This document shows positions 1 to 64,000 of a stretch of 64,000 nt of DNA, one piece after another (position 1 is the stretch's first letter; each line of letters begins with the position of its first letter). The DNA is from Pseudanabaena sp. (GTDB taxonomy: Bacteria; Cyanobacteriota; Cyanobacteriia; Pseudanabaenales; Pseudanabaenaceae). The stretch lies in NCBI GenBank assembly GCA_003249035.1, contig QBMK01000014.1, forward strand, positions 62,001-126,000, read 5' to 3'. Made by a program: the position numbers and the translations under genes. The notes below the pieces were generated by a model. That model was not told the origin of the DNA, did not search any database, and was given only the letters and a program-made list of their open reading frames with translations.

Positions 1-981
1 GGGTTCAGTCGGCAGAATAAATGGTGTAGTTGTGGTTGCACCGATACCTGCGTTGAGGTTTGACCAATCTTGGCGAAATTGAGCGATCGCTTGTGGCAAT
101 AGTTGGCTTTGTAACCATTGCAAAGCAAGATTTTGATTGAGCATTTGGGCGCTGTTGTACCTACTGAGCGCGTCTTGCAAAGATGTAGCGATGGTTTCTA
201 GACCAGAGGCGATTTTCCAACGCTCAAAGAATTGCTGCAATATTTCTGGGGTAACACTTGCCTGTAAGTTGTTAAGCGCGGCGGTTTGATTTGATGATCT
301 TGCACGGCTATAACTATTCGCAGCATCAACTAGACTAATTGCGCTTGCAGGCGGAACAGTTATTGGTGGTTCAACACTGGGATTATTAGTAATTACAGAA
401 ACTGTTGAAGAAGGAACAAAAATCGAGGTTACAGGTGGGGTTGGAACTGTCTCAGGCGGAGAAGTCGATGGAGTCACAGATGTTGTAGTTGGCAATGGTT
501 GGCGTACGATCTCCACAAATGTAACTGGTGGCGTAACATCGGCGATCACTGGCGCTTGCAATTTTTTCCATGTTTGTACTCCCACTTTGCCGTCGACCGT
601 TAAGCCATTAGCGAGTTGAAATGCGGCGATCGCATCCCTTGTCCCCATACCAAAATCGCCATCTATGCGGCCTTGGTAATAGCCCTTGGTCTTGAGTAGT
701 TGTTGCGCTTGAGAAACAGCAGCGCCTTTGGATCCCGGTAATAATGTTGGCAATCCCTGCGATGAAGTTGGGTTAGTTGCAAGCAGTCTAGCCCAGGTAG
801 AACTACCAACTATCCCATCGGGCATTAATCCATTTGCCTTCTGAAATTTCAAGACAGCATTTGTTGTACCAGATCCAAAGTCGCCATCAATTTTGCCGCT
901 ATACAATCCTTTACTTTGAAGAATTTGCTGCAACTCAGAGACAGCATTACCCTTACTACCTTGCCTTAATATCGAGTCCAT
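1..981 (-). CDS. Peptidoglycan-binding domain protein (3' end outside window)
   Basis: Reading leftwards from an ATG at 979-981, the frame stays open to base 1, so the C-terminus is missing. The N-terminal part carries two tandem peptidoglycan_binding_1 repeats. The first has the pattern ...GSKGNAVSELQQ...GLYSGKIDGDFG..., and the second ends near base 550 with VDGKVGVQTWKKL. A Pro/Thr/Val-rich linker follows (about bases 360-540), then a helical region of about 110 residues (bases 1-330) rich in Gln, Asn and Leu that I do not recognise. Such proteins usually bind the cell wall and carry a catalytic or structural C-terminal module. No signal peptide is visible at this start. The family assignment is firm; the function of the C-terminal part is open. 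Confidence 0.8.
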   Translation of the reverse strand, partial: MDSILRQGSKGNAVSELQQILQSKGLYSGKIDGDFGSGTTNAVLKFQKANGLMPDGIVGSSTWARLLATNPTSSQGLPTLLPGSKGAAVSQAQQLLKTKGYYQGRIDGDFGMGTRDAIAAFQLANGLTVDGKVGVQTWKKLQAPVIADVTPPVTFVEIVRQPLPTTTSVTPSTSPPETVPTPPVTSIFVPSSTVSVITNNPSVEPPITVPPASAISLVDAANSYSRARSSNQTAALNNLQASVTPEILQQFFERWKIASGLETIATSLQDALSRYNSAQMLNQNLALQWLQSQLLPQAIAQFRQDWSNLNAGIGATTTTPFILPTEP

Positions 982-1033
982 AAGTTAGCCTAAATCCATG
1001 AAATTTTAAGGTCTGTAATTGGCTCACAGTCTA

Positions 1034-1084
1034 AGCCTTAAAGAGCAGAAGTGGCGCTTTGCAACACTTCTGCTCTTTAAGGCT
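1034..1084. repeat. Intergenic palindrome, 20-bp arms
   Basis: Arms 1034-1053 and 1065-1084 pair perfectly. The 11 bases between them can extend the stem with two mismatches to close on a GC-TTT-GC triloop. It lies between the rimI stop and the start of the peptidoglycan-binding gene, both leftward. There is no T-tract, so terminator function is uncertain. An 87-codon reading frame crosses it and is not a believable gene. Confidence 0.75.
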
Positions 1085-1257
1085 AAAAATAGAGTACACG
1101 AGCATCTAGTCGTTGCGATCGCAAGAAATATTTCAAAAATTCGGCGGCATCACGATTTGAATATCCACCAGAATATATACTCAAGACCTGACTTTGTCAC
1201 AAAAGCAGGAGCTAACTGTCCTACCTACAATAAGGTCTCAGTAGTTCGCAAGCGTCT

Positions 1258-1354
1258 TACTCCCTTCCCACCCAAAGAATAGGCATTATAAAGTGAACAA
1301 TTAGGCGTGCCCGGCGAAGCCGGGCACGCCTAATTGTTCACTGGGAAGGGAGTA
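1258..1354. repeat. MITE-like element, TACTCCCTTCC ends, copy 1
   Basis: Terminal inverted repeats ACTCCCTTCCCA (1259-1270) and TGGGAAGGGAGT (1342-1353) enclose a 21-base spacer and a perfect 24-bp palindrome (1292-1315 / 1319-1342) with a GAA triloop inside GC clamps. The same ends, in the same layout but around a different palindrome, occur at 19299-19393. With the palindrome at 1034 it fills the 467-bp gap between rimI and the first gene. Confidence 0.8.
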
Positions 1355-1448
1355 CCTTGTCTATGAACTAAAGCTAAATTCTATAGTACGGAAAGCGTTG
1401 GGCAACGCCTTTCTTGTTTGGTATTTATGTCTTAATGAGCGAGGCTCG

Positions 1449-1988
1449 CTATAAATTCCATCCCTTAGATAATAAGTTCTCAGAGATTGACTCATGCAAT
1501 TGCTCCAGCAACACCCCAAATTCTGACGTATGTATATCTTTGCGCCACAACATCAACGCATCTTCACCCGTTACTTCGTAATATTTTGGCCTTCGACCAA
1601 TTTCTTTAAAGCCAAAACTTTCGTATAGAGCGATCGCAACATGATTCGATTCGCGGACTTCGAGGGTTGCCCATTCTAAACTGCGATCACGAGCTTTTTT
1701 AAGTAACCCCCAGACCAACGACTTACCAAAACCTTGACCTTGATATTCAGGGCGCACTGCCAATACTGTTATATGCGCTTCTTCAAGAACTGTCCATAAA
1801 CAGCCAAAACCCAGCAGTTCAAAATTTTCAGTAGTTAAGCCCAATACAAGACTACTGGGATTTTCAATTTCACGCTGATATGCTTCTAAACTCCAAAAAT
1901 CACCTAGACATGCACAATCAATTGCTCGTAGTTGCGATAAAAATTTTTGATCAATTTCACTTAGATAGATTCGGGTCGATGGGTACAT
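1449..1988 (-). CDS. rimI: Ribosomal-protein-alanine N-acetyltransferase (RimI family)
   Basis: A 179-residue GNAT acetyltransferase. The acetyl-CoA motif A is clear (AVRPEYQGQGFGKSL, about residues 76-90), followed by the family's ATLEVRESN and the ALYESFGF motif (about 120-127), which is characteristic of RimI. RimI proteins transfer an acetyl group from acetyl-CoA to a protein N-terminus, in the type case ribosomal protein S18. About 30 residues follow the core domain and make it slightly longer than typical bacterial RimI (about 150). The gene stands alone, divergent from the TauE/SafE permease gene, with about 100 bp between starts. Substrate specificity is inferred from family only. Confidence 0.85.
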   Translation of the reverse strand: MYPSTRIYLSEIDQKFLSQLRAIDCACLGDFWSLEAYQREIENPSSLVLGLTTENFELLGFGCLWTVLEEAHITVLAVRPEYQGQGFGKSLVWGLLKKARDRSLEWATLEVRESNHVAIALYESFGFKEIGRRPKYYEVTGEDALMLWRKDIHTSEFGVLLEQLHESISENLLSKGWNL

Positions 1989-2088
1989 GTGGTAATAAAT
2001 ATTTATCTCAACAAAAGCGATCTATTAGGATAGGAGACTCAAAGCTCTATGTATCCTATCGCTATAAAAACGGATGTATCGATAATAA

Positions 2089-3003
2089 ATGCCAGAAATC
2101 TTGCCGATTGTCTATCTCAGTGTGGTTAGCTTTTTTGCTTGGATAGTGAGCACATTAGCTGGTGGAGGTAGCCCCTTCGTTTTAATCCCTTTGGTGAACT
2201 TACTAATGGGGGCAGCATCCGTTCCGCCAGTTATTACGATTGGTATGTTTTTTGGGAATGCCCACAGAGTTTTACTATTTTGGAGCGAGATTGATTGGGA
2301 ACTAACAGCTTGGTATGCGCCAGGAGCGATCACAGGTGCGGTTCTAGGTGCATATACTTTTACCAAAATCCATCTTGATTGGATGCAAATAGTAATTGCG
2401 ATCTTCCTAATTGTGAGTGCAGTTTTATTTGGGTTAGAGAAAAGTCCCGAAAAAGCCGCTGCTGAAGATAATGCAAAACATCTAAAACTAGTCGATAATT
2501 CCAAAGATTTAGAAGAGATTGAGGAACTTATCGAGATCAACCAGTTGGGTGAGTTGAGCGAATTAAGCGATCTAGGGCAGTCAGCATTAATTCCTAAAGC
2601 AGTAAAGTCCAAATTTCAACTTCAGGCTTGGCACATTATGCCTGCGGGTTTCCTTAAGGCATATGTGTCGGGTTTAGTTGGCACAACGGGTCCTGTCTTA
2701 AATCCCTTTTATCTCCGCTATGGTTTAGTCAAGGAGAAAATGCTTGCAACCAAAGCAGCTCATATGACGATTATCCATGTCGTGAAAATCATCACTTATG
2801 GAGCGCTAGCAGCGATGTCTAAGGAGCAAATTTTGGCAGGATTAGCGATCGGCTTAGCCGCAATACCTGCGAATCTCATTGGCAAATATCTCCTTAGCCG
2901 CATGAGTCACCAACAGTTTCGCCAAGTGGTTCTTGCTTTTATGGCGATCGGCGGGTCGTGGATGCTTTGGCAACAAAGAACTTTATTTTTAAATGTGTTG
3001 TAG
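2089..3003 (+). CDS. TauE/SafE family sulfite/anion permease
   Basis: A 304-residue membrane protein. It opens with a hydrophobic helix, then STLAGGGSPFVLIPLV, the glycine-rich signature of the TauE/SafE (formerly DUF81) family, which exports sulfite, sulfoacetate or other organic anions. The second half carries the duplicated signature GLVGTTGPVLNPFYL, as expected of the internal repeat. About eight membrane segments can be seen. Between the halves (about residues 115-175) lies an acidic, Glu/Leu-rich soluble loop longer than usual. No neighbouring sulfur gene helps fix the substrate. The start MPEILPI is the first ATG after the rimI promoter region. Confidence 0.82.
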   Translation: MPEILPIVYLSVVSFFAWIVSTLAGGGSPFVLIPLVNLLMGAASVPPVITIGMFFGNAHRVLLFWSEIDWELTAWYAPGAITGAVLGAYTFTKIHLDWMQIVIAIFLIVSAVLFGLEKSPEKAAAEDNAKHLKLVDNSKDLEEIEELIEINQLGELSELSDLGQSALIPKAVKSKFQLQAWHIMPAGFLKAYVSGLVGTTGPVLNPFYLRYGLVKEKMLATKAAHMTIIHVVKIITYGALAAMSKEQILAGLAIGLAAIPANLIGKYLLSRMSHQQFRQVVLAFMAIGGSWMLWQQRTLFLNVL

Positions 3004-3249
3004 TTAGAGCTATGTCTCGATGTGATATGTACTAGCAACCCGTACAGCAAAGCCGCTCTTTAATCGGTTTCACAAACAACAAAAAGCACAAAATATTGAG
3101 TTCAATAGCTCATAAAAAGCAAACATTATCCCTAAGAGAGATCTTATACAATTTGAGTCAAAAGGAGTGAAAGCCGTACACACAGAATGCTGCTAATGCT
3201 GTGCTAGTATTAACTTTAACCAGAACGCAGCAAAGTATGGGGTAATGCC

Positions 3250-5739
3250 ATGTTTGAACGCTTTACAGAAAAAGCAATTAAAGTCATCATGCTGGCTCAA
3301 GAGGAAGCTCGCCGCCTCGGTCATAACTTTGTCGGCACAGAGCAAATTCTATTGGGTCTGATCGGAGAAGGAACTGGCGTTGCCGCCAAAGTACTGAAGT
3401 CGATGGGTGTAAACCTCAAAGATGCGCGGATTGAGGTTGAAAAAATCATCGGACGCGGCTCTGGTTTTGTCGCGGTAGAAATCCCTTTCACACCTCGCGC
3501 CAAGAGAGTCCTCGAGTTGTCCTTAGAAGAAGCTCGCCAATTGGGACATAACTACATCGGTACTGAGCATCTATTGCTAGGACTAATTCGCGAAGGCGAA
3601 GGCGTTGCCGCTAGAGTTTTAGAAAATCTAGGTGTAGATTTGTCCAAAGTCCGCACTCAAGTCATTCGGATGTTGGGTGAGACTGCCGAAGTCTCCGCCG
3701 GTGGCGGTAGTGGCGGACGAACCAAGACTCCTACCCTTGACGAGTTCGGCTCAAATCTAACTCAACTTGCCCAAGATGGCAAACTCGATCCTGTTGTGGG
3801 TCGTGAAAAAGAAATTGAACGAGTAATCCAGATCCTCGGTCGCCGCACCAAGAACAATCCTGTTCTGATTGGTGAACCTGGTGTCGGTAAAACTGCGATC
3901 GCTGAAGGTTTAGCGCAACGCATTATTAATAGTGATATTCCCGACATTCTCCAAGAAAAGCGGGTTGTTACCTTAGATATTGGTTTGCTAGTGGCGGGTA
4001 CGAAGTATCGTGGTGAATTTGAGGAACGCCTCAAAAAGATCATGGAAGAAATTCGTACTGCTGGCAACGTGATTTTGGTAATTGATGAAGTTCATACCTT
4101 GATCGGTGCTGGTGCTGCTGAAGGCGCGATCGATGCCGCTAATATTCTCAAGCCTGCTCTAGCTCGTGGTGAATTGCAATGCATCGGCGCAACTACCCTT
4201 GATGAATATCGCAAGCATATTGAACGCGATGCCGCTCTCGAACGACGGTTCCAGCCTGTCATGGTCGGTGAGCCTAGCGTTGAAGAAACCATCGAAATTT
4301 TGATCGGCTTGCGTCAGCGTTACGAAGAGCATCACAAGCTAAAGATCGACGACGCAGCATTAGTTGCCGCCGCGAAATTAGCCGATCGCTATATAAGTGA
4401 TCGCTTCTTACCCGATAAGGCGATCGATTTGATGGATGAAGCAGGATCGCGGGTGCGCTTGATCAATTCGCAGTTACCTCCCGCCGCCAAAGAACTTGAC
4501 AAAGAATTGCGCCAAGCCCTTAAGGACAAGGATGATGCGGTTCGTAAGCAAGACTTTGATAAGGCTGCTGAATTGCGCGACAAGGAAATTGATCTCAAAC
4601 AACAAATTCGCGCACTTAGCCAAACTAAGAAGGCTGAAACACCTGCCGATGACGCACCTGAGATTCGCGTAACCGAAGAGGACATTGCCTATATCGTCAG
4701 TTCTTGGACTGGCGTACCTGTCCTCAAGATTACTGAGTCAGAATCAGTCAAACTCATGCAGATGGAAGAAACCCTGCATAGCCGCGTCATCGGTCAAGAT
4801 GAAGCTGTTAAAGCAATTTCTCGCGCCATCCGTCGTGCTCGTGTTGGGCTAAAAAGTCCCGATCGTCCGATTGCTAGCTTTATTTTCTCAGGGCCTACAG
4901 GCGTTGGTAAAACTGAGTTAACTAAGGCTCTTGCTGCTTACTTCTTTGGTTCAGAAGATGCGATGATTCGCCTCGATATGTCCGAATACATGGAGCGTCA
5001 CACCGTATCGAAATTGATCGGTTCACCTCCTGGATATGTCGGCTATAACGAAGGTGGCCAGCTAACCGAAGCCGTTCGTCGCAAGCCTTATACCGTAGTG
5101 CTCTTTGACGAAATCGAAAAAGCGCACCCAGATGTTTTCAACTTGCTTCTACAAGTACTTGAAGATGGTCGCTTGACTGATTCTAAGGGGCGTACCGTTG
5201 ACTTCAAAAACACCTTGTTGATCATGACATCTAACGTCGGATCGAAGGTAATCGAAAAGGGTGGCGGTGGACTAGGCTTTGACTTCGCTGCTAGCCAAGA
5301 AGATGCGCTTTATACACGCATCCGATCGCTAGTTAACGAAGAACTCAAGCAATACTTCCGTCCTGAGTTCCTCAATAGACTAGATGAAATCATTGTCTTC
5401 CGCCAGTTGACCAAACCCGAAGTCAAAGAGATCGCCGATCTTATGCTCAACGAGTTCTTCAAGCGGATGCTCGATAAAGACATTGTCCTTACCGTAACTG
5501 AGCGATTTAAGGATCTCCTTGTCCAAGAAGGTTACAACCCTAGTTATGGTGCGCGTCCATTACGTCGTGCGATCATGCGCTTACTTGAAGATTCTCTAGC
5601 TGAAGAGATTCTGACGGGCAAAGTGCGCGAAGGTGCATCGGTACAAGTTGATGTCGATGACGATGGCAAGGTCAAAGTGATTGAACAACAAGCTCTAAGC
5701 GGTGCTGATAACAATCTTCAGTTGCTCCCTTCAGCTTAA
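3250..5739 (+). CDS. clpC: ATP-dependent Clp protease ATP-binding subunit ClpC
   Basis: An 829-residue class I Hsp100/Clp ATPase. The N-terminal domain holds two Clp_N repeats (about 1-75 and 77-145). D1 has Walker A GEPGVGKT at 208-215 and Walker [15 protein letters not shown]-type coiled middle domain (about 425-465, [20 protein letters not shown]) marks it as ClpC rather than ClpA or ClpB. D2 has GPTGVGKT near 548, followed by the C-terminal Clp domain. ClpC unfolds substrates for the ClpP/R core in the cytosol. Length is normal for cyanobacteria and plastids. It is preceded by a 246-bp gap and followed by a palindrome that may end transcription before minC. Confidence 0.97.
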
Positions 5740-5742
5740 ACA

Positions 5743-5789
5743 CAAACAACTGTATAACCTTTGCCAAGCAAAGGTTATACAGTTGTTTG
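5743..5789. repeat. Palindrome after clpC, possible terminator
   Basis: Perfect 22-bp arms (5743-5764 / 5768-5789) close on a CAA triloop with GC clamps. The element begins 4 bases after the clpC stop. No run of T follows on either strand, so Rho-independent termination is possible but not typical. Confidence 0.7.
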
Positions 5790-5831
5790 AGATGGCAGTT
5801 AAGCGGATAGCGCTAAATTTAAAAAAGCTTC

Positions 5832-6917
5832 ATGAATGCAAACAAGCAAAATATTGCCGTGAAAACAAATCCTCTGCCGCCTACAAAGTTACAGTCAGGT
5901 GCAGGGGATTTATCATCTGCGGAGATGCCTGAAGTCATTGTTGTGGCAGACAACAATGAAGAGACTGACAGCACTACTCTTACTCCTCTGACAGTTGCTG
6001 ATGTTGAGGGTGGAGACCTCAAACCAATTTCTACCAAGTCTTCTAAAAAGTCTCAGCAAGAGCCAATACCAGATCCTGAGATCAGCCAAGTTCGGTTCAA
6101 AACTCTAGATGGTAGGCTCAATCTGTTATTGCCAACTGAAAAAAAGGTAAATCTAGATCTTGACAAGACGAATAATAACCCAGTTGATCAGACGATTGGT
6201 GAGACGAATGATTTAAATAATCCTGCCGTTTCCTTGTTGACATTGTCTTGGAAAGAAATGATTTCCCAGCTAGAGCAGCGTATGGCTGCAAGCGGTCATG
6301 ATTGGAAGCCGCGTACACAAGTATATTTACAAGCTGGCGATCGCCTATTGGATACACGTCAACTCCAAGAATTATCCGAGGCATTGCAAAACTATCAACT
6401 TTTGCTACATTGTATTGTCACTAACCGTCGTCAAACTGCGATTAATGCTGCTAGCATGGGCTTCTGTGTAGAGCAAGGTACAGTCTTTCGAGAACTATTA
6501 GGATTTAATCCGATTCCTAATGTATCGATGGATGATCCGCTATACATTAAGATGACCGTAAGATCTGGTACAGAAATTAGGCATTCTGGCAGTATTATTG
6601 TGTTCGGTGATGTCAATGCTGGAGCAGAACTCATCTCTGAAGGCGATATTATTGTGTGCGGCAAGCTAAAAGGTATAGCTCATGCAGGTGTTAAAGGCAA
6701 TGCTCAAGCTGTAGTCATGGCTTTACATCTAGATGCTACCCAAATTAGGATTGCTAGCTTTATCGCTCGTGTTGAGAGTCCTAGTACAACTTTCTGTCCA
6801 GAAGTCGCATTTGTAAATACACAAGGTACACCTACGATTAACATTGTCCAAGTTGTTGATTTTTCATCATTGAATTATTCTTCGCTAAACTATCCCTCGC
6901 TAATCAGTAATTCGTAA
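5832..6917 (+). CDS. minC: Septum site-determining protein MinC
   Basis: A 361-residue MinC. The C-terminal beta-helix domain that binds MinD and FtsZ is plain (about 245-345, with VRSGTEIRHSGSIIVFGDVN and EGDIIVCGKLKGIAHAG). A MinC_N-like region with TLSWKEMISQLEQRM precedes it. The first 90 or so residues are a low-complexity, charged and Pro/Thr-rich extension not seen in the roughly 230-residue E. coli protein; similar extensions are common in cyanobacteria. MinC blocks FtsZ polymerisation away from midcell. It is the first gene of a minC-minD-minE operon; minD starts 3 bases after its stop. Confidence 0.95.
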   Translation: MNANKQNIAVKTNPLPPTKLQSGAGDLSSAEMPEVIVVADNNEETDSTTLTPLTVADVEGGDLKPISTKSSKKSQQEPIPDPEISQVRFKTLDGRLNLLLPTEKKVNLDLDKTNNNPVDQTIGETNDLNNPAVSLLTLSWKEMISQLEQRMAASGHDWKPRTQVYLQAGDRLLDTRQLQELSEALQNYQLLLHCIVTNRRQTAINAASMGFCVEQGTVFRELLGFNPIPNVSMDDPLYIKMTVRSGTEIRHSGSIIVFGDVNAGAELISEGDIIVCGKLKGIAHAGVKGNAQAVVMALHLDATQIRIASFIARVESPSTTFCPEVAFVNTQGTPTINIVQVVDFSSLNYSSLNYPSLISNS

Positions 6918-6919
6918 AC

Positions 6920-7723
6920 ATGAGTCGCATTATCGTTGTTACCTCTGGTAAAGGTGGTGTCGGCAAGACCACATCTTCAGCAAATCTCGGCATGGCGCTT
7001 GCCAAACTAGGACGAAAAGTAGTCTTAGTGGACGCTGACTTTGGCTTGCGAAATCTTGATCTCTTGCTGGGATTAGAGAACCGCATCGTTTATACTGCCC
7101 TAGAGGTGATTGCACGGGAATGTAAACTCGATCAAGCCCTTGTCAAAGATAAACGTCAACCGAATCTGTCTTTATTGGCGGCTCCGCAAACGCGCAACAA
7201 AACGGCAATTACGGCGGCTCACATGAAGGCGCTCGTTGAGGTTTTAGGTCGATATTTTGACTATGTTTTGATTGACTGCCCCGCAGGTATTGAGTCAGGA
7301 TTTCAAAATGCGATCGCTGGAGCAAAAGAGGCGATCGTGGTGACGACTCCCGAAATTTCAGCTGTTCGTGATGCCGATCGCGTGATTGGCTTATTAGAAG
7401 CAAATCGAATTACAGATATTAAATTAATTCTGAATCGTATTCGGCCTGCGATGGTAAAAAATAACGACATGATGAGTGTCGAAGATGTACTAGATATTTT
7501 GTCAGTTAAATTGATTGGCGTAATTCCTGATGACGAACAGGTGATCGTTTCCACCAATAAAGGGGAACCATTGGTGTTGTCAGATAAGCCATCGCTGGCG
7601 GGCACTGCCTACGAAAATGTGGCAAAACGTCTTGAAGGAAAAAATGTTGAGTTTTTACAACTCGAAACTCCTCCCAAAGGATTTTTTGCCCGTTTGTTTA
7701 GCTGGATTAGTGGGAACTCTTGA
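6920..7723 (+). CDS. minD: Septum site-determining ATPase MinD
   Basis: A 267-residue ParA/MinD ATPase. The deviant Walker A KGGVGKTT lies at residues 11-18, the switch VDADFGLRNLDLLLG near 39-53, and DYVLIDCPAGIE near 114. The C-terminus GFFARLFSWISG is the amphipathic membrane-targeting helix. MinD-ATP dimers bind the membrane, recruit MinC, and are released by MinE. The gene starts 3 bases after minC and is followed directly by minE, so translation is probably coupled. Confidence 0.97.
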   Translation: MSRIIVVTSGKGGVGKTTSSANLGMALAKLGRKVVLVDADFGLRNLDLLLGLENRIVYTALEVIARECKLDQALVKDKRQPNLSLLAAPQTRNKTAITAAHMKALVEVLGRYFDYVLIDCPAGIESGFQNAIAGAKEAIVVTTPEISAVRDADRVIGLLEANRITDIKLILNRIRPAMVKNNDMMSVEDVLDILSVKLIGVIPDDEQVIVSTNKGEPLVLSDKPSLAGTAYENVAKRLEGKNVEFLQLETPPKGFFARLFSWISGNS

Positions 7724-7731
7724 GGTTTGGG

Positions 7732-8361
7732 ATGATTTCAACGCTGCTCGATCGCCTATTTCAAAGAAGTAACGTCCCTAGTGGGGCGAAAGTCAAGCAG
7801 CGTTTGAAATTTATCCTTGCCCACGATCGAGCTGCGATCGAACCACAGATGTTTGAAAGTATGCGCGATGAGATTATGCGTGTAGTTTCCAAATATGTAG
7901 AACTCGATGAAGGTTCATTAGATATTCGCTTAGAGTCTGATAAACGGATGACAGCGTTAATTGCTAATTTACCGATCCGGATGGTGCGGGAAGATCTGAA
8001 GGATCTGGAAATTCTTTTTGATGAATCTACTAAAGATTTGAGTTCAGATAAGCCTGACACTTTGGCTTTAGAAATGGATCAATTAGCGGAAGCCGCTCTT
8101 GATGCGATCGCTGTTAAAGAAGACATAAAAAACACAACCGAGGATATTTCTGCTGAGCGCATTGCAGGAATTGCCGAACGAAATATAGAAGTAACGGGCA
8201 AAATAAGAACTGCTGCAAATAAGCCTCAAAATAATGAGGAAATCAGCAATACCGATGTAGTAGAAACTGATATAGCCAAAACCGTCAGTACGGATGTTTT
8301 TGATTCAGCCCCTTCTGAGGTTGTGTCAGAAGATTCTGGCAACGAAAAAGATGAAGGATGA
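7732..8361 (+). CDS. minE: Cell division topological specificity factor MinE, with long C-terminal tail
   Basis: The first 90 or so residues are a standard MinE: the membrane-binding start MISTLLDRLFQRS, then KQRLKFILAHDRA, the anti-MinCD helix, and the dimerisation domain SKYVELDEGSLDIRLES. I place the start at the ATG at 7732, preceded by GAGG; a TTG at 7720 overlapping the minD stop is also possible. MinE is normally 80-100 residues, but this one runs to 209. The last 115 or so are acidic, low-complexity and rich in Asp, Glu, Ser, Thr and Val, with no recognisable domain. MinE stimulates MinD ATPase and drives pole-to-pole oscillation. Confidence 0.93.
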   Translation: MISTLLDRLFQRSNVPSGAKVKQRLKFILAHDRAAIEPQMFESMRDEIMRVVSKYVELDEGSLDIRLESDKRMTALIANLPIRMVREDLKDLEILFDESTKDLSSDKPDTLALEMDQLAEAALDAIAVKEDIKNTTEDISAERIAGIAERNIEVTGKIRTAANKPQNNEEISNTDVVETDIAKTVSTDVFDSAPSEVVSEDSGNEKDEG

Positions 8362-8440
8362 GTTAAGCAGCTAAATACGAACGAGAGATTCTATAGTGCC
8401 GTTTAATTTTCTTGTTTTCCTATCTAATCTTCAGAGAGTG

Positions 8441-8546
8441 TAATACAAAAGCACAAAATGGCTACGCCATTTTGTGCTTTTAAAACCCTTACTGTGTTTG
8501 GTTTTCAATTCACAAAAGTGTGACGACATTTTTGTGAATTGGTCTA
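8441..8546 (+). repeat. Two-hairpin MITE-like element A, copy 1
   Basis: A roughly 106-bp element begins TAATAC and ends TTGGTCT. It holds two hairpins: GCACAAAATGGC-TAC-GCCATTTTGTGC on the left, and an AATTCACAAAAGTG/ATTTTTGTGAATT stem on the right. Between them lies the conserved linker AAAACCCTTACT.TGTTTGG. Other copies lie at 18495, 39095 and, inverted, 40353. It occupies the 323-bp gap between minE and pyrR, which holds nothing else I can recognise. Confidence 0.85.
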
Positions 8547-8684
8547 ACTTCAGAAATCTAAACCGCATTTTAGATTGATATGCCTTTGTCTATATTCTTG
8601 AGTTGAAAGGGAATATATGCCAACAGCAATTAAAGATAATTCCACTTATCCATCCAACTTTATCTGAATAGAGATATCCAGTTT

Positions 8685-9233
8685 CTAGCTAAGCGGCTTA
8701 ATTAACTCAACGCCATCACGACTGTCGCCGGCGGCGCTCAAGAACACTTTGACTTGTTCATCCTTAGAAGTTGGCAGAGTGCGACCAACATAATCAGGAT
8801 GAATCGGTAGCTCACGATGACCGCGATCGATTAAGGCTAATAACCTCACCACCTTAGGGCGACCATAATCATGAATAGCATTTAACGCTGCCCCAATAGT
8901 TCGACCACTATAAATAACGTCATCCACGAGGACTACCGTTTTGCCGCTTAGGTCAAAGGGAATTTCAGTTTTACTAGGTGTCCGTAGTCCAATTTTATCA
9001 AGATCATCTCGATAAAATGTAATATCTAAAGCGCCTGAAGGAACTACGATCCCTTCAAGAGACTTAATCTGCTTGGAAATTGCCACACCCAATGGCACTC
9101 CACGAGTATAAACTCCGAGCAAGACAACATTTGATAGATCATCGCTAGCTTCAACAATTTGTGAGCTAAGACGATTGATTGTTCGACGCAACTCGTCAGC
9201 AGATAAAATTTCGACAATCTTAGATTGTGACAC
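8685..9233 (-). CDS. pyrR: PyrR bifunctional pyrimidine regulator / uracil phosphoribosyltransferase
   Basis: A 182-residue type I phosphoribosyltransferase. The PRPP-binding loop [13 protein letters not shown] (about 105-117) has the form specific to PyrR, and the N-terminal [17 protein letters not shown] and the [11 protein letters not shown] segment agree. PyrR makes UMP from uracil and PRPP; in Bacillus it is also an RNA-binding attenuator of pyr genes. No pyr operon genes lie nearby, so here it may act only as the salvage enzyme (inference). It is leftward, downstream of trxA, with a strong palindrome between the two genes. Confidence 0.92.
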
Positions 9234-9294
9234 TACTTAGTTTCGTTAAATGAGCTTGTAGATATCTACTTAATATAGCGCTTTGCGTTTATCT

Positions 9295-9337
9295 ATCTAA
9301 AACAAAAGAGGCGCATAGCGCCTCTTTTGTTTTAGAT
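9295..9337. terminator. Perfect palindrome between trxA and pyrR
   Basis: Arms of 20 bp (9295-9314 / 9318-9337) close on an ATA triloop flanked by GC. On the minus strand the stem ends with AGAT rather than a pure U-run. A-rich and T-rich arm ends give it a terminator-like profile after trxA. Confidence 0.65.
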
Positions 9338-9349
9338 ATGAATAAAATC

Positions 9350-9679
9350 TTAACTATCTAAATGCTTTTCGATAGTAGTGGATAGGGTTGTCTTAGGGAC
9401 AGCACCAACAACTACATCCACCCGTTGACCACCTTTAAATAACATGAGCGTGGGAATACTGCGAATGCCATATTGTCCAGCTACGCTAGGATTCTCATCG
9501 GTATTAAGCTTGAAAACTTTGATTTTGCCCTCAAATTGTGTAGCGACTTCTTCCACTACAGGGGCAACCATACGACAGGGGCCACACCAAGGTGCCCAAA
9601 AATCTACTAGAACAGGGATGTCACTTTTAAGTACGTCCTGCTCAAAGCTAGCATCTGTGACGGCGATCGCTGATGACAT
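9350..9679 (-). CDS. trxA: Thioredoxin
   Basis: A 109-residue thioredoxin with the redox motif WCGPC at 31-35, the preceding VLVDFWAP, the cis-proline loop [14 protein letters not shown] (about 73-86) and a standard C-terminal helix. It is cytosolic and reduces disulphides in metabolic enzymes using electrons from thioredoxin reductase. Length and motifs match the m-type/TrxA group of cyanobacteria. The gene appears to be a single transcription unit, ended by the palindrome at 9295-9337. Confidence 0.96.
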
Positions 9680-10034
9680 GCTTTGCTAACTCCCTAAATA
9701 CTAAATACTTTTATGTTTAAAAATTATGTGTGAGTAGTATAACAGTTAGCGATCGCATATTTGTTAAAAACCATAATTGTTAAGCTCAGCACTCAACCAT
9801 TGACTTAGCTCTTCGCAACGATCTCAAAATTTTGATGCTGATCAACAAAAAATTTGTGGTTGGATTTACCATGACATGTCGTAATCAAACAAGAAAAGGC
9901 TTGCCAAAAAGCACTTATAGCCAAAAAATAAGAAACCGCCTTTGCTGCTCATAAGCTCAGGCGGAATGTGGTGTGAGGAGTGAACGGAAACTTTCGTCTC
10001 CGCTTACATATATATTGTAGTCTAATCCGCAAGT
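9680..10034. other. 355-bp divergent intergenic region
   Basis: This gap separates leftward trxA from the rightward AmpG-like gene and must hold both promoters. I could not assign -35/-10 boxes with confidence. A weak hairpin (CCGCCT at 9936-9941 with AGGCGG at 9959-9964) lies upstream of the permease gene. No RNA gene or believable small reading frame was found. Confidence 0.4.
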
Positions 10035-11396
10035 ATGAATACAATCGCCCAATTTTTTCGAGTTTTTCAGAGTCGCAAAATGGCGGCTCTTTTTTCACTG
10101 GGCTTTGCGTCAGGGCTACCCTATGCACTCACCGACGATGCATTTCGTGCATGGCTTACCAGTGCTAAGTTTGAGCTTAGTACAATTGGGTGGCTAGGCT
10201 TAGTTTCACTACCATATTCACTCAAATTTCTGTGGTCACCCTTTATCGATCGCTTTGTGCCCCCATTTTTAGGACGGCGTAGGGGCTGGATTTTATTAAC
10301 ACAGGGCTTTTTAATTCTCGCAATTTTGACGATCTCATTACAAATGTTTACAATTGACAAGCTTGACTTGTTCAGTCGTAACGCAGCTTTACCATTTTTA
10401 GCGATCGCTGCTTTGGTTCTTGCTTTTCTGAGTGCCACTCAAGATATTGCGATCGATGCTTATCGTACTGATGTGTTAGAAGTTCAGGAAGTTGGCGCGG
10501 GGATTGGCATTTGGGTAATGGGCTATCGCATCGCATTACTATTTGCAGGATTTGTTGGGTTTAACTTAGCAAGTCGATTTGGTTGGGCTTGGGTATATGT
10601 GTTACTAGCAGTTGTAATGAGTCTTGTACTGATCGCCACATTCATCGCCCCTGAGCCTCCAGAAGCTCATGCTCGTCCTGCGACCTTAGATGAAGCTGTA
10701 GTTAAGCCTTTTCAAGAATTTTTTCAACGCTTAGGTGTGAGGAAAGTTTTATTAATTCTCGTATTCACGATCTTCTATCGTTTTAGCGATGCGATGGTAG
10801 GCAAAATGGCAGTCCCTTTCTTGAAAACGATTTTTGACGATGCCACGATTGGCACGGTCAGACAGGGCATTGGACTGGTTGCAACGATCGTGGGGACTTT
10901 GACTGGGGGCGCAATTCTCAGCAAAATAGGAGTCAACCGCTCTCTATGGGTATTTGGCTTTTTACAATCAATTAGCAATATTGGCTATTATGCGATCGCC
11001 GTTGCTGGAAAAAACGATCTAGTTTTATTAGCAGCTATTAATGTTGAGAACTTTTGCAGTGGGCTAGGAACAGCGGGATTTTTAGGATTTCTGATGGTGC
11101 TATGCAATCCTAATTTTTCAGCGACTCAATTCGCACTGCTTTCGAGTCTATTTGCGGTTGGCCGTGATCTCTTAGCTTCACCATTTTCTGGTGAGTCAGC
11201 CCAATTTATTCAACGCAATATTCCCTATTGGACATCGATTAATCAGAACCTATGGCTTGCAGGCAGTGACGGCAAGGGTTGGGCTTTATTTTTCTTGTTT
11301 ACTTTGGTACTAGCTATCCCAGGCATGATGTTTTTACCATTTTTTGCTCCTTGGAATGGAGAATTTAAAAAAGTGGGTTCTTTGCCAATTGAATAA
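10035..11396 (+). CDS. AmpG-like major facilitator permease
   Basis: A 453-residue MFS transporter with about 12 membrane segments. The N-terminal LFSLGFASGLPYALTDDAFRAWL and the following SLPYSLKFLWSPFIDR match the AmpG family, as does the SATQDIAIDAYRTDVL motif (about 136-151). Known AmpG proteins import anhydro-muropeptides for peptidoglycan recycling. Cyanobacterial homologues are uncharacterised as far as I know, so the substrate is inferred. A conserved Arg-rich loop GRRRGW follows the second membrane pair. It is followed by a short palindrome at the stop codon and a T-tract terminator about 115 bp further on. Confidence 0.82.
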   Translation: MNTIAQFFRVFQSRKMAALFSLGFASGLPYALTDDAFRAWLTSAKFELSTIGWLGLVSLPYSLKFLWSPFIDRFVPPFLGRRRGWILLTQGFLILAILTISLQMFTIDKLDLFSRNAALPFLAIAALVLAFLSATQDIAIDAYRTDVLEVQEVGAGIGIWVMGYRIALLFAGFVGFNLASRFGWAWVYVLLAVVMSLVLIATFIAPEPPEAHARPATLDEAVVKPFQEFFQRLGVRKVLLILVFTIFYRFSDAMVGKMAVPFLKTIFDDATIGTVRQGIGLVATIVGTLTGGAILSKIGVNRSLWVFGFLQSISNIGYYAIAVAGKNDLVLLAAINVENFCSGLGTAGFLGFLMVLCNPNFSATQFALLSSLFAVGRDLLASPFSGESAQFIQRNIPYWTSINQNLWLAGSDGKGWALFFLFTLVLAIPGMMFLPFFAPWNGEFKKVGSLPIE

Positions 11397-11397
11397 A

Positions 11398-11426
11398 AAA
11401 GATGCAGTGCTAAGCACTGCATCTTT
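11398..11426 (+). terminator. Hairpin at the end of the AmpG-like gene
   Basis: Arms AAAGATGCAGTGC (11398-11410) and GCACTGCATCTTT (11414-11426) close on TAA. The arms are A-rich at the 5' side and T-rich at the 3' side, as in a bidirectional terminator, immediately after the stop codon. Confidence 0.65.
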
Positions 11427-11510
11427 GGTTTATTTCACCCGATTGCGCGAGGTGAAGATAGAACAGATTCTAGTAATCTAAATACTCAATGAAGCCTTAA
11501 ACTGACTGCA

Positions 11511-11537
11511 CCCAGCGCACCAACGCTGGGTTTTTTT
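11511..11537 (+). terminator. Rho-independent terminator
   Basis: CCCAGCG (11511-11517) pairs with CGCTGGG (11524-11530) and is followed by seven T residues. This is the most canonical terminator of the window, for rightward transcription from the AmpG-like gene, and it abuts the stop codon of the convergent DUF3120 gene. Confidence 0.85.
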
Positions 11538-12321
11538 ATCCTAAAACAGCAACACTAAAAAATAGTAGATCTACAAAGATTGTTCCTAACACTGCACCAC
11601 CAAAAGCCCAGTAAGCGAGATTAGGCGATCGCATGGCTTTATTCCCAATAATCAAGAGCAAAGCTGCCAAGATACAAGCCCAAGTCATCCCCCAAGGGGT
11701 TTCTACCAAAGTTAAAGCATTTTTTAAAATTGGTTGAGCAAGACTAATGTTTGATTCAACTTGCATCAAGGCTTTCCAACTAGGAAAAAGATGCGCGATG
11801 TAGAAATAGAGATCGGTAATGGCTGTCCCAAATAGTGAGCCTATATAAAACAAGCCGCCGACTCGGTGGGAATCTTGGCGAGTAGCCCAGATCGCCCAAG
11901 GCAAAGCTAAAGCTTCCATTAGTACATGGTAAGCAGGCTCCCAACGCAACCACCCCCAATACAGACAGCCACATAACCAAGTAAGGCTAAAACCCCAAAT
12001 TAGACTGCCCCACATTTGGGTTTTGGATTCTATTCGAAGCTGTTTAGCGATCGCCAGCCAGCCAACCGTACAGATCAAACTAAGCCAAGGCGCATAGCGC
12101 ACTAGGGGTGCTTCAAAAAATACGGGAACAGATACTAAAAAGAGAGCAGCTAGCCATACCAGCCAGTTTTGTAAGAAAGAAGCTTTGGATAGTAAATTTT
12201 TTGATAAATATTCAGGAAGCGCTGACGTAATATTTGCAGTTAAGGATATTTCCTGAACTGGTGATCTGGTACGTTCTAAGGAGCGCTCCTCTAGTTCAAC
12301 CCTGTCAGGAGATAGAAACAA
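11536..12321 (-). CDS. DUF3120 domain integral membrane protein
   Basis: A 261-residue membrane protein of the cyanobacterial DUF3120 family, recognised by the pattern FLQNWLVWLAALFLVSVPVFF, the WGFSLTWLCGCLYWGWLRWEP segment and GSLFGTAITDLYFY. I count about seven membrane segments after a soluble N-terminal stretch of about 45 residues. The family is almost confined to cyanobacteria and has no known function. It is convergent with the AmpG-like gene. Confidence 0.78.
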   Translation of the reverse strand: MFLSPDRVELEERSLERTRSPVQEISLTANITSALPEYLSKNLLSKASFLQNWLVWLAALFLVSVPVFFEAPLVRYAPWLSLICTVGWLAIAKQLRIESKTQMWGSLIWGFSLTWLCGCLYWGWLRWEPAYHVLMEALALPWAIWATRQDSHRVGGLFYIGSLFGTAITDLYFYIAHLFPSWKALMQVESNISLAQPILKNALTLVETPWGMTWACILAALLLIIGNKAMRSPNLAYWAFGGAVLGTIFVDLLFFSVAVLG

Positions 12322-12396
12322 AGTATCTTAAAAAGTTATGTTAATTTTTATTACTTAATATATTAAAAGGCTTTTTTGAGCAATTCAGCACATTCT

Positions 12397-12763
12397 CTAT
12401 CTTTTCTTAATGCGTAAGTTATCTCTCAACCACTGTCGAAATTCTTTGAGGGCTTGGCGATCGCCTAATTCACATCGCTTTTGCACAAACTCCACCACAA
12501 TCGTCGCAGGCAAATTAGGAAAAGACAAACTATGTTCTATTTTGAGATATGTCCCATTTTCTAAGCCTAGAAACTCTAATCTATAGCCGTCATAGATCCA
12601 AATTTTAGGGACTTTGAGTAGCGCATAGATGGGTAAACGGCGATCGCTAGGATTAGTAATGTCAACGACTAAAACCAGATCGGGCGGTGGCTCTTGCCCC
12701 ATCGTAATTACTTCTTGATTACGAATTTTTTGCGATCTCAGAGGGCTTGGTTGCAGCAATCAT
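12397..12763 (-). pseudogene. Uma2-family (DUF820) gene, internally deleted
   Basis: The C-terminal half of a Uma2 protein is intact: PPPDLVLVVDITNPSDRRLPIY, then VPKIWIYDGYRLEFL and a normal tail. An intact family member is about 190 residues; this frame gives at most 120 and has only a TTG start. Just upstream, in another frame, an ATG at 12761-12763 begins MIAATKPSEIA, a typical Uma2 N-terminus, which stops after 14 codons. The gene therefore looks like start and end joined by a deletion of about 80 codons with loss of frame. The Glu of the usual DLVIEVDI motif is Val here. Uma2 proteins have a PD-(D/E)XK fold and unclear function; they are very numerous in cyanobacteria. Confidence 0.65.
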
Positions 12764-12797
12764 GGCGAATTACTCAGATACTACTGAGATTGTAATT

Positions 12798-12836
12798 AAA
12801 AAAGAAAGGCGGTGCAAAGCACCGCCTTTCTTTTTT
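12798..12836. terminator. Palindrome downstream of the PDH E2 gene
   Basis: Arms of 18 bp (12798-12815 / 12819-12836) close on AAA with GC clamps. The arms end in A6 and T6, so the structure can act as a terminator in either direction. It ends 10 bases before the E2 stop codon (12847) and lies beside the decayed Uma2 gene. Confidence 0.75.
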
Positions 12837-12846
12837 GGGATTGTAT

Positions 12847-14163
12847 TTAGAGAGTCAAAGATTGGGAATTGGTTTCAATCAGCTTTGCCAAATCTTGCAA
12901 GAACTGAGCTGCATGAGCGCCATAAATCACACGATGATCGGCAGTGAGATTTACTTGCATTTGACTGCTGACTTTAATTGCACCATCCTTTGTTGCCACA
13001 ACTTGAAGCCGAGAACCGCCAACTGCAAGAATTGCGCCAGTTCCAGGGGGCAAAATCGCATCAAAGCGATCGACACCAAACATACCTAAGTTGGAAATCG
13101 TAAATGTGCCAGAGTTGTATTCATCAGGCTGTAACTGTTTAGCACGGGCACGTTCAACCAGTCCTTTCCAATCACGGGAGAGACTATAGAGGTCGGTTTG
13201 ATCTGCATATTTTAATACAGGCGTAATCAAGCCACCGTCATCCATTGCGACAGCAACGGCAACATTAATACTGCTCTTGTACTCGATACCGCGATCGCTA
13301 TAGCTCGCATTAATTAAGGGATGTTTCTGCAAAGTCACCGCCACAGCCTTGGCGAGCAGCGCCGTCATGGTCACGCCCTTAGTCTTTACTTGCTTATAAA
13401 GAGCATCAAGAGAATCAGTGGTAATCGTATAACCAACGCGGAACACAGGCACTGACAGGCTCTGATTCATGTTGTTGATTACCGCCTTTTGGAAGGTGGT
13501 AAGTGGTTGGGTAGTTCCTAAGGCAACAGGAGCAGCAGCCTTGGCTATGGGTGCAGTGGCAACAGATGGTGTTGGGGCAGATGCCTTGGCAACTGGTGCA
13601 GTTACAGGTTGGAGGAATGCTTCGACATCGGCGGCGGTAATTCGACCATTGGGGCCAGTCCCTGAAATTTTGGTTAAGTCAATACTGTTATCCTTGGCGA
13701 TCCGCTTAGCTCTAGGGGATACAATTTGACGACCTGATGCTTGGGCTGATGCCGATGATTTGCGTGGAGAGGAGACAACCACATCAGGAATTGACGCTAT
13801 TGATGCCGCTGTGGGCGTGGAAACTAATTTAGCAGGTGTTTCTTCAGATTTTTGTGGTGCAGCAGATCCATTTGAAGACGATAATTGTCCAGCTGCTTTT
13901 TGCTTGGCTTCTTCGATTTCGGCTTTGGTCTCAGCAACATATGCGATCGCGGAGCCAACTGGAGCAGATTCACCTGCGGGAGTGACAATCGCGCCAAGAT
14001 AACCTTCGTAAAAGGTTTCGACATCCATATCAGCTTTGTCAGACTCTACAATCACGACAGTTTCGCCTTTTTCCACTTTGTCACCAGGCGATTTCACCCA
14101 AGAGGTAATTTTGCCTTCGGTCATAGTGGAGCTAAGCGCGGGCATGAAAATTTCGTAAATCAT
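12847..14163 (-). CDS. pdhC: Dihydrolipoamide acetyltransferase, E2 of pyruvate dehydrogenase
   Basis: The protein is 438 residues from the ATG at 14161-14163 (MIYEIFMPAL). An in-frame start 51 bp upstream would add an unlikely 17-residue leader. Domains in order: lipoyl domain (1-76, lipoyl Lys43 in VESDKADMD), Ala/Pro linker, E1/E3-binding domain (VSPRAKRIAKDNSIDL.KISGTGPNGRI), a second Ala/Pro/Thr linker, and the acyltransferase core. The active-site segment is DHRVIYGAHAA; the Asp of the usual DHRxxDG is Tyr, as I recall for plastid and cyanobacterial E2. It transfers acetyl from lipoate to CoA. Only one lipoyl domain is present. E1 and E3 genes are not adjacent. Confidence 0.92.
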   Translation of the reverse strand: MIYEIFMPALSSTMTEGKITSWVKSPGDKVEKGETVVIVESDKADMDVETFYEGYLGAIVTPAGESAPVGSAIAYVAETKAEIEEAKQKAAGQLSSSNGSAAPQKSEETPAKLVSTPTAASIASIPDVVVSSPRKSSASAQASGRQIVSPRAKRIAKDNSIDLTKISGTGPNGRITAADVEAFLQPVTAPVAKASAPTPSVATAPIAKAAAPVALGTTQPLTTFQKAVINNMNQSLSVPVFRVGYTITTDSLDALYKQVKTKGVTMTALLAKAVAVTLQKHPLINASYSDRGIEYKSSINVAVAVAMDDGGLITPVLKYADQTDLYSLSRDWKGLVERARAKQLQPDEYNSGTFTISNLGMFGVDRFDAILPPGTGAILAVGGSRLQVVATKDGAIKVSSQMQVNLTADHRVIYGAHAAQFLQDLAKLIETNSQSLTL

Positions 14164-14354
14164 AGGGAATTTGTAAAAATCTATTGCACAACTAACAAAG
14201 TCAATGGCTGACAACGGCTGAGTTCACTAAGCCATCATAAATCTTAACTTGTTTTTGCGATCGCTGACAGCAATTCTCGTTTCAAAGATAAAAGGTTATA
14301 CAAGTGATCCTCTTTTATCTTCGGTGCAGGAAGTAATGGAAACCGAGGTAAAAC

Positions 14355-15893
14355 TTATTCGTTCATTTCTCGATAAATTGTGGCGGTAGATGGTGAGGCT
14401 TGAGTCAGGTATTGGAAAATCCAGAATTTAAATAGACCATCTAGAAACACTGGAACTGTTGCAATAAAAAATTGTGCCAAGACTTTATTTTCAGGCAGTC
14501 CATAATGCTGAAATAAATACGTGATTAATGCATCCCACCCTTCGCTAGAGTGGAATCCCACAAAGGTATCAGTTGAGATAATTATCAAAAAGGCTTTAGC
14601 ATTATCATTAAGGCTATAAAGAATTTCATCCAAAAATTCTTTAATTGTTTTTAGTTCTTTTCGCCCAGAAAGCAGAAAAAGATAAAAGACAAAAGCAGAA
14701 GTAAGATCAGCTAGTAAGTTTTTTACACCATCAAGGCTTTCAGCATTAAATCTTTTTAAAATTTCGACCGATTCTTGCCGTATCAATGCTTCAAGTTCTT
14801 CTGAAGCTTTTTGTTGAGGAGCAGCAGTTTCTTTTTTCTCTTCAGTTTCTTTTTTCTCCGTAGTTTCTTTTTCAGTTTCTTTTTTCTCTACAGGTTGTTG
14901 CTCTTGTGATTGCTCCAGCGCAATTGACTTGATCATGTATTCAAATTCAATTCTTTCTCTAGATAATCGCAGAGCATTAAAGGCTCTTTCCTCGACCGCA
15001 GGGCTAAATTTGACAGCCAGATTATTCGTATCAATAAAGCTATTGATCATCGGACTAAAAATTAGTGCTTTCGACAAAAACTGAACTGCGATTACGGAAA
15101 TCACCAGAATCACAATGTAACGTAAAGCTTCATTAATGCGCTTTCGTGACTGTCTCAGCTCTTCGACAAGATCTTTCTCATAATCAGTATATGAGCCACT
15201 AAGATTACGTTTGATCCGATCAAATGCTTTAAAAAAGGAGCCTGGTAAAATACTTTTCTCGACAGATGTCACTTGCTGAGGAGGTCTATAACTCTTGGAT
15301 TTAGTATTCCTAAAGAGTTGAAATTTTTCGTCAGGTTCTGTGTCAGAGTCCTCTGATTCTAAGTCTTGCCTACCATTAGATATGTTGGTGCTACCTGAAG
15401 GCTTAACAACAACATCAATAATCTGTTCGCTTGCTCGAGTATATCTTTCAAGAGTGTAGTCAATAAAAGCGAGTTTTTGATAAATAGAAAATCTCCGACT
15501 ATTCCCACCTAGTTGATTTGCCGATAATTGTCCATTCCCAACGGGATCATTGTCCTGATTGTTGGCTGCATATTTGGTGATCGCCCTATTTGCTTGATTG
15601 CTGGAGCTTTGAGTCTGCAAATATGGCAGAGAAGCACTAACTTTATAAAAATTCAATCGAGCATTGATGGTTCTGAGATACTTCTGTAGCTGGATCTCAA
15701 ACACACTAAACACACTCTCGCCAAAGCTACCATCGTTAGAAATTTTATTACCTTTGAAGGTTTCTTCTTCAATGCGTTTGATGTTGACAGCCGCTTCAAA
15801 AGCTTCGTCAATTGCTCGCTCTGGCGTATTCTTGACCCAGGACAGTACATTTTGAAAGGGTGATTTGTTGTTTTCTGGGGAGTTGGGGTTCAT
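14355..15893 (-). CDS. pcxA: Proton extrusion protein PcxA (CemA homologue)
   Basis: A 512-residue membrane protein of the PcxA/CemA/YCF10 family. The N-terminal half is soluble (NVLSWVKNTPERAIDEAFEAAV, then Gln/Asn/Ser-rich stretches). A Glu/Lys/Thr-rich low-complexity segment lies near 335-360. About four membrane segments follow, including SFIDTNNLAVKFSPA and a conserved end KFWIFQYLTQASPSTATIYREMNE (about 490-512). PcxA supports light-induced proton release and inorganic-carbon uptake in cyanobacteria; CemA is its chloroplast-envelope counterpart. It is longer than plastid CemA because of the N-terminal region, as in other cyanobacteria. Confidence 0.92.
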   Translation of the reverse strand: MNPNSPENNKSPFQNVLSWVKNTPERAIDEAFEAAVNIKRIEEETFKGNKISNDGSFGESVFSVFEIQLQKYLRTINARLNFYKVSASLPYLQTQSSSNQANRAITKYAANNQDNDPVGNGQLSANQLGGNSRRFSIYQKLAFIDYTLERYTRASEQIIDVVVKPSGSTNISNGRQDLESEDSDTEPDEKFQLFRNTKSKSYRPPQQVTSVEKSILPGSFFKAFDRIKRNLSGSYTDYEKDLVEELRQSRKRINEALRYIVILVISVIAVQFLSKALIFSPMINSFIDTNNLAVKFSPAVEERAFNALRLSRERIEFEYMIKSIALEQSQEQQPVEKKETEKETTEKKETEEKKETAAPQQKASEELEALIRQESVEILKRFNAESLDGVKNLLADLTSAFVFYLFLLSGRKELKTIKEFLDEILYSLNDNAKAFLIIISTDTFVGFHSSEGWDALITYLFQHYGLPENKVLAQFFIATVPVFLDGLFKFWIFQYLTQASPSTATIYREMNE

Positions 15894-16276
15894 GGTTAGG
15901 CGATCGCGACAATGCCTAGAATAAACGAAAAACTAAATAGTAGAGAGTATACTTCGATTCCCTTTTACTCTCTATGGAGAAGTTTCGCTCCAAAACTCAC
16001 TGCCATTGAAGGACTTTAGCAAAGCATTCCAATGTGCTTTGATGCTTATCTACGTCAATTTAACAACCAAGTGATAGCTGCCGTCACATCTCAGATTATT
16101 GCCATCAGTTTTTTGTCAGTACAACTAACCGCGAAGTAAAAAACTTTTAAACTGATACTTACCACCTTTATTATGAATTTTTAAGGGTATGACTGCATAA
16201 AATCAGATTAAGTTTGCCTAACTGTGTAACCAAATGCAATAGCATTTTTTAATTGGCTAATTTAGTTTTGGGTGCA
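15894..16276. other. 383-bp divergent intergenic region
   Basis: This region separates pcxA (leftward) from the cyclophilin gene (rightward). A 9-bp inverted repeat TAGAGAGTA/TACTCTCTA (15941-15949 / 15966-15974) lies about 50 bp upstream of the pcxA start and could be an operator or leader hairpin. No gene or RNA was recognised. Confidence 0.4.
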
Positions 16277-17440
16277 ATGTTGAATCTTAATTTAAATCGT
16301 AATTTAGAGAACCCCAGTGATCTCACCAATCATCAACCAGATCTAGTTGCCGATAGATCTTCTTTGTGGTTAACAGGCGTAATGATCGCTGTCACTTGTC
16401 TCCTTGTAACTTGTTTGAGTATGGTAACGGCGATCGCACCGAGCATGGCTGCATTACCAACAAAAAGTGCGATCAAAGATGCTCGAGTAATATTGAGGAA
16501 TGCTCTTCCGATTGATAGTGAGGTGCTGCGCGATGTCCAGAGTACTTTGGAGCAAATGCCTCGCCAAGCAAATCTGAAGCGATGGAGCAATCTCAAAAGA
16601 GATATTGACAAGATCTCGCAAACCCTAACCCAAAATCAGTCACAATTGATTTCTGAAGTTAGTAGCGATTGCCAAGGGTTAGTAACTGAACATTTGGCTA
16701 GTTTAACTACAGCGCTTGTCCCTTTAGAAGAAGCGATCGCCATCAAAGATCGCAATAGCGTTAAAGCATTATCGGAAAGAGCCTTGGATTATGTAGGTTT
16801 AGTAGAATCTGACTTTATCCAAGCCTTTCCCTTTGAAGTACCTGCCCAATATGCCCAATTGCCCCAGCTCAAGGGACGAGCCCTAGTTGAGCTATCCACC
16901 GAAAAAGGCAACGCCACAATCACGGTTGACGGCTACAATGCGCCAGTCAATGCAGGGCAATTCGTCGATCTCGTTCAGAAAGGTTTTTACGATGGTCTAA
17001 CTTTTACGCGAGCAGATGAAAACTATTACTTGCAGACAGGCGATCCCGAAGGAGCAGTCGATGGCTACATCGATCCTAAAACTAAAAAGTATCGGACTGT
17101 ACCTATCGAAGTGCGCCTCCCCGATCAAAAAGTTCCCACCTATGGCAAAACCTTTGAAGAGATGGGACTATCTGGAACAACCTTGCCAGTTCTGCCTTTT
17201 GCTGCCTTCGGAACTGTTGCCATGGCTCATCCTAATGACGATGCCAATGCCGGTTCCTCTCAGTTTTTCATCTACTTATTTGAATCAGAACTAACCCCAG
17301 CAGGTCTGAATTTACTCGATGGCAACTATACCGTTTTTGGTTATGTCACCGATGGCAAGGAAACTTTGGATAAACTAAGACTAGGTGACAAAATTTTGTC
17401 AGCCCGTGTCATCAGTGGCGCTGAGAATTTAATCAAGTAA
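16277..17440 (+). CDS. CYP38/TLP40-like lumenal peptidyl-prolyl cis-trans isomerase
   Basis: A 387-residue protein starting at the ATG at 16277; a TTG 24 bp upstream is possible. A hydrophobic segment (about residues 35-55) ending in MAALP looks like a signal for export to the thylakoid lumen or periplasm. A helical N-terminal domain (about 60-190, with LRDVQSTLEQMP) precedes the cyclophilin barrel (about 215-385: GRALVELSTEKGNATI, FYDGLTFTRADENYYLQTGDP, GSSQFFIYLF, DGNYTVFGYV). This domain order matches plant CYP38/TLP40 and its cyanobacterial relatives, which take part in photosystem II assembly. Several catalytic cyclophilin residues are altered in this group, so isomerase activity is uncertain. 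Confidence 0.85.
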   Translation: MLNLNLNRNLENPSDLTNHQPDLVADRSSLWLTGVMIAVTCLLVTCLSMVTAIAPSMAALPTKSAIKDARVILRNALPIDSEVLRDVQSTLEQMPRQANLKRWSNLKRDIDKISQTLTQNQSQLISEVSSDCQGLVTEHLASLTTALVPLEEAIAIKDRNSVKALSERALDYVGLVESDFIQAFPFEVPAQYAQLPQLKGRALVELSTEKGNATITVDGYNAPVNAGQFVDLVQKGFYDGLTFTRADENYYLQTGDPEGAVDGYIDPKTKKYRTVPIEVRLPDQKVPTYGKTFEEMGLSGTTLPVLPFAAFGTVAMAHPNDDANAGSSQFFIYLFESELTPAGLNLLDGNYTVFGYVTDGKETLDKLRLGDKILSARVISGAENLIK

Positions 17441-17496
17441 TATTGTGGGTCAAAGCCCCATCACATTGCGATCACAACCAGAGGATAACTAATTTA

Positions 17497-18459
17497 ATGG
17501 GTACTCCCCGCAACGAACCGTATATTTTGAGTTTGCCAAATCCTAGTAGTGCGATCTGTCTTGCTGGGACACGTGAGGAAAACCTAAAGCTACTTGCAGA
17601 AACGACAGGTGTACGGATCATCATGCGGGGACAAGACCTATTAATTGACGGCACGACAGAGCAGATCAGCCTTCTAGAACAGGTGGTTAACGCCCTGAAG
17701 CCTCTGTGGTCGCAGGAAAAAACGATCGCTGCTGTAGATATTCGTGCCGCTCGTGAGGCGATCTCGGAGGAACGCTCTGGCGAATGGCGAGATCGCGCTA
17801 CCATTTCCCGTAACCGACGCGGCGACTCAGTTCAGCCACGCACATATCGCCAGCAGCAATATGTGCAGGCAATGGAAAGTAACGATTTAATCTTTGGTGT
17901 GGGACCGGCGGGTACTGGCAAAACCTATCTTGCTGCAGTAGCTGCAGTGAGCGCATTGCAAAGCAATAAATTTGAGCGAATTATTCTCACCCGCCCCGCA
18001 GTGGAAGCAGGGGAAAGTCTCGGCTTTCTACCTGGCGACTTACAACAAAAGATTGATCCCTATCTACGTCCACTGTATGACGCAATGCACGAAATGATCG
18101 GGGCGGAGAGAGTGCCGCAATTAATGGAGCGTGGCATTATCGAAGTCGCGCCTCTTGCCTATATGCGCGGACGCACCCTCAGTAACTCGTTCATCATCGT
18201 TGATGAGGCACAAAACACAACTGCTGCCCAGATGAAAATGGTCTTAACGCGATTAGGGTTTAAATCGCGTATGGTCGTAACGGGTGACATTACCCAAATT
18301 GATTTACCTCGCCATCAAAAATCTGGCTTAATTATCGCCATGAATATTCTGAAAGGAGTCGAAGGCGTTTCCTTTAACTTGTTTGATAAGAATGATGTAG
18401 TGCGCCATCCACTAGTGCATAACATCATCGCTGCCTATGAAAAGGCAGAAGGAGATTAG
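17497..18459 (+). CDS. phoH: PhoH-like ATPase
   Basis: A 320-residue PhoH protein. I prefer the ATG at 17497, preceded by GAGGATAA, over a TTG at 17443 that lies 2 bases after the cyclophilin stop. The N-terminal KH-like region (about 1-75, LAETTGVRIIMRGQDLLIDG) is followed by the ATPase core: Walker A GPAGTGKT at 136-143 and Walker B FIIVDEAQNTT. PhoH proteins are cytosolic ATPases linked to RNA metabolism and ribosome maturation in bacteria. They are phosphate-regulated in E. coli, but no Pho box was seen here. The 50-bp spacing makes co-transcription with the cyclophilin gene possible. Confidence 0.92.
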   Translation: MGTPRNEPYILSLPNPSSAICLAGTREENLKLLAETTGVRIIMRGQDLLIDGTTEQISLLEQVVNALKPLWSQEKTIAAVDIRAAREAISEERSGEWRDRATISRNRRGDSVQPRTYRQQQYVQAMESNDLIFGVGPAGTGKTYLAAVAAVSALQSNKFERIILTRPAVEAGESLGFLPGDLQQKIDPYLRPLYDAMHEMIGAERVPQLMERGIIEVAPLAYMRGRTLSNSFIIVDEAQNTTAAQMKMVLTRLGFKSRMVVTGDITQIDLPRHQKSGLIIAMNILKGVEGVSFNLFDKNDVVRHPLVHNIIAAYEKAEGD

Positions 18460-18494
18460 CCAGTGGAAACGCAAATAGCCTCTTTTAGCTCAAG

Positions 18495-18602
18495 TAATAC
18501 CAAAACACAAAATGACGTAGCCATTTTGTGTTTTTAAAACCCTTACTGGGTTTGGTTTTTAATTCACAAAAGTGTCGTCACACTTTTGTGAATTGGTATA
18601 AT
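18495..18602 (+). repeat. Two-hairpin MITE-like element A, copy 2
   Basis: About 108 bp, beginning TAATACCAAA and ending TTGGTATAAT, so the ends form an inverted repeat. It contains the left hairpin (ACACAAAATG/CATTTTGTGT), the linker AAAACCCTTACTGGGTTTGG, and the right hairpin AATTCACAAAAGTG/CACTTTTGTGAATT. It fills the gap between phoH and moaD. Confidence 0.88.
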
Positions 18603-18651
18603 TTGCCACAAAAATCTTAGTCCTCATCTCAGCGCCAAGCACTATAAAACG

Positions 18652-18924
18652 ATGCCCCACCAAATAATTTCTGAAGATATTCAAATCACTGTCAAATTAT
18701 TTGCGATTTTTCAAGAGGTGCTCGCTACCAATGAAATGCAAATTAAGCTGGCGTCAGGTACTTCAGTGGTGCAAATTTTTGATCGCCTTGTCAACCAACA
18801 CCCACATCTTGAGAAATGGCGATCGCTAACCCGTTATGCAGTGAATCTCAATTTTGTAGAACCACAGACAATTCTGAAAAATGGCGACGAGGTAGCACTG
18901 ATACCACCCGTGAGTGGTGGATAA
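18652..18924 (+). CDS. moaD: MoaD/ThiS-family sulfur carrier (molybdopterin synthase small subunit)
   Basis: A 90-residue ubiquitin-fold protein: ITVKLFAIFQEVL at the start, GDEVALIPPVSGG at the end. The C-terminal Gly-Gly is the residue pair that is adenylated and thiocarboxylated. The IPPVSGG ending is the MoaD form. It would act with MoaE to insert sulfur into precursor Z in molybdenum cofactor synthesis. No other moa gene is in the window, so a related sulfur-carrier role cannot be excluded. Confidence 0.85.
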   Translation: MPHQIISEDIQITVKLFAIFQEVLATNEMQIKLASGTSVVQIFDRLVNQHPHLEKWRSLTRYAVNLNFVEPQTILKNGDEVALIPPVSGG

Positions 18925-18933
18925 AGTAAAACT

Positions 18934-18974
18934 CAAAAAGCAAAGCGCCCACTAAGCGGGCGCTTTGCTTTTTG
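18934..18974. terminator. Palindrome between convergent moaD and DUF2949 genes
   Basis: CAAAAAGCAAAGCGCCC (18934-18950) pairs with GGGCGCTTTGCTTTTTG (18958-18974). The 7 bases between become GC-TAA-GC if one A is restored to G, matching the clamp pattern of the other palindromes. A5 and T5 flanks suit a bidirectional terminator between two convergent genes. Confidence 0.8.
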
Positions 18975-18990
18975 GGATCGTCAAAGCTAA

Positions 18991-19206
18991 TCAGCGCTGA
19001 CCAGACCAGTCCAGTAAGCCACTAAACTGCTGCAAGTCAATAAAACTAAGCTGCAACAAAATCATCAGCAAAGGTCCTTCCTGTCGAGCTTGCCAACGTT
19101 TGGCAACCGCCAACTGCTCGCGGTCAACGACAGATAACTCCAGCAGGTATCTCTCTAAATCTTCTTGGCGACTAGCGATCGCGTATGTTTGGGAGTGATA
19201 ACTCAT
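18991..19206 (-). CDS. DUF2949-like small protein
   Basis: A 71-residue protein from the ATG at 19204-19206. The pattern LERYLLELSVVDREQLAVAKR followed by GPLLMILLQLSFIDLQQFSGLLDW resembles the DUF2949 family, small helical cyanobacterial proteins ending in a LDQIFDW-like motif. No function is known to me. It has no membrane segment or signal peptide. It is convergent with moaD. Confidence 0.6.
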   Translation of the reverse strand: MSYHSQTYAIASRQEDLERYLLELSVVDREQLAVAKRWQARQEGPLLMILLQLSFIDLQQFSGLLDWSGQR

Positions 19207-19298
19207 TGAGATCAAATAACTAATTACTTAGGCAATTTGGATTAATAGCGTAGCGCAACTTACCACATCTAACAACGTTCGTCAAAGTTATTTTTTTA

Positions 19299-19393
19299 TA
19301 CTCCCTTCCACTAAGTACTTATACACATAAAGCCAAGAAATTGCAGTGCGGGGCAAAGCCCCGCACTGCAATTTCTTGGCTGGGAAGGGAGTA
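19299..19393. repeat. MITE-like element, TACTCCCTTCC ends, copy 2
   Basis: The ends TACTCCCTTCC (19299-19309) and GGGAAGGGAGTA (19382-19393) match the element at 1258-1354. Inside, a 22-base spacer precedes a perfect 23-bp palindrome (19332-19354 / 19358-19380) with an AAA triloop and GC clamps. The palindrome shares no stem sequence with copy 1. It lies in the 409-bp gap before the hybrid kinase; the rest of that gap is AT-rich with no recognised feature. Confidence 0.85.
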
Positions 19394-19615
19394 GCATAAA
19401 CTATAAAGATAAAATGCAGCGCACCTCATCTTTATTTAGTTTGATTTGTTGACGAATATGTCAAAATTTTTTTGTAAAAATCAACTGATAGAACTTTTAA
19501 AAGCACATAATAAATCTATTAAGCTTTTTTTGAAATCACTGATCTGGGTCTGAATTGCTTTGCTCTTGTTTGGCCGATTTCAAATAATTTGTAGTGCTTT
19601 AAAAAATTTTCCTAC

Positions 19616-21625
19616 ATGAACAATCCCAACGTTTCTGAAGAAATATCTACGAAAGCTTGGCAAGCCCTTCAGCAAGAAGTCAAGGGATTGCGGATGCAAG
19701 TTAGCCGACTTCAGATGGAAAATAGCGATTTGGAAAATTCTCTGTTAACTGCGATTGAACATGGTGATCTCGTTGAATCAGAACTTCTAGATGTTAATAA
19801 AAGATTAAAAAGTGAAATCGTCGAACGTAAGATGGCTCAGGCTACCCTGCAATCAATCTTAGAAATTGTCTATCGAGATAAAAGCGATCTTGAAATCATG
19901 CTAGCAACGACCACCGAGCATGGTGACGCGATCGAATATGAGCAATACAATCGCGCTGTCGAGACTATGCGTCAGAGTGAGGAGCAGTTTAGAGCGATCG
20001 CTGAATCAACCAGTATGGCAATGATAGTTAGCCGCCTATCTGATGGAGCGATCTCATACGCTAATACTAGTGCTGGCACTATGTTGCAAAGTGAATCCCA
20101 TGAGTTAATTCAGCGATCGATTAAGAGTATTTACTACTTACCCTCAGAATGGGAGATTTTAGAGCAGCAATTTTCGCAACAGCAAAGAGTGCGTGACTAT
20201 GAGATTCGTCTACGCAAAGCAACCAAAGAACCCTTATGGGTATTAGCCTCTCTGCATCTACTATGGCTAAAAGGGGAACAGGTCTTGTTAAGTACTTTTT
20301 ATGACATTACGGTACTTAAAAAAACGGAAATTGCACTGCGTGAGTCAGAGTCAAAGCTAAGAAAACAAGCCATCGACTTAGAACAACGAGTTGAGGAACG
20401 GACTTGCGACCTAAAACTTGCCAAAGAAGCCGCTGAGGCTGCAAACCTCTCTAAGGCAGCCTTTTTAGCAAATATGAGTCATGAGTTGCGAACACCTTTG
20501 AATGCAATTCTTGGCTTTGCTCAGCTTATGCTCTACGACCAAGAGCTAAATGAACAGCACCAAACTGATCTCCAAACCATCTGCAATAGTGGAAATCACC
20601 TATTAACGATGATTAATGACATTTTAGAAATGTCAAAACTCGAAGCTGGCAGCGTGCTTTTGCATGAAAAGGAATGTTCTCTATACGACATCGTGGATAC
20701 GGCAAGAGATATGTTATCTCTGAAAGCTCAAGAGAAAGGTTTATCTTTCGATGTGATAATTCAACCAGATGTTCCTCCCTATATTTATACAGATGAAGGT
20801 AAATTACGCCAAATATTAATCAATTTAATCGGTAACGCGATCAAATTTACAGATACAGGACGTATTCTTGTACGTGTGGATATCCGCAACCTCTCTAAAG
20901 ATAATCAGGAAATAACTGACCGTTGTCTATATTTTGAAGTAGAAGACACTGGAGTAGGTATTTCTGAAGTGGAAGTATTAAACCTATTTCAGCCTTTTGT
21001 TCAAACTGATTCTGGCAAGAGATCTCACGAAGGGACTGGACTTGGACTATCTATTAGCCATAATTATGTAAGGCTAATGGGTGGAGTAATGGATGTCACC
21101 AGTAAAGTTTGCGAAGGTTCTACATTCAGGTTTTACATTCCCGTTAAGTCTTTAGATCTGTTTAGTCTCGATTCTCAAACTAAACTACCAAATCGGGTGA
21201 TCGGGATTGAGACGAATCAAGTCTACCGCATCCTAATCGCAGAGGATATGCGTCTGAACCGTCAACTATTGACTAGAATCCTAATGCCTCTGGGATTTGA
21301 GGTTCGTGAAGTTAGTAATGGACAGGAGGCGATCGCGGCTTGGCAAGATTGGTCGCCACATCTGATTTGGATGGATATTAGGATGCCGATATTGAATGGG
21401 AAAGAAGCAGCATCTACTATCAGAGAAATTGAGTCCATAAAAAACATCTCTCAATCACAAAAAGTCAGAATTATTGCTTTGACTGCTAGCCTAATCGATC
21501 TTAGAGAAGAAGATTTGTTTATACATGGGTTCGATGGATTTCTCGCTAAACCATTTACCGAAGATAAAGTTTTTGCCAGAATGTCTGAGCATCTCAACTT
21601 GAAATATATTTATAGTAAACAATAG
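19616..21625 (+). CDS. Hybrid sensor histidine kinase (coiled coil-PAS-HisKA-HATPase-REC)
   Basis: A 669-residue protein with no membrane segment, so probably cytosolic. An N-terminal coiled coil (about 10-120) carries two similar stretches, SLLTAIEHGDLVESE and IMLATTTEHGDAIEYE. A PAS domain follows (about 125-240), then a second short coiled coil. The dimerisation helix holds the phospho-acceptor His near 289 (ANMSHELRTPLNAI). The ATP-binding domain shows NLIGNAIKFT, VEDTGVGI and EGTGLGLSIS. A receiver domain follows with ILIAEDMRLNRQLL and the phospho-acceptor Asp near 587 (WMDIRMP). Neither an output domain nor a partner regulator is adjacent, so its signal and target are unknown. Confidence 0.92.
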   Translation: MNNPNVSEEISTKAWQALQQEVKGLRMQVSRLQMENSDLENSLLTAIEHGDLVESELLDVNKRLKSEIVERKMAQATLQSILEIVYRDKSDLEIMLATTTEHGDAIEYEQYNRAVETMRQSEEQFRAIAESTSMAMIVSRLSDGAISYANTSAGTMLQSESHELIQRSIKSIYYLPSEWEILEQQFSQQQRVRDYEIRLRKATKEPLWVLASLHLLWLKGEQVLLSTFYDITVLKKTEIALRESESKLRKQAIDLEQRVEERTCDLKLAKEAAEAANLSKAAFLANMSHELRTPLNAILGFAQLMLYDQELNEQHQTDLQTICNSGNHLLTMINDILEMSKLEAGSVLLHEKECSLYDIVDTARDMLSLKAQEKGLSFDVIIQPDVPPYIYTDEGKLRQILINLIGNAIKFTDTGRILVRVDIRNLSKDNQEITDRCLYFEVEDTGVGISEVEVLNLFQPFVQTDSGKRSHEGTGLGLSISHNYVRLMGGVMDVTSKVCEGSTFRFYIPVKSLDLFSLDSQTKLPNRVIGIETNQVYRILIAEDMRLNRQLLTRILMPLGFEVREVSNGQEAIAAWQDWSPHLIWMDIRMPILNGKEAASTIREIESIKNISQSQKVRIIALTASLIDLREEDLFIHGFDGFLAKPFTEDKVFARMSEHLNLKYIYSKQ

Positions 21626-21639
21626 CCCGAAGTAGGAAA

Positions 21640-21736
21640 GTCCCAAGCCAGATTTTCCAGAATTGGTAGAGCAGCTTCGCCGCCCCACCAATTCTGGTTT
21701 TACATTTGGTACTTTATTAAATCGCTCAGCCCTTAG
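21640..21736 (-). repeat. MITE-like element C, copy 1 (decayed core)
   Basis: About 97 bp. It contains CCAGAATTGGT (21657-21667) and ACCAATTCTGG (21687-21697) around a core that would be a perfect GC-TTC-GC hairpin but for three G-to-A changes on one arm. The flank GTTTTACATTTGGTACTTTA extends to a CAGCCCTTA end. The reverse complement of the whole unit occurs at 35841-35937 with its core intact. It starts 15 bases after the hybrid kinase stop. Confidence 0.82.
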
Positions 21737-21827
21737 AGCGTGAGATTATGAGCATAATCCATTTTTAATTAGTGATCGTGTAGACTGAGACGAAAAGTAT
21801 TCCACTTTCTATTTGTGATTATTTAGG

Positions 21828-22601
21828 ATGTTTTTTGTAATGCGCCTCCAACCATACTTACTCTCAGCTTTAGTAGCACTCTTACTGATGATTACTAGTT
21901 GTGCTTCTACAGGGCAATCTGCAAACGCTCAATTGTCTGATGCTCAATTTGAAACTAAAGTCTTGGAGATTATTCGTAAAAATCCGCAGGTGATTTTAGA
22001 CTCAGTACAGTCCTATCAAAGATCTCAGGCTCAGCAAGAAGAACAGTTGAGAGATAAGGTTTTATCGCAAATTCGCCAAGAGCCTCGGTTATTACTTCGT
22101 AATTCTCCAGTTACAGGTTCGGCAAGCCAGAAAATTATTATGGCGGAGTTCTCAGACTTTGAATGTCCTTTTTGTGCAAGAGGATTTGCTGTAGTCAAAG
22201 AGTTCATGGCAAAAAATCAGAATGATGTCACTTTAGTATTTAAGCATTTCCCGCTCACGGAAATTCATCAACAGGCTGAACCTGCTGCTCTTGCGTCTTG
22301 GGCTGCTTTCCAGCAGGGCAAGTTTTGGGAATATCATGATGCTTTGTTTGAGCAGCAGAGTAAGCTTGGGGAAGCCTTCTATCTTGAGCTTGCAAATACT
22401 TTGAAGCTTGATATCGATCGCTTTAATCGCGATCGCAAGAGCGAAGAAGCAAAAATGGCAATCAAGAAAGATTTTGAACTTGGCAAGTCTTTGGGAGTAA
22501 GAGGTACTCCGTCATTTGTGGTAAATGGAGTATTTTTCTCTGGAGTGCCTGAAATTAAGGATTTGGAATCTTTGGTTGCCCAGATTAAAGCGGGTAAATA
22601 A
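21828..22601 (+). CDS. DsbA-like thioredoxin-fold lipoprotein
   Basis: A 257-residue protein. The N-terminal hydrophobic stretch ends in LMITSC (about 20-25), a plausible lipobox, suggesting attachment to a membrane after export. The thioredoxin-fold domain has FSDFECPFCARGF with Cys113 and Cys116 (CPFC), the DsbA/DsbG/BdbD-type motif, and the cis-proline segment GVRGTPSFVVNG near 225. It probably oxidises or isomerises disulphides in exported proteins. An alternative start at the second Met (21840) would not alter the signal. It ends at a strong terminator hairpin. Confidence 0.87.
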   Translation: MFFVMRLQPYLLSALVALLLMITSCASTGQSANAQLSDAQFETKVLEIIRKNPQVILDSVQSYQRSQAQQEEQLRDKVLSQIRQEPRLLLRNSPVTGSASQKIIMAEFSDFECPFCARGFAVVKEFMAKNQNDVTLVFKHFPLTEIHQQAEPAALASWAAFQQGKFWEYHDALFEQQSKLGEAFYLELANTLKLDIDRFNRDRKSEEAKMAIKKDFELGKSLGVRGTPSFVVNGVFFSGVPEIKDLESLVAQIKAGK

Positions 22602-22641
22602 TTTTAAAAAGCCTTGTTTTACAAGGCTTTTTAAAATTATT
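22597..22641. terminator. Perfect 21-bp hairpin after the DsbA-like gene
   Basis: Arms 22597-22617 and 22621-22641 close on TTT. The stem overlaps the stop codon and has A/T-rich ends with T-runs, a good terminator. Unlike most palindromes here the loop is clamped by GT/AC, not GC/GC. Confidence 0.8.
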
Positions 22642-22678
22642 GTTTATATATTCAGTGTTTTTTAGGTGAGAACAATAA

Positions 22679-24037
22679 ATGGGCAATTGGAGGGAACAAA
22701 TAATCATTACTCCCACTGCTCGTTTGTCCGATCGCCTGATTTGGCTATCGGAGCATCCAGTTTTTGGAATAATGGCGATCGCCTTAGTTGCCTTTGCCAC
22801 TCGCTTTTGGAATTTGGATGGCACTGCGGATGTGGTTTTTGATGAGGTTTATTATCCTAAGTATGCTCAAAACTATTTACAAGGTGAGACTCTATTTGAC
22901 GCACATCCACCCCTTGCTAAGTACATCATTGCCATAGGCGTCAAGATTTTTGGTTATGCGCCTTTTGGCTATCGTTGCATGACAGCACTGGCAGGTTCAT
23001 TATTACCTTTAGTTACCTATGAGTTGATCTGGCAACTGAGCGATCGCCGTAGTTGGGCATGGTTGACAGGTTGGTTTGTAGCGATGGATGGATTGTTATT
23101 GGTAGAGTCGCGCTTTGGCTTGATCAATATCTATATTCTGCTATTTGGTATTCTCAGCCACCTATGTATGCTGCTAGCCCTAAAGCGATCGCGACAAAGA
23201 TGGTTTTGGGTACTTGCTACAGGCTTAATGTTAGGTGCATCAATCAGCGTCAAATGGACAGGCTTGGCTTATGTGGTCGGGCTAGTAACGCTCATGGGAT
23301 ATGCATGGTCACGCTATCACCAAGCTTTAAATGCCCCGCAAATTGCGATTGGATTAATCATTTTGCCGATCGCCTTTTATTTTGTGCAATGGATTCCACA
23401 TTTAACGATCAATCCCGAACGCGATATTTGGGAACTACACCGCCAGATCCTTGGCTTTCATCAAAATTTAGGTCTTGGCAAAACTGAACCGATCCATCCC
23501 TATTGTTCGCCTTGGTGGAGTTGGGTTTTACTAATTCGTCCCGTCGCCTACTTTTTTGAGATGCGACCTAATAGCATGGTGCAATTTGTTCTAGCCATGG
23601 GTAACCCGTTGTTATATTGGCTCAGTGCGATCGCATTACTTATCTGTCTAACATTTTTAGTTGCTTCCAAGTTAAGATTTCCACCCAAGCTAATAGCTCA
23701 GATAGATCCTAAAAATAGATCTCAGGGACAATCAACTTTATTTTGGTTTTCTTTCTATATAACCACTAGTTTTCTTGCCCATTGGTTGCCATGGAGCTTG
23801 AGCAAACGTTGCATATTTTTGTATCACTACATGCCTGCCTCAGTTTTTGCCTTTGCGGCACTTGCATTGTTAGTATCGCTAATGTGGCGATCGCCATTAC
23901 TAGAAATGAGAATGCTTGGTTCAGGGATTTTTGGGATTATTGCGATCGCTTTTATATTTTGGTTGCCAATTTATATCGGTTTACCGATCTCATCAGGTTA
24001 TTTGCCCGTGCTAATGTGGTTACCTAGCTGGATCTAA
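22679..24037 (+). CDS. Dolichyl-phosphate-mannose-protein mannosyltransferase (PMT/GT39 family)
   Basis: A 452-residue membrane enzyme with about 11 hydrophobic segments. The catalytic-loop motif FDEVYYPKYA (about residues 53-62, with the Asp-Glu pair) and FDAHPPLAKY (about 74-83) identify the PMT family. The C-terminal four-segment block begins with LPWSLSKRCIFLYHYMPA. Bacterial PMTs transfer mannose from polyprenyl-phosphate-mannose to Ser/Thr of exported proteins at the membrane. The protein lacks the MIR domains of yeast PMTs, as usual in bacteria. Target proteins are unknown. Confidence 0.88.
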   Translation: MGNWREQIIITPTARLSDRLIWLSEHPVFGIMAIALVAFATRFWNLDGTADVVFDEVYYPKYAQNYLQGETLFDAHPPLAKYIIAIGVKIFGYAPFGYRCMTALAGSLLPLVTYELIWQLSDRRSWAWLTGWFVAMDGLLLVESRFGLINIYILLFGILSHLCMLLALKRSRQRWFWVLATGLMLGASISVKWTGLAYVVGLVTLMGYAWSRYHQALNAPQIAIGLIILPIAFYFVQWIPHLTINPERDIWELHRQILGFHQNLGLGKTEPIHPYCSPWWSWVLLIRPVAYFFEMRPNSMVQFVLAMGNPLLYWLSAIALLICLTFLVASKLRFPPKLIAQIDPKNRSQGQSTLFWFSFYITTSFLAHWLPWSLSKRCIFLYHYMPASVFAFAALALLVSLMWRSPLLEMRMLGSGIFGIIAIAFIFWLPIYIGLPISSGYLPVLMWLPSWI

Positions 24038-24118
24038 GTTCTTTAAGATGCCCCACAGCATTTCCAAAAGCAACGATAAGGTAAGCTAAGTTATCTCCTT
24101 GTTTGCAGTTCGGGAAAT

Positions 24119-25090
24119 ATGCAAAACTTTCGCAACTATTATGAAATCCTCGGTGTACCGAAGACAGCCACGGCTGACGAAATTAAGCGCTCCTATCGTA
24201 GGTTAGCGCGGAAATATCACCCCGACCTGAACCCTAATGACAAGGCTGCCGAAGAGCGCTTTAAAGACATTGGCGAAGCTTACGAAGTCTTGTCTGATAC
24301 AACCAAACGCCAGCAATACGATCGCTTTGGGCAATATTGGAAACAAGGTGGATTCCAAGGCTCAGGCGGACGACCACCATCATCGCGAGAACAATATACG
24401 CCAGACTTTGAGCGCGGTGGCTACACAGGTGATGTGGACTTTAGCCAATATAACGATTTCCAAGAATTTGTCGATCAACTTCTAGGAAAATTTCGCACCA
24501 ATGAACGCGCTCAAGATACTGGTGGCGCTTCTTCTTATCGAACTAATACCCAAACTCAGACCCGCCCCACCCCACGCCGAGATTCTGAAGCTTTATTAGA
24601 GTTACCCCTTGAACGAGCCTATGTTGGTGGGAGGGAACGTATCCGACTCGAAGATGGGCGATCGCTAGAAGTGAATATGCCTGCAGGTGTGCTTTCAGGA
24701 CAAAGAATCCGTCTTAAAGGTCAAGGCGCATCAGGCGGAGATCTTTATCTCAAGATTACGCTCAAGCCCCATACATTCTTTACACTCGAAGGTTCCGATA
24801 TTCGTTGTCAATTACCAATTTCTCCAAGTGAATCGGTACTTGGTGTTCAGGTAGAAGTTCCCACCTTAAGCGGGCTTGTAAAGCTAACTATCCCTCCTGC
24901 GGTGAAATCTGGACAGCAGTTACGCCTCTCTGGCAAAGGTTTTCCAAAAGATGCGAGAACCTTTGGAGATCAATATGTGGAAGTCCAAATCGTAGTTCCC
25001 AAAACTCCCAGTAAGCGAGAACGCGAACTTTACGAGCAGTTGCTAGAAATCCAATCCTTCGATCCTCGCGAAAACTTACCGAAAAAATAA
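24119..25090 (+). CDS. DnaJ/CbpA-type J-domain co-chaperone
   Basis: A 323-residue type II Hsp40. The J-domain occupies 1-75 with the HPD motif at 34-36 (KYHPDLNP). A Gly/Ser/Thr/Gln-rich linker follows. The two C-terminal beta domains (about 155-315) contain [16 protein letters not shown] and [14 protein letters not shown]. The zinc-binding Cys repeats of DnaJ are absent, so it is CbpA-like. It should stimulate the ATPase of a DnaK and help hold substrates in the cytosol. No dnaK or grpE is adjacent. Confidence 0.92.
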
Positions 25091-25092
25091 AT

Positions 25093-25121
25093 GTAGGATG
25101 GGCGCTTTGCGCCCATCCTAC
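25093..25121. terminator. Palindrome after the J-protein gene
   Basis: GTAGGATGGGCGC (25093-25105) pairs with GCGCCCATCCTAC (25109-25121) around TTT, a GC-clamped triloop. It stands 3 bases after the stop codon and 18 before the next gene. No T-run follows. Confidence 0.65.
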
Positions 25122-25138
25122 TTAGCATTAAAACCCAT

Positions 25139-25621
25139 ATGTCTACTATCATCTACGTCAACCAAGCCTGTATTGAGTCACTGGATATTACTCCTGCCAA
25201 AATTGCGATCGCAAAGTTATTAGCAAATTGGGATGAAACTGCTGAAGGCGATCGCCAGTTTCAAATAGAACTAGTTTGGGATAAAGAAGATGGCGATCCT
25301 CGCGAATTGTCAGAGATATCAGAAGTGCGGCTCTGGTTTGTACGTCTTGATGCCACTTATCCTTGGTTTAGCTATCTCCTCGATTGGCGTGCAGAACTCA
25401 GTCGTTATGCGGCGATGCTAGTTCCTCACGAGTTTAAACGCGAAGGTGATGGCTATGTGTTGCAATACAATCCTGAAGCCTTGGAGCTTTTTGTGATGCA
25501 GAAAGTATTTACAATTTCTATCTGGCTCAAGTCACGCGGCATTGATAGCACAGCTAAGTTGCAACAAATGACTCAAAGTCTAGGCTATGAGATTGATTCG
25601 GCGTTCTTTAATCTTTTGTAA
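25139..25621 (+). CDS. crr6: CRR6-family NdhI maturation factor (DUF1817)
   Basis: A 160-residue soluble protein. The segment EVRLWFVRLDATYPWFSYLLDW followed by ELSRYAAMLVPHEF and YNPEALELFVMQKVF is the hallmark of the CRR6 family. In plants and cyanobacteria CRR6 assists assembly or maturation of NdhI, the iron-sulfur subunit of the photosynthetic NDH-1 complex. It has no membrane segment. The gene is convergent with rpsB; no ndh gene is nearby. Confidence 0.87.
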   Translation: MSTIIYVNQACIESLDITPAKIAIAKLLANWDETAEGDRQFQIELVWDKEDGDPRELSEISEVRLWFVRLDATYPWFSYLLDWRAELSRYAAMLVPHEFKREGDGYVLQYNPEALELFVMQKVFTISIWLKSRGIDSTAKLQQMTQSLGYEIDSAFFNLL

Positions 25622-25678
25622 AATTGATGAGTAGAAAAGCTCTAGAAATAACTCCCTTGGCGCAATAAAAACTAAAAT

Positions 25679-25721
25679 CAAAAAGGCAAAGCGTCCGTTT
25701 AGCGGGCGCTTTGCCTTTTTG
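25679..25721. terminator. Bidirectional terminator palindrome between crr6 and rpsB
   Basis: CAAAAAGGCAAAGCGTCCG (25679-25697) pairs with GCGGGCGCTTTGCCTTTTTG (25702-25721), with two G-T wobbles near the top, closing on TTA. A5 and T5 flanks and the position between two convergent genes support terminator function in both directions. Confidence 0.82.
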
Positions 25722-25750
25722 AGATTGCGGGTTAAAGTGAGAGTAAAGCC

Positions 25751-26539
25751 TTAAGCTTCAGCTTCAGCTTCTTCTTCATCTCCAGTAATGATTGCTTCAG
25801 CTTCGACAAGAGCTTCAGCATCTTCTGGAGAAACTTCATACTCGATATCTTCGATATCACCATGACGACCTTCGTAGATCGCATCGGCAAGTTTGCCAAC
25901 AATCAACTTAATCGAGCGAATTGCGTCATCATTTGCAGGAATACCAATATCAACGCTATCAGGATCGCAGTTGGTGTCAAGCAAAGAGACAATGGGAATC
26001 TTCAACTTTTGGCATTCTTGAACCGCGTTGTACTCACGCTTGTGGTCAACCACGATCACAATGTCGGGTGGCTTACGCATGAGTTTAATGCCGCCAAGGT
26101 ACTTCCGCAGCTTTTCCATTTCACGGCGAAGTGTGGATGCTTCCTTCTTAGGAAGGCGATCGAGTGCGCCACTTTCGTCGCGACGTTCTAGATCTTTGAG
26201 GCGCTCGACACGGGTTTTGATGGTTGTCCAGTTGGTGAGCATTCCACCCAACCAGCGTTGGTTGATGTAGTAGCTACCGCAGCGGGCTGCTTCTTGAGCA
26301 ATTAGACCTGCTGCTTGACGCTTTGTACCGACAAACAATACTTTTTTGCCTTGTTCAGATGCTTGACGCAAATAAACATAAGCTTCTTCGAGGTATTGTG
26401 CGGTTTGCACAAGGTCAATGATATGAACGCCATTACGCTCGGTAAAGATGTAAGGCTCCATCTTGGGATTCCAGCGACGGGTTTGATGCCCGAAGTGAAC
26501 TCCAGACTCTAGCAACTGGGCTAGGGTTACGACTCCCAT
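25751..26539 (-). CDS. rpsB: 30S ribosomal protein S2
   Basis: A 262-residue S2 protein: [26 protein letters not shown] at the start, then [17 protein letters not shown] and [23 protein letters not shown]. The Glu/Ala-rich acidic tail is common in cyanobacteria. S2 joins the small subunit late, near S1. A good ribosome-binding site (AGGAGA) precedes the ATG. In many bacteria tsf (elongation factor Ts) follows rpsB; here the gene ends in a terminator facing crr6 and tsf is absent from the window. Confidence 0.97.
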
Positions 26540-26548
26540 TTAATTTTC

Positions 26549-26630
26549 TCCTGTGTTCGGGTTTATCCTTTCGCCTGAGATGGAATTTAAAAGCTAAAAA
26601 ATAGCTTTAAACACCCGAAACCTCAGACGT
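26549..26630 (-). promoter_or_regulatory. Structured rpsB leader, possible autoregulatory RNA
   Basis: In the leader RNA, UUCGGG plus UUUA (genome 26609-26619) can pair with UAAA plus CCCGAA (26556-26566), enclosing the small hairpin AAAGC/GCUUU at 26590-26608. CUGAG (26622-26626) outside that helix can pair with CUCAG (26575-26579) inside it, forming a possible pseudoknot just upstream of the ribosome-binding site. S2 is known to repress rpsB-tsf in E. coli through its leader; whether this RNA does the same is inference. The rest of the 396-bp gap up to 26935 holds the promoters of rpsB and the next gene but nothing else I can name. Confidence 0.4.
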
Positions 26631-26935
26631 GTGTTTTTTACAGCCTATCTAGGATATCGCATAATGTGACTATAAATTACGGAAACTGCGGCACTATTTT
26701 TATGTTGTATCGATCTTTAGCTGGCAATGCGCTTAGGTCATGAAAAAAATGCAAATCTGGGTTTATCGTTTTTATCGAATGTTTTAATTTATTTGATTTA
26801 ACGTAAGTGATGAGACAATACCAATTTTTCAAAAGACATGCTTCGCAACCCTTTTAAAAAAATTCCTGAATTTTCAAAAATGTAAATTGCTACAACCGTT
26901 ACAATGTAGAAAGGACAGCGAGGCTGAAAAATGTT

Positions 26936-27799
26936 ATGGCAAAAATTGAACGGAGACTTCCTCATAATGTGAGTGGCGATTTTTATGTTGATAGCTCCTG
27001 TATTGATTGTGATACCTGTCGATGGATGGCTCCAGAAATATTTCATCAAGTAGCTGAGCAGTCTGCTGTTTATCATCAGCCCACCAATGAAATCGAACGG
27101 CTCAGAGCCTTGCAAGCGGTTCTATCCTGTCCCACTGCTTCTATTGCTACAGTTGAGAAGCCCTCCGATATTCAGATAGCACAGCAAAGTTTCCCTATTC
27201 TCATTGACCAAAATGTCTTCCATTGCGGTTATCATGCGGAGTCTTCCTATGGTGCGGCTAGTTACTTGATTCAGCATCCTGAAGGCAATATTTTGGTTGA
27301 TTCACCACGTTTTGCGGCTCCGCTAGTAAAACAGATAGAAGCGATGGGAGGAATTCGTTATTTGTATTTGACTCACCGTGATGATGTTGCCGATCATCAG
27401 AAGTTCCACGACCATTTTGGCTGCGATCGCATTCTGCATCAAGATGATATTGGCACAAGTACGCGCAGTGTCGAGATGCAATTGACTGGAACAGATGCGA
27501 TCGCGATCGCGGACGATCTGCTAATTATTCCTGTGCCCGGACATACTAAGGGACATACGGTTTTACTCTATGGACAGAAGTTTCTGTTTTCGGGAGATCA
27601 TCTTGCCTGGTCTGAGCAACTCCATCGTTTAATCGCTTTTCGGAATGCTTGTTGGTATTCATGGGATGAACTAGGGCGATCGATGGAACGGTTAGCAACC
27701 TATCAATTTGAGTGGGTTTTACCTGGGCATGGTCGCCGCTATCACTGCGATCGCGAAACTATGGCGCAAGCAATGCAGGAATGTCTAGCTTCGTTTTAG
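26936..27799 (+). CDS. Ferredoxin-metallo-beta-lactamase fusion protein
   Basis: A 287-residue protein. The N-terminal 75 residues form a ferredoxin-like module with Cys22, Cys25, Cys28 and a distal Cys65-Pro, the pattern for one 4Fe-4S cluster. A metallo-beta-lactamase fold follows from about 85: YLYLTHRDDVADH (metal ligands near 147-154), PVPGHTKGHTVLL, FSGDHLAW and LPGHGRRYH. The ligand motif is the longer THxDDVADH form rather than THxHxDH. Rubredoxin or flavodiiron partners show that MBL folds can do redox chemistry, but hydrolase activity is equally possible. Such fusions occur in cyanobacteria; the substrate is unknown. ATG at 26936. Confidence 0.82.
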   Translation: MAKIERRLPHNVSGDFYVDSSCIDCDTCRWMAPEIFHQVAEQSAVYHQPTNEIERLRALQAVLSCPTASIATVEKPSDIQIAQQSFPILIDQNVFHCGYHAESSYGAASYLIQHPEGNILVDSPRFAAPLVKQIEAMGGIRYLYLTHRDDVADHQKFHDHFGCDRILHQDDIGTSTRSVEMQLTGTDAIAIADDLLIIPVPGHTKGHTVLLYGQKFLFSGDHLAWSEQLHRLIAFRNACWYSWDELGRSMERLATYQFEWVLPGHGRRYHCDRETMAQAMQECLASF

Positions 27800-27992
27800 G
27801 TTTATTACGAATTGTGTTTTGCCTAACTCTTCTTCATTTTTACCTCTTTTCGGTCACTGCGTATGTCCTATATTTAAAATCCCAACTTAAAAATCCTTTT
27901 ATTCCTATGGTTCTTGCGTAAGTCCTAAATAATAAAACATCACAGTTCAAGTATTTGAAGAAGCTAGCGTAGAAATCTGCAAAGCAAGTGCA

Positions 27993-28079
27993 GTCTAACA
28001 CTTCGTTGGAGCCAACTTTTAAAAAGCGAATCTTCAAAATTTAAAGTTTGACTGTGGTGGCTCAACTAAACCGTTAGGC
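27993..28079 (+). other. Integron-type attC recombination site (upstream of mazEF)
   Basis: The ends match the attC consensus: R'' GTCTAAC (27993-27999, RYYYAAC) and R' GTTAGGC (28073-28079, GTTRRRY), which pair with one wobble. Inside, L'' GTTGGAGCCA (28005-28014) pairs with L' TGGCTCAAC (28058-28066) leaving a single unpaired G on one arm, the extrahelical base that attC sites use for strand choice. A further AACTTT/AAAGTT stem lies within. Length is 87 bp, in the usual range. It occupies the 368-bp gap before mazE; the remaining sequence there shows no gene. Confidence 0.72.
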
Positions 28080-28167
28080 AGATTCAGCCCATTTTCCCAC
28101 TTCACTTGACGATTTCTTTGCCCGTAGCTACAATGTAACTACACTACACTTTTGAAGTAATCCAGAA

Positions 28168-28428
28168 ATGGGCACAGCGATTAGAACCCGAATTGTTAAA
28201 ATTGGCAACTCTCAAGGTATTCGCATACCTAAGCTCCTCTTGGAGCAAAGCGGAATTCACGCAGAAGTTGAAATCGAAGTCCAGGGCGATCATCTAACTA
28301 TTCGTACAGCATCACGCTTACGAAGTGGATGGGGTGAAGCATTTGCTGCAATGTCTAAGCAGCATGATGATGTTCTTCTGGATGAAGTTAGCACTACCGA
28401 TTGGGATCAAGTTGAATGGGAGTGGTAG
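28168..28428 (+). CDS. mazE: MazE/AbrB-type antitoxin
   Basis: An 86-residue protein with an N-terminal SpoVT/AbrB DNA-binding domain (TRIVKIGNSQGIRIPKLLLEQSG, about 7-30) and a C-terminal acidic, Trp-containing tail (DWDQVEWEW) suited to blocking the toxin. It overlaps the mazF start by 13 bp, so the two are translationally coupled. MazE antitoxins neutralise MazF and repress their own promoter as a complex. The pair is bracketed by attC-like sites, which suggests arrival as an integron gene cassette. Confidence 0.9.
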   Translation: MGTAIRTRIVKIGNSQGIRIPKLLLEQSGIHAEVEIEVQGDHLTIRTASRLRSGWGEAFAAMSKQHDDVLLDEVSTTDWDQVEWEW

Positions 28429-28745
28429 TCAAGCGTTTCGATGTTTTTCTGATTAATCTTGACCCCACTATTGGAAGTGAAATCAAGAAGACGCGACCTT
28501 GTGTTGTCATTTCGCCAGATGAGATGAACCATTATGTTGCTACGGTTATAATTGCTCCAATGACTACTAAAGGAAAAACATATCCTACTCGTGTGGTTTG
28601 TCAATTTCAGGGCAAAGATGGGCAAATTGTTTTGGATCAAATCCGCACAATAGATAAAACCCGATTGGTCAAAAAGCTCGGTCAAATTAGTCAAGATGAG
28701 CAAAGAGTGGTTCTTGACACCTTGGCTGAAATGTTTGCAGAGTAA
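28416..28745 (+). CDS. mazF: MazF/PemK-type endoribonuclease toxin
   Basis: A 109-residue toxin of the PemK/MazF family: FDVFLINLDPTIGSEIKKTRPCVVIS at the start (the Arg of KKTRPC is a catalytic-site residue in the family), then VIIAPMTTKGKTYPTRV and LDQIRTIDKTRLVK. MazF toxins cut mRNA at short sequence motifs; the motif for this one cannot be read from sequence. The gene overlaps mazE and ends 3 bases before the second attC-like site, the usual compact layout of a cassette. Confidence 0.93.
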   Translation: MGVVVKRFDVFLINLDPTIGSEIKKTRPCVVISPDEMNHYVATVIIAPMTTKGKTYPTRVVCQFQGKDGQIVLDQIRTIDKTRLVKKLGQISQDEQRVVLDTLAEMFAE

Positions 28746-28748
28746 GCG

Positions 28749-28838
28749 ACCTAACAAGGGCTTGCAACGGAACGAGGCATACACTATTGACTATGCTGCA
28801 GAATGTATCGCCGTCCTCTGAAGCCCAAGCCGTTATAG
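28749..28838 (+). other. Degenerate attC-like site (downstream of mazEF)
   Basis: R'' ACCTAAC (28749-28755) fits the consensus. The candidate R' GTTATAG (28832-28838) has the GTT but not the purine run. Between them GGGCTT (28758-28763) pairs with AAGCCC (28821-28826), ACGG (28767-28770) with CCGT (28811-28814), and GCATACA with TGTATCGC further in, forming one long imperfect hairpin of 90 bp. It begins within 3 bases of the mazF stop. Weaker than the upstream site, but correctly placed and oriented for a cassette attC. Confidence 0.5.
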
Positions 28839-28879
28839 CAAAACGATGAGCCTGTTGAAATCGAACTTAATTGCTCAAC

Positions 28880-30880
28880 TTAATCTACAGGCTTACCAAC
28901 AGAGTAATTTAGCGCATAACTCCAACTTAGTAACCTCAACCACAAACGGGGATTCGTCGGTTCTAACCATGTTTGACAACTACGTAAGAGTTGAGGCAGC
29001 CATCCACCTAATAGGGCATTAGCAAAAGAACTGCGGGTAAAGGCTCCATAACTAGAAAGCCATTTCAACAGATCCTTTGTACCTGCCATTTCAATAATCC
29101 AGAGAATCAGCTTGGGATTTTTGAAGGCAGCAATTAGGGCAAGACGATTGAACATCAACCAACTGAGGCGATCTTTGATAAAGCGATCGCTAACTGGTTG
29201 GGGCTCATCAGCGAGCAGTCCAAAGAATGTATTTAGCATTGAGTTCACTCGCTCTGGTGGTAAATACATACCCGTCGGAACCATCATCCCTTTAGAAAAC
29301 AGCCATGTAACGGCGATATTGCTTTGATAGGCATTGATTTGATTAAGATCATCAGCATTTAGTAAATCATGTTTAAGTGCAGTATCAAGTAAGGTCGCTA
29401 GGCGGGGCAAGTTGCGGACGAGAGAACCAAAGCCTGTAAAGACTAATGGTGATTGCAGAGAAGCAGCATCACCGATCGCTAAAATCCGATCAAAAGCACA
29501 TTTTTTAGAATCTTCATTAAGGCTGTAATGTCCCGTGATATAACCAAAAGTTGCTTTCTTCCAAGTCAGCTTTTCCATATCACAACGTCGATATTCAGGC
29601 AAAATTGTAAAGAAGTCCTCATACATTTCTAGCAACGATCCTGCATTCTCTGGATGCACTTGATGATAATGGAATAGATAAATTGTCAACTCATCCTTTT
29701 CCGCAGGAAAGAGTTCCCAAATTAACTGTCTTCCCCTTGAGATATCACCATGACTAAACAGCACATCACCATATTGGGAATCCCATACATGCTTATCAAT
29801 TCCTTCTAAAACTGCGCCTACCGTCGGACAGACACTATCAAAAGCTTGACCTGCATTAATTTGCTGCGCGATCGCAGAAGCCGATCCCATCGCGTCAATT
29901 ACTAAGCGAGAAGTAATAATTACTTCTGCTTCTGTTTCTAGATTCTTAGCAAAGATAGTCGCGCCATTGTTATCAATGACAACCTTTTGGAACTCATTGC
30001 GATCGCAAATTACTGCTCCATATTGATGTAATTTCTTACTGCAAATTTCTAATAAGCGATTAGTGTCAATCGCAATATTTAAAACCGTAGGCGTATGCAG
30101 CACCTTAGCCTTAAGATGGGGTGGATTATTGCTATCAAAAAACTTATTAAAGCCATCGACATATTCCGCCGTAATCATCGCTTCAAATTCTTCTTTAGTG
30201 AAGAGTCCAAAGTCAATAAGATTCTGAAATTCCGCACGAGAAATATTCCATTCGCGATTCATTCTTCCAAAAGGAATTCGTTCCACCAGACAAACGCGAT
30301 AGCCTAATTTTGCCATCATCGCTGCATGGATCGCCCCCAACGCGCCGCCCAAATAGACAATATCGTATTGCAAATCTTGCTTCGGAGAATTTGCTTCTGT
30401 AAAGATTACCTTCTTCGGAGTTTCAGGTGATTTCACACTTTCGCGCCAGCGCTTTTCCCACCAATAAACACGATTGAGATCGTATTCGCCATTAGGAATG
30501 CGTTGAAAGAATTTAACAGTCAGCGGATATTCTGCAGCTAATGCTTCAAAAATAGACTGATTAGGCGAGATCGCAGGTGGCTGCTTATATTCGTATGGAA
30601 ATGCCTGGCGGGCAGCTTTAGTCAAATGCTCAAGAAAATCTTTTTCCCCATCCATGACCTCATCCGACCAGCGAAACACTTTTAAGTAAGTTGTACGTTG
30701 TAATGTCCAGAGAAATACTGATAATTGCGCGATCGCCCCTGAGCGATTTTGGCGATCGAGAATAAAGCCATGATTAGCAATAGTTTTTTTACCGAAAGGT
30801 GATTGGTACTCAGACTGGAGCCATGTTTTCACGGCTTCAATTTGAGGTCTGGGGATTTCGATGTAAAGTAACTGCTGCAT
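28880..30880 (-). CDS. CruA/CruP-type lycopene cyclase-like flavoprotein
   Basis: A 666-residue FAD-dependent protein. After an N-terminal domain of about 170 residues comes a dinucleotide-binding fold (DIVYLGGALGAIHAAM, about 173-188) and then MNREWNISRAEFQNLIDFG, a segment typical of CruA and CruP. The FAD-binding tail shows FDRILAIGDAASLQSPL. CruA is a lycopene cyclase in green sulfur bacteria and some cyanobacteria; CruP is a related protein in cyanobacteria and plants tied to carotenoid redox protection. I cannot separate the two without an alignment. The gene stands alone, beside the mazEF cassette. Confidence 0.78.
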   Translation of the reverse strand: MQQLLYIEIPRPQIEAVKTWLQSEYQSPFGKKTIANHGFILDRQNRSGAIAQLSVFLWTLQRTTYLKVFRWSDEVMDGEKDFLEHLTKAARQAFPYEYKQPPAISPNQSIFEALAAEYPLTVKFFQRIPNGEYDLNRVYWWEKRWRESVKSPETPKKVIFTEANSPKQDLQYDIVYLGGALGAIHAAMMAKLGYRVCLVERIPFGRMNREWNISRAEFQNLIDFGLFTKEEFEAMITAEYVDGFNKFFDSNNPPHLKAKVLHTPTVLNIAIDTNRLLEICSKKLHQYGAVICDRNEFQKVVIDNNGATIFAKNLETEAEVIITSRLVIDAMGSASAIAQQINAGQAFDSVCPTVGAVLEGIDKHVWDSQYGDVLFSHGDISRGRQLIWELFPAEKDELTIYLFHYHQVHPENAGSLLEMYEDFFTILPEYRRCDMEKLTWKKATFGYITGHYSLNEDSKKCAFDRILAIGDAASLQSPLVFTGFGSLVRNLPRLATLLDTALKHDLLNADDLNQINAYQSNIAVTWLFSKGMMVPTGMYLPPERVNSMLNTFFGLLADEPQPVSDRFIKDRLSWLMFNRLALIAAFKNPKLILWIIEMAGTKDLLKWLSSYGAFTRSSFANALLGGWLPQLLRSCQTWLEPTNPRLWLRLLSWSYALNYSVGKPVD

Positions 30881-30979
30881 GGCTAAATCAATATCTTTAT
30901 TGTTCTAATTCTGGCATATAGGCGATCGCATTACTAAATAAGCGTCAGCTACATTGTAAAGGCTCTAACCATTCTGGAA

Positions 30980-31588
30980 CTAATCATTTAGGCTTTGCAA
31001 AATATTCTCAACCAATTTGTAAACACGAGTACCTAATTGTGAAGTCCAATATTCATTTAGTTTTAAGTCAAGACTTCGCGATCGCTCAATTGCGCTTTTG
31101 ATATTCGGTGTGTAAACCAAGACATCCAAATTACTCTTATTGTAGCTTCCTAAAATACTTCTAAGTCTTGCTCCAAAATGTTTACAAGTTTTATCTTCAG
31201 GATGTAAAGCTCCAAAGTGCAAACATAACCAAATTTCAAAACATGGATTACTAATAGCTAATTGATAACCTTTTTGCTTAGCTTGAGGGCAGACGGCAAT
31301 TAATTGATCCCTTTTGACCCAGCGATCTACATCAAGTACTAGCCAAAATTCATCTTCCTCATCAAAGTCATATAAATCCTTGAATTTATCCAGACGCTCC
31401 AGCACATATTCAGGTGCAGACTTGTTATCATCTCCAGTAGCTAATATTTCTACTTTGACTTTACGGCTACCGAACATTTCAAAATATTGTTTTTCAGTAT
31501 CTTTGCCTTCAGTTGCTATCACAAATAGTTTTGCACTTCGGCGATCGTGTTTACGGTCTAAAAGCTTAGTGCGGTTTATCTTTCTCAT
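30980..31588 (-). CDS. rloB: RloB/AbiLii-like Toprim-type protein
   Basis: A 202-residue protein of the RloB family. Toprim-like residues are visible: Glu in IATEGKDTEKQYFEMF (about 25-40) and the Asp pair in FWLVLDVDRW (about 81-90), followed by AISNPCFEIWLCLHFG, a segment characteristic of RloB. RloB proteins pair with an AAA ATPase (RloA) in loci linked to restriction systems, and the pair resembles the phage-abortive AbiL system. Here it starts 5 bases after the stop of the RloA-like gene, a two-gene operon. Nuclease activity is inferred from the fold. Confidence 0.82.
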   Translation of the reverse strand: MRKINRTKLLDRKHDRRSAKLFVIATEGKDTEKQYFEMFGSRKVKVEILATGDDNKSAPEYVLERLDKFKDLYDFDEEDEFWLVLDVDRWVKRDQLIAVCPQAKQKGYQLAISNPCFEIWLCLHFGALHPEDKTCKHFGARLRSILGSYNKSNLDVLVYTPNIKSAIERSRSLDLKLNEYWTSQLGTRVYKLVENILQSLND

Positions 31589-31593
31589 TTCTC

Positions 31594-32997
31594 TTATCGA
31601 TTTGCTTTATCAGATAGCGAATCTTCACATTCAAACCATCCTAAATCCTTTGGATTTCCAAAGAAAGGAATAGCTCCAAAACGAGCATTTAAGTAACCTT
31701 TTTCAATCTTAAGATCAGGTCTAATCTTAAATTCAGCTAACGAGTAGCAATCAGACACACCATTTTTATTTTTTTCGACAAACCATATCTCATCTCGCCT
31801 CAATAAATCTAGATCTAGCAAATTAGTATCATGAGTTGTAAAAATAAGTTGATTACTTCTCGCCCTACAATTTATAGCAGTCTCAACAAAATATCGAGAA
31901 AGTAAAGGATGTAATCGCCGATCTAGTTCATCTAAAAAAATAATCTTTTCTGATTCTTGCTGCAACAAAAAAAGAGCTGGGATAAGATGAATTAATCGTT
32001 GTGTTCCTTCTGATTCTTCTTCAATAGAAAAATTAATAAAGTCTCCATTCTCCGCAAGATGTATCGTTTTCAATCTGGTCAGGGTTACTTTACCCATATC
32101 ATCTTTAGAAAATATTTCTCTCCCTCCTTGGGACTTTTCAACAGTTACTTCAGGTCTATTATCCAATTCTTGCAAAAGTTTTTCTCTTGTCGATTTATGC
32201 ATAGTTGCAAGATGTTGATCAAAATTAACTTCTATTTTTTCGTCAACAACTGAATTTATGCCTGTTCCAGTAACTTGAAGAAATCCATCAAGAAAATTTC
32301 TAAATTTTTTATTTCTCTGTACACTAACTTCTAAGCCTGTACAATCTACATCAGCTGGAATAACAGTTAATGCATTGCTAAACCAGTTGTAGACAGGCAT
32401 TAGAGTATTAAGATTGCGATCAATTGATTCTGTTAGAAAAAGTTGATTAGGGCGAGTGCCTAACGCAATAAAGTTTAAATTTTGTTCGTCTTTGCGAGCT
32501 TTACCTTTAATAATAGAGCCAAATTCTATAGTTGTTTTTGCTGGATTTGAGTCTTGAATAGAAGTAAATCTCTCAAAGTACCTTATCTCTTTCTTCTTAC
32601 CTTGAGGAATTCCATATAGCCATTCTTCTAAAATTTGTTCTCTATTTAGAGTAAATCCGTAAGAATATTGAGAACCTTTGTAGGTAAAAATAAACTCGAA
32701 TTTACTAGGATTTTTGCTGCAATCTCCTAGCTTAAATGGATGTATAGCAATAGTTTGAGTGCTTCTAGTTCCTTCCAGCACTAGATTTTGAGCAAAAGCT
32801 ATAGCTTTAATAAGATTTGATTTACCTGCGGCATTAGCTCCATAAATGGCGGCAATCGGCAAGACTGAACGACCTTCTCCTGCTTCATGCTGAGCAAGAT
32901 GATCGCCATGCTGACTATCGCTATTAACTGCCACCATGCTAAAAGTCACTTCATCTCTGAAGGACAAAAAGTTTTGTATGGTGAATTGAATTAGCAT
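31594..32997 (-). CDS. rloA: RloA/AbiLi-like AAA ATPase
   Basis: A 467-residue ABC/SMC-type ATPase (AAA_15/AAA_21). It begins MLIQFTIQNFLSFRDEVTFSMVA, has Walker A GANAAGKSNL (about 53-62), a signature-like EEESEGTQRLIHLIPAL near 330 and Walker B KIIFLDELDRRLHPLLS near 355, then the H-loop LIFTTHDTNLLD. This is the ATPase type coupled to Toprim or HNH effectors in Gabija-, OLD- and retron-like defence systems. It is the first gene of a leftward operon with rloB. AT content is visibly higher than in flanking housekeeping genes, which suggests acquisition. Confidence 0.85.
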   Translation of the reverse strand: MLIQFTIQNFLSFRDEVTFSMVAVNSDSQHGDHLAQHEAGEGRSVLPIAAIYGANAAGKSNLIKAIAFAQNLVLEGTRSTQTIAIHPFKLGDCSKNPSKFEFIFTYKGSQYSYGFTLNREQILEEWLYGIPQGKKKEIRYFERFTSIQDSNPAKTTIEFGSIIKGKARKDEQNLNFIALGTRPNQLFLTESIDRNLNTLMPVYNWFSNALTVIPADVDCTGLEVSVQRNKKFRNFLDGFLQVTGTGINSVVDEKIEVNFDQHLATMHKSTREKLLQELDNRPEVTVEKSQGGREIFSKDDMGKVTLTRLKTIHLAENGDFINFSIEEESEGTQRLIHLIPALFLLQQESEKIIFLDELDRRLHPLLSRYFVETAINCRARSNQLIFTTHDTNLLDLDLLRRDEIWFVEKNKNGVSDCYSLAEFKIRPDLKIEKGYLNARFGAIPFFGNPKDLGWFECEDSLSDKANR

Positions 32998-33046
32998 TTT
33001 TTAATCAAACATATTGAGAATTTTGTTTGATTATAGTTTATATGGT

Positions 33047-33099
33047 TTATCCAAATGACAATTTAGGAGATTTTTTCTCCTAAATTGTCATTTGGATAA
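33047..33099. terminator. Perfect 24-bp hairpin between the M16 protease gene and rloA
   Basis: Arms 33047-33070 and 33076-33099 close on five T residues. It lies downstream of the leftward M16 gene and upstream of rloA, so it probably ends M16 transcription. A smaller hairpin AATCAAAC/GTTTGATT (33003-33010 / 33025-33032) sits next to the rloA start. Confidence 0.75.
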
Positions 33100-33124
33100 G
33101 TATTTTTTATGAATTTATTACCAT

Positions 33125-34456
33125 TTAAGGTTTAACTATCAAAATACCGTAGGCATCAGGATTGAGATATTTGCGAACGGCGGATTGGATGTCCTCTTTG
33201 GTGATGGATTTCATGAGATCGGGATAGTTTAACGCTGGCTCTAGCGAACCGACAATGCGATCGTAATAGCCATAGATACCTGCACGTTCTTTTGGTGACT
33301 CATTACCAAAAATGAAACGATTGCTAACTTGAGTGCGAATTTTGGCTAATTCCTCATCAGTGACTGGAGTTTCGTGCAATTTGATTATGTGTTCACGAAT
33401 TGCTTGCTCAACTATTTCCACATCTTCTACGTTCAACTTGGCAAATACTTGGAATGTACCTTGCCAACGCATCGCTGAATTGCTCACAGAAATGCGATCG
33501 ACGATGCGCCGATTTTCTCTCAAGTCTTGTACCATCCGCGAAGTACGCCCACTGCCAAGAATATTCGCCAGAATACTCAAAGGATAGGTCTCTGATAAGT
33601 CTCGCAAACTTGCCACACGCCAACTCATGCTCAGCCTTGCTTGCTTGAGACTAGGATCGGTCACTTCCCGACGCACAATCGACTCAAAAGGCTTTTCTGG
33701 GGTAAAGGATTGTGGTGTAGGCTTTTCAGCGATCGCAATTTCTTGATTTTCTGCCTCAAAATAATTAGCAATCACACCGATCATCTCGCTGACGGATAAA
33801 TTGCCAACAACGGCGATCGTCATATTTTGTGGCGCATACCATTGGCGATGAAACGATCGCATTTGCTCTGAAGTGACGTTTTCAATCACTTCGACAGGTC
33901 CAAGTACAGCACGGCGATAGGGTAGCTGCTCATATACCAGCTCGGAAATATGCCGATAAATACGGCGATCGGGATTGTCTTCGCTGCGGCGAATTTCTTC
34001 TAACACCACATGCCGTTCGCGCTGAAACTCCTCATCGGGAATGCTTGCCTTCAGAACGATATCTAGTTGCAATGGCGCAAGCTTGGCAAAGTCCTTGGGC
34101 GCAACATTAATATAAAAATGTGTGTAGTCTTGGCTAGTTGCCGCATTGGTATTTCCACCATGCGACTCGATCGCCTGTTCAAACTCTCCTAAACCTAGTC
34201 GCTCACTTCCTTTGAACACCATATGTTCTAAGAAATGCGCCATGCCATTTATGGCATCATTCTCAACAGCAGAGCCAACATCAACCCAAATACTAAGGTT
34301 AACCGCATCAACAGGAACCTGCTCGGCAATAATCTTGATTCCATTGGGAAGAATATGCTGAGTGGGAGCAGATAGTTGGGCTTTAGTTGCTAGATCATTG
34401 AGATTATGATCGGTCGCAGCTACATCTAACCGACGCGGAATGACGATCGCTGGCAT
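33125..34456 (-). CDS. M16 family zinc peptidase
   Basis: A 443-residue M16 (pitrilysin/processing-peptidase-like) protein. The inverted zinc motif HFLEH lies at 74-78, with the third ligand Glu downstream in VVLEEIRRSEDNPDRRI. A second, inactive M16 domain follows (about 200-430, with RQWYAPQNMTIAVVGNL at its boundary). No signal peptide is evident. These peptidases degrade short peptides, for example cleaved transit or signal peptides. Cyanobacteria often carry two M16 genes side by side; only one is present here. A leftward single gene. Confidence 0.9.
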   Translation of the reverse strand: MPAIVIPRRLDVAATDHNLNDLATKAQLSAPTQHILPNGIKIIAEQVPVDAVNLSIWVDVGSAVENDAINGMAHFLEHMVFKGSERLGLGEFEQAIESHGGNTNAATSQDYTHFYINVAPKDFAKLAPLQLDIVLKASIPDEEFQRERHVVLEEIRRSEDNPDRRIYRHISELVYEQLPYRRAVLGPVEVIENVTSEQMRSFHRQWYAPQNMTIAVVGNLSVSEMIGVIANYFEAENQEIAIAEKPTPQSFTPEKPFESIVRREVTDPSLKQARLSMSWRVASLRDLSETYPLSILANILGSGRTSRMVQDLRENRRIVDRISVSNSAMRWQGTFQVFAKLNVEDVEIVEQAIREHIIKLHETPVTDEELAKIRTQVSNRFIFGNESPKERAGIYGYYDRIVGSLEPALNYPDLMKSITKEDIQSAVRKYLNPDAYGILIVKP

Positions 34457-34544
34457 GGCAATGTTAGGATGTTTTACTAAATTTTTTAAATAAAAAGCGC
34501 TTTTATATTAAATTTGAGGTGGTGCATTGCAACACTCACAAAAC

Positions 34545-35573
34545 TTACAATCTTTCTAATGCCTGCAATTTGTAATAAGCTTCTTGCAGTGGCAAGCTAG
34601 ATGTATCTTCTAGCATAGCAGCAAAATCATAGGACTCTTGGTAAGCAGCGCGTGATTTTGGCAGATTTCCAAAAGATAAGTACAAATCGCCCAAATATCG
34701 CTGCATGATTGCAGCTGTTTCGTGATCGCCCATTACCAAAGCCAAGCTAGACCGATTTTGCAACAATTCCTCGATCCGATAAAAGTTAGGGACTTCGAGA
34801 TAAGCGGCAATCAAGCGATCGCTAGCGACTGCCATCAGTGGATAATTGCGATATTGGCGAGCGATCGTTAACGCCATCCCATAGGATGTAATCGCCGTTT
34901 TGTAATCATCTAAAGCCATTGAACTGTCACCGCTATTGACATGGACATAGCCTTCGCCAATCGCTTCACGGATGGGAAATCTTTTGATCGAAGCATAGTA
35001 ATGCTTGATCGCCGCCGTATGATCGCCATAGCGCCCAGCAATTAGCCCGTTGTTATTCATGGCGATCGCTGTATTCAGTCGTTGATCGTTTTGAAGAGCC
35101 AGATCGACAGTTGGTTTGTTCAGCTTTGTGGCTGATTCGAGTTTGTTTTGGACAATATCAAAACTGACCAAATTATTCGAGCTTTCCAACTTGGCACCAT
35201 TATCCTGCAAGGTGTTGGCATAGCGCAGTCTTTGCCGATTTGTCTCTTGAGCCGCATTGGCTGACCCCATCATTTCATAGGCATCGCTCACTCGCGCTAA
35301 CGTGTAGGAAATCGCGGATTGGTCGTTGACGCGGCGATAATATCCGATCGCATAGAGCCAAGTCTTAATTGCTTCGCGATGTTTACCCTCCTTGAGTTGA
35401 CCGTTGCCAAGATCGAGCAAGCGATCGGCTTCATCTCTAACTGAACGATTTGCCGGGTTTACAGTTACTTGTTGTGCTTGAGTTGGCACAGGCACGACGA
35501 TCGCTCCCACAACTGCCGCTAAGATTGTTGCTCCTAGACTTGCAACGGACATTTTCTGACGCTTTCTATACAT
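34545..35573 (-). CDS. Exported tetratricopeptide-repeat protein
   Basis: A 342-residue protein with an N-terminal signal peptide (Arg/Lys-rich start, hydrophobic core to VPVPTQAQQ, cleavage probable near residue 34). The rest is made of TPR-like helical pairs, for example EADRLLDLGNGQLKEGKHREA, AIAMNNNGLIAGRYGDHTAA and RYLGDLYLSFGNLPKSRAAY. TPR proteins act as scaffolds; no catalytic residues are seen. It is probably periplasmic. Partner unknown. The upstream 640 bp are filled with palindromic repeats. Confidence 0.8.
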   Translation of the reverse strand: MYRKRQKMSVASLGATILAAVVGAIVVPVPTQAQQVTVNPANRSVRDEADRLLDLGNGQLKEGKHREAIKTWLYAIGYYRRVNDQSAISYTLARVSDAYEMMGSANAAQETNRQRLRYANTLQDNGAKLESSNNLVSFDIVQNKLESATKLNKPTVDLALQNDQRLNTAIAMNNNGLIAGRYGDHTAAIKHYYASIKRFPIREAIGEGYVHVNSGDSSMALDDYKTAITSYGMALTIARQYRNYPLMAVASDRLIAAYLEVPNFYRIEELLQNRSSLALVMGDHETAAIMQRYLGDLYLSFGNLPKSRAAYQESYDFAAMLEDTSSLPLQEAYYKLQALERL

Positions 35574-35668
35574 ATCCCTACATCCTCACCAAAAAGGTGC
35601 ACACATTGTAGCGACATAAAAGCAATTTTCTCTAGAATTTTTCTGACATTTTCTGACATTTGTACTAT

Positions 35669-35745
35669 ATACAGCGCTTTGCGCTCAAACCAAAACCAAG
35701 AAAACTTTTGAAAGCGTTGCTTCGCGACGCTTTCAAAAGTTTTCT
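35669..35745. repeat. Palindromic element D
   Basis: A 22-bp stem with one wobble (35699-35720 / 35724-35745) closes on a GC-clamped TTC loop. It is preceded by ATACAGCGCTTTGCGCTCAA, a short motif also seen near 9276 and, altered, near 37561. It is the first of three palindromic elements in the 642-bp gap 35574-36215; no gene was found in that gap. Confidence 0.72.
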
Positions 35746-35840
35746 CGTGGTTCGTTCGATCAAAAATTGCTTTAAAGCCCTTTTGAGGGAATTTATGGTT
35801 AAACTCACTCAAGCTCTAATTTTGAAATCGCACAAGTACT

Positions 35841-35937
35841 TAAGGGCTGTGCGATTTAATAAAGTACCAAATGTAAAACCAGAATTAGTGGGGCGGCAAA
35901 GCCGCCCCACTAAATTCTGGAAAATCTGGATTGGGAC
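35841..35937 (+). repeat. MITE-like element C, copy 2 (intact core)
   Basis: This is the reverse-complement relative of 21640-21736. It shares TAAGGGCT, GCGATTTAATAAAGTACCAA, ATGTAAAACCAGAATT and the GGAAAATCTGG end. The core AGTGGGGCGGC-AAA-GCCGCCCCACT is perfect. Immediately after it, GGGACTT (35933-35939) and AAGTCCC (35950-35956) form a further small inverted repeat. Confidence 0.85.
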
Positions 35938-36010
35938 TTCATTTTTTCACAAGTCCCTAAAGCTTGATTTCGACCAGTATTTTTCTAAATATAGTAATGA
36001 AAGAGAGAGC

Positions 36011-36084
36011 TAGGACAAATCAAAACCCAAATAAATGAAGGCGGCGCAAAGCGCCGCCTTCATTTATTTGGGTTTTATGTCCTA
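36011..36084. repeat. MITE-like element B, copy 1
   Basis: A perfect 26-bp palindrome (36022-36047 / 36051-36076) with an AAA triloop, beginning AAAACCCAAA, lies inside a 7-bp outer inverted repeat TAGGACA/TGTCCTA. The right flank ATGTCCTAAGCAAAA is repeated at 53519-53533 beside a palindrome that shares the outer AAAACCCAAA and the GGCGGCGC tip but not the middle. Confidence 0.83.
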
Positions 36085-36215
36085 AGCAAAACTTTCATTG
36101 CTATATATTTACTCAGCTTCTAATTGAAATGTTCTCGTTTTGAGTTTTGTTGCGAGCCGTAACTAAGTAATATTCTTTTACGTCAGCTTGTATAGACACA
36201 ATTCCCAACAAAGCC

Positions 36216-36980
36216 ATGCTGTCAGAATCCAAAGACTCATCCCCAAAACCAGTATCTCGATTTCCACAGCTATTTAGTGGAATGCTTGCCCTTTTGATCG
36301 CGCTTGTCGGCAGTGCGTATCTCGCGGGCAATGCCTTGCGATCGCTGCGGTCAAATGACATTTTGACTGTAATTGGTTCATCGACCCGTCCCATCCGTGC
36401 TGATTATGTGATTTGGCGTAGCTCTGTTTCAAGCCAGCAGGCGACATTGCCACTTGCCTTCCAAGAACTCAAACGCTATAACGAACGAGTGCGTGCCTAT
36501 TTCAAGAGCAAAAATATTCCTGAAGATGCGATCTCAGTTAGTGCGATCGACACTCAGCCTGTTCCTGAGACCAACGCTAATGGAGTCCAAACAGGTAGAA
36601 ACATAGGCTATCGTTTAACGCAACGTTTTGAGATTCGCTCTAAGGATGTGGATGGCACTTGTGCGATCGCGCGATCGAGTACGGATTTGATCAATGAGGG
36701 CATCCCATTCACCTCTGAGCCTGCGGAATATCTCTACACTCAACTAAGTCAGTTGCGTGTAGAGATGATTTCTGAAGCTACTAAGGATGCTAAAGCTAGG
36801 GGTGAGGCGATCGTCAATGTTTCGGGAAGTCGCCTCGGCACAATTCGCAAGGCAGAAACTGATGTCTTTCAAATTACGGCGCGATATTCCACCGAAGTTA
36901 GCAACAGTGGTTCTTACAACACCACCTCGATTGATAAAGATATCCGCGCGGTAGTTGCGATTACCTTTGCTGTTGAGTGA
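36216..36980 (+). CDS. SIMPL-domain (DUF541) membrane-anchored protein
   Basis: A 254-residue protein with a short basic N-terminus, one hydrophobic anchor (about 18-40, LFSGMLALLIALVGSAYLAG) and a SIMPL domain (about 48-250: LTVIGSSTRPIRADYVIW, NIGYRLTQRFEIRS, EAIVNVSGSRLGTIRKAE). SIMPL proteins occur in many bacteria, usually exported; some are linked to stress or BP26-type outer-surface complexes. Function here is unknown. A second SIMPL gene lies at 39458-40189. Confidence 0.82.
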   Translation: MLSESKDSSPKPVSRFPQLFSGMLALLIALVGSAYLAGNALRSLRSNDILTVIGSSTRPIRADYVIWRSSVSSQQATLPLAFQELKRYNERVRAYFKSKNIPEDAISVSAIDTQPVPETNANGVQTGRNIGYRLTQRFEIRSKDVDGTCAIARSSTDLINEGIPFTSEPAEYLYTQLSQLRVEMISEATKDAKARGEAIVNVSGSRLGTIRKAETDVFQITARYSTEVSNSGSYNTTSIDKDIRAVVAITFAVE

Positions 36981-37014
36981 TTATAGAGGTGGCGCAAAGA
37001 GCCACCTCTATAAT
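36980..37014. terminator. Palindrome after the first SIMPL gene
   Basis: ATTATAGAGGTGGC (36980-36993) pairs with GCCACCTCTATAAT (37001-37014); the seven bases between can extend to GC-AAA-GC with one mismatch. It starts at the stop codon of the SIMPL gene and ends 14 bases before the next ATG. Confidence 0.65.
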
Positions 37015-37028
37015 TGTTTGGTGAAGTC

Positions 37029-37514
37029 ATGAGTTATTTTAGTTCGAGATCGCCTTCTTCACCCTGTCCTGTATGTTTTCGCGGCGCGATTGCCCCAATG
37101 CCGATGATGGAATCTCTGGCTTGTTCCTTTTGTAGGCATATTTTTATTCTTGAGAATAGTGCCGATCGACGTCAGCAATTTTTGAAAATGGCAGATACGA
37201 TCTCGATGTTGCGATGGGTTTGGACGGGAAAGCGATGGGAAAACGCAAATGCGGTGCAGGTTTATACAAGTCGTTGGCTCAGCATTTTGGGAATTTTGTT
37301 AGTAATCATCCCGACAGTGATCGCGTCCCTTGCTGTCTATCTATTCCCACCTGAGCCTGATGTCCCTCTAGCATGGTTTCCCAAGTTCTGGGCGATCTCT
37401 ACATTTTTTGGACATTTGTTTGTGCTGCTATCAATCACTCGTGACTACACTGAGTTTCCCATTAAGGCTTATTGGCGATCGATCCGAAATTCTTTGTGGT
37501 TGAATAACTCTTGA
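37029..37514 (+). CDS. Zinc-ribbon membrane protein of unknown function
   Basis: A 161-residue protein from the ATG at 37029; a TTG at 37014 lies inside the preceding hairpin and is less likely. A Cys pair CPVC (about 13-16) and a second CSFC (about 32-35) form a zinc-ribbon. A Trp-rich stretch follows (SMLRWVWTGKRWENA), then two membrane helices (about 85-105 and 118-138). I do not recognise the family. It may be co-transcribed with the SIMPL gene if the hairpin is leaky. Confidence 0.6.
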   Translation: MSYFSSRSPSSPCPVCFRGAIAPMPMMESLACSFCRHIFILENSADRRQQFLKMADTISMLRWVWTGKRWENANAVQVYTSRWLSILGILLVIIPTVIASLAVYLFPPEPDVPLAWFPKFWAISTFFGHLFVLLSITRDYTEFPIKAYWRSIRNSLWLNNS

Positions 37515-37585
37515 TCTTGAGAACTCTCAGAATATCTTTTTTGACCTACTTACGCAAAAAATACAGCACTTTGCACGGTTTCTTT

Positions 37586-38311
37586 TTATTGTGGATTAGT
37601 TTGACTGGGAATCATAACGATCGCCCAATAGGGAACTTCTTCAGCAACAACAGAGGCGATCGCCTTGATCGTTTGATTGGGCATAGTAGCGCGTTCAATA
37701 TATAAAGCTCGCGTAAATAATCCCAATTCTTCTAAAACTGCCTTTACCTTAGCGAAATGTCTACCTAATTTGATGATAATCGCCGCATCAGCAACCGCTA
37801 AGCGATCGCGTAAGACACCTGCTTCTAAAGTAGCAGGCATGATGCTCAGCACATCATTGCGATAAGTGAGTGGCGCACCAAGCATCGCAGCACTAGCAAA
37901 GGTAGAAGATATTCCAGGGATGACTTCAGTATGGAATCTATCAGAGAGTCGGTTAAAAATATACATAAACGAGCCATAGAGCATGGGATCGCCTTCACAC
38001 AAAACAGCCACATCACGCCCTGCTTCTAAATGTTCGGCGATCTTTTTGGCAGCGATATCGTAATAGGGCTGAGAAGAGCGATCGACACTAAATGGAAGAG
38101 GCATCGGCACTTCAATCTGTTCGGGACGAATAAAATCAGCGACGATCGCTCTTGCTAAAACTTTGCCACTTTCCATAGTGGGATAGGCGATTACAGGAAC
38201 AGAAGTCAAAATGCGATGGGCTTTAATGGTTAATAACTCTGGATCGCCAGGTCCAATTCCTAAACCATAAAGACTGCCTTTTTTCGCAATTGCATTTTCG
38301 ACTATGTTCAT
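37586..38311 (-). CDS. cobI: Precorrin-2 C20-methyltransferase
   Basis: A 241-residue tetrapyrrole methylase. The N-terminal GSLYGLGIGPGDPELLTIKA motif, AVLCEGDPMLYGSFMYI (about 101-117) and the VIPGISSTFASAA segment identify CobI/CbiL. It adds a methyl group from SAM at C20 of precorrin-2 in corrin-ring synthesis. It is leftward, 105 bp downstream of cobH, which supports a small cobalamin operon. No cobalamin riboswitch was recognised upstream of cobH. Confidence 0.93.
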   Translation of the reverse strand: MNIVENAIAKKGSLYGLGIGPGDPELLTIKAHRILTSVPVIAYPTMESGKVLARAIVADFIRPEQIEVPMPLPFSVDRSSQPYYDIAAKKIAEHLEAGRDVAVLCEGDPMLYGSFMYIFNRLSDRFHTEVIPGISSTFASAAMLGAPLTYRNDVLSIMPATLEAGVLRDRLAVADAAIIIKLGRHFAKVKAVLEELGLFTRALYIERATMPNQTIKAIASVVAEEVPYWAIVMIPSQTNPQ

Positions 38312-38416
38312 ATAACAATCCTAAATCATGTGTTAGAGAATCTTTTCCTTGCCAAACTAGAACAGTTAATAGGATCAATTCATAAATTGCTCCTATTAAC
38401 AAATCAAGTAGCAATG

Positions 38417-39070
38417 CTATAGCTCATTCTCCATCGCTAATGCATTCAAGGCTGCGGCTGCCATTGCGCTACCCCCTCGACGACCGTGAATGGTCAAAAA
38501 GGGCACGCCACGGCTATTTGCTGCAAGTGCCGCCTTTGATTCGATCGCACCGACAAAACCAACAGGGAATCCTAGTATAACGGCTGGTTTGGGCAAACCT
38601 TGATCTAGCATTTCTAATAATCGAAACAGTGCCGTAGGTGCGTTACCGATCGCCACGATCGATCCTTGAATATGCGATCGCCACAGTTCCATTGCAGCAG
38701 CCGATCGCGTATTGCCAATTTTCTTGGCAAGTTCTGGCACTTCAGGCTCATTTAGGGTGCAAATTACCAGATTATTGGCTGGCAGACGCTTGCGGGTGAC
38801 TCCATTAGCCACCATTTGCGCATCACAGAAGATTCTTGCGCCATTTTTGAGCGCCATCCTGCCAATTTTCACCACATCTTCAGAATAGTCAAGAGCGCTG
38901 ACAATATCCGTCATCCCACAGGCATGAATTAAACGTACAGCAACTACTTCTAGCTCCTGTGGCAAAATTGATAAATTCGCCTCGGAGCGAATGATAGCAA
39001 AGGATTTTTGATAAATTTCATTGCCATCACGGATGTAGTCAAGCATGGAACTGGTCAGGGGATATCTCAA
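38417..39070 (-). CDS. cobH: Precorrin-8X methylmutase
   Basis: A 217-residue CobH/CbiC. Segments ELEVVAVRLIHACGMTDI (with the catalytic His region near 50), GARIFCDAQMVANGVT, IGNAPTALFRLLEM and GFPVGFVGAIESK are diagnostic. It migrates a methyl group from C11 to C12 to form hydrogenobyrinate or cobyrinate. It lies upstream of cobI on the same strand. Its own upstream region is occupied by element A copy 3 and element B copy 3. Confidence 0.94.
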   Translation of the reverse strand: MRYPLTSSMLDYIRDGNEIYQKSFAIIRSEANLSILPQELEVVAVRLIHACGMTDIVSALDYSEDVVKIGRMALKNGARIFCDAQMVANGVTRKRLPANNLVICTLNEPEVPELAKKIGNTRSAAAMELWRSHIQGSIVAIGNAPTALFRLLEMLDQGLPKPAVILGFPVGFVGAIESKAALAANSRGVPFLTIHGRRGGSAMAAAALNALAMENEL

Positions 39071-39094
39071 GTTATTCTAAAGCGTAAAGCCCCT

Positions 39095-39255
39095 TAATAC
39101 CAAAGCACAAAATGGCTACACAGCAATTTTCATTATGAAACCGATTTTTATAATGAGAATTGTTGATGGCTACGCCATTTTGTGTTTTTAAAACCCTTAC
39201 TAGGTTTGGTTTTTAATTCACAAAAGTATGACGACGCTTTTGTGAATTGGTATAA
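39095..39255 (+). repeat. Two-hairpin element A, copy 3, with a nested insertion
   Basis: It starts TAATACCAAAGCACAAAATG and ends TTGGTATAAT like the other copies, but its left hairpin is split by a 46-bp insertion at 39120-39165. Without the insertion and one copy of the duplicated octamer the arm reads exactly as in copy 1. The linker and right hairpin are intact. It sits upstream of cobH, in the 387-bp gap up to the second SIMPL gene. Confidence 0.87.
39112..39173. mobile_element. 46-bp miniature insertion with 8-bp target duplication
   Basis: The octamer ATGGCTAC appears at 39112-39119 and again at 39166-39173. Between them lie 46 bp whose ends CAGCAATTTTCATTAT (39121-39136) and ATAATGAGAATTGTTG (39150-39165) are inverted repeats matching at 14 of 16 positions. 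The target is the loop of the left hairpin of element A. It has no coding capacity, so an element elsewhere in the genome must have supplied the transposase. Confidence 0.82.
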
Positions 39256-39347
39256 TTACCTCAGCATAATTTAAAAGTCAGAGTCAAGCTCTGTACCGCT
39301 TGCTAAGTGAACGTTACAGAGCTTGGGGTTTTGTATTTAATCATGCG

Positions 39348-39460
39348 TAGGGACTTAAGGGAACTCCAAACAAAAATGATCCATATAAAACCCAAAAATA
39401 TAGCGGCGGGCTACGCCCGCCGCTATATTTTTGGGATCGATTATTTTGTGTAAGTCCCTA
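39348..39460. repeat. MITE-like element B-related, copy 3
   Basis: Perfect 10-bp terminal inverted repeats TAGGGACTTA (39348-39357) and TAAGTCCCTA (39451-39460) enclose a perfect 21-bp palindrome (39391-39411 / 39415-39435) with a TAC triloop. As in the B copies the palindrome is preceded by ATAAAACCCAAAA. The right end overlaps the stop codon of the convergent SIMPL gene, so that gene's last codons come from the element. Confidence 0.83.
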
Positions 39461-40189
39461 ATAAGTAATCTGCATAGTTACTGAAGCCTCGACCTTTTGC
39501 TCGCCAGCCAAAATTGGCATAGAGCTAGCTCCCTTAGCCATAGCCTCCATCCGTGGCGCAGGGCTTGGATAGGCGATCGCCGAATCACTAATGTTAATTG
39601 CCTTAATAGTTTTGAGCGTGAACCCCAAAGCACTAAAAACAGTACTAGATTGAGTTTGAGCATCTTTGATTGCATCTTGAATGGCAAGTTGCTTGGCAGC
39701 ATTTAACTCAGTATCGGAAGCGATAAAACTAATTTGCTCGACTTGATTAGCTCCAGACGCAACTGCGGCATCGAGAACTGCGCCAGCCTGCTCGATCGGC
39801 ACCAAAAAACTCACGCTAGTTTGTCCCGTGAAACCCTCTTGTCGTTGACGATTATTTTCATAGACATATTTGGGACTAAGCTGAACGGTGGTAGTTTGTA
39901 ATTTCTCAACGTTGAGCTTTTGCAGCCGCGAGACGATGCTATTAGATTGACGCGCAACTTCTTCTTGAACTGCGATCGCAGTTTTTCCTTCCACATTCAC
40001 GCCAAGCTGAATTCTTGCCTTAGTTGTTTTGACAGATCTTTCTCCACGCCCTGTTAAGGTGAGAACACGCTCATTCTTGATTTCGGAATACTTTGCTGAA
40101 GCTTCTTGCGCTTTTGCGGCAGGTGCGATCGCTGCGATCGAGGGAATCCAAAAAGTAAGACTGAGAACGAATGTAGTTAAGTGACGCAT
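39458..40189 (-). CDS. Exported SIMPL-domain (DUF541) protein
   Basis: A 243-residue protein with a signal peptide (LTTFVLSLTFWIPSIAAIA, cleavage probably after AKA-Q near 28) and a SIMPL domain (LTLTGRGERSVKTTKARIQL, SNSIVSRLQKLNVEKLQTT, VEQISFIASDTE, VEASVTMQITY). It is shorter and more canonical than the paralogue at 36216-36980 and should be periplasmic. Function unknown. Its stop codon lies within the terminal repeat of the downstream element. Confidence 0.85.
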   Translation of the reverse strand: MRHLTTFVLSLTFWIPSIAAIAPAAKAQEASAKYSEIKNERVLTLTGRGERSVKTTKARIQLGVNVEGKTAIAVQEEVARQSNSIVSRLQKLNVEKLQTTTVQLSPKYVYENNRQRQEGFTGQTSVSFLVPIEQAGAVLDAAVASGANQVEQISFIASDTELNAAKQLAIQDAIKDAQTQSSTVFSALGFTLKTIKAINISDSAIAYPSPAPRMEAMAKGASSMPILAGEQKVEASVTMQITY

Positions 40190-40352
40190 ATGATTAAATC
40201 CTCACGAATCTTTGTTTCTTTATATTTTCATCTTTGCTGTTTTATAAGGTATCACCTAAATCCAGTAGGATTTAGTCCGGTTGCATTTTTAGCAACGACA
40301 AAAAACTTTGTTCCCATTTTTATAGTTGCCCCCGCTTTTATTAGTACATAAA

Positions 40353-40457
40353 ACCAATTCACAAAAGTGTCGTCACACTTTTGTGAATTCAAAAACAAAC
40401 CCAGTAAGGGTTTTATACCAAAACACGAAATAGCGTGGCTATTTCGTGTTTTGGTAT
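40353..40457 (-). repeat. Two-hairpin MITE-like element A, copy 4 (inverted)
   Basis: Read on the minus strand it begins TATACCAAAACACGAAATAG and ends GAATTGG. The hairpin arm CACGAAATAGC pairs with GCTATTTCGTG (with CAC as loop), whereas copy 1 has CACAAAATGGC with GCCATTTTGTG. Two positions thus changed on both arms and kept pairing. The linker and right hairpin match the other copies. It lies in the 325-bp gap between the second SIMPL gene and the phosphoesterase. Confidence 0.85.
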
Positions 40458-40459
40458 AA

Positions 40460-40500
40460 AACCCAAGAAGAGAATAGCGACGCTATTCTCTTCTTGGGTT
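40460..40500. terminator. Palindrome downstream of the phosphoesterase gene
   Basis: AACCCAAGAAGAGAATAGCG (40460-40479) pairs with the 20 bases 40481-40500 around a single A, effectively a GC-GAC-GC triloop. It directly follows element A copy 4 and stands 14 bases from the stop of the leftward phosphoesterase gene. Confidence 0.72.
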
Positions 40501-40514
40501 AATACACTTGGCAA

Positions 40515-41651
40515 CTATAGTTTGATGTCACGGCGCGTAATCCGACCATTGGGGGCATCAATATATCTTGGCAATATACTCTGATCGATAACCTTGAGAG
40601 TATCCATATCGTAGGTTGTATAAATCGTTTCCGCAGTTTCCAATTTAATGTCAATTACCGTCACAGTCCGATTTGGGGCTAGATCTCCACTTAGTAAACG
40701 ACGGGGTCCATCGCCTAAGACTCCTGCATGGAGAAGTTCCAGTTTGCCTTTATGAGCAGGATAGTAAGCATGATGGTGTCCGCTAATGTATGTATTCACA
40801 TTGTATTTTTCTAACAAGGCTCTTAAGCGATCGGCATCATCCAAATAGTTGCCAGCTGTTTCGCGTCCCTTGGAAACCGCATATAGAGGCAAATGCCCGA
40901 TCGCCATGCGTAACTTTGCCTTTTGAGCAGCTTCACTTGATAGACACTTTTCCGCCCATTTCAATTGTTCCGATGGAATCTCTGATGTGGATGCATCCCA
41001 GATCAAAAAGAAAATATCATTTTGTTCAAATGTGTAATAGAAAGGGAATCCTGCGCGATCGACAAATTTTAAATTTGCATCATGTTTGGGATCGTTCCAG
41101 TATTTGAGCACTGCATTGCGATCGTTCTCAAAGGTAGATTTCCCGCCAAATGATGAACCAGATGCGTCATGGTTCCCAATTGTAAATCCAAAGGGAAGTT
41201 TCGCTTTGCGAATTGGGGCAGCAATATGTTTGTCAAAGCCTTGCCACATTGCTTCTATTTCCGAAGGTTTGAGGCTATTGTCTTGTCCCGCAACCATATC
41301 ACCGCCACATAGTACTAAGTCTGGTTCCCAATCTGGCGCATAAGCGATCGCCTGTTTGACTTGATCGATATAATCCGTTGAGCCATAGGCACTATTAAGA
41401 TCGCTAATTAAAACAATCCGCATATCTCCACGGGGCGGCGCAAATAAACCTTTAGGGGCAGGATTGGGCGATCGCTTGATTGATGTTGCGGATTGGGCTG
41501 GTTTGGGGTTACTGGCTGTAGTGGCTGTCGCATTTGTGGGGGCGATCGCTTCAGGCTTACGGCTTAATATTCCTGAAAAAGCAGCACCGCCTATGCCCCC
41601 ACAAAAGGCAAGTCCACCTAAAATCAATAACTGTCGCCGTTTGATTGCCAT
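40515..41651 (-). CDS. Tat-exported metallophosphoesterase
   Basis: A 378-residue protein. The N-terminus MAIKRRQLLILGGLAFCGG has a twin-arginine-like signal (KRRQLL), followed by a Pro/Ala/Thr-rich linker to about residue 70. The calcineurin-like core shows ISDLNSAYG (the second Asp of DxH replaced in this spacing), LVLCGGDMVAG, FTIGNHD and YISGHHHAYY, the GDxx, GNHD and GHxH metal motifs. It resembles purple-acid-type exported phosphatases that fold with metal before export. It would act in the periplasm; the substrate is unknown. Confidence 0.85.
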   Translation of the reverse strand: MAIKRRQLLILGGLAFCGGIGGAAFSGILSRKPEAIAPTNATATTASNPKPAQSATSIKRSPNPAPKGLFAPPRGDMRIVLISDLNSAYGSTDYIDQVKQAIAYAPDWEPDLVLCGGDMVAGQDNSLKPSEIEAMWQGFDKHIAAPIRKAKLPFGFTIGNHDASGSSFGGKSTFENDRNAVLKYWNDPKHDANLKFVDRAGFPFYYTFEQNDIFFLIWDASTSEIPSEQLKWAEKCLSSEAAQKAKLRMAIGHLPLYAVSKGRETAGNYLDDADRLRALLEKYNVNTYISGHHHAYYPAHKGKLELLHAGVLGDGPRRLLSGDLAPNRTVTVIDIKLETAETIYTTYDMDTLKVIDQSILPRYIDAPNGRITRRDIKL

Positions 41652-41766
41652 AGGAAATTAAATATCTGATTGCTGCAATATTTTATAGCGATCGCTAGGA
41701 TTAGGCGATCTCTTTACCGCCTTTTTCTGATGTGATAATAGAGATTAAGTAGCTAGGTGCAATTAA

Positions 41767-41813
41767 ATTCAAAAATATTGCCGACTGCTTCGCAGTCGGC
41801 AATATTTTTGAAT
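41767..41813. repeat. Palindrome upstream of bioD
   Basis: Perfect 22-bp arms (41767-41788 / 41792-41813) close on TTC with GC clamps. It lies between divergent genes, 50 bp upstream of the bioD start, so it cannot be an ordinary gene-end terminator. Confidence 0.72.
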
Positions 41814-41863
41814 GTGGGTTTTAATTATGCCGAGTTACTTAGCAAAATTTTACTAAGTGATAA

Positions 41864-42568
41864 ATGATGACAAAGCCTCTGTTGGTTGTTGGGAGTGATA
41901 CGGGTGTGGGGAAGACTGTGTTAACGGCGACTTTGGCGGCTTATTGGCTAACCTATCGCGATCGCACCGATCTTTCTAAGCCTAGTACATCACTAGGTAT
42001 TTATAAACCTTTGCAATCTGGGGAAGGCGATCGCGAGTTTTACGATCGGACTTTTAATCTTTCACAAACCCTTGCGGAAATTACACCTTTATATTTTGAA
42101 ACCCCAATTGCCCCTGCAATTGCTGCACATAAAGAAGGAAAAGAAATCGATTTAGCATTAATTTGGCAACAGTTCCAAAAGCTGCAAAAACAAAAGGAAT
42201 GTTTACTAGTCGAAGCGATGGGTGGATTGGGCTCACCAATTACTGATGAGTATATCGTGGCGGATTTAGCGAGAGATTGGGCTTTGGAGGCAATTTTAGT
42301 TGTGCCTGTGCGCTTGGGGGCAATCTCTCAGGCGATCGCAAATGTCGCTTTGGCAAATATGCAAAAGGTGAAGCTAAGGGGAATTGTGCTGAGCTGTTCT
42401 CAAGTTTATACGACCGAAGAGATTGAGGAACTTGCGCCACCACAGATGATTTCGCGACTGGGTTCTATTCCTGTTTTGGGGATTTTGCCCTATATCAAGA
42501 ATTTGCATGATATTTCACAACTTGCCCATGCAGCTTCAGAGTTAGATATAGAGAGAATTCTGATTTAG
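41864..42568 (+). CDS. bioD: Dethiobiotin synthetase
   Basis: A 234-residue BioD. The P-loop GSDTGVGKTVLT lies at about 10-21, the substrate Lys in YKPLQSGEGD near 48, and LLVEAMGGLGSPI near 118. It closes the ureido ring of dethiobiotin from diaminopelargonate, CO2 and ATP, the penultimate step of biotin synthesis. Start may be the first or second of two adjacent ATGs. No other bio gene is adjacent. Biotin is needed by the carboxylase at 44695-48342, but no regulatory link is visible. Confidence 0.92.
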   Translation: MMTKPLLVVGSDTGVGKTVLTATLAAYWLTYRDRTDLSKPSTSLGIYKPLQSGEGDREFYDRTFNLSQTLAEITPLYFETPIAPAIAAHKEGKEIDLALIWQQFQKLQKQKECLLVEAMGGLGSPITDEYIVADLARDWALEAILVVPVRLGAISQAIANVALANMQKVKLRGIVLSCSQVYTTEEIEELAPPQMISRLGSIPVLGILPYIKNLHDISQLAHAASELDIERILI

Positions 42569-42645
42569 CAAAGTCTATTATCAAAGTCTAATTTAGTAAA
42601 GGCGATCGCATAGCGCAGCACATTACTAGTGATATAAATTAAGCT

Positions 42646-43956
42646 ATGAACGATCGCCTTACTTCTGTAGCTTTTATCAAGCAAATTTCCGCCGATCTTC
42701 AAAATATCGATCGATGCAACGATCGTGGTGAAATTTTGGTCGCCTTGGGCGATCGCCCGATTACTTTGGGGCGCGATCCAATTTGCGAAGTGGCGATCGA
42801 TATTAATGTCTATGGCTCTGTGTCGCGCCGCCATGCCGAGATTCGACCGATCTTTGCTAGACACAAGTTTGAGGGTTGGGAAATTTGCGATCTCGATAGT
42901 GCCAATGGCACGTTTATCAACGATCGCCGTTTATATAGTTGCTATCCGCTCAAGCATGGCGATCGGATTCAATTAACTAAAGATGGGCCCCTGTTTGTAT
43001 TTGAGTTAGAGCCTTGTCCTGAAACTGTCTTGGAGACTAATTACAAACTACGTCCGCGATCGCAAATTACGAGAATCACACTGACAAAGCTATTACCGAT
43101 TTTCTCTAAGGGTAACGATCTTTGGAAGAAAGCCTATTTTTTACCTGGGATTGCAACGGTAGGCTTTGTGGTGATGATGTTTGCTTTTTTGGGGCGACCC
43201 CAATTATTTAATCTAACAATTTCGGTATATATCAGCCTTGCAGCCTATTATTTTGTCTATCAACTTTGTGGGAAAAATAAGCCTTGGTGGGTGATTTTAG
43301 GAGCGGCGTTATTTACGGCTGCGATTCTCAGAAGTCCAGTTTTGAATCTTTTTCTATGGTTCTTTTATACTGTTTTACCTGGTACTGCCCCAACTGGGCA
43401 GGTTAGCTTTATCAGTGTATTGATTGCGATGTTTTTTGGGGCGGGCTTAATGGAGGAGTTACTCAAGGCTTTGCCAGTATTTGCGCTGTGGTTTATGGGT
43501 TTGCGATTGGGAAAGAAATGGCGATCGCGTTTTGGCATTAGTGAGCCATTGGATGGAATTTTGATTGGGGCGGCTTCGGCAGTAGGTTTTACATTGACGG
43601 AAACTCTGGGGCTATATGTACCGAGCATTGTCCAAAGTATTAGCAGTCAAGCAGGTAGTTCAGAAATTGCCGAGCTTACAGGATTGCAATTATTGATTCC
43701 CCGAGTACTTGGCTCAGTAGCAGGACATATGGCATATAGCGGTTATTTCGGCTATTTCATCGGTCTAAGTATTATGAAGCCTTCTCTCCGTTGGCAAATT
43801 CTCACGGTTGGATATCTCAGTTCTGCTTTGCTTCATGCACTTTGGAATACAAGTGCCCTAGTAAGTTTTTGGCTTTTGGCAATAGTGGGCGGAATTTCCT
43901 ATGCTTTTCTAGTTGCAGCAATTCTCAAAGCCCATAGTTTTTCGTCAAAGGTATAA
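42646..43956 (+). CDS. FHA domain-PrsW family membrane protease fusion
   Basis: A 436-residue protein. The N-terminal 125 residues are an FHA domain: ITLGRDPICEVAI, SVSRRHAEI, DLDSANGTFINDRRL, the Gly-Arg, Ser-Arg-His and Asn-Gly residues that bind phosphothreonine. About eight membrane helices follow (from about 160). They carry the PrsW motifs EELLKALP (about 273-280), EPLDGILIGAASAVGF and the later His in GSVAGHMAYSG and LLHALWN. PrsW is an intramembrane protease that cuts anti-sigma factors in Bacillus. The fusion suggests that phosphoprotein binding steers the protease (inference). Confidence 0.85.
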   Translation: MNDRLTSVAFIKQISADLQNIDRCNDRGEILVALGDRPITLGRDPICEVAIDINVYGSVSRRHAEIRPIFARHKFEGWEICDLDSANGTFINDRRLYSCYPLKHGDRIQLTKDGPLFVFELEPCPETVLETNYKLRPRSQITRITLTKLLPIFSKGNDLWKKAYFLPGIATVGFVVMMFAFLGRPQLFNLTISVYISLAAYYFVYQLCGKNKPWWVILGAALFTAAILRSPVLNLFLWFFYTVLPGTAPTGQVSFISVLIAMFFGAGLMEELLKALPVFALWFMGLRLGKKWRSRFGISEPLDGILIGAASAVGFTLTETLGLYVPSIVQSISSQAGSSEIAELTGLQLLIPRVLGSVAGHMAYSGYFGYFIGLSIMKPSLRWQILTVGYLSSALLHALWNTSALVSFWLLAIVGGISYAFLVAAILKAHSFSSKV

Positions 43957-44047
43957 GAATCTGCCAGTAAGTTCATGCTTGGCGAAATTATGGGTGTGCT
44001 ATATTTTCTCTACATCAGTGATTAGTTACCACTATCTCCATAAACTC

Positions 44048-44656
44048 GTGATCGCTCAAGTATCAGAACAATCTACAGATCTAAATCAGGTATCGAGAGA
44101 GACGGAAGCTCAGCATTTTGTTTTTCCGAACAGCTATTCATGGAAAGAATTTAAGACGCTTTCTGCTTTAATTGGTGATTCACGTAATATCCATCTTAAT
44201 TATCTTGACGGCACTGTCGAGATTATGACCACATCTGCCGCCCATGAAATCATCGTGCATTTACTCTCGATGCTGCTGGGAATTTACTTTGCAGAAATGG
44301 ATATCGATTTTATTCCTACTGGAAGCGCAACGCTGGAGTCAGAAGCCAAGGGAGCAAGCGTTGAGCCAGATCTGTCTTTTTGTTTTGGGAATAAATTAGG
44401 CGATCGCGACTTGGCAATTGAGGTAATTTTCACGAGTGGCAATGTGACGAAATTAGAGCGTTATCAACGCTTTAATACAAAGGAAGTTTGGTTTTGGGAA
44501 GATGGCAAGTTTTCGATCTATCGATTACGCGAGGATGACTATGAGACGATCGCTCAAAGCGAATGTTTGCCTAATCTCGATATAGCATTGCTTACGCAAT
44601 GTTTATTGATGGCAGAACCAAAATCTGCACTCAAAGCATTTCGACAAGGGCTATAG
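44048..44656 (+). CDS. Uma2 family (DUF820) protein, intact
   Basis: I place the start at the GTG at 44048, giving 202 residues. The open frame continues upstream to 43913 but there overlaps the FHA-PrsW gene and reads unlike Uma2. The core shows YSWKEFKTLSALIGDSRNIHLNYLDG, MTTSAAHEIIVHLLSMLLG, SVEPDLSFCFG, LAIEVIFTSGNVTKLERYQ (the PD...ExK nuclease-fold residues) and VWFWEDGKFSIYRL. Uma2 proteins are widespread in cyanobacteria with no settled role. Its last 12 codons and the 30 bases after them recur at 53532-53592. Confidence 0.75.
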   Translation: MIAQVSEQSTDLNQVSRETEAQHFVFPNSYSWKEFKTLSALIGDSRNIHLNYLDGTVEIMTTSAAHEIIVHLLSMLLGIYFAEMDIDFIPTGSATLESEAKGASVEPDLSFCFGNKLGDRDLAIEVIFTSGNVTKLERYQRFNTKEVWFWEDGKFSIYRLREDDYETIAQSECLPNLDIALLTQCLLMAEPKSALKAFRQGL

Positions 44657-44694
44657 ACGATATTGACAATAGCCATCACTAGGACAGCAAGTTT

Positions 44695-47600
44695 CTAAGC
44701 CTTTAAAATCACACATAATCCTTGCTCTACAGACACCATCTGCCCCTCTTTACAGAGGATTTCAGTTACCTTACCTGTCACATTAGCAACTATTGTCATT
44801 TCCATTTTCATGGATTCTAAAACGATTAGACGATCGCCTGCTTTGACCTCACTACCAACTTGCACTACAATTTGCCAGACATTGGCGGGAATATGGGAAA
44901 TTACCAGTTCGCTATTGGGTGGAAGAATAAATTCATCGGAGTCAGGTATAGTATCGCGTAAGGTGTCTGCATCGATCAGGAGATTGTCGGCTACCCAGCG
45001 ATCGCGCTCTGCATCAAAGGATTGCTGTTGTTGAGCTTTAAAAATAGCCGCTTCATCGGCAATAGCCGCAAGAAAATCATTGTATTTCTTTAAACTAAAA
45101 GTTTCATATTCGATCCGTAGTTTAAATTTGCCATGGATAAAATCTTGTCGATGCTGTAGTAGCTCTGCTTCGGAGACAGGATAAAAACGAACCTGATCGA
45201 AGAAGCGTAACAGCCAAGGTTTTCCTGCCTCAAAATCAGGGGTTTGGCGATAGGTATTCCACATCTGTACCGTGCGACCAAAAAACTGATAGCCTCCAGG
45301 CCCTTCCATTCCATATACACACATATATGCGCCCCCAATTCCAACGGCATTTTCGGGAGTCCAAGTACGGGCAGGATTGTATTTGGTGGTGACAAGGCGA
45401 TGACGGGGATCGATAGGAGTCGCCACGGGAGCGCCTAAGTACACATCGCCTAAACCCAATACTAAGTAACTAGCATTAAAGATAATCTGCTTAACAGCTT
45501 CTACATCCGCTAAACCATTAATGCGCCGAATGAATTCAATATTACTGGGACACCAAGGCGCTTTGGGATTAACCGATCGCATATACTTCTCAATTGCCAA
45601 TTTGGTGGAGGCATCATCCCAAGATAGGGGCAGATAGACGATGCGCGTTGGCACTTCCATATCCGTAACAGGAGGCATCTCAGTTTCAGCGACAATCAAG
45701 ACCTCTAGCAATTGTTCTAGGGGCAAAATCTGGCTATCGTAATGTATTTGTAGCGATCGGATACCGGGGGTTAATTCTAAAATCCCAGCCAGAGGATTTT
45801 GGGCTAACCATTCCATTAGCGCATGAATCCGAAAACGAAGATTCAGATCGAGAACAAGTTCTCCATATTCAATGAGAATATTATCATCTCCCGAACGGCG
45901 ATACTTTACGGCAATTTCGTTGTCGGGTAATTCATGCAATATCGCTTCTCTACTCAAGGCGGCGATATTTAAGGTCGAATTGGGCGAGAGAGAGAATTCT
46001 GTAGATCTGCTTTCAGTATCAGCAGTGCTGAATTCTAAGGTCGCAACTTGAGAGTCTTGTTGAATTTTTTGCTGTAGAGCTTGCTCATGACTAATCCGCA
46101 CAAATCTGACCGTATTGCCTGGTTTGAGCTGACCAATCTTCCAGATCTCGGCAAGGGCAATGGTGGCAGGACAGACAAACCCGCCCAAGCTTGGTCCATC
46201 AACACCGAGAATGATGGGCATATCGCCGGTAAAATCGATCGCCCCCACCGCATAGGCATTGTCATGGATATTAGAAGGATGAAGCCCCGCTTCGCCGCCA
46301 TCGGTTCTCGCCCATTGTGGCTTTGCTCCAATTAATCTGATGCCAGTTCGAGCCGAGTTATAATGCACTTCCCAATCACTGGCAAAGAACATATCGATGT
46401 CATCATCGGTAAAGAAATCTGGTGCGCCATGAGGTCCATAAAGCACTCCTATTTCCCAATGTTGGGGATACTCAGGAATCAGGGCGGGGGGAAGACTCAA
46501 AAGTGTTGCAGCATCAATGGTTTGCTTGTCAGAAGGATTAAGCTTAAGCACATCGCCAATTCGTAAGATCCTTCCACAATGTCCACCAAATTTACCTAGG
46601 GTAAATGTTGATTTACTGCCGAGATAATCAGGTACGTCAAAACCATTTTGAACAGCTAAATACGATCGCAGCCCGTTGCCTGCGATCGCCTTCATTTGTA
46701 AAATGCTACCTTTATTTACCTGTATCGCTGTCCAATAGGCAATTGGATCACTATCCAATTCCGCTTGCATGGTCGCCCCTGTCAAACAAATTATCGTATC
46801 AACATTAAAACGGAGGGTCGCTCCATTAACTGTAAATTCCAGCGCCGCCGCAGATTCTGGATTGCCGACCAAACGATTGGCATATCTTAGGGCTAAGGTG
46901 TCCATTGCTCCCGAAGGTGGCACGCCAATATTCCAGTAGCCTATGCGCCCAGGGTAGTCCTGAATAGTGCTAAAAGTACCTGCTTCTAAGACATCTATGG
47001 TTCGCGGTGTATAGCTAAAATAATTCAAAAATTTGGTATGGATATGCCCCGATGTAAATTCAGGTGCTTGGAGGATTTGGGAAAGATAATCTAAGTTGGT
47101 TTCAATACCTGCAATTTGGGTATTACCTAAAGCCGATTGTAATTTGGCGATCGCATCGGTTCTTGTCTCCCCGTAGACGATCAATTTTGCTAACAAAGGA
47201 TCGTAATAGGGCATGATCTCTGTGCCAGTCTCAATCCAGCGATCGCAACGAATATCTTCTGGCAACCTGACCTCAGTTAAAACTCCCGAACTGGGCTGAA
47301 AGTTCTTAGTGGGATCTTCAGCATAAATTCTGACTTGGATAGAATGACCTTGAGGAGAATGCTCATAGGCATCAAAAAAACTAGTATCACCCGCCGCTAG
47401 ACGGATCATCCATTCCACTAAGTCAATCCCCGTAACCGTCTCTGTAACTCCATGCTCAACTTGGAGTCGCGTATTTACCTCTAAAAAATAAAATTCTTGG
47501 CGATCGCTATCAAACACAAATTCTACAGTCCCCGCTGACTGATAATTAACCGAGGCAACCAGTTTGAATGCTGCCTCGTAAAGTTGTTGACGCAAAGCCT

Positions 47601-48342
47601 CAGAAATATTAGGCGCAGGAGTCTCTTCAATCACTTTTTGATTGCGACGTTGCACTGAACAATCGCGATCGCCTAAGGTCAACACTCGTCCATTTCCATC
47701 GCCAAAAATTTGCACTTCGATATGTCGTGCCGACTCCACATAGCGTTCTAAATAAATACCACTTTGTTTGAAGTTATTTTGACTCAATCGCTGAACTGTC
47801 GCAAACAAATCTGGTAACTGAGCTTGGCTGCGACATAGCTGCAAGCCAATACCACCACCACCCGCCGTACTTTTGAGCATCACAGGATAACGGATCTTGT
47901 CAGCTTCCCTTAAAGCCTCCTCCACATCTGTCAATAGTCCAGTTCCTGGCAGTAATGGCACTTGGTTCTGAGCCGCTAATTCTCTAGCTGTATGCTTTAG
48001 TCCAAAGCTACGCATTTGGCTTGGCGTAGGCGCAATAAAAATAATTCCTTGACTGGCACAAGCTTCCGCAAATTCGGCATTTTCGCTCAAAAATCCATAG
48101 CCGGGATGAATTGCTTCTGCCCCTGTTTGTTTTGCTGCTTCTAAAATTCTTTCCCAACGTAAATAGCTCTCGGCAGCCAAGGCTCCTCCAATTTCGATCG
48201 CCTCGCTTGCCATGGACACATGCAGAGCATAGGCATCCGCTTGAGAATAAACGGCAACAGATTTAATACCCATGCGATCGCAGGTGCGAATGATCCGACA
48301 AGCAATTTCCCCACGGTTCGCAATTAGAATTTTAGAGAACAT
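44695..48342 (-). CDS. uca: Biotin-dependent guanidine/urea carboxylase
   Basis: A 1215-residue single-chain carboxylase. Domains: biotin carboxylase (1-445, with ANRGEIACRIIRT, STAGGGGIG, EVNTRLQVEHGVTE); carboxyltransferase halves (about 450-1080: LEAGTFSTIQDYPGRIGYW, ARTDGGEAGLHPSNIHDNAYA, YGMEGPGGYQFFGRT); and a biotinyl domain with Lys1179 in ESMKME. This is the urea amidolyase carboxylase architecture without the allophanate hydrolase domain. Homologues under guanidine-I riboswitches with DUF1989 partners prefer guanidine over urea (established for this family). The upstream riboswitch therefore argues for guanidine carboxylase, giving carboxyguanidine at the cost of ATP. It is the third gene of the leftward operon. 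Confidence 0.92.
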   Translation of the reverse strand: MFSKILIANRGEIACRIIRTCDRMGIKSVAVYSQADAYALHVSMASEAIEIGGALAAESYLRWERILEAAKQTGAEAIHPGYGFLSENAEFAEACASQGIIFIAPTPSQMRSFGLKHTARELAAQNQVPLLPGTGLLTDVEEALREADKIRYPVMLKSTAGGGGIGLQLCRSQAQLPDLFATVQRLSQNNFKQSGIYLERYVESARHIEVQIFGDGNGRVLTLGDRDCSVQRRNQKVIEETPAPNISEALRQQLYEAAFKLVASVNYQSAGTVEFVFDSDRQEFYFLEVNTRLQVEHGVTETVTGIDLVEWMIRLAAGDTSFFDAYEHSPQGHSIQVRIYAEDPTKNFQPSSGVLTEVRLPEDIRCDRWIETGTEIMPYYDPLLAKLIVYGETRTDAIAKLQSALGNTQIAGIETNLDYLSQILQAPEFTSGHIHTKFLNYFSYTPRTIDVLEAGTFSTIQDYPGRIGYWNIGVPPSGAMDTLALRYANRLVGNPESAAALEFTVNGATLRFNVDTIICLTGATMQAELDSDPIAYWTAIQVNKGSILQMKAIAGNGLRSYLAVQNGFDVPDYLGSKSTFTLGKFGGHCGRILRIGDVLKLNPSDKQTIDAATLLSLPPALIPEYPQHWEIGVLYGPHGAPDFFTDDDIDMFFASDWEVHYNSARTGIRLIGAKPQWARTDGGEAGLHPSNIHDNAYAVGAIDFTGDMPIILGVDGPSLGGFVCPATIALAEIWKIGQLKPGNTVRFVRISHEQALQQKIQQDSQVATLEFSTADTESRSTEFSLSPNSTLNIAALSREAILHELPDNEIAVKYRRSGDDNILIEYGELVLDLNLRFRIHALMEWLAQNPLAGILELTPGIRSLQIHYDSQILPLEQLLEVLIVAETEMPPVTDMEVPTRIVYLPLSWDDASTKLAIEKYMRSVNPKAPWCPSNIEFIRRINGLADVEAVKQIIFNASYLVLGLGDVYLGAPVATPIDPRHRLVTTKYNPARTWTPENAVGIGGAYMCVYGMEGPGGYQFFGRTVQMWNTYRQTPDFEAGKPWLLRFFDQVRFYPVSEAELLQHRQDFIHGKFKLRIEYETFSLKKYNDFLAAIADEAAIFKAQQQQSFDAERDRWVADNLLIDADTLRDTIPDSDEFILPPNSELVISHIPANVWQIVVQVGSEVKAGDRLIVLESMKMEMTIVANVTGKVTEILCKEGQMVSVEQGLCVILKA

Positions 48343-48379
48343 AAATTAGTATTATTAAAATGATGAAGATTTAGTCAAT

Positions 48380-48412
48380 AGTTATGGGCAGTGCAAAGCA
48401 CTGCCCATAACT
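48380..48412. repeat. Palindrome inside the guanidine operon
   Basis: AGTTATGGGCAGTGC (48380-48394) pairs with GCACTGCCCATAACT (48398-48412) around AAA with GC clamps. It lies in the 88-bp gap between the second DUF1989 gene and the carboxylase gene, all transcribed leftwards. There is no T-run. Confidence 0.7.
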
Positions 48413-48430
48413 ACATTGTTTTGCGCCTAG

Positions 48431-49168
<738 letters not shown>

Positions 49169-49263
49169 AAGCCTTGCCTAGTAACGGTTTCAGGGGATTT
49201 TGGCGTTCTATTTTTGATTTTTTGTCCTGTACTTAGGTTGTGGTTAATAAAGGCGAAATTAAA

Positions 49264-49998
49264 CTAGTGGGCTAAAATCGATAATTCTTCAAAATAGGCA
49301 TCCGTATTTTGAAATCCCCTGATCGCCTCTGGGCAACTTGTACGACAGAGATCGTCGCTTGTGGGGGCAGGAGATTTCCAAACAGTGACTTGAATGGGTT
49401 GAGGATCGTACACAGGATTAGTATCGAGGACGTGTGGAGTATTAGAGATCACTGCCAATACGTTCATCTCAGCACGCAAATCAATAAAATCTCCAGCTTG
49501 AGCGACCTGCTCGGCCCAAACCAGATTTCCGTTCCCATCCACCGCAACATGACCAAACCAGTTCACATTAGGCATGATGTCGCGTTTACCCATATTCCGT
49601 TTTGCCAATGCTAATAGAAAATTATCCCGCGCACTGCGATAGAAACTATCTTCTCCATATTTAGCCGAATTAGTTGCTGCATTACTACATCCAGCTAGGG
49701 TGTCATGACTTCCGCAAGTATCTTCTGTAATCGAAAATAAGACCCGCCCCATGTCGGTATATAGCAATTTACCTTTTGTGAGGAATGCATTAAATTGAAT
49801 TTTAGCGGTGTCGGCTGCATTGTAACGCTCAATCACGTTATCTGCGTTGTAGCAAAGAAAGGATAAGCCCCTAGAACCTTCAGGTGCAGAGATCCGAAGT
49901 GTTGTTCCCTTCTTAATCAGGCGTGACCAATAGGTTCCACCAGGAATAGCTTCATCCCAAATTATTAATGCTGGATCGAGGTTAGATTTTGTAAGCAT
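49264..49998 (-). CDS. DUF1989 protein, carboxyguanidine deiminase subunit (CgdA/CgdB-like)
   Basis: A 244-residue paralogue of the next gene. It carries SRLIKKGTTLRISAPEGSRG, the metal-site segment DTCGSHDTLAGCSNAATN (about 87-104) and IMPNVNWFGHVAVD. A clear ribosome-binding site AAGGAG lies 7 bases before the ATG. As the first gene after the leftward guanidine-I riboswitch it would be expressed when guanidine accumulates. With its partner it should form the heteromeric deiminase acting after the carboxylase. The 95-bp gap between the two DUF1989 genes holds no clear element. Confidence 0.87.
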   Translation of the reverse strand: MLTKSNLDPALIIWDEAIPGGTYWSRLIKKGTTLRISAPEGSRGLSFLCYNADNVIERYNAADTAKIQFNAFLTKGKLLYTDMGRVLFSITEDTCGSHDTLAGCSNAATNSAKYGEDSFYRSARDNFLLALAKRNMGKRDIMPNVNWFGHVAVDGNGNLVWAEQVAQAGDFIDLRAEMNVLAVISNTPHVLDTNPVYDPQPIQVTVWKSPAPTSDDLCRTSCPEAIRGFQNTDAYFEELSILAH

Positions 49999-50045
49999 GA
50001 TTAACTCCTTAAAGAAATAACTATGAAGAGCATACCTACAATAGC

Positions 50046-50256
50046 GAAAGCCCAGGAAGCCCTGAACAGTAACTCGCCATTGAGTTTGCTGTCATTTGAC
50101 TCTCCCGGGCTTTTATCCCTCCGTGTGGCCAATTCCTAATCGAATTAAGATTATTTCTAATTAATCGATTAAAAATGGTTGCTTCTCTTGGACCAGTCAC
50201 CACACTCAACGCAATTTTTGAAAGCTGAAATTGAATGCGATCGGAACCCTAGAAGC
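50046..50256 (-). promoter_or_regulatory. Guanidine-I (ykkC class) riboswitch controlling the carboxylase operon
   Basis: Read leftwards, the RNA has the 5' conserved CTAGGGTTCCG (50242-50252), then CTGGTCCAAGAGAAGCAA (near 50178-50195) and the diagnostic ACACGGAGGGATAAAAGCCC (50107-50126) followed by GGGAGA. The 3' aptamer strand AAAGCCCGGGA can instead pair with TCCTGGGCTTT at 50047-50057, giving an alternative 11-bp stem that may be the expression platform. No strong U-run follows that stem, so control may act on translation or be an imperfect terminator. It leads into the two DUF1989 genes and the carboxylase. Confidence 0.9.
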
Positions 50257-50490
50257 GAATATTTTTAAATCAGTATGCATTTGATTCTACATTAATACTC
50301 TCAAAACAGCACCACAAATTATATTAAAAATTAGTTTTTCCACAATTATCATGTTCGATAATATCCTGCTTTTGTATATTCAAGCACAAATACTTTGTGG
50401 TCTACTTGATAGCTTGTTTTGAAAGAAAGGTTTTCGATTACAAATATTTTTTTTAGAAATAGCGGTATTACCAATTTCACAGAAAATTTA
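50257..50490. promoter_or_regulatory. Divergent promoter region between the two riboswitches
   Basis: About 230 bp of AT-rich DNA separates the 5' ends of the two guanidine-I riboswitches, so both promoters must lie here. I could not define -10/-35 boxes or an operator with certainty. A 63-codon frame on the minus strand crosses it and is not a convincing gene. Confidence 0.55.
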
Positions 50491-50492
50491 AT

Positions 50493-50674
50493 TGCTTCTA
50501 GGGTTCCGATTTGGTAAGGGTAATGATTACTTATTTCCAAACTAAGTGCTGGTCCAAGAGAAGCAGGTCAACTACCTTTATTATTAATTTAATGGGTTTA
50601 GTTGGTTACACGGAGGGATAAAAGCCCGGGAGGAACTTCAGTATTACCATCTGAAAGTTTCTTCCGGGCTTTTC
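50493..50674 (+). promoter_or_regulatory. Guanidine-I (ykkC class) riboswitch with terminator, controlling the ABC importer
   Basis: The conserved CTAGGGTTCCG (50498-50508), CTGGTCCAAGAGAAGCAGG (near 50549-50567) and ACACGGAGGGATAAAAGCCC (50608-50627) are all present. AAAAGCCCGGGAGGAA (50620-50635) can pair with TTCTTCCGGGCTTTT (50659-50673), a terminator stem followed by the T-rich CCATTTTATT. That stem uses the 3' aptamer strand, the usual layout of a transcription-terminating ON switch. It leads into the ABC transporter operon at 50709. Confidence 0.93.
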
Positions 50675-50708
50675 CATTTTATTAACTTTTGCATACCAAT
50701 TCTCTAAA

Positions 50709-51776
50709 ATGACTGTCATGAAATTGCGATCGCTTCTATCCTCTCTTCTCATATTTTCCATCGTTTTAACTCTCGCTATTAGTTGCACAAATCCTGCTAG
50801 CAATATGCAAACTACTGTTAGCACCCCAACGAGTGACTCACATAATAAAGCGCCAGCAGATTCATTGCGCTTAGGATTTAGCGCTTGGCCGGGATGGTTT
50901 CCTTGGCAAGTTGCACAAGACGAAGGCAAGTTCACGAAGAATAATCTCACCGTTGACTTAAAATGGTTTGATGGTTATTTAGAATCGATAAGTACTTTAA
51001 TTGCAGGGCAAATCGATGCCAACAGTCAAACATTAGGAGATACAGTTAGCTCTGTTGCTGGGGGAGCCGATCAGGTGATTGTTCTGGTAAATGACAATTC
51101 AACTGGTAACGACAAAATTATTGTTAGTGCAGAGATTAACTCGATCGCCGATCTTAAGGGTAAAAAAGTCGCAGCCGAAGAAGGTACAGTCGATCATTTT
51201 CTACTGCTATTAGGGATGAAAAAAGCTGGTCTATCACCGCAAGACATCCAATTTGTCCCTCTCGAAACTGGTAAAGCTGCTACTGCCTTCGTCGGTGGAC
51301 AGGTAGATGCTGTAGCCGTATTTGCCCCATTTACGACCCAAGCGTTAAAACGAGCTGGAAGTAAAGAACTATTCAGTTCTAAGGATTTTCCAGGGGCTAT
51401 TTCCGATCACTTGGTATTCACTCGCAAATTTGTTGATGCTAATCCTGAAAAAGTTCAAGCCGCAGTAGATTCATGGTTTGCGACGCTTGACTACATTAAG
51501 GCAAATCCAGCTAAAGCCAATGAAATTATGGCAAAACGTGCGGGCGTAAGTTTGGATGAGTACGCACAGTACGCTGATGGTACTAAAATCTTTACGGTTG
51601 AAGAAAATCTCAAAGCTTTTGAAGTGGGCGAAGATATGAACTCTTTACCATTCGCAGCAAAAGAAATGAGTAAATTCTTAAATGAGGTTGGGTTGGCTAA
51701 GACCTCTCCTGACACCAGCAAGATGTTTGACGATCGCTTTGTCAAGGCCTATGCCAAAAAAGTGAAAACCCTCTAA
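50709..51776 (+). CDS. ABC transporter substrate-binding lipoprotein (guanidine-type, NitT/TauT family)
   Basis: A 355-residue exported protein. The signal peptide ends in a lipobox (LTLAISC, Cys near 27). The mature part is a NMT1/SsuA-like domain: LRLGFSAWPGWFPWQVAQDEG, the YLESISTLIAGQIDA segment, and LKGKKVAAEEGTVDHFLL. The ligand cannot be read from sequence, but the riboswitch directly upstream and the guanidine catabolic operon on the other side point to guanidine or a guanidinium compound. It starts the rightward operon binding protein-permease-ATPase. Confidence 0.9.
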   Translation: MTVMKLRSLLSSLLIFSIVLTLAISCTNPASNMQTTVSTPTSDSHNKAPADSLRLGFSAWPGWFPWQVAQDEGKFTKNNLTVDLKWFDGYLESISTLIAGQIDANSQTLGDTVSSVAGGADQVIVLVNDNSTGNDKIIVSAEINSIADLKGKKVAAEEGTVDHFLLLLGMKKAGLSPQDIQFVPLETGKAATAFVGGQVDAVAVFAPFTTQALKRAGSKELFSSKDFPGAISDHLVFTRKFVDANPEKVQAAVDSWFATLDYIKANPAKANEIMAKRAGVSLDEYAQYADGTKIFTVEENLKAFEVGEDMNSLPFAAKEMSKFLNEVGLAKTSPDTSKMFDDRFVKAYAKKVKTL

Positions 51777-51781
51777 ACACG

Positions 51782-52627
51782 ATGAATGAACCACCCAAAT
51801 CAATTCGTGAATTTATCAGGCCGAGAAAGGTTAACTCCAGTGTGTTTTGGCAAATTGCGGAAGAATTGCCCCCTAGACTAAACACAGTCCTGATCGTCAC
51901 TTCGATAGCTCTACCATTCTCACTATGGTGGGCTATCACAACATTTGGAAATATTGATACGAAGTTTTTGCCATCACCTGCACAAGTAGCTACTGCATTT
52001 ATAAGATTGTGGAGTACTGGCGAAATTCAAAAAGATACACTCGCAAGTCTATGGCGAGTAAGTGTAGGGGCTTTACTGGTGGGTTTGTTCTCAATTCCTA
52101 TTGGAGTCTTAATGGGAAGTTTTGCTAGCATTCGTGCCTTATTGGAGCCTCTGTTTGGCTTGATTCGCTATATGCCTGCACCAGCTTTTATTCCTTTATT
52201 AATTCTTTATTTAGGCATTGGAGAAGAGCCGAAAATCACTCTAATTTTTATCGGGGTATTCTTTTTCAATTCCTTAATGGTGATGGATACCGTCAAGTTT
52301 GTCCCTAAGGAGTTAATTGAATCTACCTATATTCTGGGCGGTACACGTAGATCGGCATTGCTTCAAGTTATATTTCCCCATGTACTGCCTGGAATCCTTG
52401 ATGCTTGCCGCATTAACTTAGCGGCTGCTTGGCAGTTAGTAATTGTCTCAGAGTTAATTGCCGCTACGGAAGGTTTAGGTAGACGCATCAGTGTTGCGGG
52501 GAGATTTCTAAAAACCGACGAGATTTTTGTAGGATTGATTGTAATTGGTGTGATTGGTCTATCCTTCGATCTTTTTTTCCAAGCAATGATTCGGTTTTCT
52601 TGTAAGTGGGCAAGTCAAAAAATGTAA
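51782..52627 (+). CDS. ABC transporter permease (guanidine-type)
   Basis: A 281-residue permease of the NitT/TauT class with about six membrane helices and the EAA loop ESTYILGGTRRSALLQVIFPHVLPG (about residues 180-205). It starts 6 bases after the binding-protein stop. Upstream of the first helix the cytoplasmic N-terminus is about 35 residues long (RPRKVNSSVFWQIAEELPPR). It would form the homodimeric channel of the importer. Confidence 0.92.
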   Translation: MNEPPKSIREFIRPRKVNSSVFWQIAEELPPRLNTVLIVTSIALPFSLWWAITTFGNIDTKFLPSPAQVATAFIRLWSTGEIQKDTLASLWRVSVGALLVGLFSIPIGVLMGSFASIRALLEPLFGLIRYMPAPAFIPLLILYLGIGEEPKITLIFIGVFFFNSLMVMDTVKFVPKELIESTYILGGTRRSALLQVIFPHVLPGILDACRINLAAAWQLVIVSELIAATEGLGRRISVAGRFLKTDEIFVGLIVIGVIGLSFDLFFQAMIRFSCKWASQKM

Positions 52628-52664
52628 TTGTGCTGCGGGCGTTTCGCGCCCACAACACAATTAC
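52624..52664. repeat. Palindrome inside the ABC operon
   Basis: Imperfect 19-bp arms (52624-52642 / 52646-52664) with a TTC loop lie between the permease stop and the ATPase gene. Some arm positions mismatch, so it is partly decayed. A leaky terminator here could lower ATPase expression. Confidence 0.62.
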
Positions 52665-52688
52665 TAAATTTTTTATTAGGAGCAAATT

Positions 52689-53456
52689 ATGTATATACAA
52701 ATCAAGAATCTCCATAAGAGCTTTCCTACCAAAAATGGACAGCTTGTTGTCTTAAAGGATATTAATATCAATATTTCTCAAGGTGAATATATTTGTGCTG
52801 TTGGAGCTTCAGGATCTGGCAAATCTACGTTATTAAGGCAGATAGCTGGGCTCGATCGCCCTACCTCTGGCGAGGTAATTGTTGACGGTCAGTTAATTAA
52901 CGCTCCAGGACACGATCGCGGCATGATCTTTCAAAACTACACCCTTTATCCTTGGATGAGCGTTTTAGAAAATGCTGAATTTGGGCTTAAGTTGTTGGGT
53001 GTCCCGAAAAAGCTCCGTAAAGAACGCGCCAGTTACTATTTAGATGTTGTTGGTTTGTCCCAGTTTAGTAAAGCTTTGCCCAAGCAATTATCGGGGGGGA
53101 TGAAACAACGGGTTGCGATCGCTCGGGCTCTAGCCTCTGAGCCAAAAGTTCTACTTATGGATGAACCTTTCTCAGCGTTGGACGTTCACACCAAAGAAAC
53201 CATGCATGAATTTATGATTGATCTTTGGCAGCGAACCAATATCACTATTTTTATGATTACTCACGATGTAGAGGAGTCAGTGTTTTTAGCGAACCGCATC
53301 TACGCTCTCGGTTCGAGACCAGGCACTGTCAGAAAGGAAATCACCATCAACCTTCCCGATCGCAGTGCTTCCGTTAAAAGGCACAAGATATTTCATGATT
53401 ATCGTGACGAACTGATGGAATTATTGCGCCAACATGGGAAAGAAGTTTCCCAATAA
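52689..53456 (+). CDS. ABC transporter ATP-binding protein (guanidine-type)
   Basis: A 255-residue ATPase with Walker A GASGSGKST (about 38-46), Q-loop FQNYTLYPW, signature LSGGMKQR (about 136-143), Walker B VLLMDEPFSALD and switch His in MITHDVEES. It is of the NitT/TauT/SsuB type that pairs with the upstream permease. A ribosome-binding site AGGAG precedes the ATG. It is the last gene of the riboswitch-controlled import operon. Confidence 0.94.
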   Translation: MYIQIKNLHKSFPTKNGQLVVLKDININISQGEYICAVGASGSGKSTLLRQIAGLDRPTSGEVIVDGQLINAPGHDRGMIFQNYTLYPWMSVLENAEFGLKLLGVPKKLRKERASYYLDVVGLSQFSKALPKQLSGGMKQRVAIARALASEPKVLLMDEPFSALDVHTKETMHEFMIDLWQRTNITIFMITHDVEESVFLANRIYALGSRPGTVRKEITINLPDRSASVKRHKIFHDYRDELMELLRQHGKEVSQ

Positions 53457-53463
53457 ATATAGC

Positions 53464-53533
53464 AAAACCCAAAAGATGAGTGGCGGCGCTTCGCGCCGCC
53501 ACTCATCTTTTGGGTTTTATGTCCTAAGCAAAA
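53464..53533. repeat. MITE-like element B, copy 2
   Basis: A perfect 26-bp palindrome (53464-53489 / 53493-53518) with a TTC triloop begins AAAACCCAAAA and has the tip GGCGGCGC as in copy 1. The right flank ATGTCCTAAGCAAAA is identical to copy 1. Its right edge abuts a fragment of a Uma2 gene. Confidence 0.83.
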
Positions 53534-53592
53534 ATCTGCACTCAAATCATTTCGGCAAGCACTATAGACGATATTGCCGATATATCTCACTA
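53532..53592 (+). pseudogene. Uma2 3'-end remnant overlapping the HDAC-like gene
   Basis: The bases encode KSALKSFRQAL and a stop, nearly the same as the KSALKAFRQGL end of the intact Uma2 gene at 44048-44656. Similarity continues for about 25 bases past the stop. On the opposite strand the same bases encode the C-terminus of the HDAC-like protein. The rest of the Uma2 gene is missing; element B copy 2 stands where its body would begin. Confidence 0.7.
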
Positions 53593-54479
53593 GCGGCACG
53601 ATGCAAGAGGGAATGTCGATAAACTAGCGATCGCATGTCTTCGCAATAACCACCACCGATCACACAGGCGACGGGGAAGCGCTGAGCAGCACAGGTACTC
53701 AAAACCTGCATATCGCGCCGAAATATACCCGTATCAGTGAGAGCGAGTTTGCCAAGGCGATCGCCTATATGCGGATCTACTCCTGCATCGTAAAGCACTA
53801 AGTCGGGCTGAAATTCAGTTAATATATCTGGCAAATAAGCAGCAAGAGTGCGTAAATATTCATCATCTTCCATTCCTTCGCGCAGAGGTACATCCCGATC
53901 GCTGATTTGTTTAATCGATGGAAAATTAATCTGGCAATGCATAGAGAAAGTAAATACATTTGGCTCGTCCTGAAAAATGAGAGCCGTGCCATCGCCTTGA
54001 TGCACATCCAGATCGACGATCATGATTTTTTTAACCAATCCTTCTTTTAGTAATACTCGCGAAGCGATCGCAAGATCATTAAATATACAAAATCCTGAGC
54101 CATAGCTAGGAAAAGCATGATGAGTTCCTCCCGCTGTATTGCAAGCTAAGCCATGAGCTAAGGCTAGCCGCGCTGTTAATAATGTGCCGCCCACGGCGAT
54201 TCTGGTGCGATAGGCAAGCTCTGGACTCCAAGGTAATCCGATACGGCGCTGAGCTTTCGGATCGAGATTTCCTATCCAATATGTATCCACATATTCGCGA
54301 TCGTGCACCAAGGCGATCGCATCTAAATCTGGCAACTCTGGTGTAAAAAACTGCTCTGATCGCGCTACCCCATCGGCTATCAGCATCTCATAAAGCAAGC
54401 GAAACTTTTCCATCGGGAACCGATTGGTATTTGCGATCGGTGCGACATAATTGGGATGATAGATCAGTGGCAAATCCAT
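53562..54479 (-). CDS. Histone deacetylase-superfamily amidohydrolase
   Basis: A 305-residue protein from the ATG at 54477-54479 (MDLPLIYHPNY); an upstream in-frame start would add nine residues that run into a hairpin. Active-site segments are GGTHHAFPSYGSGFCIFND (tandem His), MIVDLDVHQGDGTA (zinc Asp and His) and LVLYDAGVDPHIGDRLG (second zinc Asp, followed by the family's Asp). Bacterial members deacetylate acetylpolyamines or other amides; the substrate here is unknown. The last codons overlap the Uma2 remnant on the other strand. Confidence 0.9.
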   Translation of the reverse strand: MDLPLIYHPNYVAPIANTNRFPMEKFRLLYEMLIADGVARSEQFFTPELPDLDAIALVHDREYVDTYWIGNLDPKAQRRIGLPWSPELAYRTRIAVGGTLLTARLALAHGLACNTAGGTHHAFPSYGSGFCIFNDLAIASRVLLKEGLVKKIMIVDLDVHQGDGTALIFQDEPNVFTFSMHCQINFPSIKQISDRDVPLREGMEDDEYLRTLAAYLPDILTEFQPDLVLYDAGVDPHIGDRLGKLALTDTGIFRRDMQVLSTCAAQRFPVACVIGGGYCEDMRSLVYRHSLLHRAASEIYRQYRL

Positions 54480-54492
54480 AGTTCTCACCAAA

Positions 54493-54519
54493 AAAGAACC
54501 GTGCAATGCACGGTTCTTT
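54493..54519. terminator. Hairpin between the zeta-carotene desaturase and HDAC-like genes
   Basis: AAAGAACCGTGC (54493-54504) pairs with GCACGGTTCTTT (54508-54519) around AAT with GC clamps. On the minus strand it follows the desaturase... HDAC order as a hairpin just upstream of the HDAC-like ATG and 3 bases beyond the desaturase stop, with A/T tracts on both sides. Confidence 0.65.
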
Positions 54520-54522
54520 CTT

Positions 54523-55926
54523 CTAAACTTTCGCTAACTGCTTACTCTTAATCACTTCCGCCGCACACATCTTGCCTGAAAGCGTTGCGCCTTCCATACT
54601 GTCGATGTAGTCCTGCATCGTGTAGCTACCTGCAAGGAAGAAATTCTTTACAGGTGTAGCCTGATCGGGTCGGAATGGATCTTGACCTGGAGCCTCACGA
54701 TATAGAGACTGGGCGAGTTTGACCACACTTGACCAAGTGACGTTCAGCTTGTGGGAAGAAGGGAAAATCTCATGGACTTGAGCAATCATCTTCTCAACGA
54801 TCGCTTCATTGCTGAGTTTAATGTAATCATCCGCAGGCGTGATCACGACTTGCAATAAAGAACCTTCTCCTTCTTTGTAATAGTCAGTTGGGCTAGTAAT
54901 CGCCAAATCGGCAAAGGTAGAGAAATCTACTTTAATGGCATAAAGTAAATTATCAATATCTGTTACCCAACCATCAAAACGAAGCTGTACAGTAATTACA
55001 GGCACTGCATCCAGCTTATAGATATTGTCAAACTGCGACCAGACACGCCATTTCTCAGGGATGATTCTCTTTACTCCAGGTACATCAGTGGCGCAGATAT
55101 ACACATCCGCTGTCACAATTTCTTCGCCATCTTCCTTACCAATGATTAAACCTGTAACGCGAGTATCATCACTTTCGCCTTCAAAAAGAACTTCGCGTAC
55201 ACCACGACGCAAATGGATTTTGCCGCCTTTGGATTCAATATGTTTGACGATGGGCTTATGCAAGAAATCGTTAGGCGAACCTTCGAGCATTCTCAAAATC
55301 GATGCTTCGGTTCTGGATGCAAAAAATTGGAAAATCGTGAGCATACATCTTGCAGAAATATTCTCGCAGTCGATGAAGCCTAAACCGTAGGCGATCGCAT
55401 CCCACATCAGGTCGAGACTAGCTTGAGATCCACCCATGCCTAGAAACCAATCTTTAAAGCTGATGTTGTCGAGGGCGCGGATTTCTTTCATTGCGCCAAC
55501 ATGATCGACTAAGCCGCGAATTAATGGACTTCGCCCGATCGCGATCGCATTTTGGATTTTGTCCTTCAGCGGCAATTGCCCTGTGGTCACAAATGCTTTC
55601 AGTCCATGAAAGGGTGCGCCGCCGAAGTTACGAAAATCAAGGGATGCTTGTTTACCACCTGGATTAACGAAAATATGCGTATGTTCCTTGAGGCGGAGAT
55701 GCTCGAATGCGCCGGTTTTTTTCATGAGGGCAAACAGGTTGTAATAGCAGCCAAAAAACACATGCAAGCCCATCTCGATATGGTTGCCGTCTTTGTCCAG
55801 CCAACTGCTGACTTTGCCGCCAACAAAGGGTCGGGATTCAAAAAGTTCTACTTCATAGCCTTGCTCGCTAAGTTCGACTGCCGCACTCATACCCGCCAAG
55901 CCTGCACCAATAATCGCTGCTTTCAT
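54523..55926 (-). CDS. crtQ: Zeta-carotene desaturase (CrtQ/ZDS type)
   Basis: A 467-residue flavoprotein. The FAD-binding motif [16 protein letters not shown] lies at 4-19, followed by [14 protein letters not shown] and [19 protein letters not shown], which separates ZDS from phytoene desaturase. The C-terminal FAD motif is [20 protein letters not shown] (about 435-454). It introduces two double bonds into zeta-carotene to give lycopene, with quinone as acceptor, at the thylakoid or plasma membrane. This plant-type route is a cyanobacterial hallmark. It is upstream of the HDAC-like gene on the same strand. Confidence 0.95.
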
Positions 55927-56056
55927 GTCTTGTTTTCTGGATCTTTACTGTCATTATGTTTGCTTAACATATTGTAATCTTGTTTGGCTTTATGGGTAAT
56001 GGCTTTTAGCTGCAAGTTAGTAATGTGTATGTGAAGGATGCTTAACTACAGAACAT

Positions 56057-58787
56057 CTAATATAAATCTCTTGTTGTCACTGCTAACTGATATTTCACAC
56101 CTAAAGGCTCGAATAGAGCAAAATGCTTTTCACCGCAATTAATTTTCATCTTCTCTAACTCTCGTAATTCTTGACGATCTAATGTGCCTTTGGTTTCGGC
56201 AACAAAATAAATACGATTACAATCTTCGTGATCGAAAACCACTGCCCAGTCAGGGGTATAAGTTCCTATTGGAGTAGGTATTTTAAAAAATGATTTCGGT
56301 ATTTTAAAAAAGAACTTTACTTTTTCGTCGGCTTCACAATCCTTCGCAAATTCTCTTTCAATGTTACTTCCACCCTCAATTTGAATATAGTTAAAGACAG
56401 TTTTATCGGTTCTAGAGACTGTAAAGAGTCTGTCTAGATAGGTTTCAATTTCTTCGAGTTCAAATAATTGCATCTCATAACGTTGTCCATTAATCTGCTC
56501 ATAGCGTATTCCCTCGACCAATAGAGCATTGAGATTACGTTTGATCTCGGCTACGACATTATCGAGAAACATTTGAGGATTAATTTCTAGTTCATGGTAG
56601 CGATCGCATCGCTTCAAAATCTCAAAAATAGTGTTGCGGGTCAAATCAACTTTGCTTTGGATGTAGCCATAGACATCAGGAATTTGATAGCGAATTTCAT
56701 CAGCATATTTGATACTGGTATTTTGCAAAACTCCTTCTATGCCTTGATTAGTGAGATCTAGGCGGACTGTTTTGCTCTCTAATAGAGGGCGTTTGGTTAG
56801 GGGGACTTGATTAAAATTCTGGAGTTCAGCAACGGTTTTATCGATTAATTCTGCGGTGTCATAATTAACGGAATAGCGGGTTTTGTGGCTGATTTTTTCC
56901 CAAATTTCAAATAACAAAGGGAAGTTTTCTAGGGTTAGTTCTTTGGTTGCTTTGATTTGTTTTTTGTCTCTAATATTTTTAATGCGTCCTACAAACTTGA
57001 CACTGGTTTGTTCTTCAATTTCATTTTGCAGCGCTAGAGAAAAAATCTTCGTAGGTTTCGTTAGCGATTACGGTCAAGATATTGATTTGTTTATCCTGTA
57101 CTCGCTGACCTTCGCTATTTACCGCTAAACGTAATCCGCGCCCGATTTCTTGACGCTTTCTAAGTTCAGATTTGCTTTCGTTTAAGGTGCAGATTTGGAA
57201 AACATTGGGATTGTCCCAGCCTTCACGCAAGGCGCTATGGGAAAAGATGAATTGCAGTGGTTCTTCTAGGCTTAACAATCTTTCCTTTTCCTGCATAATC
57301 AGGCTATAGGTATCGTCATCTTTTTTGGTGTTGTTTTCTTTGCTGTCGATCCAAATATCTTTTTTGTCTTTCCCTTTGCCGACTTTATCGCTAGCAAAGT
57401 ACCCATTATGGACTTGGGTAACATTAAAGGGAATTAAATTTTGATGACCTTGTTTCGCGGATTGCTTGGCAAAAGCTTCTTCAAACCAAATTGCAAATTT
57501 GCCTTGTTCAGAGTTCCCATCGGCGGTGTAATTGCGATAGTTGGCGACTCGATCAATAAAGAATAGGGATAATACTTTGATTCCTTGCGGTTTCAGCTTT
57601 TTGACTTTTTCAAAATGAGCTTGGACGGTGCGCTCTATTTGAAATTTCATCACTTCATCGGTTAAGCCGCCTTGCGTTTCACCTTCTTTGAGGATAACGC
57701 CATTCGCAAATTCGATTTCCCGATCGCTTACTCGTATCTCATTCAAAATAAATCCATCTTTGTAAATATCGCGCCCATTGGACTTCGCAAATAGATCATC
57801 ACCCAAGGCGATCGCTAGATCTTTTTGACTCACACCTCCTTTGTCATTAACGTAAATTGCTAATTTTACTTTGAGATTTTTCTTGCCAGCTTCAATTTTT
57901 TTGACCTGAATAAAAGCAGCGTTATAGTTACTGTCGCTAGTAATGCCATCGACTTCGATTTGTTTAACTAAGCCGAGATCGTAGGCTTGGACTGGATTTA
58001 GGGAATAGAGCAAGTTATAGAAATTGCGGTGGGTGGCGGAATAGCGCAGGGTGCAAAGGGGATTGAGTTTATGAATCGCTTGTTTTCTGACATCGGTTTC
58101 CATGTTTTGCGGCTCGTCTATGATGGCGATCGCATTGGTGGCTTGGATATACTCGATTGGTTTTACGCCTGTTTCCCTAACAGTGTTAATAACGTTGTTA
58201 TCTTTGGTGAAGCTATCGATATTGATTACCAGTACTTGAATGGCGTTAGATGTGGCAAAATTTTTCAGGCTAGTGAGATTTTTACTGTCATACATCACAT
58301 AGTTAATCGGTGGACATTCGTAAAGGCTTTGAAAATGTTCATGGGTAATTTCTAAGTTTTTAACCGTGCCTTCGCGGATAGCAACACTAGGAACAACGAT
58401 GACAAATTTTTTGAAGCCGTAAACTTTGTTTAATTCGTAAATGGTACGCAGGAAAGTATAGGTTTTGCCTGTGCCTGTTTCCATTTCAATCGTGAAGTTT
58501 AAGCGGTTATATTCTGTCTTTTGATCTTCGGAATAGGAAGAAACTAAGCTTTCTGAAATTGCAATATTATTCCTTGCTTGAATAGTTTGGATATTTTGCA
58601 GAATTTGTGATTCAGTTAACACTAAGTTGTTCCCGATCCCTTTTTCTGTATAGGCAATACTTGCGCCTTCCATTGCAAAGGAAATTTCAAAATCGCCTTT
58701 GGCTAATGGTTGCCCTTCAAAGATATCAATTACCGAACTGACCGCTTCTAGTTGATAGTCTTGAGTTGCAGAGAATTGTAATTTCAT
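56057..58787 (-). pseudogene. res: Type III restriction enzyme Res subunit, interrupted by a single frameshift
   Basis: The frame from 58787 to 57021 gives a helicase: METGTGKTYTFLRTIYELNK (Walker A), AIIDEPQNM (motif II) and GRGLRLAVNSEGQRV (motif VI). It then ends early after YEDFFSSAAK. Reading on in the next frame from an A6 run (57040-57045) gives EDFSLALQNEIEEQTSVKF and continues without a stop into the C-terminal part ending at 56057. That part holds the nuclease motif TPDWAVVF...VAETKG. Removing one base in the run restores a normal Res of about 909 residues. This may be a sequencing error, a true mutation or phase variation. Res cuts DNA in complex with Mod. Confidence 0.87.
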
Positions 58788-58795
58788 GGGTGATT

Positions 58796-59845
58796 TTATG
58801 AGTCTTGATCTTGAGGCTTATCTTTTTTCTTGGCACTTTTCAGAGATTTTTTTACCTCTTTGTCAAAGTCAGATTCATATTCGCGATCCTGAATTACTCG
58901 ATATTTTTCATACTCTGCTTCCGCTTTGAGTTTAGCTTCTAATTTCGATACCTTGCCTTTGTCACTCAAAATTGGATAATCGGAAAGTTGGAGAAAGTTG
59001 TCTAAAAATTTAATCCAATCTGCCATCCGCATCAATTGCTGACGTTGAGCTTTATTTTCTGCCAAATCAAGATATGCCGAAACAATCAGGTTTAATTCTT
59101 TGATGTGATTTTCGTTGAGATAGTTTTTAGCGATCGCAATGTCTGATTTCACAATTTTGCCATCGGGCGCATTTTTCCATGTAGTCAGCCCCATGTATAT
59201 TTTGGTTGCATCAGCTTCTGAGTAAATGGTTTCGGCGGCAGTTCTACCTGTGATTGCCCAATGCAGTTTATTTTGGACTGTGGCAAAAAATTCTTTGGTA
59301 ATTGCTGCATCCTTGTCATAATCGGCAGAAAGAGCATAAATATCGGTGATTTTCTGATAAAAACGCCTCTCGCTTGACCTGATTTCGCGGATACGTTCTA
59401 ATAATTCATCAAAATAATCTTTGCCAAATAGGGTTTTACCTTGCTTTAGTCGCTCATCGTCAAGGACAAAGCCTTTGATCATAAATTCTTTGAGGGTTTG
59501 GGTTGCCCATACTCGAAATTGGGTTGCTTGCAGGGAGTTAACGCGATAGCCAATCGAAATAATGGCATCAAGGTTGTAATACTGCGTTTTATAGGTTTTA
59601 TCATCGGCGGCAGTATGTTCCAAAATGGAACACACTCGATCCTCTTGCAGTTCGCCACTTTCAAAGATATTTTTAAGATGTTTGGTAATGGCGGGACGTT
59701 GTACACCAAATAACTCCGCGATCGCTTTTTGTGTGAGCCAAACTGTCTCATCTTGTATATAAACTTCTATACGGATTGCACCGTTAGGGGTGCTATACAG
59801 TAAAATATCGTTAAATTGTGGGGTTTCATTTGACGTATCACTCAT
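58796..59845 (-). CDS. rhuM: RhuM family protein (Fic/BRO-like virulence-associated)
   Basis: A 349-residue protein from an ATG preceded by AGGTGA; in-frame starts 6 and 9 bases upstream also exist. It carries IRIEVYIQDETVWLTQKAIAELFGVQRPAITKHLKNIFESGEL, YYNLDAIISIGYRVNS and FRVWATQTLKEFMIKGFVLDDERL, all typical of RhuM. A helical middle and a Lys/Asp/Glu-rich C-terminus follow. RhuM has no established biochemical function; genes of this type are often embedded in restriction loci. Here it lies between mod and res with almost no gaps (start region touching mod, 8 bp before res), so it belongs to the operon. Confidence 0.88.
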   Translation of the reverse strand: MSDTSNETPQFNDILLYSTPNGAIRIEVYIQDETVWLTQKAIAELFGVQRPAITKHLKNIFESGELQEDRVCSILEHTAADDKTYKTQYYNLDAIISIGYRVNSLQATQFRVWATQTLKEFMIKGFVLDDERLKQGKTLFGKDYFDELLERIREIRSSERRFYQKITDIYALSADYDKDAAITKEFFATVQNKLHWAITGRTAAETIYSEADATKIYMGLTTWKNAPDGKIVKSDIAIAKNYLNENHIKELNLIVSAYLDLAENKAQRQQLMRMADWIKFLDNFLQLSDYPILSDKGKVSKLEAKLKAEAEYEKYRVIQDREYESDFDKEVKKSLKSAKKKDKPQDQDS

Positions 59846-59854
59846 GATCATCAC

Positions 59855-61693
59855 CTAAATAATTACTAAATTAATTTCGTTTTCCTTGAGTTCTAGTTGC
59901 AGGTTACTAAGTTCAGCATCACTGGCAAAGCAGGAATTTAGGAAAATTACTTTTTGGACATTCCCCTGTAAAATCTGTTCTTTCATCTCTGGTTGAAATT
60001 TCTCGAAGCAGATCCAGAGATTACCGACCTTGTAAAAACTTTGATCTTGAATGTATTTCACCCCAAGCCCTAGACCTGTTTTCAGAAGTAGCTCTGTGAG
60101 CATATTTTCTTGTGGACTATCTGACTTTTCGGAACTTTGGAATACTTGTAATTGTTCCAAAATTGCGTCTTTGCCTTGAATATCAGATCGCCAAATTTTG
60201 AAGTTGCTAGGCGCGAGTTTGTAAGCGTTAAATCCTAATGGTTGCCTTGTTTCTAACTCTAGTTTGCTTTCTCTTTCTGTCGTAATTTTCTCAATTACCT
60301 TGCTAATTCTCGCTTTGGTAATATCAGCGATCGTTTTGTAACCTGCTTTATAAGCCTCACTATTTTCTTCCAATTCTTCAGACATCTGTACACAAATAAA
60401 TTGTCTATTCCCTCCATCTTCTTCATTGAGTTCCATTACTGCTTGTGCAGTCGTGCCGCTACCTGCGAAGAAGTCGAGAATTATTGTATCTTTTTCATTA
60501 TTGTCTAATTGGCTAATAAACTCTTTAACTAAATCTATTGGTTTTGGAAAGTCAAAATAATCTGCGCCACCAAATAACTCTCTAAGTTCTCTAGTTGCTT
60601 GCGTATTAAATGCTGTATTTAATATGGATGATTTGCCAGTAAATTCACTGATTAAATCTGCTTGAAACTTTTTTCTGCGTGGTCTTCCTGTTGGTGATTT
60701 AGGAAATATTACTTCACCATTTTTAATAAATTCAGTCATACGTTTGGGTTCATAACGCCAACCTGTTACAGGGCATCCGTAATTAATACCTGTTTCGGGG
60801 TCTATCACATCGTAATGTAAATTCGGACGTTGGTCTTTTGTCGCTAATCCAATCATATTGTCACTCATCCAAACACCTCTTGGGTCATTATCTGGATTTG
60901 AATATTTATCCATATCTTTATCTGCACCGCGAATTTTTCCATCCGCATTTTTTGAATAGACGATAATATATTCATGGTCAACTGACGCGCCATTTTTAGA
61001 GCGACTATCTACATTTTGCCGTCTTTTCCAAATAAAAGATGATATAAAGTTCTCTTCTCCAAAAACCTCATCACAAATCAACTTGAGATTACTAGCCTCA
61101 TTATCATCAATCGAAATAAAAATTACCCCATCTTCCCTTAACAAATTCCGCGCCAAATACAAACGAGGATACATCATCGACAGCCAAACCGAATGAAAAC
61201 GCCCATTCTCCCGATTATTCCTTTGCCAAAGATCCTGCTTATTCAAAAAGCCATTCTCATCCGTAATCCCCGTGCGCTTGTTAAACTCATCTGATCGCTC
61301 AGAATAATCATCAGGATACACAAAACTATCATTACCCGTGTTGTATGGCGGATCGATATAAATCATCTTGATCTTGCCAAAATAAGACTTCTGCAAAACC
61401 CGCAAAACCTCTAAATTTTCGCCTTCAATAAACACATTTTGCGTAGAACCAAAATTTACACTGCCACTGCGATCGGGCGTTAATGTCGCCGTCGTCTGCT
61501 TTTGGATCTCGCGCCGCGCCTCACTTTTCCCCGCCCAAGACAACTCATAATGCTCATTTTGGACAAAGACCTCTTCGCCTAAAATTTCCTTTAAGCGTTG
61601 TAGATCAATCTTATCCTCAGCGAAAATATCTGGAAAAAGTGCCTTAAGATGTACTAATTTCTCTGGCATAACATCTAAAGACTTACCATCCAT
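59855..61693 (-). CDS. mod: Type III restriction-modification system methyltransferase Mod
   Basis: A 612-residue DNA methyltransferase. The catalytic motif DPPYNTGND lies at about 114-122 and the SAM motif DFFAGSGTTAQAV near 405, the order of the beta class. The target-recognition segment between them is about 280 residues long. DPPY indicates adenine N6 or cytosine N4 methylation; type III enzymes make N6-methyladenine on one strand of an asymmetric 5-6-bp site, which cannot be deduced here. It is the first gene of the leftward mod-rhuM-res operon. It should remain active even if Res is broken by its frameshift. Confidence 0.95.
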   Translation of the reverse strand: MDGKSLDVMPEKLVHLKALFPDIFAEDKIDLQRLKEILGEEVFVQNEHYELSWAGKSEARREIQKQTTATLTPDRSGSVNFGSTQNVFIEGENLEVLRVLQKSYFGKIKMIYIDPPYNTGNDSFVYPDDYSERSDEFNKRTGITDENGFLNKQDLWQRNNRENGRFHSVWLSMMYPRLYLARNLLREDGVIFISIDDNEASNLKLICDEVFGEENFISSFIWKRRQNVDSRSKNGASVDHEYIIVYSKNADGKIRGADKDMDKYSNPDNDPRGVWMSDNMIGLATKDQRPNLHYDVIDPETGINYGCPVTGWRYEPKRMTEFIKNGEVIFPKSPTGRPRRKKFQADLISEFTGKSSILNTAFNTQATRELRELFGGADYFDFPKPIDLVKEFISQLDNNEKDTIILDFFAGSGTTAQAVMELNEEDGGNRQFICVQMSEELEENSEAYKAGYKTIADITKARISKVIEKITTERESKLELETRQPLGFNAYKLAPSNFKIWRSDIQGKDAILEQLQVFQSSEKSDSPQENMLTELLLKTGLGLGVKYIQDQSFYKVGNLWICFEKFQPEMKEQILQGNVQKVIFLNSCFASDAELSNLQLELKENEINLVII

Positions 61694-61801
61694 ATGCTTA
61701 GCTGATTTAATTTCAATGAAAACTTTGTAGTAAATTGCAACCTATAAGACTAAGGATTATAGCAAAATAAGCGATTTTTTACTAAATAAAGTGATCGCCA
61801 T

Positions 61802-61939
61802 ATGCCAGAATTTCCACAAACCAAAAAACAACTTAGACAGGCATTGCTCCCCCAACGCCACCAAATTCCTTATGAAATTTGGCAACAAAAAAGTCAATCA
61901 CTATGCGATCGCCTGATAAGCACGATCGCGAATCTATAG
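61802..61939 (+). pseudogene. N-terminal fragment of 5-formyltetrahydrofolate cyclo-ligase
   Basis: A 45-codon frame encodes KKQLRQALLPQRHQIPYEIW followed by QQKSQSLCDRL, the recognisable first helix pair of 5-formyl-THF cyclo-ligase (YgfA/MTHFS), then stops. The remaining 140 or so residues are absent, and what follows to 62073 shows no homologous frame. It is probably a truncated relic beside the restriction operon. The rest of this 380-bp gap has no other recognised feature. Confidence 0.65.
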
Positions 61940-62073
61940 CATTACTTTCAAATTTATATGTTCAATAGCGATCACAAATCTTTAGTCCAAATAAATGAAT
62001 TTAATCTCGACTTGCCAAGTTAACATTAATCTATAAATCAATATCTAACAAAACTGTCGATCACAAGATTCCT

Positions 62074-63462
62074 ATGACTAGAACCGAACGCGACTCAATG
62101 GGGGAAATGTCCCTACCCGATGACGTTTACTATGGTATCCAAACTGTAAGGGCGATCGACAACTTTAAAATTAGCGGACTTAAGCCCCTCCCCACCTTTG
62201 TAGATGCTTGTTTACTAATCAAAAAAGCAACAGCATTAGTTAACGCCGAACTCGGTTGTATCCCTGTCGGTATGGGCATGGCGATCGCAGCAGCAGCAGA
62301 TGAAATATTAGACGGTCAATTACGCGATCAGTTTGTTGTCGATGTGTATCAAGCGGGGGCAGGCACATCGCATCATATGAATATTAATGAGGTGTTAGCA
62401 AATCGCGCCTTGGAAATTTTGGGTGATGTCAAGGGTAATTACAACAATGTGAACCCTAACGATCATGTGAATTATGGACAGTCTACTAATGATGTAATCC
62501 CAACAGCGATCAGGATTGGGGCATTATTAGCACTTGATCAAGTACTTTTTCCTGCTTTAGCAAATCTCAATGAACAGCTACGAATTAAGGCGATCGCCTT
62601 TGCTGGAATCGTTAAATCTGGACGAACCCATTTACAAGATGCTGTCCCCGTGAGGCTCGGGGATGAGTTTCAAGCCTATGCGCAGATTATCAGCGATCAT
62701 GTCAAACGCATTCACCTAGCCGCGAATGATCTCAAAAGCTTAGGTTTAGGTGGTAGTGCATCTGGGACAGGGCTAAATACGCATCCGAAGTATTGCGATC
62801 GCGTTGCCGAAAAGCTCAGTGAGATCACAGGGTTTGAGCTAACACCAGCTAGTAACCTAATGGCAGCAATGCAAAGCATGGCTCCCTTTGTCAATGTATC
62901 GGGCTCAATCCGCAACCTTGCCCAAGATACTTGCAAAATTGCTAACGACTTACGCTTGATGGATTCGGGGCCCAAAACAGGTTTGCGCGAGATCCAATTA
63001 CCACCAGTCCAACCAGGCTCGTCAATCATGCCTGGCAAATATAATCCTGTGATTGCCGAGATGACGAATATGGTTTGTTATCAGGTGATTGGTTATGACA
63101 CAGCAATCGCCTTTGCCGCTCAGGCGGGTCAGTTGGAGCTAAATGTGATGATGCCTCTGATTGCCTATGATTTGATTCAAAGCATTGAGATTTTGGGTAG
63201 AGCGATCGATACTCTCGCAACGAAATGTATTAGAGGCATTACGGCTGTTGAAGATCGATGTCTTTCCTATGCTGAAGGTAGTCTGTCACTGGTAACAGCT
63301 CTAAATACGCATATTGGTTATCTAAATGCTGCGGATGTTGCCAAAGAATCCCTAGCAACAGGTAAATCTTTGCGTCAGGTGGTTTTAGACAAAGGCTTGA
63401 TGACGGAAGAGAAGCTAGCGGAAGTTCTCAATTTAGAACAGATGAGTCGTCCAAATGGTTAG
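62074..63462 (+). CDS. aspA: Aspartate ammonia-lyase (aspartase)
   Basis: A 462-residue enzyme of the aspartase/fumarase superfamily. The start ERDSMGEMSLPDDVYYGIQTVRAIDNF resembles aspartase rather than class II fumarase. The signature GSSIMPGKYNPV (about 312-323) and the SGRTHLQDAVPV segment (about 189-200) carry the catalytic Ser loop and His. It deaminates aspartate to fumarate reversibly in the cytosol. A Gly replaces the usual Ala in GSSIMPxK. A fumarase role cannot be fully excluded without alignment. It overlaps the MAPEG gene by 8 bp. Confidence 0.85.
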   Translation: MTRTERDSMGEMSLPDDVYYGIQTVRAIDNFKISGLKPLPTFVDACLLIKKATALVNAELGCIPVGMGMAIAAAADEILDGQLRDQFVVDVYQAGAGTSHHMNINEVLANRALEILGDVKGNYNNVNPNDHVNYGQSTNDVIPTAIRIGALLALDQVLFPALANLNEQLRIKAIAFAGIVKSGRTHLQDAVPVRLGDEFQAYAQIISDHVKRIHLAANDLKSLGLGGSASGTGLNTHPKYCDRVAEKLSEITGFELTPASNLMAAMQSMAPFVNVSGSIRNLAQDTCKIANDLRLMDSGPKTGLREIQLPPVQPGSSIMPGKYNPVIAEMTNMVCYQVIGYDTAIAFAAQAGQLELNVMMPLIAYDLIQSIEILGRAIDTLATKCIRGITAVEDRCLSYAEGSLSLVTALNTHIGYLNAADVAKESLATGKSLRQVVLDKGLMTEEKLAEVLNLEQMSRPNG

Positions 63463-63871
63463 TATAACTTCGCCTTTAAACTATGTATCGCCAATGATCA
63501 CCTCTATATATGCAGCATTACTTTCATTGTTGATTGTATGGCTATCACTCAATGTAATTATGATTCGTCAAGCAGGTCAGGTGATATTGGGTGATGGTGA
63601 CAATCCTAAACTGCAAGCCGCGATTCGCACTCAAGGTAATGCTACAGAATATATTCCCATATCACTGATTTTGCTTTTGTTATTGGAATTAAGTAAGGGG
63701 CATTGGAGCCTACTACATATTGGTGGCGTTGTGCTGCTGACTGGTAGATTGATCCATGCCCGTGGGCTGTTAACAGGAAACATCCAGTTGAGGGTGCTGG
63801 GAATGCAGTTGACCCTTTTTAACATCATCTATCTGGCGATCGCCAATCTTGTTTACCAGTTTATAAAATAG
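63455..63871 (+). CDS. MAPEG family membrane protein
   Basis: A 138-residue protein with four membrane helices. [21 protein letters not shown] (about 50-70) is the MAPEG signature with the Arg/Asn/Glu that hold glutathione in eukaryotic members, and [10 protein letters not shown] follows. MAPEG proteins include microsomal glutathione transferases. Bacterial members are poorly known. The start overlaps the aspA stop by 8 bp, so translation is probably coupled, though no functional link is obvious. It is followed 16 bp later by glmU. Confidence 0.87.
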
Positions 63872-63887
63872 AAAGGAGCAACAAAAA

Positions 63888-64000
63888 ATGTTAGCAGTAG
63901 CAGTCTTAGCGGCGGGTAAAGGAACACGCATGAAGTCAGCGTTACCCAAAGTATTACAACCTCTTGGCGGTAAATCATTAGTTGAACGAGTTCTCAATGC
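63888..64000 (+). CDS. glmU: GlmU bifunctional uridylyl/acetyltransferase (start only)
   Basis: Only the first 37 codons are present. [21 protein letters not shown] carries the nucleotidyltransferase loop LxxGxGTRM..PK, then [15 protein letters not shown] as in GlmU. GlmU makes UDP-N-acetylglucosamine for cell-wall synthesis. A strong ribosome-binding site (GAAAGGAG) lies upstream. The aspA-MAPEG-glmU order is tight enough for one operon. Confidence 0.9.

Follow-up and report, generated by a model that had tools for sequence, protein, structure and literature searches.

Pseudanabaena sp. carries a cassette of six genes, divided between two divergent transcripts that each begin with a guanidine-I riboswitch. 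We consider it likely that this cassette serves nitrogen acquisition from guanidine under the control of the two switches, the exit through urea being the weakest link in this reading. The cassette is an additional example of the guanidine carboxylase kind of system that has already been described, and is set apart by an ending that lacks allophanate hydrolase (AH). The window, meaning the whole stretch of DNA that was analyzed, comprises 64,000 nucleotides (GCA_003249035.1, contig QBMK01000014.1, forward-strand positions 62,001-126,000) of an assembly of 4.55 Mb in 60 contigs that is 95.5% complete, referred to here as G000. The features of the locus, in window coordinates, are as follows.

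44695..48342, minus strand: predicted guanidine carboxylase (TIGR02712, 1869 bits; annotated as urea carboxylase family)
48431..49066, minus strand: cgdB (UAAP2, DUF1989), predicted carboxyguanidine deiminase subunit (TIGR03424, 341.5 bits, cut-off 285)
49107..49236, no strand: MITE-like insert between cgdA and cgdB, with 18-nt terminal inverted repeats that are 94% complementary
49264..49998, minus strand: cgdA (UAAP1, DUF1989), predicted carboxyguanidine deiminase subunit (TIGR03425, 304.9 bits, cut-off 206)
50047..50113, minus strand: terminator-like hairpin of the carboxylase leader, including the aptamer 3' end and followed by a weak U-tract, TTTCGCTATT
50263-50100, minus strand: guanidine-I aptamer of the carboxylase leader (RF00442, 66.0 bits, gathering 63)
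50264..50486, no strand: intergenic region between the aptamers, 223 bp, presumed site of the divergent promoters
50487..50634, plus strand: guanidine-I aptamer of the importer leader (RF00442, 75.6 bits, gathering 63)
50621..50672, plus strand: terminator hairpin of the importer leader, AAAGCCCGGGAGGA / TTCTTCCGGGCTTT, including the aptamer 3' end and followed by a U-rich tail
50709..51776, plus strand: substrate-binding lipoprotein (SsuA family), putative guanidinium binder (TIGR01728, 226 bits, cut-off 163.5)
51782..52627, plus strand: ABC permease, NitT/TauT type (PF00528; best NCBIfam match TauC, below cut-off)
52689..53456, plus strand: ABC ATPase, NitT/TauT type (PF00005; SaoA/TauB/NrtCD-like, below cut-offs)

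The first-pass annotation had proposed two guanidine-I leaders with their 5' ends facing each other about 230 bp apart, one leading into two DUF1989 genes and a carboxylase and the other into a complete NitT/TauT-type ABC importer, and had suggested a covariance search as the check. That search (cmscan, Rfam 15, model RF00442, gathering score 63) passes both leaders, each match being full length (model positions 1-107 of 107), and the diverging aptamers are separated by a measured 223 bp. The proposed genes are likewise borne out: both DUF1989 genes and a high-scoring carboxylase follow one switch, and binding protein, permease and ATPase follow the other. No further guanidine-I switch is present in the whole G000 assembly. 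The minus-strand unit runs cgdA, cgdB, carboxylase, the last of which falls beyond the span of 49264-53456 originally noted, and the plus-strand unit runs substrate-binding protein (SBP), permease, ATPase. A scan for promoter consensus sequences between the two aptamers performed no better than shuffles or chance; an AT-rich block within this region is conserved in Pseudanabaena.

Both leaders contain an expression platform that can compete with the aptamer. At the importer this is a 14-bp helix (-32.3 kcal/mol) with similar hairpins in the leaders of relatives, and at the carboxylase a 12-bp outer helix (-35.6 kcal/mol) that is conserved in Pseudanabaena relatives. Across cyanobacterial guanidine-I leaders, 46 of 64 reach a helix score of at least 24 with the aptamer 3' end, compared with no more than 2 over 100 rounds in which the mononucleotides of the downstream DNA were shuffled, and the 46 are not independent events, the 64 leaders being partly close relatives. 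Guanidine-I riboswitches let transcription proceed only in the presence of guanidine (PMC11410670), and competition between the hairpin and the aptamer 3' end agrees with this behavior. In the absence of guanidine, the aptamer 3' end (AAAGCCCGGGAG) would be captured by the terminator hairpin and transcription would stop, whereas guanidine would stabilize P3, block the hairpin and allow the genes to be transcribed. Both leaders are thus predicted, from their sequences, to bind guanidinium and to switch in this direction; the weak U-tract behind the carboxylase-leader hairpin argues against this explanation.

The carboxylase has a complete architecture of biotin carboxylase, carboxyltransferase and biotinyl domains. 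Guanidine carboxylases are defined by an aspartate at the position of Kluyveromyces lactis 1330 together with an aspartate at 1584 (PMC11410670). In our alignment, D703 of the window protein lies opposite N1330 of K. lactis and D966 lies opposite D1584, the latter position having been counted by hand on the printed K. lactis alignment. Guanidine had been claimed as the substrate, and it is indeed the published guanidine signature, not that of the urea carboxylases, that is found. Aspartate occupies the position of residue 703 in all of the CgdAB-linked cyanobacterial carboxylases examined except that of G009, which has asparagine. Asparagine also occurs at the equivalent position in G373, at a locus with neither CgdAB nor riboswitch and in a genome with no urease, as would be expected of a true urea carboxylase. 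The UAAP1 and UAAP2 proteins that together mark the carboxyguanidine deiminase CgdAB are both present and above their cut-offs. The start of cgdB was placed at an ATG on the basis of the DNA sequence and of relatives, because the TTG start given by the ORF caller (49168) falls within the inserted MITE-like element, which is missing from G011 and G022. From these assignments, the carboxylase would convert guanidine, bicarbonate and ATP to carboxyguanidine, and CgdAB would convert carboxyguanidine to allophanate and NH3. A search of G000 with a GdmH-type query from cyanobacteria gave no match to a guanidinase (GdmH-type ureohydrolase).

The plus-strand unit, in which guanidine-I control is combined with an SsuA-family SBP, a permease and an ATPase, would make a guanidine importer. 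The same importer family is also found behind guanidine-I switches in the guanidinase operons of other cyanobacteria, with SBP identities of 46-74%, and in a tree the carboxylase-linked and guanidinase-linked SBPs are intermixed within one supported clade. In Synechocystis, the sll1080-1082 genes of the guanidinase operon are the SsuA_fam, TM_PBP2 and ABC_NrtD_SsuB genes, and this SsuA-family importer is raised in guanidine-producing strains (PMC8390497). Its presence in guanidinase operons supports guanidine as the cargo, an assignment that is well supported by association. Over 41 SBP sequences, 95 positions are at least 95% conserved, an NDNSxGNDK stretch among them. A PDB search for a guanidine-binding relative of the SBP returned only distant sulfonate, nitrate and taurine proteins, and no close solved relative. 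The uptake-to-allophanate reading for guanidine put forward in the first-pass annotation is supported on this evidence, with ligand binding and transport specificity predicted from the sequence, and it is very probable that the cassette imports guanidine, carboxylates it and deiminates the product.

A guanidine-I match was detected in 10 of 38 genomes searched at the family level, nine of which have two matches. The divergent layout is also found in G005, G006, G007, G009, G011 and G022; in G008 contig ends cut through it, and in G027 it has decayed. Its recurrence in related genomes indicates that the arrangement did not arise by chance. It is present too in the more distant G452, where the carboxylase reads as two ORFs; in other genomes the two units point the same way or lie apart. 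Among named organisms, Pseudanabaena has the cassettes most closely related to this one, with relatives that include P. biceps PCC 7429, P. frigida and Pseudanabaena sp. UWO311. In a phylum-wide sample of 386 genomes, 121 have a guanidine-I switch and 9 have CgdA above its cut-off.

Allophanate hydrolase had been named as the missing step, with a genome search suggested to look for it, and that search found none in G000, as far as an assembly of 60 contigs and 95.5% completeness can show, or in near-complete relatives. The AH model (TIGR02713) has GatA as its best match in G000, with a score of 217 bits where 511 would be required, and the AH that a complete pathway would have in the genome was not detected. 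AH was also not found in the TIGR02713 match lists of G005, G008, G009, G011, G022, G027, G166 and G452, which comprise five Pseudanabaena cassette relatives and three more distant cassette genomes. Split AH forms are common in cyanobacteria. We looked for a hidden split gene in G000 and found nothing beyond GatA, a single further amidase and stand-alone relatives of the AH C-terminal domain (AH_C). An ORF of 563-580 amino acids downstream of the carboxylase in relatives was also considered as AH and turned out to encode CTP synthase or a HerA-like protein. Of the 386 sampled genomes, 8 have an AH match above cut-off, and CgdA is present in 7 of these 8 (Fisher p about 1e-12, computed without correction for genome relatedness). 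As AH and CgdA nearly always occur together in cyanobacteria, the cassette genomes that lack AH represent a departure. All six genes nevertheless show strong purifying selection between G000 and the AH-less relatives of the genus, with dN/dS of 0.02-0.14 (0.05-0.085 for cgdA against genus relatives), indicating that the cassette is used despite the lack of AH.

Without AH, the most likely course would be decarboxylation of allophanate to urea, either unaided or assisted by an enzyme, after which the urease encoded in the genome would release the last two ammonia molecules from the urea. Spontaneous decarboxylation of allophanate to urea has been described (PMC3944691). The urease alpha subunit is present in all of the AH-less genomes searched for it (G000, G005, G008, G009, G011, G022, G027 and G166), while G122, G277 and G373 have AH and no urease. 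ureABC is found in 85% of 308 cyanobacterial genomes (PMC6737895), and because urease is so common its presence is weak support for a urea exit. Against such an exit, spontaneous decarboxylation of allophanate may be too slow, and the sequence does not constrain the fate of allophanate. Provided that guanidine is imported, carboxylated and deiminated, we regard exit through urea and urease as somewhat favored.

An allophanate hydrolase that has escaped recognition could instead complete the conventional route and yield ammonia directly, with no need of urease. GatA-like, non-orthologous AH candidates have been proposed in ammonia-oxidizing archaea (PMC12625717), and G000 encodes a second amidase-signature protein (C10:811-1983) of unassigned substrate. 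However, this amidase matches other amidase models better than AH, and in cassette-bearing G009 and G027 GatA is the sole amidase-signature match to the AH model, so no such amidase is common to the clade; we consider this route unlikely. About equally doubtful is one particular form of the urea exit, in which a stand-alone AH_C-like protein (PF21986), of 125 amino acids in G000 (C4:35205-35582), would act on allophanate, most simply as a decarboxylase that yields urea. The idea was formed after the presence and absence pattern had been noticed: among the cassette genomes for which the TIGR02713 match lists are complete, the protein occurs in 9 of 9 that lack AH (G000, G005, G008, G009, G011, G022, G027, G166 and G452) and in 0 of 6 that have it (G006, G007, G427, G436, G443 and G444), although counted by lineage the exclusion amounts to about 4 versus 3 cases. 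G429 (88% complete, with a true AH C-domain ORF and no amidase) was left out of both counts, and seven AH-bearing genomes of the 386-genome sample, searched at a strict cut-off, lie outside the count of six. In AH-less G452 the homologue starts 3 bp past the carboxylase stop in a riboswitch operon, and in AH-less G166 it adjoins a gene for biuret hydrolase (413.8 bits, cut-off 370), an enzyme that likewise yields allophanate, but there the two genes are convergent and do not form one operon. In a tree, these proteins group in a single clade, separate from true AH C-domains (95/91 support, with the bootstrap not fully settled). On the other hand, they also occur in Pseudanabaena with no cassette (G012, G014, G019, G029 and G032), their neighbors in Pusillibacter have no link to allophanate, and a threonine replaces the histidine of the GAHL motif of AH C-domains, which we take to be catalytic in K. 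lactis. The stand-alone protein also has a homologue on E. coli plasmids, many of which seem to be of the ColV type from avian pathogenic strains; none of the conclusions draws on these.

Two further alternatives concern the purpose of the whole cassette. Its main role could be the detoxification of guanidine produced by the cell or in its surroundings, any gain of nitrogen being incidental, given that exporters and detoxification are often under the control of guanidine-I switches (PMC12186494) and that guanidinase protects Synechocystis from guanidine (PMC8390497). Detoxification alone would hardly call for a second switch that drives an ABC importer and its binding protein, and we consider this explanation improbable, although sequence by itself does not separate a role in nitrogen supply from one in detoxification. 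Least probable by far is the older annotation, which takes the enzyme for a urea carboxylase and urea for the cargo of the importer. The curated models do name urea carboxylase, a model for a putative urea-binding protein matches the SBP below its cut-off, and G009 differs at the discriminating position; the D703/D966 signature, the linkage to CgdAB and the guanidine-I control all speak against it, as does the presence of urease, with which a urea carboxylase would be redundant.

The guanidine carboxylase pathway is known from Pseudomonas syringae, Raoultella, Klebsiella and Vreelandella (PMC11410670, PMC12186494, PMC12508155), and the Pseudanabaena cassette shares with it guanidine-I control, the carboxylase, CgdA/CgdB and an ABC importer with a binding protein. 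In contrast to those systems, no allophanate hydrolase was detected in the G000 genome, and the two divergent transcripts in Pseudanabaena both carry guanidine-I switches, whereas Raoultella, Klebsiella and Vreelandella combine a class I with a class II switch. Parallels also exist with the guanidinase operon of Synechocystis sp. PCC 6803 (sll1077-sll1082; PMC8390497), which has guanidine-I control and an SsuA-family importer, and the route of which ends in urea and urease, as proposed here for Pseudanabaena, but which has guanidinase and Ni chaperones in place of the carboxylase and CgdAB. The same carboxylase with two associated proteins has been reported in cyanobacterial uc/ucp1/ucp2 clusters, including that of Pseudanabaena biceps PCC 7429, in a survey in which only nine of 19 uc genomes have both uc and ah (PMC6737895). 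That study reads the clusters as urea catabolism; the signature residue, the riboswitches and CgdAB point instead to guanidine.

The "urea catabolism" clusters of Pseudanabaena, a genus that includes the culture-collection strain P. biceps PCC 7429, are therefore better read as guanidine import and breakdown. One importer family and one riboswitch class serve two unrelated routes of degradation in cyanobacteria, and the importer family common to both routes can be tested as a guanidine transporter. The lineages that lack AH suggest urea and urease as a possible end of the carboxylase route, and they single out one small protein for testing, the stand-alone AH_C-like protein. If the role considered above for this protein were true, a member of the AH_C family would replace AH in some cyanobacteria, and the nitrogen of guanidine would be obtained by way of urea and urease.

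Inspection of the gap between cgdA and cgdB, the two genes for the carboxyguanidine deiminase pair (CgdAB), shows a MITE-like element that is flanked on both sides by the short direct repeat AACCACAAC, and comparison with G011 and G022, two relatives carrying the cassette, shows that the element is not present in either genome. This element and two further features of the window are as follows.

49107-49236, between cgdA and cgdB: MITE-like element with 18-nt inverted ends
53562-54506, minus strand: histone-deacetylase-like protein, adjoining the importer
9934-10003, minus strand: Yfr1 small RNA (45 bits, cut-off 38)

The position of the histone-deacetylase-like gene beside the importer is also kept in G022. 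Between the two aptamers, in window 50264-50486, an AT-rich block with GTATATTCAAGCACAAATA is kept in four Pseudanabaena.

Two other relatives carry variant cassettes. In G027 (L085 8473-9206 and 9812-9959), cgdA is frameshifted, there are no importer genes, and an orphan riboswitch on the plus strand scores under the cut-off, indicating that this cassette is decaying. The carboxylase of P. biceps O153 (G009) has N, not D, at the residue separating guanidine from urea carboxylases.

L082 4176-7823, minus strand, also L187: N-bearing carboxylase of G009, rest of the cassette intact
L173 3728-9333: carboxylase of G373 with N at the same residue (N703) and split allophanate hydrolase (AH)

Neither CgdAB nor a riboswitch is found at the G373 carboxylase locus and no urease is found in the G373 genome; therefore, given N703 and the split AH, the locus is likely a true urea amidolyase route. 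Many of the AH-bearing cyanobacteria examined have AH split into two ORFs, amidase and the C-terminal domain (AH_C), and a single fused AH is found in G136, G371, G427, G436 and G443.

L090 6189-8002; L093, L094, L095, L096, L099, L173: two-ORF AH loci
L006 1009-1887 (G000:C33): second AH_C-like protein of G000, the genome of the window

Because this second protein is adjoined by one that, by its sequence, looks like a hydroxyisourate hydrolase, a link to urate breakdown is suggested. In G166 (L219 105-7378), a stand-alone AH_C protein is located near a biuret hydrolase, another hydrolase related to it and an ABC transporter of the BMP type, genes that possibly represent a biuret/triuret route in a cyanobacterium.
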